This document shows, piece after piece, positions 1 to 37,852 of a stretch of DNA of 37,852 nt. The notes under the pieces are model-generated. The model did no database searches. It was not told the DNA's origin and saw only the letters and a program-made list of their open reading frames with translations. A program made the position numbers and the translations under genes. Each line of letters begins with the position of its first letter. Position 1 is the stretch's first letter. This stretch comes from a virus, in IMG/VR virus record IMGVR_UViG_3300042451_000939, positions 1 through 37,852 of that record. One strand, written 5' to 3'.

Positions 1-1
1 A

Positions 2-565
2 TTAAAAACAAATCCAGATAGTAGAAGATTGATGGTGTCCGCTTGGAATGTAGGTGAGTTAGAACATATGGTTCTCCCACCTTGTCATTATGGATTTCAA
101 GTTTACACAAGAGAATTGACAGGTGATGAGAGATGGGACTTATTAAAAAAGAAAGTCGGGGAAGAAAAGTTTCAATTAATGGTTGATGATATTGTTCCAT
201 TTGGTGGAGGATTAAGTGAGGAGTTAAGAGTATATAACATTCCAAAGAGAGCAATCTCTTTAATGTGGAATCAACGTTCAGTTGATACATTCTTAGGTTT
301 ACCGTTCAACATCGCATCATATGGTTTATTACTTATGATGATTGCTGATGAGATGAATATGATTCCTGATGAATTAATTGGAAATTTAGGTGATGTTCAT
401 TTGTATCTTAACCACATTGAACAAGCGAAAGAACAAATAAACAGAGAACCATTTAATTTACCAACCGTACACGTTAGGGATGGTATATTTTCATTTGGTA
501 ATCAAGATGTGATATTAGAGAACTATCAATCACATCCACCAATAAAAGCTCCATTATCTAATTAA
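2..565 (+). CDS. thyA: Thymidylate synthase, 5'-truncated by the window edge
   Basis: The enzyme methylates dUMP to dTMP with methylene-tetrahydrofolate and so supplies dTTP for phage replication. The reading frame is open to the left edge, so this is the C-terminal two thirds only. The first visible residues include NPDSRRL, whose paired arginines bind the dUMP phosphate in this family. The catalytic cysteine lies in LPPCH, with its codon at 83-85. RSVDTFLGLPFNIASYG and GDVHLYLNH are the classical nucleotide- and folate-binding segments. An internal TTG at 29 is not a credible start, because conserved sequence continues upstream of it. The SET gene follows after 2 bases, so the two are probably cotranscribed. 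Family assignment is certain; the full length cannot be seen. Confidence 0.96.
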   Translation, partial: LKTNPDSRRLMVSAWNVGELEHMVLPPCHYGFQVYTRELTGDERWDLLKKKVGEEKFQLMVDDIVPFGGGLSEELRVYNIPKRAISLMWNQRSVDTFLGLPFNIASYGLLLMMIADEMNMIPDELIGNLGDVHLYLNHIEQAKEQINREPFNLPTVHVRDGIFSFGNQDVILENYQSHPPIKAPLSN

Positions 566-567
566 TA

Positions 568-1065
568 ATGTATACCGTTATTAAAACTAAAGATAAAGGA
601 TTTGGGGTGTTTGTTAATAATGACATACCAAAAAATACTAAAATAGGTGAGTACATAACCAATTATGAAAATAAAATTGGTAGAAAACTACCTAATGGTT
701 ATTGGGAAGAAGAATTGGGTAGGTTTTGTAACCACAGTAGTGAACCAAATTGTGAGATAAGGTTAACTAATAATATTTTTTATTTATATTCTATCTGTGA
801 CATTGAAAAGGGTGACGAGTTAGTTACAAACTATTCTGTAATTGAGAAGTTATTAAATGTCGAAGAAGGTAGATTTATGGATAATTTTATAAACGGACCG
901 AAATTAAAAAACTTTGGTCACTTAAAAATGTTAGATATGAACGATAAAGAAAAAATTGTTAAAGAGATTTTAGAATTAAAATCAAAGAAAGTTATTACAC
1001 CAAAAGAAAAATTAAGGATACAACTTTTGCAACAAGAGTTGGGGAGGTTTGATAATGAGAAATAA
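568..1065 (+). CDS. Small SET-domain protein (putative protein lysine methyltransferase)
   Basis: This 165-residue protein is essentially a bare SET domain. It has an N-terminal GFGVFV strand (the usual GxGvfA-type start), then GRFCNHSSEPNCE at about 51-63, which matches the NHS-x-xPNC AdoMet-binding motif. KGDELVTNYS at about 81-90 matches the (G)EELxxxY motif that supplies the active-site tyrosine. SET enzymes transfer methyl from AdoMet to lysine. The target cannot be read from the sequence, but a host or phage DNA-binding or ribosomal protein is possible. The C-terminal 60 residues are charged and helical and show no post-SET cysteines. It sits 2 bases after thyA and overlaps the next gene by 11 bases. 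The fold is fairly sure; substrate unknown. Confidence 0.8.
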   Translation: MYTVIKTKDKGFGVFVNNDIPKNTKIGEYITNYENKIGRKLPNGYWEEELGRFCNHSSEPNCEIRLTNNIFYLYSICDIEKGDELVTNYSVIEKLLNVEEGRFMDNFINGPKLKNFGHLKMLDMNDKEKIVKEILELKSKKVITPKEKLRIQLLQQELGRFDNEK

Positions 1066-1360
1066 ATCCAAAAAAATATATAAGGAGTGGAAGGATGCCA
1101 CCTGGATTGAAATCTGGGAAGGTGTTAGAGATAACTTTACCTTTGGGTTTATCGGTGCAACCTTAGTTGTGTTTATCGCAACAAGGACAGATATTGCAGT
1201 TTTATTAGGTTACATCATTTATTACTTTTTTATGGGTCGAATCGTTAACCGACCAAAATACATTACAGATCTTGGGAAGATGATAGTATTTCCAATTCCG
1301 TCTGCGCTTGGTGCGTTTACAGGTTACAAACTATCGTACATTTTATTAGGATTATTATGA
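1055..1360 (+). CDS. Small two-helix membrane protein, unknown function
   Basis: The protein has a basic N-terminus (MRNKSKKIYKEWK) followed by about three hydrophobic stretches, near residues 30-50, 53-65 and 78-100. This suggests an inner-membrane protein with a cytoplasmic N-terminus. I chose the ATG at 1055 rather than the upstream TTG at 1049, because a GGGGAGG ribosome-binding sequence at 1041-1047 sits 7 bases before this ATG. It overlaps the SET gene by 11 bases and shares ATGA with the NlpC/P60 gene. That arrangement beside a secreted cell-wall hydrolase is reminiscent of a lysis or export cassette, but no holin family signature is visible. Function is not assigned. Confidence 0.7.
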   Translation: MRNKSKKIYKEWKDATWIEIWEGVRDNFTFGFIGATLVVFIATRTDIAVLLGYIIYYFFMGRIVNRPKYITDLGKMIVFPIPSALGAFTGYKLSYILLGLL

Positions 1361-1821
1361 GAATTTTATTTTTAACAATTTTGACCCTGTCGGTATTAAC
1401 CGCATCAGGGCAAACGGCCGTCGATAAATTTGACGAAGGGGTTTTTACCCAGGACACCACACTAAATAAATTTATTTTAAAATGGTTAGGTAAACCATAT
1501 AAATTGGGTGGTAAAACAGAAAGAGGGATTGATTGTTCCCAATTTAACAAAAGATTATATCAAGACGTTTATTCAAAACAACTTGAGAACGTTTGTTATA
1601 AACAATGGAATCAAACAGGTAGAATTAGAAGGGATAGTTTACAAGTTGGGGACCTATTGTTTTTTAGGAGTAAACAATCCCCGAGCGGATGGCATTGTGG
1701 AACATATATAGGCAACACCTATTTTGTTCACGCGGCTAATAGATACGAGGGTGTAAAAATTAGCTCAATAAATGAACCTAGATATTTTAAATCATTTAGG
1801 GGTGGAGGTCGTTTAAATTAA
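1357..1821 (+). CDS. Secreted NlpC/P60-family cysteine peptidase
   Basis: This 154-residue protein has a signal peptide (MRILFLTILTLSVLTASGQ) followed by an NlpC/P60 domain. GIDCSQF supplies the nucleophile Cys60; GWHCGTYIG (His113) and YFVHAANR (His125) supply the histidines. VGDLLFF is the conserved central strand. Such enzymes cleave peptide stems of peptidoglycan, usually at gamma-D-Glu-diamino acid bonds, in the periplasm. The signal peptide suggests Sec export during infection, consistent with a role in lysis or cell-wall remodelling. Its start overlaps the preceding membrane protein (ATGA). It ends against the convergent minus-strand gene at 1818-1946, with which it overlaps by 4 bases. 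Confidence 0.87.
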   Translation: MRILFLTILTLSVLTASGQTAVDKFDEGVFTQDTTLNKFILKWLGKPYKLGGKTERGIDCSQFNKRLYQDVYSKQLENVCYKQWNQTGRIRRDSLQVGDLLFFRSKQSPSGWHCGTYIGNTYFVHAANRYEGVKISSINEPRYFKSFRGGGRLN

Positions 1822-1946
1822 CGACCTTGACCTCTGTATCTCTTTGGTTTTTGGGCTTTTGGACCGTAAGATTTCTTAAATTTACCTTTACCTTTTTTAC
1901 CAAAAGAAACCTTTTGAGATGTCGATGAACCTTTTGCTTTCGCCAT
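1818..1946 (-). CDS. Tiny highly basic protein (42 aa), possible DNA-binding or virion protein
   Basis: The minus strand encodes MAKAKGSSTSQKVSFGKKGK, then more Lys/Gly-rich sequence ending in RYRGQGR. There are 13 lysines and 3 arginines in 42 residues and almost no acidic residues. A class B motif (TATTTATA on the coding strand, 1961-1968) lies 14 bases before the ATG, as for the probable late genes. The composition resembles small nucleic-acid-binding or DNA-condensing proteins, but no family is recognised. A second small basic ORF lies at 19062-19160. Confidence 0.62.
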   Translation of the reverse strand: MAKAKGSSTSQKVSFGKKGKGKFKKSYGPKAQKPKRYRGQGR

Positions 1947-1960
1947 AATATATTTTTTTA

Positions 1961-1968
1961 TATAAATA
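1961..1968 (-). promoter_or_regulatory. Class B (probable late) motif for the 42-aa basic gene
   Basis: The coding strand reads GTATTTATAT, 14 bases before the start codon at 1946. It matches the motif before the N-terminally tagged late-type genes elsewhere in the window. The motif is short and AT-only, so one copy alone is weak evidence. Confidence 0.4.
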
Positions 1969-1972
1969 CGTA

Positions 1973-1998
1973 TATTCTAACTTTTTTTACTATATTTG
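1973..1998 (+). promoter_or_regulatory. Class A (Bacteroidota-type) promoter for the first PcfJ-like gene
   Basis: The -7 element TATATTTG is at 1991-1998 and a TATTC box begins at 1973, 18 bases upstream, as in the other class A promoters. A clear -33 TTTG is missing. Transcription should start near 2002-2005, only about 12-15 bases before the ATG at 2017, which argues against the TTG at 1996 as a start. Confidence 0.6.
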
Positions 1999-2016
1999 TG
2001 CCCTAAACTTGGAGAG

Positions 2017-3882
2017 ATGGAAGATATTTTAACAGAAAGATTTCAGTATGCAACAATAACCCCATTTAAGGATTATTGTAGATTAGACGAGAAAAAGGAA
2101 TTATCTAGATCGATGAATGACGATTTAGATAGTTTGGACTTTGATTGGGATACACCAAAAACAAAAATTAACCAATTACTCAACACTTTAAAACCTGTTG
2201 GTAAGATAGTTTCTTTACCTGAAAAGAAGAAAAAGAAAATATTTTACGCAGCAACAACTGAATCGGTGCAAGAAAACTTTCGATTGACTTATTATGTAAA
2301 GAAAAATAAGTTAGGTGATTGTTCGTTTCAAACAACAAAAGACAGACATATTAAGAGTCACTACGGTAGACCCCTATCAGAAATAACTGTAACCACAATC
2401 GAGAGATCAATCAGAAGACACGGAGATAAAGTTACAATTAAACTTTATCGTCAAGATAAACATAGAGGATATAACTGTATCTACTTTAAGAAAAGTTATA
2501 TGGTTCAATCAGTAACTTTTAATTTAGTCACGGGTAATTTTACAACCCTAACTAAAACCAGTAGAGGTAAACAAAGTTCACAAGTATTCAGAACAAACGC
2601 ATTTCAATCGTTACATAATTTAATTCAGAACACATCATTCCTAACGATTAAAACAAAAGGAATAAATTCATATTCAAGATTATATAATGATTATCAAAAT
2701 AATTTTGACGATACATTGTTTACACGTAAAATCCAGGAATCTTTAGAAGTTGAGTTGGGGTGTGTTTCTTACGCATCAAATCAAGAAAATTTTATTAACG
2801 ATGTGATGAACGCTTTCGTTAAAAAGAAAAAGATTAAAGTACCCAACGGTCATTACGATTACCTTTTAACAAAATTATACCCAACTGAGAAGTTCTTAAA
2901 GAAGAATGAAAGGAAATTGGTTGCATCCGTTTTAGATATGTTAGGTATTAAAACTAAAGCAACTATTAAAATTTTACACGAGTATCCTAACATCGACATT
3001 TACGGTTTGTGTAAGTTTATCCATTATTTTGATAGCGACTATGCAAAGTACATCGGAAACATAAACCCAATGGTATTTGAAAAGTCGACCCGTAAATTTG
3101 GGATAAGAGATTATAATGATATCGGAGTTAAATCGGTAATGGTGAGGGAAAAGAATAAGGTGTATGGTTTAAAAGATGTTGAAAAGGAAAATCTTATAAG
3201 GATAGTTAATTCGTTTAACTATATGGATTCAAATAGTGTACTATCAGAACGATTTATTCAATTAGTTGATGACCATATAAGAATGATTGAGAGGATTAGA
3301 GAATACGATCCATCTATCTATTTGAAATCTAAAACTATGGATGAGTTCAACACTGAACACAGGGAACTAACCAAAATGATGGGAGCAATTAAAAAGGGAT
3401 GGGTGATTGAATATCAATTCGATGAGAAGGTTTTGGAAGATTTAGAGAAACCATTAGAGTGTTTGGAGAATGATACATCATTACACACCTTATACCCATA
3501 TGTTCTAAAGAGGGAAGAGGATTATATTGAAGAAGGTGCGTTTATGCATCACTGTGTTGCCACATATTCAGACAAGGATAAATCAATTATAGTGTCGTTA
3601 AGAAATCAAAGTGGTATGGATAGAGTGACCTGTGAGTTTGATATTCAATCAGGTAGATGTATCCAACAAAGATCATTCTGTAACGCATCACCACCACCGA
3701 TATTTGAAGATGGTTTATTATTATTGTCACAAAAAATAGAACTATATTCAAGATGGGGAACACTTAACTGGAAAGAAAAGAAGAAGGTTCCCGTTAAAAT
3801 AAATGGGGTGGAGATTACCCAAGAGTTACCAACGGTTAGGGTGACCGATATATTCAATGACATAAGGTTACCTTTTGAATAA
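2017..3882 (+). CDS. PcfJ-like protein, paralogue 1
   Basis: This 621-residue protein ends in a PcfJ-type domain. EEGAFMHHCVATYSDKDKSI is followed by IVSLRNQSGMDRVTCEFDI and by CIQQRSFCNASPPP. This is the family pattern of an H-C-V-xxY core, an I-sLR strand and a QxRxxxN strand. PcfJ was named from an enterococcal conjugative plasmid and its biochemical role is not established. The N-terminal 450 residues are lysine-rich and show no domain I recognise. I chose the ATG at 2017 because it follows the mapped promoter and GGAGAG. It is followed after 44 bases by a second, shorter PcfJ-like protein; a third lies at 21794. Confidence 0.72.
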   Translation: MEDILTERFQYATITPFKDYCRLDEKKELSRSMNDDLDSLDFDWDTPKTKINQLLNTLKPVGKIVSLPEKKKKKIFYAATTESVQENFRLTYYVKKNKLGDCSFQTTKDRHIKSHYGRPLSEITVTTIERSIRRHGDKVTIKLYRQDKHRGYNCIYFKKSYMVQSVTFNLVTGNFTTLTKTSRGKQSSQVFRTNAFQSLHNLIQNTSFLTIKTKGINSYSRLYNDYQNNFDDTLFTRKIQESLEVELGCVSYASNQENFINDVMNAFVKKKKIKVPNGHYDYLLTKLYPTEKFLKKNERKLVASVLDMLGIKTKATIKILHEYPNIDIYGLCKFIHYFDSDYAKYIGNINPMVFEKSTRKFGIRDYNDIGVKSVMVREKNKVYGLKDVEKENLIRIVNSFNYMDSNSVLSERFIQLVDDHIRMIERIREYDPSIYLKSKTMDEFNTEHRELTKMMGAIKKGWVIEYQFDEKVLEDLEKPLECLENDTSLHTLYPYVLKREEDYIEEGAFMHHCVATYSDKDKSIIVSLRNQSGMDRVTCEFDIQSGRCIQQRSFCNASPPPIFEDGLLLLSQKIELYSRWGTLNWKEKKKVPVKINGVEITQELPTVRVTDIFNDIRLPFE

Positions 3883-3900
3883 TTTTAACTACACAAACTA

Positions 3901-3937
3901 AATAAATCCATCTATATTTTATGTAGATGGATTTATT
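3901..3937. repeat. 14-bp perfect inverted repeat over a start codon
   Basis: AATAAATCCATCTA (3901-3914) and TAGATGGATTTATT (3924-3937) are perfect reverse complements separated by a 9-base loop. The second arm contains the ATG of the next gene at 3927. As RNA this hairpin would bury the start codon, and there is no T-run after it, so it is more likely translational control than a terminator. Confidence 0.75.
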
Positions 3938-5321
3938 ATTAATACACAACCAGAAAAAGGTAGACAGTAAAAGTGGTTCAGTTTCACTATGTGATTTGAA
4001 ATTGTATTCTGATGATAACAATATTGAATTTGTTGGTACGTTTGATTTCGATTATCAACGATACGGATATAAAAAACAAATTACATTCACCCACACATTT
4101 AATTTAAACATCACAACTGGAGACATTGTCGTTGGTTATAAACTTAACAACAACAATCTAACAGATGAAAGACAATTCAAATCTTCATCTTTAACTAAAA
4201 AGAATTCATTTAAGTTGTTATGTGAACTAAGTGAGAATGGATATTATCGAGGTGAAAAGAGATTAAAGTTTTGGGGAGTTAAGTATGATAGAGTTATTGA
4301 ATCCATCAATGAAATCATCTACAAAAAAATAGAGCCGCACTTTAAAAGTGACTTCATTAAATCTAAAAACTACCAACACAAAAGTATTATAAATCCATTA
4401 TACGATATGTTGGTTGACTATCATTTAGATATGAAGGATATTAAATCGCACGATGGTGTTTATGAACATATCAAGTATGAGTACCCGAAGAAGAAATGGT
4501 TGATGAAGAACGATAATAAATTTCTACAATCGATACTTGATTCGTATGGAATTAAATCAAAGTACTTGGTTAGTCAGTTAAACATAAAGTCCGATAAACC
4601 AATTCACATTAGTTCTTTAAATTATCTTTGTAAACTATTTGGTGACAACTACCTTGAGTATTTGAAACAGTTTGTTTGGGAACAACACTGTTACGATTTA
4701 CCACCCAATAAAAAAATACATCAACTCAAGAGTGACGCAGAAAAGAAATCAATGGTCAAACTTATTAATGGTTGGGAGAAAGAAACATTGAGGTCGGACT
4801 CTTTAATTTATAATCTTAATAAGTTGTTTTCAATCAGAGAACAATTAGAGGCGAGAGAGATTGAATTAAAATTTAAAGCAAAGGATGATCACGAGTTTGA
4901 AAATATGTTAGAGTCCTGGTCAGGTATTAAACTACATCTTGCTCGTGGATATAAATTAAGATACGAATTCCCCGAGGACTTCGTTAATATTATTGAAACT
5001 GAAATTGATATTGATGGTGAAATATACACACCAAAGATTTTATTAACCGAAGAGGACTTCAGAATGGAAGGGTATAATATGAAGAACTGTATGAGTAAAC
5101 AATTTACCAATGGTAATCTTTATGTCTATGTCGCTTTGGTCCACAAAAGAAAACGTATCAACTTACAATATCGAAAAGGTAGTTTAGTTCAACAATATGG
5201 TAAAGCAAATACACCTGTTGTAGAAATATTTGATTCTGCAGTCCAAACTTTAACCAATAGATTCAAATCACACCCAAATATTGAGTGGAAAAGAGAGAAA
5301 TATGACTTTTTAAATAACTGA
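3927..5321 (+). CDS. PcfJ-like protein, paralogue 2
   Basis: This is a 464-residue relative of the preceding gene. The C-terminal domain carries LTEEDFRMEGYNMKNCMSKQ, then LYVYVALVHKRKRINLQYR and LVQQYGKANTP. This matches the PcfJ pattern of a GxxMxxCM core, a strand and a QxxGxxNxP strand. Compared with paralogue 1 the N-terminal region is shorter, but both share a basic, beta-rich first third and a central helical part (for example LDSYGIKSK versus LDMLGIKTK). The tandem pair probably arose by duplication followed by strong divergence. Its start codon sits in a 14-bp inverted repeat, so its translation may be separately controlled. Function unknown. Confidence 0.7.
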   Translation: MDLLLIHNQKKVDSKSGSVSLCDLKLYSDDNNIEFVGTFDFDYQRYGYKKQITFTHTFNLNITTGDIVVGYKLNNNNLTDERQFKSSSLTKKNSFKLLCELSENGYYRGEKRLKFWGVKYDRVIESINEIIYKKIEPHFKSDFIKSKNYQHKSIINPLYDMLVDYHLDMKDIKSHDGVYEHIKYEYPKKKWLMKNDNKFLQSILDSYGIKSKYLVSQLNIKSDKPIHISSLNYLCKLFGDNYLEYLKQFVWEQHCYDLPPNKKIHQLKSDAEKKSMVKLINGWEKETLRSDSLIYNLNKLFSIREQLEAREIELKFKAKDDHEFENMLESWSGIKLHLARGYKLRYEFPEDFVNIIETEIDIDGEIYTPKILLTEEDFRMEGYNMKNCMSKQFTNGNLYVYVALVHKRKRINLQYRKGSLVQQYGKANTPVVEIFDSAVQTLTNRFKSHPNIEWKREKYDFLNN

Positions 5322-5365
5322 TAATCAATTAGTTAAACCACATTATAAAAAATATTTTAATTTTT

Positions 5366-5396
5366 TTTCGTATTTTCGAAAATATCACTACATTTG
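5366..5396 (+). promoter_or_regulatory. Class A promoter for the cytosine methyltransferase, with a 14-bp palindrome
   Basis: The -7 element TACATTTG lies at 5389-5396 and a TTTCG -33 variant at 5366-5370. Between them is the perfect palindrome TATTTTCGAAAATA (5371-5384), a possible operator. The ATG at 5425 lies about 25 bases after the expected start of transcription. Confidence 0.72.
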
Positions 5397-5424
5397 TATC
5401 GAAACAATTTAAACTTACAGACGT

Positions 5425-6393
5425 ATGAAGTATTTTTCAGTATGTAGTGGTATGGAGGCGGCAACTGTCGCTTGGGAGCCACTTGGTTGGGAATGTGCAG
5501 GTCTATGTGACTTTGCAAGTTTTCCACAGAAAGTCCTTAAACATCATTATCCTGATGTTCCATTTTATTCAAATATGTTAAATTTATTAGACGATGAAAA
5601 ATTCAAAAAAACAGATTTCGACGTATTCGTCGGAGGCACCCCGTGCCAAGCTTGGTCAAATTCAGGACTCAGAAAAGGAATGGATGACTTACGTGCTCAA
5701 CTCGCCATTAAATATGGAGATATTCTTGAGTCAAAATCTCCCAAGTACAACGTATGGGAAAACGTCGACGGTGTTTTTGATAAAGAACACAAAGAAGGGT
5801 TGTGTGACATCATCTCCTCTTTCACAGGTGTCGATTTTAGACCGGACAACATCAACAGAGGGGGAGGTATTGTTCAAGGTACCAAACGGTCAATCGCTTA
5901 TAGGGTTTTCGACTCCCAATATTTTGGAGTACCCCAACGACGCAAAAGAGTCTACATTGTTGGATATCGTGGAACCGACTGGAGAGTCCCTGCAGCAATA
6001 CTATTTGACGAAGGATGCTTTAAGAAATTTAAAAAAGAGACTCTCAAAGAGAGGGATGACCGTACCAAAAGTCTTCTCGGACAAATTAGAATCGCAGGTA
6101 CAATAACCAAATCATATTCTAAAACATTAACCGATGGGTTTGGTAAGGAATCAACATCAAATTATTGGGTTGATGAGGGTGGTATCCGAGAATTTACCGA
6201 GAAAGAATTACTTAGACTTCAAGGATTTCCAGACGATTATCTCGATTTCAATATTGATGGAAAGAAACCATCATATTCTAACGTAAAAGGTATTATTGGT
6301 AATTCAATGACAGTAAATGTAATGAGATGGATAGGTCAAAGGATACAAATTGTTGATTATATTTTGAAATCTCAAGAAAAAAACGTATATTAA
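5425..6393 (+). CDS. DNA (cytosine-5-)-methyltransferase
   Basis: The enzyme methylates C5 of cytosine in DNA with AdoMet. Conserved motifs appear in family order: motif I FSVCSGMEAAT (4-14); motif IV GGTPCQAWS with catalytic Cys74; motif VI WENVDGV (Glu112); motif VIII QRRKRVYIVG (171-180). At the C-terminus come motif IX-like RLQGFPDDY and motif X GNSMTVNVM. At 322 residues it has a short target-recognition region (about 200-260). No restriction endonuclease is adjacent, so it is an orphan modification enzyme, probably protecting phage DNA from host restriction or altering its own gene expression. It has its own class A promoter with a palindromic operator-like element. Confidence 0.93.
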   Translation: MKYFSVCSGMEAATVAWEPLGWECAGLCDFASFPQKVLKHHYPDVPFYSNMLNLLDDEKFKKTDFDVFVGGTPCQAWSNSGLRKGMDDLRAQLAIKYGDILESKSPKYNVWENVDGVFDKEHKEGLCDIISSFTGVDFRPDNINRGGGIVQGTKRSIAYRVFDSQYFGVPQRRKRVYIVGYRGTDWRVPAAILFDEGCFKKFKKETLKERDDRTKSLLGQIRIAGTITKSYSKTLTDGFGKESTSNYWVDEGGIREFTEKELLRLQGFPDDYLDFNIDGKKPSYSNVKGIIGNSMTVNVMRWIGQRIQIVDYILKSQEKNVY

Positions 6394-6396
6394 ATT

Positions 6397-6561
6397 ATGC
6401 AAGAAAAAGAATCAAAAACAAACAGTCATTTTTGGATAAGTTTAGTGAAATCAGGCATCAGAATTGGTGCCTGTTATTTCCTCTTCCAAGAACAATTCGG
6501 TAACGCAGCAATAGGATTGGCGTTAGCTGAAGTATTAGGCATCGCCGAAGAAGTATTTTAA
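6397..6561 (+). CDS. Small membrane-associated protein (54 aa), unknown
   Basis: ATG at 6397 lies 3 bases after the methyltransferase stop. The product begins MQEKESKTNSHFWISLVKSG and continues with a moderately hydrophobic segment (about 21-50) rich in Gly, Ala, Ile and Leu, ending in EEVF. It could be a single amphipathic or weak transmembrane helix. The spacing of 16 bases to the next gene suggests one operon. No family recognised. Confidence 0.6.
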   Translation: MQEKESKTNSHFWISLVKSGIRIGACYFLFQEQFGNAAIGLALAEVLGIAEEVF

Positions 6562-6577
6562 TTAAAAACAAAAAGAA

Positions 6578-6913
6578 ATGAAAATTTTAACAGATCTTAG
6601 ATTTTATGTGGTAGTTGCCACATTATCTTTCACAGGTTTATTAGTCAACTATCTAAATAATTTAGATGAATTGAAGAAAACAAAAGAAGAATTACTTAAA
6701 TGTCAAACCGACAATGGATACATTCCAGGTGGTAACATTACGTTTTCAAGTGAAACTGATTCGGCATTATACATCGCAGATAGTGTTAGAAACGAACTAT
6801 TCCTCGAAAGAGTTGAAGCAGGTAGACACGAATTAACAAGAGAAGAAATATTAAACAAGTACCCTAAACTTAAAAAAGAGTACGAGGAATTCTATAACCA
6901 CCAAACAGAGTAG
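6578..6913 (+). CDS. Single-pass membrane protein with coiled-coil
   Basis: A transmembrane segment at about 9-27 (FYVVVATLSFTGLLVNYL) is followed by a Lys/Glu coiled coil (LDELKKTKEELLKCQ) and a polar tail that ends in a helical ELTREEILNKYPKLKKEYEE. The plan of an N-terminal anchor plus a periplasmic coiled coil resembles inner-membrane spanins (Rz-like). However, no lipoprotein partner is embedded in it and the likeness is only architectural. It is followed after 1 base by the next ORF. Confidence 0.62.
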   Translation: MKILTDLRFYVVVATLSFTGLLVNYLNNLDELKKTKEELLKCQTDNGYIPGGNITFSSETDSALYIADSVRNELFLERVEAGRHELTREEILNKYPKLKKEYEEFYNHQTE

Positions 6914-6914
6914 T

Positions 6915-7217
6915 ATGTCTCAAGATTTTCACATTGGAAATGGAAATTACATAAATTTACAAACAAGTAGTTTAGTTAAGTTACAAGAACAGTTTATAGT
7001 TTATACTGAAGACGGTCCTGTTACATTGAATGTTGAAGTTGCTGCGGATTTTGCAACCATAGATAAAAAATACCACGAAATATTCTTTAATGTAATATCT
7101 TCTAAGTATTTAAATAAAGTCGCATTCGGAGATAACCCATTTTCAGAATGTAAACCAATCGTTCCTAGAAAATGGTGGCAGTTTTGGAAATCAAAATACG
7201 TTCAAGCACTAAAATAA
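6915..7217 (+). CDS. Unknown 100-aa protein with aromatic-basic C-terminus
   Basis: The protein looks soluble and mixed alpha/beta. It starts MSQDFHIGNGNYINLQ and ends in PRKWWQFWKSKYVQALK, an amphipathic tryptophan-rich stretch that could touch membrane. The start is 1 base after the preceding stop. No family was recognised and the function is not assigned. Confidence 0.6.
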   Translation: MSQDFHIGNGNYINLQTSSLVKLQEQFIVYTEDGPVTLNVEVAADFATIDKKYHEIFFNVISSKYLNKVAFGDNPFSECKPIVPRKWWQFWKSKYVQALK

Positions 7218-7223
7218 AACAAT

Positions 7224-7367
7224 ATGGTAAAGTTTGGAATTTTGTTAATTGTGGTAGGACTATGGACAGCTTTTGAAATTTATCGGGCACCGATGATGGA
7301 CGAAAAGACTGGTAGAATAATTAAACCTGGTAAAAAACTTAGTGACTTATGGCGAAAGCGAAAATAG
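7224..7367 (+). CDS. Small single-TM protein (47 aa)
   Basis: MVKFGILLIVVGLWTAFEIY forms a signal-anchor helix, followed by a basic tail (IIKPGKKLSDLWRKRK) that should remain on one membrane face. It begins 6 bases after the previous gene and overlaps the next ORF by 19 bases in another frame. The overlap and hydrophobic start support it as a real gene. Unknown function. Confidence 0.6.
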   Translation: MVKFGILLIVVGLWTAFEIYRAPMMDEKTGRIIKPGKKLSDLWRKRK

Positions 7368-7594
7368 AATTTGATTTAAATGATGTGGACGATAGAATGG
7401 CACATCTTAGAGCCGTTAAATCACTTGATATGGCAATGGCTTTATGGGATATAACCCATAACACTAAGAAAGGTTTAGAATGGTCATTAGAGAATAAAGA
7501 TGTCGACAAATATGAAGTACTAGAAATGGTATTTGAAAAGATATACGAAATCTTAGATGAACATAATGTGCGTACAGATGAGTTAATAGTTTAA
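7349..7594 (+). CDS. Conserved-looking phage protein, 81 aa
   Basis: The sequence RAVKSLDMAMALWDITHNTK followed by a Glu/Asp-rich helical end (VLEMVFEKIYEILDEHNV) resembles a short protein that recurs in phages, with an N-terminal EFDL strand, an 'ALWD' helix and an acidic C-terminus. No biochemical role is known to me. It overlaps the 47-residue membrane gene and probably shares its transcript. Confidence 0.62.
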   Translation: MAKAKIEFDLNDVDDRMAHLRAVKSLDMAMALWDITHNTKKGLEWSLENKDVDKYEVLEMVFEKIYEILDEHNVRTDELIV

Positions 7595-7596
7595 AA

Positions 7597-7604
7597 TATT
7601 TATA
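7597..7604 (+). promoter_or_regulatory. Class B-like motif before the 59-aa membrane gene
   Basis: ATATTTATAATT ends 3 bases before the ATG at 7608. It matches the core of the late-type motif but is embedded in an operon of unknown class, so this is tentative. Confidence 0.3.
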
Positions 7605-7607
7605 ATT

Positions 7608-7787
7608 ATGATAGAATTCTTTAAGAAAAACCAAGACAACATAACCAAAGGTGCAGCAATCGTACTGTTACTAGTATGCTACTTCCAACAAAGGGAATTA
7701 GCTAAACTTAGGAAAGAAGTATACACATCTAAAGAAATTAAAGTGGGAGGTGTACAGAAGGATAGTCTTCTAAATAAAATAAAATAA
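7608..7787 (+). CDS. Small single-TM protein (59 aa) with cytoplasmic or periplasmic coil
   Basis: The product MIEFFKKNQDNITKGAAIVL continues with a hydrophobic helix to about residue 26, then a charged coil (QQRELAKLRKEVYTSKEIK). The layout resembles a miniature of the protein at 6578. A class B-like motif sits directly upstream. No family recognised. Confidence 0.6.
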   Translation: MIEFFKKNQDNITKGAAIVLLLVCYFQQRELAKLRKEVYTSKEIKVGGVQKDSLLNKIK

Positions 7788-7800
7788 AACAATTAAAAAA

Positions 7801-8028
7801 ATGTCAAGACTCGTAAAGGCGTTAATCGCAAATGCAATTTCAGAAAAAGAACAGGCACTTATGTCATTAGAATTATTAACTGAAAAATCAGTTGGTATTG
7901 GAGATCACACCGCAAATGATTTCTTCAAAGATGGCGAAATTGCTCTACAAAGATTGGTGGATGCCGAAGATAAATTAGAAATACTTAAAAAGTATTTTCC
8001 AGATGGTAAGTTAATTGATAAAGATTAA
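7801..8028 (+). CDS. Unknown helical protein, 75 aa
   Basis: The protein is predicted to be mostly helical (LVKALIANAISEKEQALMSLELL, and a C-terminal AEDKLEILKKYF). It is soluble and has no catalytic motif. It is tightly linked to the Fe-S carrier gene, whose ATG follows 2 bases after its stop, so the two are probably coexpressed. Function not assigned. Confidence 0.6.
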   Translation: MSRLVKALIANAISEKEQALMSLELLTEKSVGIGDHTANDFFKDGEIALQRLVDAEDKLEILKKYFPDGKLIDKD

Positions 8029-8030
8029 TT

Positions 8031-8360
8031 ATGATAACTATTAATGAAAGTGCGTTAGTACATTTGAAAAAAGTTATGATGGAAGAGGGTATCAGTAATG
8101 ATACCCATTTTTTGCGCGTAGGGGTTAAAGGTGGTGGTTGTAGTGGTCTTTCTTATGTAATGGATTTTGATACCCAAACAACCGAAACTGATGAAGTTAT
8201 TACTCTACCTGAATTGAAGGTGGTAATCGATAGAAAATCAATGTTGTATTTGGTTGGGACTGAGTTACAGTATTCTAGTGGTTTAAATGGTAAAGGGTTC
8301 GAATGGGTGAACCCAAATGCATCCCGCACCTGTGGATGTGGAGAATCTTTTTCTCTGTAA
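8031..8360 (+). CDS. A-type iron-sulfur carrier (IscA/ErpA/HesB family)
   Basis: A-type carriers bind Fe-S clusters or iron and hand them to target enzymes. The three invariant cysteines are present: Cys37 in GGGCSGLSY and Cys101 and Cys103 in the C-terminal RTCGCGESF. MITINESALVHLKKVM is the normal family start and PNASRTCGCG the normal end, and 109 residues is the usual length. All ligands are intact, so it should be functional. It is unusual as a phage cargo gene and may support a Fe-S enzyme made during infection. Whether it is closest to IscA, ErpA or SufA cannot be decided by eye. Confidence 0.9.
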   Translation: MITINESALVHLKKVMMEEGISNDTHFLRVGVKGGGCSGLSYVMDFDTQTTETDEVITLPELKVVIDRKSMLYLVGTELQYSSGLNGKGFEWVNPNASRTCGCGESFSL

Positions 8361-8365
8361 TTTTT

Positions 8366-8392
8366 TATTTTCAATTTTATTTCTTATATTTT
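8366..8392 (+). promoter_or_regulatory. Class A promoter (weak -7) before the 95-aa gene
   Basis: TATTTTC (8366-8372) lies 19 bases before TATATTTT (8385-8392), the spacing seen in the other class A promoters, but the final G of the -7 box is T. It sits in the 57-base gap before the ATG at 8418. Confidence 0.5.
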
Positions 8393-8417
8393 ATTTAAAC
8401 ATTTAAATCATAATATT

Positions 8418-8705
8418 ATGCCAGATTTTACACCAGATGATATTAACATCGACCCGAGTGAATTCGTAGATGCTTGTACATCTAGAGAAAGACAAGAACT
8501 AATTGATTATTTAGTTGAATGTGGTTATATCAGTGAAGACCAAAAAGATATTAAATCACCTAATTACGGTGTCCGTAGACCAAATATCAACGATGAATCT
8601 TTTTGGGATAGTCTTGACCATTTAAAAAAATGTAGACATCTATTATCTTTAGATGAGGAAAATTACATCAATAATATTGCAGATAAATTTAAGCATTTAG
8701 TTTAA
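8418..8705 (+). CDS. Unknown acidic protein, 95 aa
   Basis: An acidic start (PDFTPDDINIDPSEFVDAC) precedes helices with ERQELIDYLVECGYI and SFWDSLDHLKKCRHLLSLDE. It looks like a small soluble helical protein. Its TAATG overlaps the next methyltransferase-like gene, so translation is probably coupled. A class A promoter precedes it. No function is assigned. Confidence 0.65.
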   Translation: MPDFTPDDINIDPSEFVDACTSRERQELIDYLVECGYISEDQKDIKSPNYGVRRPNINDESFWDSLDHLKKCRHLLSLDEENYINNIADKFKHLV

Positions 8706-9319
8706 TGAAAGTATTAGAATTATTTGCAGGTAGTAGATCTGTTGGTAAGATTGCCGAAGAGTTGGGAATGGAAGTATTTTCATCTGACCTTACACCATTT
8801 GAGGGAATACATTACGCGGTTAGTATCTTAGATTTTGATGTCACCAAAGTCCCCTTCCAACCTGATGTAATTTGGGCATCACCACCTTGTACAGGTTTTA
8901 GTGTTGCCGCTTTAGGTCACCATTGGACTGGTGGTAAAGGTGCCTACATTCCTAAGACCGATACCGCACGTTTAGGTATTGAGTTGGTTAAGAAAACCAT
9001 CGAAGTGATTGAACATTTCAATCCAACATATTGGTTTATTGAAAACCCGAGGGGTGTTCTTCGCAAGATGCCGTTTATGGATAAGTTCAAACGAAACACT
9101 GTGACTTATTGTCAATATGGTGATGAAAGAATGAAACCAACAGACATATGGACTAACAGTGATGTGTGGATTCCAAAACCTATGTGTAAGAATGGTTCAC
9201 CTTGTCACGTTGCCGCTCCACGTGGATCCAAAACTGGAACCCAAGGTCGAGCTAACGCATATGAAAGAAGTAAAATACCCAAAGATTTATGTCAGGAGAT
9301 ACTAAAGAGTTGCTTATAA
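8705..9319 (+). CDS. C5-cytosine methyltransferase-fold protein, compact (204 aa)
   Basis: Motif I is LELFAGSRSVGKIA (4-17), the catalytic loop is ASPPCTGFS with Cys62, and motif VI is FIENPRGVL (Glu113). The ENPRG form in place of ENV is typical of a phage-associated branch of the family. The later part (GTQGRANAYERSKIPKDLCQEIL) carries a short C-terminal motif X-like end. No separate target-recognition domain fits in 204 residues, so specificity must come from short loops. It could methylate DNA or act on a nucleotide; the fold is sure but the substrate is not. Confidence 0.8.
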   Translation: MKVLELFAGSRSVGKIAEELGMEVFSSDLTPFEGIHYAVSILDFDVTKVPFQPDVIWASPPCTGFSVAALGHHWTGGKGAYIPKTDTARLGIELVKKTIEVIEHFNPTYWFIENPRGVLRKMPFMDKFKRNTVTYCQYGDERMKPTDIWTNSDVWIPKPMCKNGSPCHVAAPRGSKTGTQGRANAYERSKIPKDLCQEILKSCL

Positions 9320-9828
9320 ACTCACCTAAAATGTTGCGGGACCGTGAAGAACAAAGAAAAAAATCTTTCTTTGGTTCATTTACCGAACAAAAACTTTTTG
9401 AATTAATAAAAGAAAAATTATTTTACGATTTAGAATCGACAAATAAAATAAATAAATTTTCTTACTATGATGCCTTTACATTGAAATGGTTATCACAACT
9501 TGAGTTAAAATGTAGAAGAATACATTGCGATTTAATGTTCATTCAAGAGGACAAATGGGAGAAATTAAAAAATTCAAATTATAAGCGAGCCTTTTATGTG
9601 AATTCAACACCCGAAGGATTTTTTATTTGGGATATAAAAAAAATTGATAAATCCGATATTTTATGGGATTGGGTTGAAATGAATAAAGAAACCGAAACGG
9701 AAAATGGTGAAGTAATCGAATATCCCGAAAAAGAGTTAAAATTTGTTGGTCATTTACCTATAATAATGGCAACTAACTTAACAGAAAAATTAATAAACAT
9801 TTATGAAAATCAATCATCCATTAGTTAA
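9289..9828 (+). CDS. Putative PD-(D/E)XK-like protein
   Basis: The core FSYYDAFTLKWLSQLELKCRR fits the D-(x)n-ExK signature of PD-(D/E)XK nucleases, with the Asp in YYDAF and ELK as the metal site. It is followed by a HCDLMFIQEDKWEKLKN helix and a strand pair (KRAFYVNSTPEGFFIWDI) that such folds use. It overlaps the preceding gene by 31 bases if the ATG at 9289 is used; an ATG at 9331 would avoid most of this. It could be a nuclease or a decayed nuclease-fold protein. Confidence in the fold is moderate. Confidence 0.5.
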   Translation: MSGDTKELLINSPKMLRDREEQRKKSFFGSFTEQKLFELIKEKLFYDLESTNKINKFSYYDAFTLKWLSQLELKCRRIHCDLMFIQEDKWEKLKNSNYKRAFYVNSTPEGFFIWDIKKIDKSDILWDWVEMNKETETENGEVIEYPEKELKFVGHLPIIMATNLTEKLINIYENQSSIS

Positions 9829-10486
9829 GGGTGTGGTTAAACAAATCAAACCAAACATATACTGTGTATTGGTTGATGACAATTATGATAGAGCGATGTT
9901 GTTCTGTCGATATCAAGAGTTTTATGAGTCACCATATAAACGATTCAGAGGTAAACCGTTTACTTGGATGGAGTATATGAGATTCTATAAAGATGCGTGG
10001 AAGAAAAGAGTATTCACATATCCGGAAGATTGGTCTGGTTATAATATACCGAGTAACATAGTTCATCAAGCTCACCATATATTTTGTAAAGACACTGAGT
10101 ACGATTTGGTTATGAATGACATCTATTGGTATTGTACGAATGATGCAATGGAAAAGAATGATGGTAGACAAGCCGATTGGTATTTGATTGGTGCAAGTAG
10201 TAAAGACTTAAAAACTTTGGATCACGAGATTGCTCACGGTTTATATTATACTAATAAAGAATATAAAAAAGATACCGATAAACTTATCAAAGGAATCAAA
10301 CCAACTCACTATGATAAGCTAAAAAAGAAACTCATTAAAATGGGTTATGTGAAGGATAAGAAAATTATTGATGATGAGATTCAAGCCTTTATGTCAACGG
10401 GATTATATAACGGATTGGACACAAAGGAGTTAAAGAAGTACGAATCTAAATTTATAAAGAACTTTAAAAAATATAGTAATGGTTGA
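9803..10486 (+). CDS. Putative zinc metallopeptidase
   Basis: HEIAHGLYYT at 141-150 is an HExxH zinc site; the downstream DDEIQAFMSTGLY (Glu192) is a credible third ligand, as in gluzincin-like proteins. The protein is 227 residues, soluble and without a signal peptide, so it should act in the cytoplasm or in the particle. The N-terminal half has no recognised domain. It overlaps the preceding gene by 26 bases and the following membrane gene by 8 bases, so the three are probably one operon. The substrate is unknown. Confidence 0.68.
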   Translation: MKINHPLVKGVVKQIKPNIYCVLVDDNYDRAMLFCRYQEFYESPYKRFRGKPFTWMEYMRFYKDAWKKRVFTYPEDWSGYNIPSNIVHQAHHIFCKDTEYDLVMNDIYWYCTNDAMEKNDGRQADWYLIGASSKDLKTLDHEIAHGLYYTNKEYKKDTDKLIKGIKPTHYDKLKKKLIKMGYVKDKKIIDDEIQAFMSTGLYNGLDTKELKKYESKFIKNFKKYSNG

Positions 10487-10688
10487 TGTGTTAGGTTGGA
10501 TTGCAACTGCAGTTGTATTGTTGTCGATGACATTTAAATCGATGTTTAAGTTAAGAGCAATAAATTCAGTTGCTTGCGTGTTGTGGGTTTGGTATGGTTA
10601 TTTAATTATGAACAACCCAACTATGTTTGTAAATGCGGCAATATTGGTAACCCATATAGTGTGGTTTTATAAGAATAAGAAAGTTTAA
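10479..10688 (+). CDS. Small three-helix membrane protein, YgjV/PQ-loop-like
   Basis: Three hydrophobic segments (about 4-20, 26-45 and 50-64) are separated by short loops with FKSMFKLRAINS and YKNKKV. The pattern WIATAVVLLSMTFK-LRAINSVACVLWVWYG resembles the first half of YgjV or SemiSWEET-like small transporters, which act as dimers. At 69 residues it is shorter than SemiSWEET (about 85-95). The transport substrate cannot be inferred and the assignment is tentative. Confidence 0.55.
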   Translation: MVDVLGWIATAVVLLSMTFKSMFKLRAINSVACVLWVWYGYLIMNNPTMFVNAAILVTHIVWFYKNKKV

Positions 10689-10743
10689 TTTACCTTGGAA
10701 AAATACAAATTCAAAGATATATATGTAATAGAAAAATACATAT

Positions 10744-11169
10744 ATGCAAGAAGAATTTGTTCCCTATCACCAACATCTTTTGATGAAGGTTTGGCTCACT
10801 AACCCTCCGAACAAAGTTAGTGTTTTAAATGAATGGTTTATCCAGTTAGTTCATAAAGTTAAAATGGAAGTTGTGGGTGGACCCACTAGCGTTTACGTTG
10901 ATTACCCAGGTAATGAAGGTTTAACAGGTACGGTAACTTTAGCAACATCACACGCGTCAATTCACATTTGGGATCACCAAGAACCAGCGATGGCTCAGTT
11001 TGATATTTATAGTTGTAAATGTTTCAAATTAGAAGATGTGTTAGAACATTTTGAGCCTTGGGGTTTAGTTAAAGCCGAATGGGTTATGATTGATAGAAAC
11101 GACACACCAACGGTTATTTCTGAAGGAAATTGGACCCCACAAAACGAGTATATTGAACAAAATTCATAA
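10744..11169 (+). CDS. AdoMet-decarboxylase (SpeD)-family pyruvoyl protein
   Basis: This family makes a pyruvoyl cofactor by self-cleavage before a serine. ATSHASIHIW aligns with the processing site ESHxxIHTW of prokaryotic SpeD: Ser69 would become the pyruvoyl group and His70 the processing histidine. FDIYSC (Cys91) matches the catalytic-cysteine strand VDVFTC. Two normally conserved positions differ: Glu before Ser is Thr, and the Pro-Glu after Trp is Asp-His. Some SpeD homologues, including phage-borne ones, have been reported to have switched from AdoMet to ornithine or arginine, so the substrate here is open. Length (141 aa) is normal for class 1B. Confidence 0.78.
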   Translation: MQEEFVPYHQHLLMKVWLTNPPNKVSVLNEWFIQLVHKVKMEVVGGPTSVYVDYPGNEGLTGTVTLATSHASIHIWDHQEPAMAQFDIYSCKCFKLEDVLEHFEPWGLVKAEWVMIDRNDTPTVISEGNWTPQNEYIEQNS

Positions 11170-11174
11170 ATAAT

Positions 11175-11206
11175 ATTGCTATATTCGAAAATATTATTTA
11201 TATTTA
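11175..11206 (+). promoter_or_regulatory. Class A promoter (variant -7) for the HAD gene
   Basis: ATTG (11175-11178), then TATATTC with TTCGAAAATAT, and TATATTTA (11199-11206) at 20-base spacing. The last G of the -7 is A. The region also resembles the class A element of the 5425 promoter. ATG is at 11225. Confidence 0.5.
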
Positions 11207-11224
11207 CACCATAAAAAGGTAGAA

Positions 11225-11797
11225 ATGAAGGTAATATTTTTAGATCACGATGGAGTTATCTGTTTAGCGACAGAATGGGGAGGTAGATTCAAGAAACAAC
11301 GAAAGGTTGGACGTAAACTAAGTCAATCGGTTATGTCACTTGAATTAGATGCTAGATTTGATAACTTCAATAAAAAGGCAATAGATGTTTTAAATGAAAT
11401 ATTGGAAGAAACTGACGCTGAGATTGTTGTCTCATCTGATTGGAAAAGATGGGCCTCTGTTGAGGAGATGGGTGAATATTATGAGTCACAGGGAATCAAA
11501 AAGAAACCGTTAGCTTTCACTAAAAACTTAGGTGAATGTGACGTACCCCAAAACTTTGTATGGTCACGTCAATGGGATTTAGAACAATCTAGGTCATTAG
11601 AAATACTTCAGTACCTTAAAGATAACAATGAGATAACTCACTGGGTCTCTATTGATGATTTGGATATGGGTAAAAATGGTGAGGATTGGAAAAATTGGGG
11701 GTTAGATAATTTCGTACTAACACCAAAAAGTAATGAAGGTATAAAACAAAGTGGAGTAAAAGAAAAGATTGTAAAATTTTTAACTAATGATATATAG
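11225..11797 (+). CDS. HAD-like hydrolase
   Basis: The HAD motif I is FLDHDGVI (Asp7 and Asp9), motif II is IVVSSDWKRW, and the acidic motif IV is HWVSIDDLDM. The protein lacks a large cap domain, matching the HAD domain class found in nucleic-acid end-processing (Swiss-army-knife) proteins and in phage nucleotidases. The likely activity is phosphatase on a nucleotide or nucleic-acid end, but the substrate is not readable. It ends 11 bases inside the next gene, which is read in another frame. Confidence 0.78.
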   Translation: MKVIFLDHDGVICLATEWGGRFKKQRKVGRKLSQSVMSLELDARFDNFNKKAIDVLNEILEETDAEIVVSSDWKRWASVEEMGEYYESQGIKKKPLAFTKNLGECDVPQNFVWSRQWDLEQSRSLEILQYLKDNNEITHWVSIDDLDMGKNGEDWKNWGLDNFVLTPKSNEGIKQSGVKEKIVKFLTNDI

Positions 11798-12149
11798 GAC
11801 TAGAAAGTTGATTAAACCAGGTGATTTAAACCCAAGAGGAACTTTATTTGGCGGTCAATTATTAAAGTGGATTGATGAGGAGGCGGCAATATTTGCCATT
11901 TGTCAGTTAGGTAGTCCTAATATCGTAACCAAAGCAATGTCTGAGATTGATTTTGTTACAACCGCAAAGGTTGGTGATATAATTGAATTTGGGATGGACT
12001 TGGTTAAATTTGGAACAACATCAGTAACAATATGTTGTGATGTTAGAAACAAAAATACAAAAGAATCAATTATTAAAATTGATAAGATAGTTTTCGTTCT
12101 ATTGGATGAAGACGGAAGACCAAAATCACATAACAAAAAAAATAAATAA
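11787..12149 (+). CDS. Acyl-CoA thioesterase, hot-dog fold (YciA-type)
   Basis: NPRGTLFGGQLLKWIDEEAA (about 15-34) is the characteristic YciA/BFIT segment, with GG before the central helix and an Asp (about 30) of the usual catalytic set. KVGDIIEFGMDLVKFGTTSV is the typical strand-turn-strand that follows. At 120 residues it is a single hot-dog domain, so probably a multimer. It hydrolyses acyl-CoA to fatty acid and CoA in the cytoplasm. A thioesterase is rare in phages and could alter host lipid metabolism during infection. It overlaps the HAD gene by 11 bases. Confidence 0.82.
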   Translation: MIYRTRKLIKPGDLNPRGTLFGGQLLKWIDEEAAIFAICQLGSPNIVTKAMSEIDFVTTAKVGDIIEFGMDLVKFGTTSVTICCDVRNKNTKESIIKIDKIVFVLLDEDGRPKSHNKKNK

Positions 12150-12150
12150 T

Positions 12151-12312
12151 ATGGATTACGTAATAGTTTTTGGGATAATGTTTATCGTCGTTGCTTTAAT
12201 CTCTTGGAGATGGGTTGAGGGTATTGATTATATGAGCAAAAACCACCCCGATTATAAGGGTGATGACCTCTTCGGTAAATTTGACGAAGACGAAGAGGAT
12301 CATATTTTATGA
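12151..12312 (+). CDS. Small single-TM protein with acidic tail (53 aa)
   Basis: I use the ATG at 12151 (MDYVIVFGIMFIVVALISWRWVEG), 1 base after the thioesterase stop, not an upstream in-frame start that would overlap that gene. One transmembrane helix is followed by a hydrophilic, acidic tail (KGDDLFGKFDEDEEDHIL). The stop overlaps the next ATG. No function assigned. Confidence 0.6.
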   Translation: MDYVIVFGIMFIVVALISWRWVEGIDYMSKNHPDYKGDDLFGKFDEDEEDHIL

Positions 12313-12707
12313 AAAAGAAAAAACCAGATTTAGTTGTTTGGAGTGAAGAAAAGGGATACTACCAAAAAGAATTAACCTATGGTAGTAATCACGGTGCACC
12401 TGCAATTAAATTGGAGGATGTTAGCGGTTGGAAAGAATCTCAAATACATTCGGTAAATAAACAATTTAATTCCAAGTACGAGGAACTAAAAAATGAGTTC
12501 CAAAAGTTAATAGATGAAGTTAGGGATAATGAATTAGTTTACTCCTCAAAATACTCATTTATACCTGTTATTGGTGAATCTTACCATCTTTATGATAAAC
12601 AGGATGGTACCACATTTATGTCACTAATTGGACCAAATCAATGGAATCAGAAATACATAGGAACGTATAAATTAGATTCATCCTATAAATGGATTAAATT
12701 GAACTAA
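12309..12707 (+). CDS. DUF2452-like protein
   Basis: GAPAIKLEDVSGWKESQIHSVNKQF, then ELVYSSKYSFIPVIGESYHLYD, then DGTTFMSLIGPNQW and YKLDSSYKWIKLN follow the order and spacing I associate with DUF2452. That is a widespread small domain of unknown function, with one unit of about 130 residues. Nothing catalytic stands out. It overlaps the preceding gene by 4 bases (ATGA), so it is cotranslated with it. Confidence 0.72.
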   Translation: MKKKKPDLVVWSEEKGYYQKELTYGSNHGAPAIKLEDVSGWKESQIHSVNKQFNSKYEELKNEFQKLIDEVRDNELVYSSKYSFIPVIGESYHLYDKQDGTTFMSLIGPNQWNQKYIGTYKLDSSYKWIKLN

Positions 12708-12713
12708 AATTGT

Positions 12714-12724
12714 GATATTTATAT
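12714..12724 (+). promoter_or_regulatory. Class B (probable late) motif for the peptidoglycan hydrolase
   Basis: TGTGATATTTATAT is identical over 14 bases to the sequence before the next late-type gene (14321-14334). It ends 4 bases before the ATG at 12729. Confidence 0.65.
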
Positions 12725-12728
12725 TAAT

Positions 12729-14288
12729 ATGAAGAAGAATTTAGTAGAACAGTTAGAAAGAATGCACAGACTTAACTACGGTAAAGAAGTGGTTAGTGAG
12801 CAACAACTTTGGGATAAAATACTCGGTGGTTTAGGTATTAAGACTGATAAACACGATAATAAGAAGGCAGATGCCATCACTCCTGACGTTGAAGCATTTT
12901 TCAAAAACCTTGAAACCGCTGCAAGTGGTAATGGAATTACCCAACAAGAAAGAGGTTCATATCAATTTCAAAAGGAAGTTGAATCTATGCAAATAGGTTT
13001 AATTTTATTAGGATACACATTACCAAGATACGGTGTTGATGGTTTATTTGGACCTGAGACAGCCGAAGCGGTTACTAAATTTACAACAGAAAAAGTATCA
13101 GGAGATAAAAAACCAGTTAATGAGGCTGTTAAGTTAGTTTCACAAGGAGGTGGTTTAATCGGTAAACCTGGTCACGGTACACATAGTGCGTCTGATTGGC
13201 AAAGTGGAAATGCTTGGGATGTAACGGGTCCAGTTGGAACCGAGGTTTATTCTATCACTAACGGTGTTGTAAATAAAGTTAAAAAGGCAAGTGGTGGGTT
13301 AATTAAAAGTGGAGTTAAAAAAATATACGGAGACCAAGTATCTGTAAAAAGTAATGATGGTAAACCAGATGTATTTTACACACATATTGACTCATCGGTG
13401 AATACGGGTGATTCCGTTAAGGAAGGTGATGTTATCGGTAAGATAATGCAAATAGATGGTATTCCATCTCACGTTCACGTAGGTATATCTTCAGGTAACC
13501 TAAGTGATTTAGCCGCAGGACTAACTAATGCAACTGGAGGTAAAACTGGTGGAGGTAGTGTGGCTTTAAAAGTAGCAACACCTGAAATGTTAAAAAAATT
13601 AATTGAACTTCTTAAAGAGAGGGGAGTTAAATCAGAAGAACTTTCGGCTTATATCAATAAATCCAACGGTAGTGGTGGTAACATCACAGTTAATGATTGG
13701 GATGGTATTGTCAATTTAATTATCGATAAATTGGAGGGTGGATATTACCATCCAGATATGTTAAAGGACGGTAGAGTTAAAGATGGTAGATACGGTGGGT
13801 CTGGTGAAACAATGTTCGGTATGGATAGACTTAAGGGTGGTACTGAAGCTACGGGACCTGCGGGTAGAGAATTCTGGGCATTAATTGATGCTGAGGATGC
13901 AAGAAACAAGTGGAAACACGAATATATGTTGAAGGATAATCCAGCTTTGGATAAAAAATTAAGAAAATTAGTGGGTGAAATTATGAAACCATTCTTTATT
14001 AGGTTTAGTAAATCACATTTATCCCCAGAAGCTGCCGATATTATATCTAAAGACCCCGCATTAACATTTAATTTTGCATACGCAACTTGGAATGGTGAAG
14101 GTTGGTTCCAAAGATTTGCTAGAGTTGTTAACGAGGCGGTTGCTTCAGGTAATAAGGACCCTAAGTCATTATTGCAAATAGCATTAGATAGAAGAACAAG
14201 CAGTGGAAACAGTCTAATTGCTCAAGGTGGACCTAAAGTGGCTAAAATTGCTAACAGTATTTCTTCATCTTCGTCAACAATGGCATAA
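12729..14288 (+). CDS. Multidomain virion-type peptidoglycan hydrolase
   Basis: There are four parts. Residues 1-26 are the shared N-terminal tag (KKNLVEQLERMHRLNYGKEVVSEQ) ending VSE. Residues about 84-118 are a peptidoglycan-binding domain (YGVDGLFGPETAEAVTKF). Residues about 148-254 are an M23/LytM-like metallopeptidase with GTHSASDW, NAWDV and HVHVGI (His248, His250). Residues about 320-510 resemble a lytic transglycosylase or related muramidase (KLEGGYYHP, GMDRL). Two wall-cutting activities plus a binding domain fit a tail or base-plate enzyme that opens the wall at infection. The N-terminal tag, class B motif and size argue against a simple lysis endolysin. Confidence 0.78.
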   Translation: MKKNLVEQLERMHRLNYGKEVVSEQQLWDKILGGLGIKTDKHDNKKADAITPDVEAFFKNLETAASGNGITQQERGSYQFQKEVESMQIGLILLGYTLPRYGVDGLFGPETAEAVTKFTTEKVSGDKKPVNEAVKLVSQGGGLIGKPGHGTHSASDWQSGNAWDVTGPVGTEVYSITNGVVNKVKKASGGLIKSGVKKIYGDQVSVKSNDGKPDVFYTHIDSSVNTGDSVKEGDVIGKIMQIDGIPSHVHVGISSGNLSDLAAGLTNATGGKTGGGSVALKVATPEMLKKLIELLKERGVKSEELSAYINKSNGSGGNITVNDWDGIVNLIIDKLEGGYYHPDMLKDGRVKDGRYGGSGETMFGMDRLKGGTEATGPAGREFWALIDAEDARNKWKHEYMLKDNPALDKKLRKLVGEIMKPFFIRFSKSHLSPEAADIISKDPALTFNFAYATWNGEGWFQRFARVVNEAVASGNKDPKSLLQIALDRRTSSGNSLIAQGGPKVAKIANSISSSSSTMA

Positions 14289-14323
14289 TATTATTACACA
14301 AAACACAATAAGTGTAATTCTGT

Positions 14324-14334
14324 GATATTTATAT
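14324..14334 (+). promoter_or_regulatory. Class B (probable late) motif for the 413-aa gene
   Basis: TGTGATATTTATAT, 17 bases before the ATG at 14351. It is identical over 14 bases to the motif before the hydrolase gene, although the flanking sequences differ. Confidence 0.65.
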
Positions 14335-14350
14335 AAAAATACGCGTAATA

Positions 14351-15592
14351 ATGGAAATATCGAAAGAAAAATTAATGTCTATCATTTCAGAAAGTTCAAT
14401 TGAAATGGATGAAATGGGACGTATATGGGATAAACCGGATGCTATCAGTAGACCGATTAAAGATGATCAGGGTAACCTTATAGGTCACGATATGTTAATT
14501 GACCCAAAAGACCCGTCTAAAGGTAGAGTAAACGTAATATTTACTTGTGACATTCAAGAGTTTGTTAGTAATCACCCAGATTTAGTTGCTAAACTAAAAT
14601 CACAATATAACAATGTTAAATGGTCTGATGATACTTGTCCTAAGTATAATCCACATAGAAACACTAAGAGAGTTTATAGTAATTTACCTGACGACGAGGA
14701 GAACGATAGTAATATCGAACGTAGACCTTACCAAGCGAGTGGAGAAACTTACGATGTCCAAGAAAACATCAGAAGAATATTCAATCCAATTCTTAGAGAA
14801 GAATTTGGTCTTGAGTCAGATAAGGGTAAACAATTTAACGAAGTACTATCTAAAAGAAGTATTCCTGCAATCATTGTTAACGACCCTAAATTTGAAGATA
14901 GACATACAGATGTTTGGAATAATTCTGAAATAAAATATAAAGTTCATAGTTTCAACACATATGAAAACGCTCAAGCTTTCTTAAAGTCAGTTGTTGCTAG
15001 AATTGCAGGTAAAAATACAGAAGAAAATAGTACAACTTATTTAGCAAGACAATTCAATCAAAGATATAGCAATTGGGAGGAAACTAGAAAGAACGATAAA
15101 AGATATGAAGGTAAAACTAGTGTGTTCCAATTAGACAAAAGAGGTTTCTCTGAATTAAATCTTGACGTTTCAATGAAGATGGAATTCGGAATTACAGGTA
15201 TTAGAGAAAACAATGAATTTGTTTGGAAAATTACAATGAAAAATAAGTTTGGTAGAAAAAGACCAGACGAATATAGAATCTCAAATGGTGGATTGAAGCC
15301 AATCACATTACAAGACGGTGGTTATTTAGATGAAGGTTTAATAACCGTAGAAAAAAGAGTACAATTAGAAAACACAGACAATGATCAATTTACTGAAGAT
15401 AAATCGATTATGTCAGATTTCGCAGTGTCTGAAGGTTTAAGACAAGCTATTGCAGATTTCAAAGCGAAGATAGAAGGTATCTCACCTAAATCAGCTTTAA
15501 AATATGCGAACGTTAAGAGATCAGATATTGAGAAAATTAACGAATCAGTTGTTAAACTTTCATTAGACATTCTTAATCAAATTAAAAAATAA
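14351..15592 (+). CDS. Probable virion or packaged protein with N-terminal tag, 413 aa
   Basis: The start MEISKEKLMSIISESSIEM fits the tag family (ISE followed by Ser). Most of the protein is soluble and mixed, with no catalytic motif that I recognise. The C-terminus is helical (AVSEGLRQAIADFKAKIEGI, then KLSLDILNQIKK). It is preceded by a class B motif and followed by a strong terminator at 15642-15672, so it forms a late transcript with or without the hydrolase gene. Role is inferred from tag, motif and position only. Confidence 0.65.
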   Translation: MEISKEKLMSIISESSIEMDEMGRIWDKPDAISRPIKDDQGNLIGHDMLIDPKDPSKGRVNVIFTCDIQEFVSNHPDLVAKLKSQYNNVKWSDDTCPKYNPHRNTKRVYSNLPDDEENDSNIERRPYQASGETYDVQENIRRIFNPILREEFGLESDKGKQFNEVLSKRSIPAIIVNDPKFEDRHTDVWNNSEIKYKVHSFNTYENAQAFLKSVVARIAGKNTEENSTTYLARQFNQRYSNWEETRKNDKRYEGKTSVFQLDKRGFSELNLDVSMKMEFGITGIRENNEFVWKITMKNKFGRKRPDEYRISNGGLKPITLQDGGYLDEGLITVEKRVQLENTDNDQFTEDKSIMSDFAVSEGLRQAIADFKAKIEGISPKSALKYANVKRSDIEKINESVVKLSLDILNQIKK

Positions 15593-15641
15593 ACCTCTCC
15601 TTGGATAGTATTCTTGGATAGACCTGAGTCAGGTTTCAGTT

Positions 15642-15672
15642 AATCCCCAAAGAAATTTGGGGATTTTTTTTT
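15642..15672 (+). terminator. Rho-independent terminator after the 413-aa gene
   Basis: AATCCCCAAA, a GAAA tetraloop and TTTGGGGATT form a perfect 10-bp stem followed by a run of T. It ends the late-type transcript before a class A promoter. Confidence 0.9.
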
Positions 15673-15679
15673 TGATATA

Positions 15680-15711
15680 TTTCGTGATATCAAAAAAAAT
15701 ATGTACATTTG
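15680..15711 (+). promoter_or_regulatory. Class A promoter with inverted-repeat operator candidate
   Basis: TTTCG (15680-15684), 19 bases, TACATTTG (15704-15711). A 13-bp inverted repeat, TTTTTTTTGATAT (15666-15678) and ATATCAAAAAAAA (15687-15699), covers the -33 region and the spacer. It may be a repressor site, or in part an extension of the terminator. Confidence 0.65.
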
Positions 15712-15729
15712 TACAAACTTACTAACATA

Positions 15730-16230
15730 ATGGGAACAAATTACTACCGAATACCTCAGGCATCCGAGATGGATGAGAGAAAATTCAAACTACTAGAACG
15801 TATTGCCAACTTAGATTTATCGCCAGGTAACATTGAGTGTGGTTTTAATGAACCTATTGATGATCAATGGGGTAGAGAAAGTCCGTGGGGTATTTTCATT
15901 GACGGAACTAACATTCATTTAGGTAAACGAAGTGGCGGTTGGAAGTTCTGTTGGAATTTTCATAATGACAAATACTATTCCAATAAAGAAGAACTACTGT
16001 CTTTCATACGTTCAGGTAGAGTTGTGGATGAATATGGTGAAGAATGGAATATTGAAGAGTTTATTGCAATGGCACTTGAATGGGGTCAACCTGATGGATT
16101 GGTTGTTAATGAAGAATACCGTAAACAAGAAAGAATGAGAGGACGCGGTACGTTTTGGTTAGACGATAATAAACACGATGATTTAATAATCGATGGACTT
16201 CGAGTGAGTACATCAACAGAATTTAGTTAA
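15730..16230 (+). CDS. Phage protein of the MGTNYY type, unknown function
   Basis: I use ATG at 15730 (MGTNYYRIP), after the promoter; the ATG at 15709 would start inside the -7 element. The start MGTNYY and the downstream IHLGKRSGGWKFCWNF are a combination I know from small phage proteins of unknown role. It is soluble, tryptophan-rich (about 9 Trp) and ends in a hydrophilic tail. No catalytic motif. It lies 1 base from the phosphoesterase gene and should be cotranscribed with it. Confidence 0.72.
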   Translation: MGTNYYRIPQASEMDERKFKLLERIANLDLSPGNIECGFNEPIDDQWGRESPWGIFIDGTNIHLGKRSGGWKFCWNFHNDKYYSNKEELLSFIRSGRVVDEYGEEWNIEEFIAMALEWGQPDGLVVNEEYRKQERMRGRGTFWLDDNKHDDLIIDGLRVSTSTEFS

Positions 16231-16231
16231 G

Positions 16232-16888
16232 ATGTTAAAGATAGAGGATAGTAGAAAAGTTTGGGTAACATCTGATACCCATTTCGGACACGGCAACATA
16301 TGTCGTGGGACAACTAATTGGAGATTGGCCAATGGGGACATTCCGGTAAATCAAACTAGAGATTTCCCAACATTAGATAAGATGAATGACGCAATTGTGA
16401 ACAACATTAATGAAGTTGTTGGTCAAGACGACGTACTGATTCACTTCGGTGATTGGTCATTCGGTGGATTTGAGAACATTCAATTGTTAAGAGACAGAAT
16501 TATCTGTCAAGAGATTCATTTAATCTTAGGTAACCACGACCACCACATCGATAGGAACAGAGAGAACTGTCAAAGTCTATTCAATAGTGTGCAATGGTTC
16601 TTACAATTGAACTATATGGGTGAGACTATGGAATGTATGCACTATCCAATATCATCCTGGAATGGTTTACGTAAGGGTAGAATAATGCTACACGGACATT
16701 GCCACTTACCACACTCACAGAAGATTACAAATGGTAGACGAATGGATGTTGGTATGGACGGTCACCCAGAATTTAGACCTTACGATTTACATCGTGAGAT
16801 TATTAACCCAATGAAAAAAGTCACAATTGGTTCTGAATTGGGACCATTGGATCATCACATTGATGATATGAAAGGAATTGTTGGGTAA
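16232..16888 (+). CDS. Calcineurin-like metallophosphoesterase
   Basis: The metal-binding motifs are in the family order: SDTHFGH (about 14-20), HFGDWSFGG, LGNHDHH and LHGHCHLP. These should hold two divalent metals. The 218-residue length fits small prokaryotic and phage phosphoesterases acting on nucleotides, nucleic-acid ends or phosphoproteins. The substrate is not determined. It is cotranscribed with the MGTNYY gene. Confidence 0.9.
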   Translation: MLKIEDSRKVWVTSDTHFGHGNICRGTTNWRLANGDIPVNQTRDFPTLDKMNDAIVNNINEVVGQDDVLIHFGDWSFGGFENIQLLRDRIICQEIHLILGNHDHHIDRNRENCQSLFNSVQWFLQLNYMGETMECMHYPISSWNGLRKGRIMLHGHCHLPHSQKITNGRRMDVGMDGHPEFRPYDLHREIINPMKKVTIGSELGPLDHHIDDMKGIVG

Positions 16889-16897
16889 AAATTTTTT

Positions 16898-16923
16898 TAT
16901 TTCAAAAATTTTATTTATATTTT
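16898..16923 (+). promoter_or_regulatory. Weak class A-like promoter before small ORFs
   Basis: TATTTC (16898-16903) is 18 bases from TATATTTT (16916-16923). Spacing fits class A, the -7 lacks the final G, and a TATTTATA core overlaps it at 16912-16919, so its class is ambiguous. Confidence 0.35.
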
Positions 16924-16929
16924 AAAGTA

Positions 16930-17013
16930 ATGAAAAAATTAATAAACTTCCTAAAGTTAGTTGAACAATATCGATTAATTTGTATGGAAAAATCCGGATG
17001 GGGTAAATTTTAA
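16930..17013 (+). CDS. Possible 27-aa peptide
   Basis: ATG at 16930 gives MKKLINFLKLVEQYRLICME and then KSGWGKF before a stop at 17011. It follows a promoter-like sequence and precedes the next gene by 9 bases. The peptide is amphipathic and basic. It could be a real leader or small protein, but at this length the evidence is weak. Confidence 0.35.
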   Translation: MKKLINFLKLVEQYRLICMEKSGWGKF

Positions 17014-17022
17014 AACTAGTAT

Positions 17023-17460
17023 ATGAACATTAAACAAGCACTAAAACGAAAGAATAAAATCGTTGGATTAATGGCTGAGGAGTGGAATAAAGTTTCTCAG
17101 TATAATGTTACCGATGAAGGTAACCCAAGACCATACTCTGCAGTGGAATCTATGGCAAAATGGATGCAACTATCTGAAGAGTTAGTTACATTGAAGGCAA
17201 GGATTCATTTGGCAAATGGACCTAAGTATGAACAAATATTTAGACTTGCGGAAACTAAAAACCAAGTTAAGTATTTGAAATCTTTGAATTGTCAAAGTGG
17301 TAAAGTACAGTCTCGTTGGGATAGCGATACTCAAATTGTTAAACACGCCGAAATAAACGTCGTCGAAAGAGATAAACTAGTTAAAGATTTAGAACAAAGT
17401 ATTGAGATGATTCAAGACGACTTGGATCAATGGAATCACAATACCATAATCGAAAGCTAA
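17023..17460 (+). CDS. DIP1984/DUF6847-like helical protein
   Basis: The sequence begins MNIKQALKRKNKIVGLMAEEW and has LVTLKARIHLANGP followed by LAETKNQVKYLKSLNCQSGK. This ordering is typical of a small family (DIP1984-like) of coiled helices around an LKxxI-xAN motif. The C-terminal half (VVERDKLVKDLEQSIEMIQDDLDQWN) is a coiled coil. The family has no established function in phages. Confidence 0.6.
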   Translation: MNIKQALKRKNKIVGLMAEEWNKVSQYNVTDEGNPRPYSAVESMAKWMQLSEELVTLKARIHLANGPKYEQIFRLAETKNQVKYLKSLNCQSGKVQSRWDSDTQIVKHAEINVVERDKLVKDLEQSIEMIQDDLDQWNHNTIIES

Positions 17461-17686
17461 AGACCTTGGTCGAGGGAGAAGGGATAGTAATATAAATCAA
17501 TAACCGTTTGGTTATCAACAACTATATAATAAACTACTATCGATAAACAGATTAAGATAAGGTATTCAACACTTATAAATTCAACTAGTCAAAAGTCAGT
17601 TCTCAATCCTTAAAACTCATTTAAGATTTATTTTATTTGAACTTTAAACTCGACCATTTTTTAAACTTACTAATACCAAAAACAAA
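17461..17686. other. Non-coding gap with one small hairpin
   Basis: This 226-base tract has no ORF of note. It holds a 6-bp hairpin, ATAACC-gttt-GGTTAT, at 17500-17515 and a GACCttgGTC hairpin at 17462. No T arm or anticodon arm of a tRNA is visible, and no class A or B promoter match is convincing. Confidence 0.5.
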
Positions 17687-18043
17687 ATGAATGAAATCTT
17701 AAAAAAAGTATTCGACAAGAGTGTCCTGGCTGTTGTTGGAGTTATATTCGGATGTGGAGTTATATTCGAATATGTTGTATTTCCGGGATTGACAGCTGCT
17801 GACAGTTATCTAAACATATTGTCCGCATTAATTGGTATCTTCACCGTCTTATTTATTTATCACTTCATACAGTGGAAAGATTTGTATGAATTTTTATCTA
17901 AGAAAGAAGAGGTAATCCCGCCAGGAGAAACTGAATTAGATTATATTCCTAAAGAAGAAATCGTTAAAAAGAAAAAAACCGTAAAGAAGAAATCGGTTAA
18001 TAAAAAGGTGGAAGAACCAAAAGTAAAAACAAAAAAGAAATAA
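17687..18043 (+). CDS. Two-TM membrane protein with lysine-rich tail
   Basis: Two hydrophobic helices (about 11-33 and 42-62) are followed by an acidic stretch and then a Lys-rich C-terminus (IVKKKKTVKKKSVNKKVEEP). It precedes the SPFH gene by 1 base, so the two may form a membrane complex. The lysine tail could bind nucleic acid or the membrane surface. No family recognised. Confidence 0.65.
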   Translation: MNEILKKVFDKSVLAVVGVIFGCGVIFEYVVFPGLTAADSYLNILSALIGIFTVLFIYHFIQWKDLYEFLSKKEEVIPPGETELDYIPKEEIVKKKKTVKKKSVNKKVEEPKVKTKKK

Positions 18044-18044
18044 T

Positions 18045-18989
18045 ATGAAAGCATTCAATAGATACGATAATCGTTTTGATTCGTATGGAAATAGAAGAAC
18101 CGATGAACAACTAAATAAATTAGAATCGGAATTTAATAAACAACAAGAACAAAAAAGAAAACAAATTATGAGAAACATTTTAATCGGAGTTGGGTTATTT
18201 TTTACAGTAACCTTTTTATTTTTCTCTTGCGAGAGAATTGACGCAGGACACGTAGGTGTTAAAGTAAATCAGTATGGTAACAACAAAGGTGTTGACGATG
18301 TAGTTGCGGTTACAGGTATGGTATTCTTTAATCCACTTACAACTGCAATTTATGAGTTCCCAACGTTTATTCAACACAAGGAATATAAGAATGAAAATTC
18401 ATTCATCGTGAACAGTAAAGATGGTTCGGAGTTTAATGTGTCACCTATTATGAACTACTCAGTTCAAAGAGATAAAGTTCCAGCAATCTTCGCTAAGTAT
18501 CGTAGACCATTGGAAGATATCGAAGAGGGATTCTTAAAGACCGCAGTATACGATGCGTTTAGATTGGCGACAAACAAATACACCGCAGATGAGTTAATTA
18601 GTAACAGAGCAGTGTTCGAAATTGAGGTTCGTAGATTATTGGATGGTCAATTATTGAAAGAGGGTTTCATTATTAATCAGTTCACATCAAACTTGATTTA
18701 CCCTGAGACATTTAAGAAATCAATTGAGGCTAAGAATAACGCAGTTCAAGCGGCATTAAGAGCGGAGAATGAAGTTAAGACCGCCGAAGCTCAAGCTAAG
18801 ATTAAGGTTGCAACCGCAAATGGTAATGCCCAAGCTATGTTAACAGCAGCTAAAGCGGAGGCTGAGGCCAATAGTTTAAAACAACGTACAATCACACCAA
18901 TGTTACTACAATTGGAGTGGATCAACAAATGGGATGGTAAGTTACCAGTTTATGGTACCGCACCCCAACTGTATAAAGGTATGAAATAA
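18045..18989 (+). CDS. SPFH/prohibitin-family membrane protein
   Basis: SPFH (band 7) proteins form large membrane-anchored rings. A 40-residue polar N-terminus is followed by one transmembrane helix at about 43-62 (NILIGVGLFFTVTFLFFS) and then the SPFH domain from ERIDAGHVGVKVN. A long alanine- and glutamate-rich helix (VQAALRAENEVKTAEAQAKI) precedes the C-terminal strand. The cysteine in FFSC recalls a lipobox, but the long N-terminal tail makes lipoprotein processing doubtful. It ends at a strong terminator (19010-19042). Phage SPFH proteins are known, but their role is not settled. Confidence 0.9.
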   Translation: MKAFNRYDNRFDSYGNRRTDEQLNKLESEFNKQQEQKRKQIMRNILIGVGLFFTVTFLFFSCERIDAGHVGVKVNQYGNNKGVDDVVAVTGMVFFNPLTTAIYEFPTFIQHKEYKNENSFIVNSKDGSEFNVSPIMNYSVQRDKVPAIFAKYRRPLEDIEEGFLKTAVYDAFRLATNKYTADELISNRAVFEIEVRRLLDGQLLKEGFIINQFTSNLIYPETFKKSIEAKNNAVQAALRAENEVKTAEAQAKIKVATANGNAQAMLTAAKAEAEANSLKQRTITPMLLQLEWINKWDGKLPVYGTAPQLYKGMK

Positions 18990-19009
18990 GATATAAATCC
19001 TTGAAAAAC

Positions 19010-19042
19010 AAAGGGGATACCGAAAGGTGTCCCTTTTTTATT
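19010..19042 (+). terminator. Rho-independent terminator after the SPFH gene
   Basis: AAGGGGATACC, GAAA loop, GGTGTCCCTTT then a T run. One G-T pair is present in the stem. It ends the 17687-18989 operon. Confidence 0.85.
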
Positions 19043-19061
19043 TTTTGTTATATTTAAGAAT

Positions 19062-19160
19062 ATGACAAACAGAGAAAAAAAAGAAAAAAATAGGGAGAAA
19101 ATGGCTAAAGCCTCCCGTAAATTGAATCAAAAAAAAGGTTTACACCGTAAGAAGTCTTAA
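19062..19160 (+). CDS. Tiny highly basic protein (32 aa)
   Basis: The ORF reads MTNREKKEKNREKMAKASRK and ends LNQKKGLHRKKS. Thirteen of 32 residues are Lys or Arg. It begins just after the SPFH terminator, and the class B gene at 19195 follows. With the 42-aa gene at 1818 it makes a pair of tiny cationic products; they show no clear alignment, so any relationship is compositional. Confidence 0.45.
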   Translation: MTNREKKEKNREKMAKASRKLNQKKGLHRKKS

Positions 19161-19171
19161 CCGAATAACCT

Positions 19172-19182
19172 GATATTTATAT
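19172..19182 (+). promoter_or_regulatory. Class B motif for the 74-aa tagged gene
   Basis: TGATATTTATATA (19171-19183) lies 12-13 bases before the ATG at 19195. It matches the motifs at 12714 and 14324. Confidence 0.6.
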
Positions 19183-19194
19183 ATAAAAGATACT

Positions 19195-19419
19195 ATGGCT
19201 AAAGTTATTAAATTAAAACAAACCGATATAACTAGAATTGTTGAGGGAATCCTAAAGGAACAACAAGAATTTGATGATTTTGATACCAAAATCCAACCTG
19301 AAGAACTACCTGGAGCAGATTACCACGAGTTGACCATAGGTCAAGACGAGAACGGTGAATACTATGTTATTGACAATGCGAAAAGTGACAATCCAACGAT
19401 TGTTGCTAAAACAAAATAA
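19195..19419 (+). CDS. Small N-terminally tagged protein (74 aa), probable packaged protein
   Basis: The first 24 residues (AKVIKLKQTDITRIVEGILK then E-Q-Q) are one of the two best copies of the shared tag, which here forms most of an amphipathic helix. The remaining 50 residues are acidic and strand-rich (YHELTIGQDENGEYYVIDNA). It has a class B motif and ends before a terminator at 19444. The protein is too short for an enzyme. It fits an internal head or structural accessory protein. Confidence 0.62.
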   Translation: MAKVIKLKQTDITRIVEGILKEQQEFDDFDTKIQPEELPGADYHELTIGQDENGEYYVIDNAKSDNPTIVAKTK

Positions 19420-19443
19420 AGATATTTTAATTATTTTTTAATG

Positions 19444-19468
19444 AACCCCAAATTTTTGGGGTTTTTTT
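19444..19468 (+). terminator. Terminator between convergent genes
   Basis: AACCCCAAA followed by TTTGGGGTT and a T run, reading rightwards. It separates the 74-aa gene from the minus-strand exonuclease gene. Confidence 0.8.
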
Positions 19469-19470
19469 AT

Positions 19471-20298
19471 TTAATCGTTAAGATAACGATAAACCATCCC
19501 CAATCCTTTTTCAAGTACTTCCATTGTGATTTCACAATCAACCACAGCATCGTGAGCACCTTTTAACTTTTCTTTAAGTTGATTAACATCGTCCGCAAAT
19601 CCTTTTGCAACACTACCTAACGCGGCAGATTTACCAGTTTTACCCGATTTAAATTGGTCATATTTGTATTGGTATTGAGCTTGTTGTCTAGATAACATCT
19701 CAAGTGTTGGGAAAAAGAAGTTTCTGAAGAAATCGATACTATCGATAATCTCATCAGTACTATCTTTAAATTCTTGATGAAACTCAATCCACTTTAAATC
19801 AAATGGTGCGTTGTGGGCGATTAAAGTAACATTGTCAAAGTTCTTTAAAAAGGATTCAAATTGAGTCAATGCGTTTCTTTCTTCTTCAAAAGATTCTGAA
19901 TTCTCTAAATCATAATGGTTATATTTTAAAATACCTTTTTTGGTACCAAATAACCATTTTCTATATTCTGGACTTTCTTCATCTTCAGGAGCGTCTGGGT
20001 CGTTGTCAACCTGTCCCCTCAAATCATCATTTAATTTAATTTTAATGTTGAATCTATCTATTTCAAAAAATCGTAATGTTTCTCCATTTATCTGTGTGGC
20101 AATTGCCCCAATTTGTGTTAGTTGATTTATAGGTTTATCCGCAGGGGTTCTATCTAAACCAGTTGTTTCTGTATCAAAAAACACAAAAGTATGATCAACC
20201 CTATCTAAAAACCACTTCAATAGTTTTTGACTTGGTAGGGAACTAACCACCATTTCTTTAATGTTCGTAAATTGGGATTCTGTTATAACAATCTTCAT
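19471..20298 (-). CDS. DnaQ-like 3'-5' exonuclease with N-terminal tag
   Basis: DEDDh-family exonucleases remove nucleotides from 3' ends with two metal ions. The motifs are FFDTETTGL (Asp42, Glu44; ExoI), AHNAPFDLKW (ExoII) and GAHDAVVDCEIT (ExoIII with His and Asp). The first 15 residues, MKIVITESQFTNIKE, match the tag and are nearly the same as the start of the 77-aa protein at 22933. It lies on the minus strand with a class B motif before it. If the tag directs packaging, this nuclease would be carried in the virion and act on host DNA or RNA early. The proofreading role is less likely because no polymerase is adjacent. Confidence 0.85.
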   Translation of the reverse strand: MKIVITESQFTNIKEMVVSSLPSQKLLKWFLDRVDHTFVFFDTETTGLDRTPADKPINQLTQIGAIATQINGETLRFFEIDRFNIKIKLNDDLRGQVDNDPDAPEDEESPEYRKWLFGTKKGILKYNHYDLENSESFEEERNALTQFESFLKNFDNVTLIAHNAPFDLKWIEFHQEFKDSTDEIIDSIDFFRNFFFPTLEMLSRQQAQYQYKYDQFKSGKTGKSAALGSVAKGFADDVNQLKEKLKGAHDAVVDCEITMEVLEKGLGMVYRYLND

Positions 20299-20302
20299 AT
20301 AT

Positions 20303-20311
20303 TATAAATAT
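20303..20311 (-). promoter_or_regulatory. Class B motif for the tagged exonuclease gene
   Basis: The coding strand reads CTATATTTATAATATATG, so TATTTATA lies 4 bases before the minus-strand ATG at 20298. It faces away from the class A promoter of the next gene. Confidence 0.55.
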
Positions 20312-20342
20312 AGTTCTAATTTTATTTTTTATAACTAGTAAA

Positions 20343-20374
20343 TTTGGTATATTCAAAATTATATTCTATATTTG
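20343..20374 (+). promoter_or_regulatory. Class A promoter for the nucleotidase-like gene
   Basis: TTTGGTATATTC begins at 20343, with TATATTTG at 20367-20374, 20 bases after TTTG. It is the best match to the extended class A consensus. ATG is at 20392. Confidence 0.8.
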
Positions 20375-20391
20375 TACCCAAAACATATATT

Positions 20392-20859
20392 ATGGGAGAA
20401 TATAAAATATATTGTGATATGGACGGGGTACTTGTCGATTTCGATAAAGGGTATCTAGAACTAACAGGGGAAGTGTTAGATGGTTCACACAGAAGTGACA
20501 CCGATTTTTGGGACCCGATTAACTCGGCGGGTTATGATTTTTGGATTAACCTTGAATGGATGTCAGATGGTAAAGAGTTATGGTCTTATATTGAAAAATA
20601 TGAACCCAAATTGTTATCGGCACCCTCAAGACAAGAGGATTCAAGAGTTGCAAAATTTGATTGGGTTTACAAAGAATTACCAGGTGTTAAATTGATTCTT
20701 AGAAGTGCTAAACATAAGAAAGATTTTGCAGGTCCTAACAACATTCTTATTGACGATAGAGTTGATAATATTAACGGATGGATTGGTGCGGGTGGTATTG
20801 GTATTTTACATACTTCGGCTGAGGATACTATTCAACAACTTATTAAATTAGGATTATGA
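20392..20859 (+). CDS. HAD-family 5'(3')-deoxyribonucleotidase-like protein
   Basis: I use ATG at 20392 (MGEYKIYCDMDG) because the longer frame would start upstream of the promoter's -7 element. YCDMDGVLVDF gives the two catalytic aspartates; LRSAKHKK is the motif II/III-like region and ILIDDRVDNINGW is motif IV. The pattern is close to phage and mammalian 5'(3')-deoxyribonucleotidases (NT5C type), which remove phosphate from deoxyribonucleoside monophosphates. It could tune dNMP pools. The lipoprotein gene overlaps its stop by 4 bases. Confidence 0.8.
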   Translation: MGEYKIYCDMDGVLVDFDKGYLELTGEVLDGSHRSDTDFWDPINSAGYDFWINLEWMSDGKELWSYIEKYEPKLLSAPSRQEDSRVAKFDWVYKELPGVKLILRSAKHKKDFAGPNNILIDDRVDNINGWIGAGGIGILHTSAEDTIQQLIKLGL

Positions 20860-21050
20860 AAAAAATAATTAGTTTGTTTCTCATAACACTAATCTTATCT
20901 TCTTGTAATCCTCGGTTACATATAATTGGAAGTGGTATGAGACATCACAATCTTTCACAAAACAAATATCAACCTGGAAAACATAGGAAGAAAATAAATG
21001 TTGGTTCAAATCAACATTCACCCATATGGTTAATACTAAGAAAACACTAA
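20856..21050 (+). CDS. Small lipoprotein (64 aa)
   Basis: MKKIISLFLITLILSSC is a lipoprotein signal with lipobox LSSC (Cys17), followed by a basic, His-rich tail of 47 residues. The mature protein should sit on the periplasmic or outer-membrane face. Small phage lipoproteins can serve superinfection exclusion or as o-spanins. No partner i-spanin is adjacent, so neither role is shown. Confidence 0.7.
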   Translation: MKKIISLFLITLILSSCNPRLHIIGSGMRHHNLSQNKYQPGKHRKKINVGSNQHSPIWLILRKH

Positions 21051-21060
21051 ATAATATATT

Positions 21061-21744
21061 ATGATTTACGTATCAATAGACATCGAGACATCAGGTCTTG
21101 ACCACGAGAAAAACAAAGTATTATCTATCGGTGCAATCATCGAAGACACCGAAAAGAAATTACCGTTTGCAGAATGTCCTAAGTTCAACGCTATCGTTCT
21201 CCAAAATGAAATTGTCGGTTCACCACGAGCACTCACAATGAATCAACATATCATTTCTTTGATGGGATTATATTTGGAGGCGAACAAAGAAGATAGAGAG
21301 AAATTAACAATGATGGAGGACGCTCAACCATATGGTTATAAATTCTATGAGAAAGAAGAAGTTGTGAAAGAATTCTATTGGTGGTTAGAAGCAAATGGAT
21401 ATTTCCAAGGAGGTGATAATAGTGGTGGATACGTCCAAATGAGTAATGGTTATTTGAGACCATCAATTAACAATGGTACAAAACCAATTACAATTAATGT
21501 TGCAGGTAAAAACTTCGGAACATTTGATAAGTTGTTCTTACAGGAGTTACCTTGGTGGCAGAAGTTAATCCGTACTCGCCAAAGAGTTTTAGATCCGGCA
21601 ATCTTAATGGTTGATTGGGGTAATGATACATCATTACCAAATCTAACACAATGTAAAGAACGTGCAGGAGTTAGTGGAATCGTTACCCACAATGCGTTGG
21701 AAGATGCGTGGGATGTTATAGAAGTTTTAAGAAAATTTTATTAA
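21061..21744 (+). CDS. RNase H-fold 3'-5' exonuclease (DEDD type)
   Basis: SIDIETSGLD (Asp7, Glu9) is ExoI and GKNFGTFDKLFL is ExoII. THNALEDAWDVIEVLR is ExoIII, with His and Asp as in DEDDh enzymes. It differs from the minus-strand exonuclease by having no tag, a long insert (about 80-150), and no class B motif. It could be the replication or repair exonuclease, or an oligoribonuclease-like enzyme. The start is 10 bases after the lipoprotein gene. Confidence 0.85.
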   Translation: MIYVSIDIETSGLDHEKNKVLSIGAIIEDTEKKLPFAECPKFNAIVLQNEIVGSPRALTMNQHIISLMGLYLEANKEDREKLTMMEDAQPYGYKFYEKEEVVKEFYWWLEANGYFQGGDNSGGYVQMSNGYLRPSINNGTKPITINVAGKNFGTFDKLFLQELPWWQKLIRTRQRVLDPAILMVDWGNDTSLPNLTQCKERAGVSGIVTHNALEDAWDVIEVLRKFY

Positions 21745-21767
21745 TTATTTGGAGTTCCCAAAATAAT

Positions 21768-21775
21768 TATTTATA
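21768..21775 (+). promoter_or_regulatory. Class B-like motif before the third PcfJ-like gene
   Basis: ATTATTTATATTAAT ends about 15 bases before the ATG at 21794. The core matches the class B motif but the flanking GA is missing. Confidence 0.35.
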
Positions 21776-21793
21776 TTAATAAAAACACCAATT

Positions 21794-22900
21794 ATGTCTA
21801 GAACAAAAGAACTAAAGGTTAATCCAGAATTCAATCTTAATTTGTTTGAATTGTTTTCTCTATTCTGTCCAGATAAGAAAACGAAATACACCGAAACACT
21901 GTTGAGGATAATGAAAAAAACACCTAATATTTCAGAGCATTGTGGTGAAATAAAAGATTTTTTACAAAAGGAATATGGTTTTAGTAGAACTGAATTAGAT
22001 AATATATCCGATTTACAATTAGTGTTGTTCTATCGCATAATTGATGGTATGTTTAATAATTCGGATCTTAAAACTTTCCAAAGGTTTTGTGCGTATAACG
22101 AGAGAGGTTTAATTAAACAAAATGACGTATCAACATATCAGTTCTTTGATGAAATCAATAACGCCGTGAGTATTGCTGATATTGTCGCCCAAGGTAAAGA
22201 GTTAGAGAAACAAGTTAAAGTAGTATATGAAGATGAAGACTGGTTATTTGTTAGACCATTAACCTTTAATGCTTCTAAGAAGTATGGTTCAAACACCAAA
22301 TGGTGTACAACTACTGAAAGTAATCCAGAATACTTTACAAAGTATGCATCTAGAGGTGTGTTGATTTACTGTTTAAATAAGAAGACAGGTTACAAGGTTG
22401 CAAGTTTCAATTCATTAGATAAGAACGAACCAGAGTTTTCTTGGTGGAACCAAAAAGACGCTCGTATCGATTCATTACAAAGTGAATTACCCAACGAACT
22501 ACTAAAAGTTATTCGTGTTGAGTCTATGGAAAATAAACCAAAAACAAATCGATTCCTTTTATCTGATGAAGATAGAATGGCTGAGGATAAGTTCTTAGCT
22601 AAGTTTGGTGGTTACAAGATTATGCAACCAATAGATATGGTTGAACCTCAATCGGAAGAACGAGTTAATCGAATCAGGAGAGGTATCCAAAGAGTGGAAG
22701 AGGAAGTAGGTGTAATGGAAGATCGTGGAGAATATCCAATAGGTCTTCAAACACTAGTCGATGCGATGGAGGATATGCCAGATACACCAAGTCAACCAGA
22801 ACCAATGGAAATGTCTTGGGGTAATGAGGAAGATGTAATGGAAGAACCCGTACCTCAACAAGCTAGATCTGGGTCATTCGATTTTAGAAATGAAAGATAG
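21794..22900 (+). CDS. PcfJ-like/TkWCT-motif protein, paralogue 3
   Basis: The central domain WLFVRPLTFNASKKYGSNTKWCTT, then YFTKYASRGVLIYCLN and KVASFNSLDKN, has a KYGxxTkWCT-N-Y-Y pattern. That pattern recurs in large-phage proteins and is related in layout to the GxxMxxCx core of PcfJ. The C-terminal 80 residues are acidic and disordered (Glu, Pro and Met rich), ending in SFDFRNER. The relation to the 2017 and 3927 genes is structural rather than obvious in sequence. A tail of this kind may bind a partner. Function unknown. Confidence 0.6.
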   Translation: MSRTKELKVNPEFNLNLFELFSLFCPDKKTKYTETLLRIMKKTPNISEHCGEIKDFLQKEYGFSRTELDNISDLQLVLFYRIIDGMFNNSDLKTFQRFCAYNERGLIKQNDVSTYQFFDEINNAVSIADIVAQGKELEKQVKVVYEDEDWLFVRPLTFNASKKYGSNTKWCTTTESNPEYFTKYASRGVLIYCLNKKTGYKVASFNSLDKNEPEFSWWNQKDARIDSLQSELPNELLKVIRVESMENKPKTNRFLLSDEDRMAEDKFLAKFGGYKIMQPIDMVEPQSEERVNRIRRGIQRVEEEVGVMEDRGEYPIGLQTLVDAMEDMPDTPSQPEPMEMSWGNEEDVMEEPVPQQARSGSFDFRNER

Positions 22901-22919
22901 TAAAAAGAATAAAGATTCG

Positions 22920-22930
22920 GATATTTATTA
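22920..22930 (+). promoter_or_regulatory. Class B motif for the 77-aa tagged gene
   Basis: GGATATTTATTAG lies 3 bases before the ATG at 22933. The last base of the core is T instead of A. Confidence 0.55.
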
Positions 22931-22932
22931 GT

Positions 22933-23166
22933 ATGAAAATAGTAATATCCGAATCTCAATATACCTCATTAATTAAAGAACACTACGATTCTGATAAATT
23001 ATATTCGAGGGAAAGTGTGGTTAATAGGTTGAAGAAGGCACCTAGAGAACTACGTAAGTACGCTAAAGACTTACCATCTATCCCTTGTACCGACGGTCAA
23101 GGTAATGAAACCATCTGTACCAAGATTCCAGAAGTGATTTACATATATTTTACAGGAAAATACTAG
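22933..23166 (+). CDS. Small N-terminally tagged protein (77 aa)
   Basis: MKIVISESQYTSLIKE is the tag, with the same first six-plus residues as the minus-strand exonuclease but different codons. The rest (SRESVVNRLKKAPRELRKYA) is a basic helix ending with a short C-terminal part containing two cysteines (IPCTDGQGNETICTK). It has a class B motif. I infer a packaged or structural protein, possibly DNA-associated because of the basic helix. Confidence 0.62.
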   Translation: MKIVISESQYTSLIKEHYDSDKLYSRESVVNRLKKAPRELRKYAKDLPSIPCTDGQGNETICTKIPEVIYIYFTGKY

Positions 23167-23171
23167 AAATA

Positions 23172-23203
23172 TTTGGCGGTTATTTAGTATATTCGTATGT
23201 TTG
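23172..23203 (+). promoter_or_regulatory. Class A promoter for the DnaA-like gene
   Basis: TTTG (23172-23175), 20 bases, TATGTTTG (23196-23203). The extra TATTC-like box is less clear here. The ATG is at 23220. Confidence 0.7.
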
Positions 23204-23219
23204 TTTAAAATAACAAAAT

Positions 23220-23600
23220 ATGAAAGGAAGAATCAGTCCGTATGTTTTCCCAGGTATTAAAAAAGAGGACCTCCCCGAAAAAAGTAGTAAGTTTAAGAGA
23301 AACAAAATCAGCCCAATAGAGATTTTACGAATAGTTGGGGATTACCATTCCATTTCAGTAGAAGATATTATACGCAAATACAATAAGCGTGAGGTTTCAG
23401 ACGCTCGTCATATGTTCTGTAAGATAATGAAAACTGAGTTTAAATACAGTTTAAAGTCGATTGGCGACATCTTAAATGGTAGAGACCATACAACTATCAT
23501 TCATTCAATTAACACCTTTAATGACCGTTCTAAGTTCGAAGAAGGGTACGCCGAAGATTACGAAAAGATTGTAGAAAAAATAAATTCTAAAATAAATTAG
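23220..23600 (+). CDS. Stand-alone DnaA domain IV-like DNA-binding protein
   Basis: Domain IV of DnaA binds the DnaA box through a helix-turn-helix. Residues about 30-105 match it: SPIEILRIVGDYHSISVEDI, then SDARHMFCKIMK and SLKSIGDILNGRDHTTIIHSI. GRDHTTIIHS (88-97) is the DnaA signature motif. There is no AAA+ ATPase domain. The protein could recognise DnaA-box-like sites in the phage or host origin, acting as a competitor of host DnaA, a replication initiator adaptor or a transcription factor. It has its own class A promoter. Confidence 0.82.
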   Translation: MKGRISPYVFPGIKKEDLPEKSSKFKRNKISPIEILRIVGDYHSISVEDIIRKYNKREVSDARHMFCKIMKTEFKYSLKSIGDILNGRDHTTIIHSINTFNDRSKFEEGYAEDYEKIVEKINSKIN

Positions 23601-23605
23601 AATAT

Positions 23606-23637
23606 TTTGGCATATTCCAAAAAAACATATATCTTTG
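23606..23637 (+). promoter_or_regulatory. Class A promoter, near-leaderless start
   Basis: TTTGGCATATTCC begins at 23606 and TATCTTTG is at 23630-23637. Transcription is expected at about 23641, and the ATG starts at 23642, so the transcript is essentially leaderless. Confidence 0.78.
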
Positions 23638-23641
23638 TCAA

Positions 23642-24211
23642 ATGAAAACATTAATAATACATCCGTCGGACCCAAGCACATCCTTTTTGGATATCGTTTA
23701 TGAGTCCATTCCAAACAAAACAGTAATCACTGGTGGAATAACAAAAGATGAAGTAAGAAAACTTATCGGGGAACACGATAGAGTAATGATGATGGGACAC
23801 GGTAGTCCTGCTGGTTTATTCGCAGTAGGTCAGTTCACCGACCCAAGTTCAGGTAGTAGATGGGGTGCATCGTATATCATTGATGACACAATGGTTCCTT
23901 TATTATCAGAGAAAGACAACTCAGTATTCATTTGGTGTAACGCTGATAAGTTTGTTGATGGTTTTGGGTTGAAGGGTTTCTATAGTGGAATGTTCATCAG
24001 CGAAGTTGGTGAGGCTAGTTACTGTGGATTACCTGGAACACCACAAGAGGTTGTTGATGAATCTAACTATGGGTTTGTTAACATCATCTCAAAACACATC
24101 AACGAAGATACCGAGTCTATCTATGATAAGGTAAGAAATGAATATGGATTAATCGCAGAAGAAAATCCAGTGGCACTTTATAATCACAAACGTTTATATA
24201 AATCAATTTAA
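23642..24211 (+). CDS. Candidate caspase-fold (clan CD) cysteine peptidase
   Basis: A hydrophobic strand ending in His-Gly (DRVMMMGHGSP, His53) is followed about 46 residues later by a hydrophobic strand ending in Cys (NSVFIWCNAD, Cys99). This is the arrangement of clan CD caspase-like peptidases. The N-terminus (MKTLIIHPSD) is a typical strand. The length of 189 residues would be one domain. The gene has a class A promoter with no leader. The match rests on two motifs and spacing only. Alternatively it may be another alpha/beta fold protein with a chance GHG. It starts an apparent operon with 24213 and 24493. Confidence 0.5.
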   Translation: MKTLIIHPSDPSTSFLDIVYESIPNKTVITGGITKDEVRKLIGEHDRVMMMGHGSPAGLFAVGQFTDPSSGSRWGASYIIDDTMVPLLSEKDNSVFIWCNADKFVDGFGLKGFYSGMFISEVGEASYCGLPGTPQEVVDESNYGFVNIISKHINEDTESIYDKVRNEYGLIAEENPVALYNHKRLYKSI

Positions 24212-24212
24212 T

Positions 24213-24491
24213 ATGTCAGAAGAACTTTACTATCCGGCGGCAGAAAATTTCTTGAAGAGATACAACATTCAAGCGAGTAATCACATTGTAGACATCATCG
24301 TTTCTATTATGAGAACGAGAGACAATGTGGGTTGGCAAGGTGGAGACTTTGTACAATCAATAGTGAATAATAATTTAACAGAGGCAGTACTCAGAGCTGA
24401 TAATGATTGTATCAATCATTTAAAAACATTTGTTTTAGCTTTACGTAACTGTTATCCCGTTGAAGAAATGACATTTCATAAAGTAGATTAA
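24213..24491 (+). CDS. Unknown helical protein, 92 aa
   Basis: The ATG is 1 base after the previous stop. The product is soluble and helical, with EELYYPAAENFLKRYN, LKTFVLALRNCYPVEEM and several short loops. It has no catalytic motif and no recognised family. Cotranslation with the caspase-fold candidate suggests a partner or a substrate of it, but this is only inferred from position. Confidence 0.6.
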   Translation: MSEELYYPAAENFLKRYNIQASNHIVDIIVSIMRTRDNVGWQGGDFVQSIVNNNLTEAVLRADNDCINHLKTFVLALRNCYPVEEMTFHKVD

Positions 24492-24492
24492 T

Positions 24493-24696
24493 ATGGGACC
24501 GAACACTGAAAGAGAAATCTACAAAAAACAAAGTATCCAACTATCAGAGGATGCTAAGAAGTCAATAACAATACCATCCTCAATCATATTAACGACTGAG
24601 GATGATTGTATGCTTGGTAAGATTGTCAGGCATCTAATGACTACTAAAATTGAAGAGTGTAATAAACATATCGACCATATGTCAAATCTAAAATAA
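24493..24696 (+). CDS. Unknown small protein, 67 aa
   Basis: MGPNTEREIYKKQSIQLSED is followed by a serine- and isoleucine-rich strand (SIIPSSIILTTEDD-like) and a helix with EECNKHIDHMS. It begins 1 base after the 92-aa gene and ends 3 bases before the methyltransferase-like gene. No family recognised. Confidence 0.55.
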   Translation: MGPNTEREIYKKQSIQLSEDAKKSITIPSSIILTTEDDCMLGKIVRHLMTTKIEECNKHIDHMSNLK

Positions 24697-24699
24697 ATT

Positions 24700-25353
24700 A
24701 TGAAGGTATTAATTGCTTGCGAATTCAGTGGAACTGTTAGAGATTGGTTCACAAAAATGGGACACGATGCGACATCTTGTGATCTTGAACCATCAGAAAC
24801 TCCTGGTAAACATTACCAAGGAAATGTCTTAGACATATTAGACCAAGGTTGGGACTTGATGATTGCGCATCCACCTTGTACTTACTTAACTGTAACAGGT
24901 AACAAATGGTTTTATCATCCTGAAGATGGACATCTACCAACATCAGAACGTAGACCACATCCGAGGTTTCCTGATAGACAACAACGTAGGAAGGAAGGTA
25001 TTGAATTCTTTATGGCATTAGCTAACGCACCCATACCAAGAATTGCAATTGAGAACCCTATTGGTGTGATGAGTACTATATGGAGAAAACCTGACCAGGT
25101 TGTTCACCCTTGGCAATTTGGACACGAGGCAAGTAAGAGTACTTGTTTATGGTTGAAGGGATTACCATTACTAACACCAACTAAGATTGTAAGTAAAGGT
25201 GAGTTCATCACATACAAGAGTGGTAAGAGAATGTCTAAGTGGTATGCTGAAGCGGCATCAAAAGACCCAAAAGAAAGAGAAAGAATTCGTAACAGAACCT
25301 TTGATGGAATTGCAAGTGCGTTTGTTCATCAGTGGGGTTCATTAAACGATTAA
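24700..25353 (+). CDS. C5-cytosine methyltransferase-fold protein, second compact copy
   Basis: Motif I is LIACEFSGTVRDWF (4-17), the PCxx loop is AHPPCTYLTVTG with Cys60, and motif VI is AIENPIGVMS (Glu118). A short recognition region with DRQQRRKEGIEFFMALANAP precedes motif VI, and the C-terminal IRNRTFDGIASAFVHQWGSL resembles motif X. It is 217 residues long and related in plan to the 204-residue protein at 8705, but the two share little sequence. It may modify DNA or a nucleotide. It is followed by DNA ligase after 1 base. Confidence 0.78.
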   Translation: MKVLIACEFSGTVRDWFTKMGHDATSCDLEPSETPGKHYQGNVLDILDQGWDLMIAHPPCTYLTVTGNKWFYHPEDGHLPTSERRPHPRFPDRQQRRKEGIEFFMALANAPIPRIAIENPIGVMSTIWRKPDQVVHPWQFGHEASKSTCLWLKGLPLLTPTKIVSKGEFITYKSGKRMSKWYAEAASKDPKERERIRNRTFDGIASAFVHQWGSLND

Positions 25354-25354
25354 T

Positions 25355-26446
25355 ATGAAACTAGAAACGATATATAAGAAAACCAAAGGTAATAAGATTC
25401 AGGAGTGGACAATTGAAGTTGAAGGTAATAAACACCGAACAATTTCAGGACAAACTGATGGATTGAAAGTTACAAGTGAGTGGACTGTATGTAAAGGTAA
25501 GAACACTGGTAAGTCTAATCAAACTACAGATGAGGAACAAGCCGTTGCTGAAGCTCACGCTAAGAGAAAGATTAAACTTGAAAGAGGTTATTTTGAAGAC
25601 ATCAATTCAATTGATGAGAAACAATACTTCGAACCAATGTTGGCAAGTAAATGGGAAGACCATAAAGATAAAGTTAGTTACCCAATCTTCTCACAACCAA
25701 AGTTAGATGGTATTCGTTGTATCGTTAAGTCTGATGGTATGTGGAGTAGAAACGGTAAACAAATATTATCCGCACCACACATCTTCGAATCAATGAAACC
25801 ATTGTTCGACGAGAATCCTAATCACATATTCGATGGTGAATTGTATTGTGATAAACTAGCCAACGACTTCAATAAGATTGTGTCCTTAGTTAAGAAAACT
25901 AAACCAACACAAGAAGATTTAGATGAGTGTTCAAGAGTAATCAAATATCATATCTACGATTTCCCATCACAAGGTGGAACGTTCTTTGAAAGGTTCCGAG
26001 CGTTATATGGTGTTAAGTTACCATCTACTTGTGAATACGTTACAACTCATCCAGTTGGTGATGAGAATAAAGTTATGGAACTTTATGAGAAGTATGTTGA
26101 GTATGGTTATGAAGGACAGATACTTCGTGTTAATTCACACTATGAAAACAAACGTAGTAAATCATTACTTAAACATAAATCATTCGTTGATGAAGAGTAT
26201 GTAATCATTGATGTGGTTGAGGGTGAAGGTAATAAGAGTGGACAGGTTGGGTATATGGTATTTGAAATAGATGGGAAGACATTTAAATCAAACGTTAAAT
26301 GTTCCTGGGAGGAAGGTGCACAACTACTGAAAGATAAACAAAACTTAATAGGTAAGAAGGCAACCATTAAATATTTCAATTTAACACCAGACGGTATACC
26401 TAGATTTCCTTACGTTATCAATATTGATAGAGAAAGCTACGAATAA
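25355..26446 (+). CDS. ATP-dependent DNA ligase with N-terminal WGR-like domain
   Basis: DNA ligases seal nicks using ATP. The adenylated lysine is in SQPKLDGIRC (motif I, Lys116). HIFDGELYCD is motif III/IIIa, GYEGQILR is motif IV, and KSLLKHKSF is the motif V region; the OB fold ends the protein. The N-terminal 80 residues (WTIEVEGNKHRTISGQ, then KGKNTGKSNQTTDEEQAVAEA) resemble a WGR-type DNA-binding module fused to the ligase. At 363 residues it is a small phage-type ligase. It probably acts in replication and in repair with the nucleases in this window. Confidence 0.9.
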   Translation: MKLETIYKKTKGNKIQEWTIEVEGNKHRTISGQTDGLKVTSEWTVCKGKNTGKSNQTTDEEQAVAEAHAKRKIKLERGYFEDINSIDEKQYFEPMLASKWEDHKDKVSYPIFSQPKLDGIRCIVKSDGMWSRNGKQILSAPHIFESMKPLFDENPNHIFDGELYCDKLANDFNKIVSLVKKTKPTQEDLDECSRVIKYHIYDFPSQGGTFFERFRALYGVKLPSTCEYVTTHPVGDENKVMELYEKYVEYGYEGQILRVNSHYENKRSKSLLKHKSFVDEEYVIIDVVEGEGNKSGQVGYMVFEIDGKTFKSNVKCSWEEGAQLLKDKQNLIGKKATIKYFNLTPDGIPRFPYVINIDRESYE

Positions 26447-26456
26447 AAAATAAAAT

Positions 26457-26630
26457 ATGAAAATTACAATGAAGTATGAGATTGTTTTGGGTGAGGAAGT
26501 TGTTGAATGTGATTCACTTGAGCAAGCGGAGAGGAGATTAAAAAGTTTAAGATCGTCTGAAACTGAATGTTATTTAGTTAGGAAAGAATTTAAAGGTGAA
26601 AACTTAATAGAAGAATTTTACGTGGGTTAA
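26457..26630 (+). CDS. Small unknown protein (57 aa)
   Basis: ATG at 26457 opens MKITMKYEIVLGEEVVECDS, followed by LEQAERRLKS and a strand-rich C-terminus (ECYLVRKEFKGENLIEEF). It follows the ligase and precedes the next gene by 1 base. The two strands and one helix suggest a compact soluble fold. No family recognised. Confidence 0.6.
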   Translation: MKITMKYEIVLGEEVVECDSLEQAERRLKSLRSSETECYLVRKEFKGENLIEEFYVG

Positions 26631-26631
26631 T

Positions 26632-26826
26632 ATGGAAATAGTAAAAAATATATTAGTATTGGCATTGTCGATTGTGTTTGGATCTGGAATTTGGTATGTG
26701 ATATTTTGGTTCATATCAAATGAACCTAATTTATTCACGTGGCATTGGATTACTAAAGTATTGTATTTGTTATTTGCTGCGTCGTCTTCTCAAGGTATTT
26801 TTGAGGGGTTAACAAAGAATTCATAA
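26632..26826 (+). CDS. Small two-TM membrane protein (64 aa)
   Basis: Two hydrophobic segments (about 4-26 and 40-55) are joined by a loop with SNEPNLFTWHWITK. It may be a holin-like or membrane accessory protein, but neither charge pattern nor neighbours identify it. It ends just before the class A promoter of the next gene. Confidence 0.6.
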   Translation: MEIVKNILVLALSIVFGSGIWYVIFWFISNEPNLFTWHWITKVLYLLFAASSSQGIFEGLTKNS

Positions 26827-26831
26827 AATAT

Positions 26832-26863
26832 TTTGGAATATTCTAGAATAAATTATACCTTTG
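26832..26863 (+). promoter_or_regulatory. Class A promoter with 12-bp palindrome, near-leaderless
   Basis: TTTGGAATATTC at 26832-26843 and TACCTTTG at 26856-26863, 20 bases after TTTG. The perfect palindrome TATTCTAGAATA (26839-26850) lies between them. The ATG at 26869 is only 5 bases after the -7, so the leader should be 0-3 bases. Confidence 0.78.
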
Positions 26864-26868
26864 GAATT

Positions 26869-27285
26869 ATGAAAGTAATGATACTATTTTTATTATTATT
26901 CCCGAAGGCAATTGGTCACAACAATCTAACACGTGAAATACCAGTAAGTAAACACGTAGAACCTATTAAGGTTGAGGTTGTAACATTAACAACGTACAGT
27001 CCAACCCAAGGTGAAACAGATTCAACACCAAACATTACCGCTTCAGGTTTTAAAATAGATACTGATAACCCAAAGAAACACAAAATCATTGCGGTATCAA
27101 GAGATTTAAAACGTAAGTGGAAGTTTAATCAGAAGGTTAGAATTAGAAAAGCGGGAAAGTATAATGGTGTTTACACCGTTAAGGATGTAATGAACAAGAG
27201 ACATAAGAAACGAATTGATATTCTTGTTGGGTCAAAAGAAAAACCAATTAAATTAAAAGGAGTTGAAGTTACTCTACTAAAATAA
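26869..27285 (+). CDS. Secreted 3D-domain (double-psi beta-barrel) protein
   Basis: I use ATG at 26869 (MKVMILFLLLFPKAIGH), a signal peptide, because the promoter leaves no room for the longer frame. TTYSPTQGETDSTPNITASG, then HKIIAVSRDLKRKWKFNQKV and YTVKDVMNKRHKKRIDILVG, fit the 3D/RlpA-like barrel, with aspartates in D-V-M and I-D-I-L. Such proteins often act as peptidoglycan glycosidases, or bind it, in the periplasm. It is an additional wall-active protein besides the ones at 1357 and 12729. Confidence 0.75.
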   Translation: MKVMILFLLLFPKAIGHNNLTREIPVSKHVEPIKVEVVTLTTYSPTQGETDSTPNITASGFKIDTDNPKKHKIIAVSRDLKRKWKFNQKVRIRKAGKYNGVYTVKDVMNKRHKKRIDILVGSKEKPIKLKGVEVTLLK

Positions 27286-27289
27286 TCAT

Positions 27290-27532
27290 ATGTTATTCAA
27301 ATACACAATTAGTTTGGAGGTTGAAGTTGAGTTTGAGGCACCATTGTTAGGTGCCGACAACACCAAACATAAAAGAAAATACGCGGGTTCAATCGCAAAG
27401 AAAACACTCCAAGAAATGATAAGTCTTAATAGCACCTCATTGATTGTTGATAGAAATATTGAAGAGGACAACTTTAATGGAACAATTAAAGGTAGAGCAC
27501 ATTTAGGTAAATCGGAAAAGAATAAATACTAA
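27290..27532 (+). CDS. Unknown small protein, 80 aa
   Basis: A beta-strand start (MLFKYTISLEVEVEFEAP) is followed by a basic helix (KHKRKYAGSIAKKTLQEMIS) and a hydrophilic tail. No catalytic motif or membrane segment. It lies 4 bases after the previous gene and is followed by a coiled-coil ORF. The function is not assigned. Confidence 0.55.
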   Translation: MLFKYTISLEVEVEFEAPLLGADNTKHKRKYAGSIAKKTLQEMISLNSTSLIVDRNIEEDNFNGTIKGRAHLGKSEKNKY

Positions 27533-27536
27533 TGGG

Positions 27537-27665
27537 ATGAGCGATAGAGATCTTAAATTAGATTCAAAATACAATATAGTTAGAAGAGTTGTTGAGTTAG
27601 AGAAAAGAGTATCGGAACTAGAAGATAAAATAAAAAAATTAACAACAGATAACCCAACCAAATAA
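27537..27665 (+). CDS. Coiled-coil micro-protein (42 aa)
   Basis: ATG at 27537 encodes MSDRDLKLDSKYNIVRRVVE with a leucine heptad (LEKRVSELEDKIKKL). It is a probable homodimer or trimer coil. The stop overlaps the next ATG (TAATG), which supports it as a real gene in the operon. Confidence 0.55.
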   Translation: MSDRDLKLDSKYNIVRRVVELEKRVSELEDKIKKLTTDNPTK

Positions 27666-27865
27666 TGGATAGATTCAATTATGTTATTGCAAGATTGTGG
27701 TCAGAAGAGGAGAATCAATTAAATTGTTACACCTTCCACACCACAGTATTTTATGGTGACATTGAAGATGCTAAGAACACTTTAGAATTTATTAAGGGTA
27801 GGGCGGACGAAGACAAGGTAGACAAGTATCAAATTTACAGAATTAACGATGAACCACTAAGATGA
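27665..27865 (+). CDS. Unknown small protein, 66 aa
   Basis: MDRFNYVIARLWSEEENQLN, then a polar helix with FIKGRADEDKVDKYQIY. It is soluble and acidic. It overlaps the following gene by 4 bases (ATGA), so is likely cotranslated. No family recognised. Confidence 0.55.
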   Translation: MDRFNYVIARLWSEEENQLNCYTFHTTVFYGDIEDAKNTLEFIKGRADEDKVDKYQIYRINDEPLR

Positions 27866-28515
27866 TAAACAATATTGAAATTATTAAACCGTTATTAAAT
27901 TTCTCCGACGCCGGAGATTTTTATATGCTGTACGTTTTCAAACGTAAGAAGGATCAACCAGAAGGTGAGAAAGATAATCATCAGTCGGTTAGAACAATCA
28001 AAACATATTGTATTGAGAGTATCGAACATCTAGAACGTAGATACGATGAGGTTATTCAAATGTGCGAGATGTTTAAAGCAAGAGCATACATTCACGTTCA
28101 GAAACAAAATCATTTCGACGTGTCACTGAATATGATGGTATCATTAGCTCAACGAATTCAGAACGGACAACATAATCAAAAAGGTTTATTCGATTCCGTT
28201 GTGGGTCAAATTAAAACTAGTGAGAAGAGATGGATTATTGATGTTGATGGAATGACAACACCATCACCACTTATGGTTGCACACATTGAATATAATTGTA
28301 AACCAATAACCGAAGTTGAGTTTGATAAAGTTGGAATACCAACAGGTTATAGTGTTGGTCCAAAGGTTGAGGCAATCATTCCAACCAAGAATGGACATCA
28401 CTTAATCACTAAAAGATTTGATGTTATGAAATTCAAGGAAGAATACCCAAACATCGACATTCAAAAGAAAAACCCAACTCTATTATATTATCCAAACTCA
28501 TTAAATTTATTATAA
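27862..28515 (+). CDS. Candidate AEP/PrimPol-like protein
   Basis: RWIIDVDGMT (Asp127, Asp129) gives a DxD pair and IPTKNGHHLITKRF (His180) gives a Gly-x-His-hydrophobic-x-Lys pattern. Archaeo-eukaryotic primases use an acidic DxD pair and a later sxH motif in this order. The 217-residue length would be a minimal catalytic core with no zinc or helicase domain. It could prime DNA or be a nucleotidyltransferase relative. The evidence is two motifs only; no helicase lies beside it. It is followed by the GHKL gene after a class A promoter. Confidence 0.4.
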   Translation: MINNIEIIKPLLNFSDAGDFYMLYVFKRKKDQPEGEKDNHQSVRTIKTYCIESIEHLERRYDEVIQMCEMFKARAYIHVQKQNHFDVSLNMMVSLAQRIQNGQHNQKGLFDSVVGQIKTSEKRWIIDVDGMTTPSPLMVAHIEYNCKPITEVEFDKVGIPTGYSVGPKVEAIIPTKNGHHLITKRFDVMKFKEEYPNIDIQKKNPTLLYYPNSLNLL

Positions 28516-28521
28516 AATTTT

Positions 28522-28552
28522 TTTGTTATTTCAAAAATATTTTGTATATTTG
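28522..28552 (+). promoter_or_regulatory. Class A promoter for the GHKL gene
   Basis: TTTGTTATTTC (28522-28532), then TATATTTG (28545-28552), 19 bases after TTTG. The leader to the ATG at 28597 is about 40 bases, longer than for the other class A promoters. Confidence 0.75.
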
Positions 28553-28596
28553 TCTTGGTGGTACATTTCCATCGATAACATAAAAAACAAAATAGA

Positions 28597-30168
28597 ATGA
28601 AAAAACAAACAGTGTCCGATAACACAGGTTTATCGGTAGGAGAAAAAACGGGTACTTACGAAGTTAAAGTTCACAGAAGAGTATTCACAGAAGCATTAAG
28701 AAGCGTTGGTTACACCAACGATACAGCCAAGTTCGAATTAATTGCAAATTCGCTTGATGCTGGTTCCAAAAAAATCGAAATTATTTACGATGAGAAAGAA
28801 AACATCTTCCAAATCATTGATGATGGTAAAGGGATGTCTCCCGAAACGTTATTCGACTCAATGAGTTTCGGTGTTGATAAAGATTACGGTAGAACAGATA
28901 CCGGTTATTTCGGTATGGGTTTAAAGACGGCAATCTTAAATCTATTTGATATCCAAAAAGGATTAAGTGATGACCAATATTGGGCAGAGATTGATACCTT
29001 TGATGGAAATGAGGCAACTAAAATTGTGTATGCGCCATTTGTTGACCATTTACATTTTGATGTATATAAGTCAGATAGAAATGAAATCGGAACCAAAATT
29101 ACAATTAAGAATACTCCACATTTTTTGGTTGGTAACTTAAAGAATTCCATTGCAACTTATTTCAGTAAACCGTTGATGAATAACAAATCAAAGATTTATG
29201 TGAGTAAGATTAAAGATGGTGACATCTTAAGAGATGAAGTTACACCAAATGATCCATTATATAGAGATAACAAAGAGTTAAGTAGAAACTATACGTTTGC
29301 AACTATTCAAGGTACTGATGGTACAGAACACGAAATTAAAATCGATGCCGTTTGTCTTGAAGAAGGAAAGATTGATAGACACTCTTGGGATAGAGCAAAT
29401 GTCGACAAAGGTTTCACATTAAAGAAATCGGGCGTTTATATTGTATATGGTGACCAATATATTGAAACAGGTGGTACACTTGGTATCTTGGCACAGCACC
29501 CATCTCAAAATCATATCCGTATTGAGTTTACTGTACCTAAAGAATTAACAGATGTATTCCCAATTAAATTTAACAAGACAAAGAACATTGATAATTTAGA
29601 TAAGAATTTATATCCAAAGTTATCTGATTTGATTGTTAAATTGAAGGAGATGTATTCTTGGGGTTTAAGATTAAGATCTGAAAAAGGTCTATCCGAGCCG
29701 GAAAAAGATATGGTTGATGAGTTGCAGAAACACGAAAACAAACTTAATAGAGCCGCTGAAGATGCTAACTTTAAAAGACCAAAAGAAGATAGGGGACCAA
29801 GAGGTCCTTATGATAAAACCGAAGAAACCGAAGTTGTTGAACAACCAAAGAAGGCAAGAATTAAAAATAAGAAAACATTCAACATTGAATTTGCCGATTT
29901 AGGAGATACTGGTAGATTTTGGTTTTTAACTACTGAACAAGGTAAGTTTAAAGTAACTATTAATATTTCACATCCATTTTATATGAACATTTATTCTGAA
30001 ATGGATACCAATGGAAGATTCTACATTCTTGAAGTTTTGATGTCAATCGCACAAGCACAATATACAACCGAATCCGATTCAATGGGTGATGTCGATATGG
30101 CAATATTTTGGGACGACTTCTGGAGTGAAATGTCTCGTAAATTAAATCATTTAATATCTAAACGATAG
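28597..30168 (+). CDS. GHKL ATPase (MORC/MutL-like N-terminal fold)
   Basis: GHKL proteins bind ATP in a Bergerat fold. The N box is FELIANSLDAG (Asn51), G1 is IDDGKGM (75-80) and G2 is DTGYFGMGLKTA (101-112). This is the same layout as MORC, MutL and Hsp90-type ATPases. A lysine- and proline-rich linker (about 375-410) separates it from a C-terminal region. No kinase, TOPRIM or coiled-coil module is visible, although the MORC-like G2 is strong. MORC-type ATPases compact DNA and act in prokaryotic conflict systems, so a takeover or anti-defence role is possible. It has its own class A promoter. Confidence 0.75.
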   Translation: MKKQTVSDNTGLSVGEKTGTYEVKVHRRVFTEALRSVGYTNDTAKFELIANSLDAGSKKIEIIYDEKENIFQIIDDGKGMSPETLFDSMSFGVDKDYGRTDTGYFGMGLKTAILNLFDIQKGLSDDQYWAEIDTFDGNEATKIVYAPFVDHLHFDVYKSDRNEIGTKITIKNTPHFLVGNLKNSIATYFSKPLMNNKSKIYVSKIKDGDILRDEVTPNDPLYRDNKELSRNYTFATIQGTDGTEHEIKIDAVCLEEGKIDRHSWDRANVDKGFTLKKSGVYIVYGDQYIETGGTLGILAQHPSQNHIRIEFTVPKELTDVFPIKFNKTKNIDNLDKNLYPKLSDLIVKLKEMYSWGLRLRSEKGLSEPEKDMVDELQKHENKLNRAAEDANFKRPKEDRGPRGPYDKTEETEVVEQPKKARIKNKKTFNIEFADLGDTGRFWFLTTEQGKFKVTINISHPFYMNIYSEMDTNGRFYILEVLMSIAQAQYTTESDSMGDVDMAIFWDDFWSEMSRKLNHLISKR

Positions 30169-30200
30169 TGATTAGATTATCAATAGAATTAAATTAAAAT

Positions 30201-30515
30201 ATGGAAACAAGAACAATACAACAAGTTAAGGTTTATTTTCTAATAATGAATCCCGTAACAGATAGAGCCGAATCTGGAAAGATTGCTATGATGTCAACAA
30301 GTAGAGACAGTTTGATATCGGCATATGAAAATGAACGGGTTGACGTCTACGATGATGGTAACTTCAGAAAAGTTTTTAAACAAGGTGGGCCATTAGAATG
30401 GTTTAATCCAATATGGACTTTTGAGGGTAAGGACACATTTGGTCACGGTCTTTCCGAAGATTGGGTAGAGATGGAAAACTTAAATTATATTCAATCAAAA
30501 TATTATTTTGTATAG
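30201..30515 (+). CDS. Unknown soluble protein, 104 aa
   Basis: METRTIQQVKVYFLIMNP begins a strand, followed by loops rich in Gly and Asp (YDDGNFRKVFKQGG) and a conserved-looking GHGLSEDWVEM. It is the first gene after the GHKL gene. No catalytic residues. Probably cotranscribed with 30517 onwards. Unknown. Confidence 0.6.
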   Translation: METRTIQQVKVYFLIMNPVTDRAESGKIAMMSTSRDSLISAYENERVDVYDDGNFRKVFKQGGPLEWFNPIWTFEGKDTFGHGLSEDWVEMENLNYIQSKYYFV

Positions 30516-30516
30516 T

Positions 30517-30852
30517 ATGGAAAAGAAATTAGGAAAAATTGAATCGGTAAGATTCGGACACGGTGGTTATCAAGACGCCTGTATTGGTTTATCGGTTACA
30601 CTTGGTAACGGTAGTTGGGGTGTTGGTGATTTCAAAGGTGCTTGGGACCCGGAGATGATTAAACGTAGTGAGCACACTAAGTGGACTGAAGAAGATAGAA
30701 GTAAAGGTATTGACGAAACAATTAGGTTTGTTTCAAAACTTCTTAAGGATGCGAAGGTAGATAGTGTTGATAAATTGAAAAACATTCCTGTCGAAGTAAC
30801 TTTTGAAGGGATGATGTTAAAGGAGTGGAGAATATTAACTGAAGTGTTATGA
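30517..30852 (+). CDS. Conserved-type phage protein (GGYQ motif), 111 aa
   Basis: I use ATG at 30517 (MEKKLGKIES) rather than the upstream TTG at 30508. FGHGGYQDACIGLSVTLGNG, then WGVGDFKGAW and the end LKEWRILTEVL are a signature I associate with a small, widespread phage protein of unknown function. It is soluble with mixed strands. It overlaps the next ORF by 4 bases. Confidence 0.68.
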   Translation: MEKKLGKIESVRFGHGGYQDACIGLSVTLGNGSWGVGDFKGAWDPEMIKRSEHTKWTEEDRSKGIDETIRFVSKLLKDAKVDSVDKLKNIPVEVTFEGMMLKEWRILTEVL

Positions 30853-30998
30853 TTAAAAGATTGTTCTCAAAATTTATAGAACATAGATTCACTGATGTTG
30901 TAAATGGTAGACCAGTTAATCTATACCAATGTAAAGACGGTACATACTTTCTTGCTCATTCAAAATTTGATTCGTTATTTTTTTATATAACATTATAA
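30849..30998 (+). CDS. Small unknown protein (49 aa)
   Basis: ATG at 30849 overlaps the previous stop (ATGA), and its own stop overlaps the next ATG (TAATG). It encodes MIKRLFSKFIEHRFTDVVNG followed by a strand-rich tail ending in SLFFYITL. The double overlap supports translation. No family recognised. Confidence 0.55.
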   Translation: MIKRLFSKFIEHRFTDVVNGRPVNLYQCKDGTYFLAHSKFDSLFFYITL

Positions 30999-31219
30999 TG
31001 CAACCATTTAAATTCTTTCAACGAAACCCATATAAAGATAAGTGTCGACTAGAAATTGGTTCGTCATTTATTTTTCGTGGTTATTATTGTACCGTGACAA
31101 TAATGGGATTCAACCATTTCAATTACGTGATTCAAGAAAACGGTAGAGAGTGTATGATGCATTATGATTATTATTTAACCACACCGTCTGCTGCGGGTAG
31201 ACAATTAAACCGAAGATAA
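30998..31219 (+). CDS. PFKFF-tagged small protein (73 aa)
   Basis: MQPFKFFQRNPYKDK is the first of five N-termini in the window that carry PFKFF or a close form. The rest is strand-rich (FIFRGYYCTVTIMGFNHFNY) with a Met-His-Tyr segment. Neighbouring copies of the tag are coded with different codons. The protein has no catalytic motif. See the finding on the PFKFF tag. Confidence 0.65.
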   Translation: MQPFKFFQRNPYKDKCRLEIGSSFIFRGYYCTVTIMGFNHFNYVIQENGRECMMHYDYYLTTPSAAGRQLNRR

Positions 31220-31223
31220 TTTT

Positions 31224-31388
31224 ATGAGACTAAATGTTGAATTATTTGATGTGTTCATCCAAAGAAATAACAGGAATTGGTTTTCACTGATAGAAATTAA
31301 TAAGCAAGAATGCTTACTTTATTTGGAATGGGGACAAGGTTGGAAGATACAGATTAGTTTTTTATTTGGACTAATTAAAAATTATTAA
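31224..31388 (+). CDS. Small unknown protein (54 aa)
   Basis: ATG at 31224 gives MRLNVELFDVFIQRNNRNWF and ends in WKIQISFLFGLIKNY. A hydrophobic C-terminus suggests membrane contact. It lies between two PFKFF-tagged genes and probably shares their transcript. No family recognised. Confidence 0.5.
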   Translation: MRLNVELFDVFIQRNNRNWFSLIEINKQECLLYLEWGQGWKIQISFLFGLIKNY

Positions 31389-31389
31389 A

Positions 31390-31866
31390 ATGAAACCATT
31401 TAAATTTTTCCAAAAGGAAGTTAAAGGAACTCTAGACTCTTTAGATGGTGAGAATGGAGCAACCGCATCATTCAACGACGACACACCTGACGGTTATGTG
31501 TATAGAAGACATTTATATCACACAAACCGTGAACTATATGATAGACTTCGTCACCCCAACAATGAGATGGAGCAATATTTTTATGAAAGAGGAATTAGAG
31601 AAACACCAAGAGGTCAGTTTGGTACACCAGAGAGACATCGAGATATTATAAGAAGGATTAACGAACAAAGAGATTTAAACGATAATCCAATAAGATTATT
31701 CCAAACAACAACAGTAACAAAAGTAAATCCGAAGTGGTGGATGAAGATTAAGATGTTCTTTCAAGAGGCCAATTTTAATGGTGAAATTGCGGGTATTATT
31801 TTTATTGCCGGTTCATTAACTATTGCGGTCATTCTTACCATATCAAAATTATTAAACGCGTGGTAA
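31390..31866 (+). CDS. PFKFF-tagged protein with C-terminal TM (158 aa)
   Basis: MKPFKFFQKEVKGTLDSLDG carries the tag. A polar middle with many Arg and Glu residues (ETPRGQFGTPERHRDIIRR) is followed by KWWMKIKMFFQEANF and a C-terminal transmembrane helix (about 133-153, IAGIIFIAGSLTIAVILTI). It would be a tail-anchored membrane protein with the tag on the cytosolic side. Function unknown. Confidence 0.65.
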   Translation: MKPFKFFQKEVKGTLDSLDGENGATASFNDDTPDGYVYRRHLYHTNRELYDRLRHPNNEMEQYFYERGIRETPRGQFGTPERHRDIIRRINEQRDLNDNPIRLFQTTTVTKVNPKWWMKIKMFFQEANFNGEIAGIIFIAGSLTIAVILTISKLLNAW

Positions 31867-32183
31867 GAGATTTTAAATTCCTACAAGACAACGATGGGGG
31901 AGATGAGTTGGAACGACCTATCGAGGATTGGAATGGTGCGTCGTGGATGTTTGGTAGAATTGAGAACCTGGACCAATATGAATATGATATCGTCACCGAA
32001 AATCATTACGGTATCCGTTCATTCTTGGGGCACTTCCCTAGTGGACATATAGTAACAATTTTATCAATCACAGGTCCAAATGGTGGACCACACACGATAG
32101 ATAATGAGGGACTTGGTTGGGGTTTTGATATACTAAACGATTTGATTAGTGTTCAGTGGGTAAGATTTAGATATGGAAATTAA
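31860..32183 (+). CDS. PFKFF-related tagged protein with GTG start (107 aa)
   Basis: The start is GTG at 31860, overlapping the previous stop. The first residues MVRDFKFLQDNDGG match the tag as FKFLQ, which supports the GTG. The body is soluble and acidic with a WNGASWMFGRIENLDQYEYD segment and a Gly-rich loop. No catalytic motif. It precedes the glycosylase by 10 bases. Confidence 0.6.
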   Translation: MVRDFKFLQDNDGGDELERPIEDWNGASWMFGRIENLDQYEYDIVTENHYGIRSFLGHFPSGHIVTILSITGPNGGPHTIDNEGLGWGFDILNDLISVQWVRFRYGN

Positions 32184-32193
32184 TTTATAAAAG

Positions 32194-32661
32194 ATGAATA
32201 TATTTTATTTAGATAGAAATCCTACAATATGTGCAAGATACCACAATGACAAACACGTTGTCAAGATGATACTCGAGACTGCCCAATTACTTTGTGGGGC
32301 ACATTGGGCAATAGGTTCAGAAGCGCCATATAAACTATCACATAAGAATCACCCTTGTGCCATATGGACAAGAACCAACATTGAAAACTACAGATGGTTA
32401 TGTATGTTGGGCATTCAATTGTGTTGGGAATATAAACGAAGATATCTTAAAACACATAAATCATATGATATTATTTTATGGTGTTGTGATAACCCACCAA
32501 ACTTACCTGATGGTAAGTTTATTGAACCTCCATTGGCGATGCCTGATGAGTACAAAGAAATGTGTCACGTTCAATCTTATAGAAACTACTACAACTTTGC
32601 CAAGAGTTCATTTTCAAAATGGAAGAACGGCAACATTCCCGAATGGTTTATTACAATGTAA
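32194..32661 (+). CDS. Pyrimidine-dimer DNA glycosylase-like protein
   Basis: MNIFYLDRNPTICARYHNDKHVVKMILETAQLLC is the usual start of this phage family, although I show only part of it in any row. HKNHPCAIWTRTNIENYRWL and ALC-like GIQLCWEYKRRYLKTHKS continue the family pattern. Such enzymes begin repair of UV-induced pyrimidine dimers by base cleavage. The 155 residues are close to normal. It overlaps no other gene and is followed by the oxygenase after 5 bases. Confidence 0.75.
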   Translation: MNIFYLDRNPTICARYHNDKHVVKMILETAQLLCGAHWAIGSEAPYKLSHKNHPCAIWTRTNIENYRWLCMLGIQLCWEYKRRYLKTHKSYDIILWCCDNPPNLPDGKFIEPPLAMPDEYKEMCHVQSYRNYYNFAKSSFSKWKNGNIPEWFITM

Positions 32662-32666
32662 CAACT

Positions 32667-33158
32667 ATGATAATAATTGATAACTTTTTAGAGGATCCAG
32701 ACAGAATAAGGGAAGAAGCGTTGGAGTTGACATATACCAAAGCCGAACCCGATTCACCAGGATGGAGGGGATTCAGATGTCTTTATACTAATATGACTGG
32801 AGATGAACTCACAGAACTAGTGAGGGAGAAACTAATTGAGTTGGACCCGAAGTTTAGTAATCCGTTTCTAAGATGTTACTTTCATTATACCTTGAATGAG
32901 GATATGTTCAATACGATACATACCGATGGGGTATTTGACTATGCGGGTGTGATATATCTAACACCTAACCCACCACTAAATTCTGGAACGGTATTCTATG
33001 ATGATAACAATGAACAGATAGACTATGTGGAGAATGTGTATAATAGATTAACCATTTATCCATCAACCATCAGACATTCAATAAAGGAATCATTCGGGGA
33101 TAATATAACCAATGGAAGATTGGTTTACACCATATTTTTTAAAATAAACTTTAAATAA
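32667..33158 (+). CDS. 2-oxoglutarate/Fe(II) oxygenase
   Basis: I use ATG at 32667 (MIIIDNFLED) rather than an earlier in-frame start inside the glycosylase gene. The iron ligands are His85 and Asp87 in TIHTDG, with His137 in TIRHSI. Arg151 in NGRLVY can bind 2-oxoglutarate. The layout fits DUF6445-like or prolyl-hydroxylase-like proteins. The substrate could be a protein, nucleic acid or small molecule. With the pyrimidine-dimer glycosylase beside it a DNA base is attractive, but nothing shows it. The family is fairly sure. Confidence 0.78.
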   Translation: MIIIDNFLEDPDRIREEALELTYTKAEPDSPGWRGFRCLYTNMTGDELTELVREKLIELDPKFSNPFLRCYFHYTLNEDMFNTIHTDGVFDYAGVIYLTPNPPLNSGTVFYDDNNEQIDYVENVYNRLTIYPSTIRHSIKESFGDNITNGRLVYTIFFKINFK

Positions 33159-33344
33159 ATGTCACAAAATACATTTAGAAAAACAATTATTGATAAACGT
33201 CTTGAAGAATTATCTGATAAGGTAAGAAGAGGTATACCAATAAAAATGAGTGAGGCGTTGGAGGTCGTTGAATACCAAGAGATGTTAAAGAAAAACAAAA
33301 TTACTTTAAAAGATAAGATTATTAATTTTTTTAAAATCAAATAA
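33159..33344 (+). CDS. Small basic helical protein (61 aa)
   Basis: MSQNTFRKTIIDKRLEELSD is followed by helices with VRRGIPIKMSEALEVVEYQ and a lysine-rich end (LKDKIINFFKIK). It begins directly after the oxygenase stop. Likely nucleic-acid associated or scaffold-like by composition only. No family recognised. Confidence 0.55.
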   Translation: MSQNTFRKTIIDKRLEELSDKVRRGIPIKMSEALEVVEYQEMLKKNKITLKDKIINFFKIK

Positions 33345-33345
33345 T

Positions 33346-33603
33346 ATGACACAGATTTGGAAATATAGAGTTGATGTAGGTACTATAATGATGCCGAAAG
33401 GCGCAAAGATATTAACTGTTCAAATGCAAAATGACATCCCTCATATGTGGGCGATTGTTAATGTTGATGCTGAGTTAGAAGAGAGAGTATTTGAAATTCA
33501 CGGTACAGGTCATAACATTAGAAATATTGATGAATATGAGTACATTGGTACATATATCGATAATCCTTTTGTTTGGCATCTATTTGAATTAATTAAAAAC
33601 TAA
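33346..33603 (+). CDS. DUF7352-like phage protein (85 aa)
   Basis: WKYRVDVGTIMMPKGAKILTVQMQ, then MWAIVNVDAELEERVFEIHGTGHNI and YIGTYIDNPFVWHLFE reproduce the order of a small family of unknown function frequent in phages. It is a single soluble domain with no catalytic residues. It lies 1 base after the 61-aa gene. Confidence 0.7.
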   Translation: MTQIWKYRVDVGTIMMPKGAKILTVQMQNDIPHMWAIVNVDAELEERVFEIHGTGHNIRNIDEYEYIGTYIDNPFVWHLFELIKN

Positions 33604-33607
33604 TAAT

Positions 33608-33919
33608 ATGAAACTAGGAGAATTTATCAAGAACTTCAGTCACAACAACATCATTAGATTACACCACAGAATTAAAGGTGGTCACCAATGTGTATTAGAA
33701 GATTGGAATGATGTCTCAATGGACCACGAGATATTAAAAGGTAAAGGTAAGAACCGTCACTACATTAACAATGAGGTGTTGGGTTTAACTGGTATATATT
33801 TCCAACAAGGACACACACATTACCCTGAAGCAATTAACATTGTTATTGAGGAGTTAGAGAACCAACCAATGATTGAAGAAACTAAAGATGAGATAGTATA
33901 TGAATCTGATACCTTTTAA
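33608..33919 (+). CDS. Conserved-type phage protein (103 aa)
   Basis: MKLGEFIKNFSHNNIIRLHH and the motif DHEILKGKGKNRHYINNEVL followed by HYPEAINIVIEEL resemble a small phage protein I have seen without a function. It is soluble and mixed. It overlaps the next gene by 20 bases. Confidence 0.62.
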   Translation: MKLGEFIKNFSHNNIIRLHHRIKGGHQCVLEDWNDVSMDHEILKGKGKNRHYINNEVLGLTGIYFQQGHTHYPEAINIVIEELENQPMIEETKDEIVYESDTF

Positions 33920-34154
33920 ATTCTTTAAGGGGAAGATTTATACTGATGAGTACACCATACCATATGGTATGTCTTATCGTCATTGGAATCTATTACCCCA
34001 GGATTTAAAGAATGGTCCACACGAATATATGTTATTATACATCCAAGGATGGGAGGATGCCCTATCCGCCGTGGCATCAAATCCATATAATAATGAAACC
34101 TATATGGGGTTATGGTATAGGGGATTCAACGATTGTCGAAGAAGAATTGGATGA
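33900..34154 (+). CDS. PFKFF-tagged protein (84 aa)
   Basis: MNLIPFKFFKGKIYTDEY carries the tag five residues in. The body has a WEDALSAVASNPYNN helix and YMGLWYRGFNDCRRRIG. It is the last gene of the 30201-34154 run and is followed by a terminator (34199-34225). No catalytic motif. Function unknown. Confidence 0.62.
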   Translation: MNLIPFKFFKGKIYTDEYTIPYGMSYRHWNLLPQDLKNGPHEYMLLYIQGWEDALSAVASNPYNNETYMGLWYRGFNDCRRRIG

Positions 34155-34198
34155 CAAACTCGGTAGTAAAACACGTCCAAACTCGGAAGTTATAGTAA

Positions 34199-34225
34199 AG
34201 CCCATCGAAATCGATGGGTTTTTTA
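34199..34225 (+). terminator. Terminator of the 30201-34154 operon
   Basis: CCCATCG, loop AAAT, CGATGGG, then TTTTTT. A 7-bp perfect stem. Confidence 0.85.
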
Positions 34226-34275
34226 TTGCCATTAATTTTGAAATATAAATTATATTATGTATATTCTATTTTATA

Positions 34276-34560
34276 ATGAAAAAGATGGTTATAGTGCTAA
34301 TGTTATTGGGAGTGATAACATTGGAGGCGAGGCCCAAGTATAGGATAGAATCTTGGGTATATAATGGATCAACGTACTATCTACCTCAGAAAAGGGTATG
34401 GTACAGGACGAATTACTTCTATTTGCCGTTCAAGGTATGGAAGTCGGGGGATTATCCATTCTTATATAAGTCCCAAGCTCAGGACATTATACAGAATTGG
34501 AAGAATGATTATCAGGAGAAGATGGACTATAAGAGGTCCAGGTATTATACAGAAGAATAA
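34276..34560 (+). CDS. Secreted protein with signal peptide (94 aa)
   Basis: MKKMVIVLMLLGVITLEA is a signal peptide. The mature part is basic and aromatic (YRIESWVYNGSTYYLPQKRV, then NYFYLPFKVWKSG) with many Tyr and Trp, and ends with a charged helix. It should act in the periplasm or outer membrane. It has more AGG, ATA and CTA codons than the genes before it, a change that continues to the right edge. No family recognised. Confidence 0.6.
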   Translation: MKKMVIVLMLLGVITLEARPKYRIESWVYNGSTYYLPQKRVWYRTNYFYLPFKVWKSGDYPFLYKSQAQDIIQNWKNDYQEKMDYKRSRYYTEE

Positions 34561-34600
34561 ACTCATCCCGGGGGGAATAATAATTATAACTCAATAACGT

Positions 34601-35203
34601 ATGGAACTAACAACCAAACAATGTAAAAAATGTCAATTAGACAAACCAAGAACAGAATTTAATAAACATAACAGAGCAAAAGATGGTTTACACGTATATT
34701 GTAAACCCTGTCAGAAAGAATACAGTCACAATTACGATATGAAACGTAAAACGGCATATAACTATGATGACCCGTTTTATAAGGAGAATACTAAGGTATG
34801 TCCAAGATGTAATGTTGAGAAGATCCTATTTGAATTCACAAGAGACTTCAAGGGGACTAACGGATTAAAGGCACACTGTAATGAATGTAGGAAACCCTAC
34901 TATAAGAAACTAAAGAAGGAGGATTACAATCCGGTGGTGTATAATATTATAAACAAAGTTAATGGTGAGGTTCTATATGTAGGTGAAACTGAAACCCCAC
35001 AAATGAGAAAGGATAAACATTTCTCCACCCACGCCAAATCACCCATATCCAGAAGAATATCCAAAGGGGAGTTAGATGTGAATAGTCTATCCTTTGAGAT
35101 TATAGAACAGGTTGAAGATAAGATAACCAGACGTGAAAGGGAGACCTATTGGATAAATGAGAAGAAACCCAGGTATAATATTATGAAGGTATATAAGGAC
35201 TAA
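34601..35203 (+). CDS. GIY-YIG endonuclease with two zinc-finger-like repeats
   Basis: Two repeated zinc-binding units come first: Cys8, Cys11, Cys34 and Cys37, then Cys67, Cys70, Cys93 and Cys96. Each unit has CxxC-(x)n-EF-(x)n-CxxC spacing. A GIY-YIG domain follows: VVYNIINKVN (Tyr114) and VLYVGETE, with Arg136 (MRKDK) and a Glu near 179 in RERETYWINEKKPRYN. The YVG replaces the second half of the usual GIY-YIG signature. It is likely a free-standing homing-type endonuclease that cuts a target site in a related genome. No intron is visible around it. Confidence 0.82.
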   Translation: MELTTKQCKKCQLDKPRTEFNKHNRAKDGLHVYCKPCQKEYSHNYDMKRKTAYNYDDPFYKENTKVCPRCNVEKILFEFTRDFKGTNGLKAHCNECRKPYYKKLKKEDYNPVVYNIINKVNGEVLYVGETETPQMRKDKHFSTHAKSPISRRISKGELDVNSLSFEIIEQVEDKITRRERETYWINEKKPRYNIMKVYKD

Positions 35204-35230
35204 TCTCTATATCTTTTTTGTTGGTGTAAT

Positions 35231-35240
35231 ATATTTATTA
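35231..35240 (+). promoter_or_regulatory. Class B motif for the 195-aa tagged gene
   Basis: AATATATTTATTAAG, 19 bases before the ATG at 35259. It has the ATATTTATT form also seen at 22920. Confidence 0.5.
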
Positions 35241-35258
35241 AGAAATAGAATAACATAT

Positions 35259-35846
35259 ATGAACAAGACAATAAAATTAACACAATCCGAACTCACTGAC
35301 TTAGTGAAACGTGTAATAAAGGAGAACGTTAACTCTGTATCATCTGATGGATATGGTATGTTAAATAAGAATCAACAAGGTGATGTTACCGAAGATATGG
35401 CAGCAACATCTGGTTCAGCATCTAATAGTTTCACATCATTCTTGGTTCAACAAGGATTTAAAGATTGGTCAGGAGGAAAACCTGCAAGTTACGGAATGAA
35501 TTTCCATTATATATCTAGAAAACCTAAGACACCAGCTAATCTTAGTTGTAGTGTTGGACAAGAGACTGGACAGAAAGGAATTGGTATCGACATTAGTTTT
35601 GATGGTATAATTGAAAGAGCAGAAAGGTATAAGACAAGTCAAGAATTTATGGCTAAAAGTGCAATTCCGAAAATTGAAAAGTTAGCTGGAAAGGACTTTG
35701 ATTGGAACAACAAAACAGGTCCTGAATCAAGATTCACATTGTCCATTAAAAATGTTCCTGTAGAAAGGGCTATACAAATAATCAAATTGTATAATCAAAT
35801 TAAAATGGTTGGTCCATATTCACAGGTAAAGAAACCTATGGTATAA
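35259..35846 (+). CDS. N-terminally tagged protein (195 aa), probable packaged protein
   Basis: MNKTIKLTQSELTDLVKRVI then K-E-N is the clearest copy of the tag with the 74-aa protein. After a short linker the remainder has FTSFLVQQGFKDWSGGKPAS and a C-terminal part with strands and a helix (VERAIQIIKLYNQIK). No enzyme motif. It has a class B motif and ends before a terminator (35871-35899). A structural or internal virion role is inferred. Confidence 0.65.
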   Translation: MNKTIKLTQSELTDLVKRVIKENVNSVSSDGYGMLNKNQQGDVTEDMAATSGSASNSFTSFLVQQGFKDWSGGKPASYGMNFHYISRKPKTPANLSCSVGQETGQKGIGIDISFDGIIERAERYKTSQEFMAKSAIPKIEKLAGKDFDWNNKTGPESRFTLSIKNVPVERAIQIIKLYNQIKMVGPYSQVKKPMV

Positions 35847-35870
35847 GTAATTTTAAAATGAAAAATTAGA

Positions 35871-35899
35871 AACCCTTCACTAACCTGAAGGGTTTTTTT
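35871..35899 (+). terminator. Terminator after the 195-aa gene
   Basis: AACCCTTCA, 6-base loop, TGAAGGGTT, then a T run. The stem is perfect over 9 bp. Confidence 0.9.
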
Positions 35900-35908
35900 A
35901 TGGAATAT

Positions 35909-35939
35909 TTTGATATATCCTAAAAAATCCTTATCTTTG
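35909..35939 (+). promoter_or_regulatory. Class A promoter for the 90-aa gene
   Basis: TTTGATATATCC begins at 35909 and TATCTTTG is at 35932-35939, 19 bases after TTTG. The ATG follows at 35959. Confidence 0.78.
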
Positions 35940-35958
35940 TAGAATAAACAGTAAGAGT

Positions 35959-36231
35959 ATGAAAGAGAGAAAACCATTTAAGTTTAACAGTATGAGATTC
36001 CTTAGTAAAGAGGAATGTGATAGAATGTGGGAAAGGTTGGAGGAAGCCAAAAGACTTGGTAAGGTAATCACCTCACATAATAGGTTGGTTACCGAACACG
36101 AGTGGCTTGACCACCATATTAATGAGAATGTTCTAATAGAGAACTATGAGGAATGTGCAAGACTTCTTAAGATAAAGAACGAAACCCCTTATAGTAGTGA
36201 GAGGACTAAGGTATTATCCTTGATATCATAA
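35959..36231 (+). CDS. PFKF-tagged protein (90 aa), unknown
   Basis: MKERKPFKFNSMRFLSKEEC has the PFKF core but lacks the second Phe. The rest is helical and charged (MWERLEEAKRLGKV, then EHEWLDHHINENVL). It has its own class A promoter, unlike the other PFKFF genes, which lie in one operon. Its stop codon directly precedes the structured non-coding tract at 36232. Confidence 0.62.
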   Translation: MKERKPFKFNSMRFLSKEECDRMWERLEEAKRLGKVITSHNRLVTEHEWLDHHINENVLIENYEECARLLKIKNETPYSSERTKVLSLIS

Positions 36232-36888
36232 CAACCTGAAGGGAGGGAGACGAGAGTCTCCCGACCGATTACACTTTGTTCCATCGGGTCTTCTACACCG
36301 TTCTAGTATCCGTTTACGGTTACAAAATTTACCCCTAATTTATTCCCGTTTTTATACCCTAAAACAGTACTTTTTTTAGTGACAAATTGTCGGGATCTTT
36401 TTATATACACAAATATGTGACTATATGTCCGGTTTTTGGGTTCTAGTATATACCACCCACATTTTACCACTTCTTAACACATCTGTGTTTTCTCGGTAGG
36501 AACTGACCCATTCGTGAATCGTGATCTGTTTTTTATATTTTTTTATAAAGGGTATACTTTTATACATACATATATACAGATTATACCCGTTCATATAATG
36601 ATATAACCGTTATTCCGGTCGGGGACTCTGTCGAGATCCCCTCCCTTCATCCCGAATTATAATATCTCTAATGTAATACTTCATTCTTTGTGAATCTCAT
36701 AATCAAACCACGTAGTTCCATTATGAATCTTCTAAAGAAACCTACGGTTTATTACAAATATTATAATTAAGGGATGTCATACACCAGGTTCTAGTACTTC
36801 CCCTGAAGGGGTCCGAAGGACCCCGCCAAGTAATACACCAGTATACGGGATGAAGGGCCGACCGAAGGGAGGCCCGTAATGGAAATGG

Positions 36889-36901
36889 GCCAAACATTAT
36901 T
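36889..36901. repeat. 13-bp repeat copy 1, GCCAAACATTATT
   Basis: Part of a 15-bp inverted pair (GGGCCAAACATTATT) with the copy at 36940-36954. It is a direct repeat of the copy at 37711-37723. Confidence 0.8.
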
Positions 36902-36939
36902 TACAAAAAATTAGATGTAACAACATCGATTGTAATACG

Positions 36940-36952
36940 AATAATGTTTGGC
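36940..36952. repeat. 13-bp repeat copy 2 (inverted), AATAATGTTTGGC
   Basis: Reverse complement of GCCAAACATTATT. With the copy at 37711-37723 it brackets one minus-strand gene as inverted ends. It may also form the downstream hairpin of that gene. Confidence 0.8.
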
Positions 36953-36969
36953 CCCGAACCCTACTCCAA

Positions 36970-37680
36970 TTAAATGAAGTTAGAATCTTCTATACCAAGG
37001 TTTTTGAATTTCTCTCTAAGGAAGTTTCTGAACTCCACAGACTGTGGTCCAGTTTCTATTTGTCCTGTAATGGATAGTTTAAAATCAGGACTAACAACCC
37101 CACCACCTACGGTGAAGTTCTTATCGTTTGAATTAACAACTATCTCAGGGTTATCTTTAAGTCTATATGGTTCACCTTCGAACTTACCCCTTTGTAATAC
37201 CTTAAAGACGGACTGTAGTCTTTTGATTTTGACCGCTACGTGTTTGTCATAGTCCTCATTAAAGTCAGGTAGATGATCTGGGTCGATATTACTATAGTGT
37301 CCATCTACTACTTCTTTTATAGTTGGGGTGTCACCGATGAGGTCCCTCTTCAGGTTGTGTGGGATGTAGTCGAATAGATCAATCTTATTATGGCCAAACA
37401 TAATGTATATCCTGGAGACACTGAAGGTGATGTTATCGGTCGGGTCCACACCGTTGTCATACAAGTACTGGGCTGCGGTCTTCATCATCCCGTCGATTAG
37501 ATCCACAGATATCTGAGGTGAATCCACCTTTATGGTGCCCAGTATTACACCGTGCATATTAGGACCATCCTGTTCCCAGGTAATAGTCAGGTGGAACCGA
37601 TTCCCGTCATACACGGTTAGATTCTCAAGACGTTTCATTAACATCACATTCTCCTCAACAAGGTACAATAGTTTCTTCAT
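36970..37680 (-). CDS. Probable late protein (236 aa) with tag-like N-terminus, flanked by inverted repeats
   Basis: The product begins MKKLLYLVEENVMLMKRLEN, whose LVE matches the loose (I/L/V)xE ending of the tag family, though the fit is weaker than in the other six. It is soluble, strand-rich and has no recognised motif (for example FHLTITWEQDGPNMHGVILG and VSRIYIMFGHNKIDLF). Its class B motif is at 37687-37694. Codons are more GC-rich (CTG, GTC, ACC, GAC) than in the rest of the window. It is bracketed by 13-bp inverted repeats at 36940-36952 and 37711-37723. The origin may be recent transfer, but function is not assigned. Confidence 0.68.
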   Translation of the reverse strand: MKKLLYLVEENVMLMKRLENLTVYDGNRFHLTITWEQDGPNMHGVILGTIKVDSPQISVDLIDGMMKTAAQYLYDNGVDPTDNITFSVSRIYIMFGHNKIDLFDYIPHNLKRDLIGDTPTIKEVVDGHYSNIDPDHLPDFNEDYDKHVAVKIKRLQSVFKVLQRGKFEGEPYRLKDNPEIVVNSNDKNFTVGGGVVSPDFKLSITGQIETGPQSVEFRNFLREKFKNLGIEDSNFI

Positions 37681-37685
37681 ATATC

Positions 37686-37694
37686 CTATAAATA
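37686..37694 (-). promoter_or_regulatory. Class B motif for the 236-aa gene
   Basis: The coding strand reads AATATTTATAGGATATATG, with the core TATTTATA 6 bases before the ATG. Confidence 0.55.
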
Positions 37695-37710
37695 TTTAGA
37701 ATATTTTTAA

Positions 37711-37723
37711 GCCAAACATTATT
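37711..37723. repeat. 13-bp repeat copy 3, GCCAAACATTATT
   Basis: Same orientation as the copy at 36889 and inverted to the copy at 36940. It is upstream of the 236-aa gene. Confidence 0.8.
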
Positions 37724-37756
37724 GATATGATCTGGGTCGTCATACACTGAGGGACA

Positions 37757-37791
37757 TAAAAAAGGCCCAGACGTTTGCACACCCAGGCCTT
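37757..37791 (-). terminator. Terminator for a minus-strand gene to the right
   Basis: On the minus strand AAGGCC and GGCCTT form a stem around an 18-base loop with a T run after it. It ends a gene entering from the right edge. Confidence 0.7.
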
Positions 37792-37814
37792 ACCCTCTTT
37801 AAGAAGTGGTTCGG

Positions 37815-37852
37815 TTACGCTCTTTGCAATTCGTTGCGGAATGCAATTGCCT
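37815..37852 (-). CDS. C-terminal end of a minus-strand gene, truncated by the window edge
   Basis: The minus strand encodes the tail AIAFRNELQRA and then a stop (TAA at 37815-37817), 24 bases before the terminator. Only about 12 codons are visible, so the product cannot be identified. The frame is chosen because it stops just before the terminator. Confidence 0.45.
   Translation of the reverse strand, partial: AIAFRNELQRA

Follow-up and report, generated by a model that had tools for sequence, protein, structure and literature searches.

The window, as the whole stretch of 37,852 bases analysed here is called, is a fragment from a virus record in IMG/VR. Two of its genes converge on a long non-coding tract (Table 1): a 90-aa ORF on the plus strand that ends at 36231 and, on the minus strand at 36970–37680, a 236-aa ORF termed p236, which matched neither a Pfam nor a PHROG family and whose predicted structure was not confident (pLDDT 52). 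An earlier note on this DNA had described the 738 bases between these genes as gene-free, and this was borne out, as no ORF of at least 60 aa lies within 36232–36969 and the longest open frames inside are of 51–57 aa. Three ORFs that adjoin the tract at 34601–36231, among them a GIY-YIG endonuclease (34601–35203), are without counterpart in the three closest contigs (G001, G002 and G003), which gives this region the look of a recent insertion or of a place where genes turn over. Elsewhere in the window, host-like genes were noted for an iron-sulphur carrier (8031–8360), S-adenosylmethionine decarboxylase (10744–11169), an SPFH/band-7 protein (18045–18989) and an ATP-dependent DNA ligase (25355–26446).

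Table 1. Positions of the features of the non-coding tract and of one distant gene, in window coordinates.
Feature	Position	Strand	Remarks
Whole non-coding tract	36232–36969		Three near relatives and more distant ones have homologous tracts
Hairpin element E1	36237–36267	+	TGAAGGGAGG and stem-loop 36245–36262, loop C(GAGA)G, then GACCG
Conserved core	36315–36630		Gap-free in the four closest genomes, 76% identical columns
GACA-n3-5-TGTC dyad	36381–36391		Shared by all nine cores aligned; not seen in G046
Flanking motif CCCAAAAACCGG	36429–36440	−	Orientation constant whichever way the array runs
Array of three 10-bp repeats, CCCACATTTT / ACCACTTCTT / AACACATCTG	36456–36485	+	Proposed protein-binding sites
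Flanking motif AATGGGTCAGTTCC, consensus AAGGGWCAATCC	36499–36512	−	Orientation constant in all lineages
AT-rich stretch	36534–36583		Least stable 50 bp of the tract; candidate unwinding region
Hairpin element E2, inverted copy	36617–36650	−	Stem-loop 36621–36641, loop C(GACA)G
Long imperfect hairpin, about 114 nt	36655–36768		Also in G002 and G003; missing in G001
Hairpin element E4	36802–36826	+	Stem-loop 36808–36824, loop C(GAA)G; loop C(GACA)G in G001/G002
Element E3	36847–36878	+	Stem GGGCC/GGCCC 36855–36875; GGTCC/GGACC in G001/G002
Long hairpin of two facing copies of AATAATGTTTGGC	36887–36954		Motif in many late-gene spacers of relatives
DnaA domain IV-like protein, signature GRDHTTI	23220–23600	+	Pfam PF08299, E 1.5e-16; outside the tract

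A search with the 236-aa protein identified three contigs, G001 (83 kb) and G002 and G003 (52 kb each), all of which carried a homologous tract and a version of p236 that was 90–93% identical to that of the window. A wider set of 80 contigs of related, often very large phages was retrieved with a conserved 217-aa protein of the window. The same junction was located by blast/tblastn in G014, G020/G007/G011, G006 (310 kb) and G046, while in L240 and L251 it was found by means of an exact 21-base block that gave no hit in bacterial genomes. Homologous tracts at the same syntenic convergent junction were thus present in the window, G001–G003, G014/L240, the G011/G020 group, L251, G006 and G046, on IMG/VR phage contigs that reach 310 kb. 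The gene order shared by the contigs examined was a small gene of 60–91 aa, the p236 equivalent, the tract and then genes of the opposite strand; p236 equivalents in some distant contigs were of low sequence similarity, and in distant tracts a terminator-like hairpin followed p236 and the core came after that. Three other matches were rejected as homologues, that in L022, obtained with an 18-base core pattern, being a chance match inside an unrelated 582-aa ORF and the blast hits to the tract in G021 and G050 being inside genes. Named phage records gave only chance hits of about 40 nt when compared with the tract by blastn.

The conserved core of the tract was free of codon-position bias, and its inner part could be aligned with that of distant relatives. 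A 57-aa frame at 36421–36594 (−) was rejected as a gene: its counterpart in G001 and G002 has 72 aa but is shortened in the window, a stop interrupts the G003 version, and substitutions were not concentrated at third codon positions. Other short frames of the core were likewise broken by stops, with changes that did not fall at third positions. The tract is without a convincing gene.

At the centre of interest is an array of repeats in which CAC recurs every 10 bp exactly within a CCAC core. The number of repeats across genomes was three, and up to four or five, always in 10-bp phase and with one array per genome. When a profile was built with the clade in question excluded, no position scored above the tract array in any of six genomes, including those of 288 and 310 kb, with 75,650 to 621,328 positions ranked per genome. 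In the two large genomes the second-best hit was again this array, displaced by a single repeat, and the best independent site after it was far weaker; with the array first in the ranking and its own shifted copy as runner-up, the array therefore occurs once per genome. No match to the array profile was found in Cellulophaga phage phi17:2, Tenacibaculum phage PTm1, Prevotella phage Lak-C1 or MT835470. In a single spacer of the 254-kb contig L306 (G035), at 1710–1910, two opposed copies of CCACTTTTTACCAC were noted about 160 bp apart.

The orientation of the array differed between lineages. Repeats were on the strand opposite to p236 in the window, G001–G003 and L250 (G006) and on the p236 strand in L237, L240, L243, L251 and G046, while the sequences that flank the inverted array, AAGGGWCAATCC on one side and CCCAAA-n2-CCGG on the other, held their orientation. 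Blocks of the window or G001 compared with those of other clades matched at 19–27 of 35 positions when inverted and at 10–13 of 29–35 as they stand; for L250 the corresponding values were 18–24 and 8–12. The inverted match exceeded nearly all shuffled controls for every pair (p at most 0.022). It is chiefly on account of this in-place inversion that a DNA element is preferred, because a folded RNA would be broken by the turning of a 35-nt segment whereas sites at which a protein binds duplex DNA need not be.

Beside the array lies AT-rich DNA, and in the window contig just 0.4% of windows were less stable than the stretch listed in Table 1. In five of six genomes the least stable 50 bp next to the array ranked among the lowest 0.8% genome-wide; the exception was G006, in which there was no unusually unstable stretch (7% of windows less stable). 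The tracts did not generally hold a cluster of DnaA boxes of the form TTATNCACA, as most had no such box and G003 had one; two perfect boxes (TTATCCACA) were present in the array spacer of G057 and two of the form TTATGCACA in G046. GC skew tracked gene strand, and cumulative skew peaked at the tract, where the gene blocks converge. Once the effect of gene strand had been removed, skew in G011 reached an extreme at the tract (a maximum, as at a terminus), and in G006 it did not. GC skew cannot settle the question of an origin, since it follows gene strand and since the residuals of G006 and G011 disagree. In G011, a 5472-aa open frame at 107949–124367, probably a repetitive tail or adhesin gene, was of extreme GC skew (about −0.73).

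The long-range pairings on which the earlier note had based its proposal of an RNA with mutually exclusive states are present in the window. Inverted repeats exceeded chance, as three exact words of at least 11 nt that were at least 100 nt apart were seen against 0.09 expected from dinucleotide shuffles, none of 300 of which reached this count. The pairings of 36643–36654 with 36846–36857 (12 bp) and of 36864–36872 with 36640–36648 (9 bases) are exact; 11 or 12 of the 12 pairs of the former were kept in the closest relatives, in sequence so nearly invariant that the pairing is uninformative. An 11-bp helix between 36237–36247 and 36639–36649 is also exact in the window but retained only 8 or 9 of its 11 pairs in the closest relatives, with no compensatory change in any of the three. 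Similarly, both of the overlapping hairpins at 36800–36824 (CCCC-TGAA-GGGG and GGGGTCC-GAA-GGACCCC) exist in the sequence, but the first was not kept in G003 or G001. The 11-, 12- and 9-bp pairings arise because element E2 is inverted relative to E1, E3 and E4, so that its arm pairs with each of them. What had appeared as mutually exclusive helices are thus copies of one hairpin element in opposite orientations, which have in common TGAAGGG(AGG), a stem-loop rich in GC and a short end rich in C.

Homologous tracts of distant contigs were without E hairpins. Within the clade of the window, stems of E2, E3 and E4 were preserved in G001–G003 through two-sided changes, for example GGGCC/GGCCC versus GGTCC/GGACC in E3 and GGGGTCC/GGACCCC versus GGGGGATC/GATCCCCC in E4, while E1, which starts a few bases past a stop codon, was represented in each near relative by a stem-loop of differing sequence. 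Read in the orientation of the element, 15 of 16 copies had loops of the form C(GNA)G or C(GNNA)G, the variants being C(GAA)G, C(GGA)G, C(GAGA)G and C(GACA)G; the inner loop of E3 was C(GAA)G or C(GGA)G. Loops of these types on G-C stems form DNA mini-hairpins that are exceptionally stable, according to the group that described them (PMC4686876). Unlike those mini-hairpins, the E hairpins are natural and repeated and bracket a core, and they may form as DNA or as RNA. Given the covariation of their stems and the nature of their loops, single-stranded hairpins are therefore probably used, and hairpins of this kind, in DNA or RNA, are probably under selection in the outer tract of the window clade, where a transcript from E1–E4 could also be made. 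No match to the exact 26-base hairpin pattern was found in viral contigs. The hairpin at 36655–36768 is absent from G001 as though it were an optional or mobile insert. The 13-bp motif AATAATGTTTGGC, found at 36889–36901, 36940–36952 and 37711–37723 and at many places in L002–L004, often stood shortly before a start codon and often in facing pairs in spacers of the late-gene blocks of relatives, and is possibly a promoter or regulator site.

A different result was obtained for the core. Folding of the whole tract was better than that of shuffled sequences on both strands (z = −4.9 plus, −7.9 minus; 20 shuffles each) and the minus strand of the core gave z = −2.7, yet the consensus fold of nine homologous cores amounted to only −3 to −7 kcal/mol versus a single-sequence mean of about −36 (SCI 0.09–0.21). 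Column shuffles of the alignment gave still lower SCI values, and the excess over them was due to a few scattered pairs and two tiny hairpins, GACA-n-TGTC and GGG-n-CCC. Compensatory change was confined to the outer hairpins of the window clade. Rfam hits to the tract at E 10 were at chance level; GOLLD and ROOL gave no match at gathering level in the window and did not appear at E up to 10 for 35850–37000. With no common fold in the core and a repeat block inverted between lineages, the large regulatory or catalytic RNA with alternative states proposed in the earlier note was not upheld, and it was the alternative given there, a DNA element such as an origin, that the evidence favoured.

Two candidates for a protein that would bind the array were noted. 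The small gene of the shared gene order, two genes from the tract in the tract-bearing contigs examined, encodes a protein of 60–91 aa with a lysine-rich tail and a conserved sequence, IYxDGxSYRVRV..G...S.NFSSK.KA..FR..L. With profile thresholds of E up to 1.2e-3 for the array and E up to 0.003 for the protein, the array was detected in 10 of 50 related contigs and the protein in 8 of these 10 but in none of the other 40, a count in which events are not independent, the contigs being mutually related and many of them fragments. The protein was not detected in the array-bearing contigs G029 and G035. Array calls in two of the 10 contigs, G057 and G035, were weak by E-value, both of them in gene-free stretches of 510–830 nt with phased repeats. 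No Pfam family was found for the small protein, and its sole hit in genome_contigs was to a stretch of a 540-aa repeat protein from a Methanobrevibacter bin. AlphaFold predicted a confident beta-beta-beta-alpha fold (pLDDT 82.5). Foldseek gave no significant match to this model (best E 0.74), and structural matches were weak (Z 2.2–5.6), namely to CedA, to AP2 domains of plants and Plasmodium and to the arm-binding domains of lambda, HPI and P4 integrases (Z 2.2–5.2 for AP2 and arm domains; 3.3 for 1kjk, 2.2 for 2wcc, 4.1 for 3jtz and 4.4 for 3rmp). The small AP2/integrase-arm-like protein is the best candidate binder. The second candidate is the DnaA domain IV-like protein, the gene for which, with the recognition signature intact, was also present in G001–G003, G005, G006 and G046; the protein was detected in eight other contigs at E below 1e-13. 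The gene was not found in the 288-kb G011, though the array is there.

These results are best read as showing a control site in DNA, conserved among large lake phages of the Bacteroidetes type, rather than a large folded RNA gene. More specifically, it would be a cis-acting double-stranded DNA element, bound by protein at the phased repeats and most likely a replication origin, although we place this assignment, and origin function as such, a little short of an even chance. The strongest rival, somewhat unlikely in our estimate, is a protein-bound site of the same anatomy with another job, such as a replication terminus or fork barrier, a centromere-like partition site or a packaging or recombination site. 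Convergence of the gene blocks at the peak of cumulative skew, the corrected skew maximum of G011 and the opposed arrays of G035 are all consistent with such a site, and repeats in 10-bp phase under a protein of arm- or AP2-like fold would fit assemblies of this sort as well; against it are the lack of a comparable skew signal in G006 and the AT-rich stretch, which suits an origin better, and a non-exhaustive search next to the tract revealed neither an integrase gene nor a partition gene.

That a structured non-coding RNA of 300–700 nt is transcribed from the tract is improbable. Strong single-sequence folding, covarying E2–E4 stems and a long conserved non-coding block that is indel-free in four near genomes would be expected of such an RNA, but the core has almost no consensus fold, its repeat block has been inverted in place, the 11-bp helix is unconserved and the hairpins are missing from distant homologues. 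Moreover, there was no Rfam match and no conserved promoter of the Bacteroidetes type in the tract, and the terminator-like hairpin of distant relatives closes the upstream gene ahead of the core. Least probable of all is a mere spacer in which hairpins and AT-rich DNA end convergent transcripts from both sides. Converging genes, the position of E1 just past a stop codon and the terminator-like hairpins of distant homologues agree with convergent termination, which, however, leaves unexplained why about ten lineages have kept a unique array in 10-bp phase, as well as the inversion of that array, the flanking motifs and the association with the small protein.

If the tract is an origin, the spacer between the two converging gene blocks would be the binding site, with protein bound to three 10-bp repeats on one face of the helix beside the AT-rich stretch. 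The bound protein would then bend or open the AT-rich DNA, at which strands would separate, and load the replication machinery so that replication of phage DNA begins; in some lineages it may be assisted by host DnaA or by the DnaA domain IV-like protein of the phage. The four hairpins that bracket the core in the window clade would perhaps serve as single-stranded DNA priming hairpins or as transcript ends. An initiation system of large lake Bacteroidetes phages that combines all of these parts, i.e., a free-standing AP2/arm-like protein, an invertible array, an AT-rich opening and, in one clade, mini-hairpins for priming or landing, is unlikely to be correct in every part and is offered tentatively.

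Repeat arrays beside AT-rich DNA are of a known kind. Like iteron-type origins of plasmids and lambda-type phages and the DnaA-box clusters of bacterial oriC, the tract combines direct repeats at the spacing of a helical turn, an AT-rich neighbour and a nearby gene for a putative initiator-like DNA-binding protein. It differs from them in its 10-bp units with a CCAC core, in having only three copies of them, in the invertibility of the whole array and in that few tract members contain true DnaA boxes. The sites in the P' arm bound by lambda integrase are adjacent direct repeats of about 10 bp, and the tract and its small protein share with this system both the form of the repeats, a lead rather than a test, and a beta-beta-beta-alpha domain, which in the small protein is a predicted one. 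Unlike the integrase, however, the small protein is free-standing, with a lysine-rich tail and without a recombinase part, the similarity of fold is weak, and neither an integrase nor an attachment site was seen next to the tract. With GOLLD and ROOL, the large ornate phage RNAs (PMC12286853), the tract has in common several hundred non-coding phage bases, but unlike them it has no Rfam match, no conserved core fold and an inverted repeat block. Freshwater phages of up to 331 kb that carry bS21 and have predicted Bacteroidetes hosts (PMC9723584) may overlap with the tract-bearing group; words for origin, intergenic or non-coding sequence are absent from the text of that paper. Literature searches turned up no account of a site like this; what look to be new are the 10-bp CCAC array, its in-place inversion and the association with the small protein.

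Hairpin repeats in opposite orientations can thus look, in raw sequence, like a large switching RNA. For most large metagenomic phages the replication origins are, to our knowledge, not known, and they cannot be deduced from GC skew where, as in these phages, it follows gene strand. A short, unique and phased array, recognisable by profile in distant members, provides a concrete candidate site together with a concrete candidate binder, and the two could be tested with synthetic DNA and purified protein, with no need of a cultured phage.
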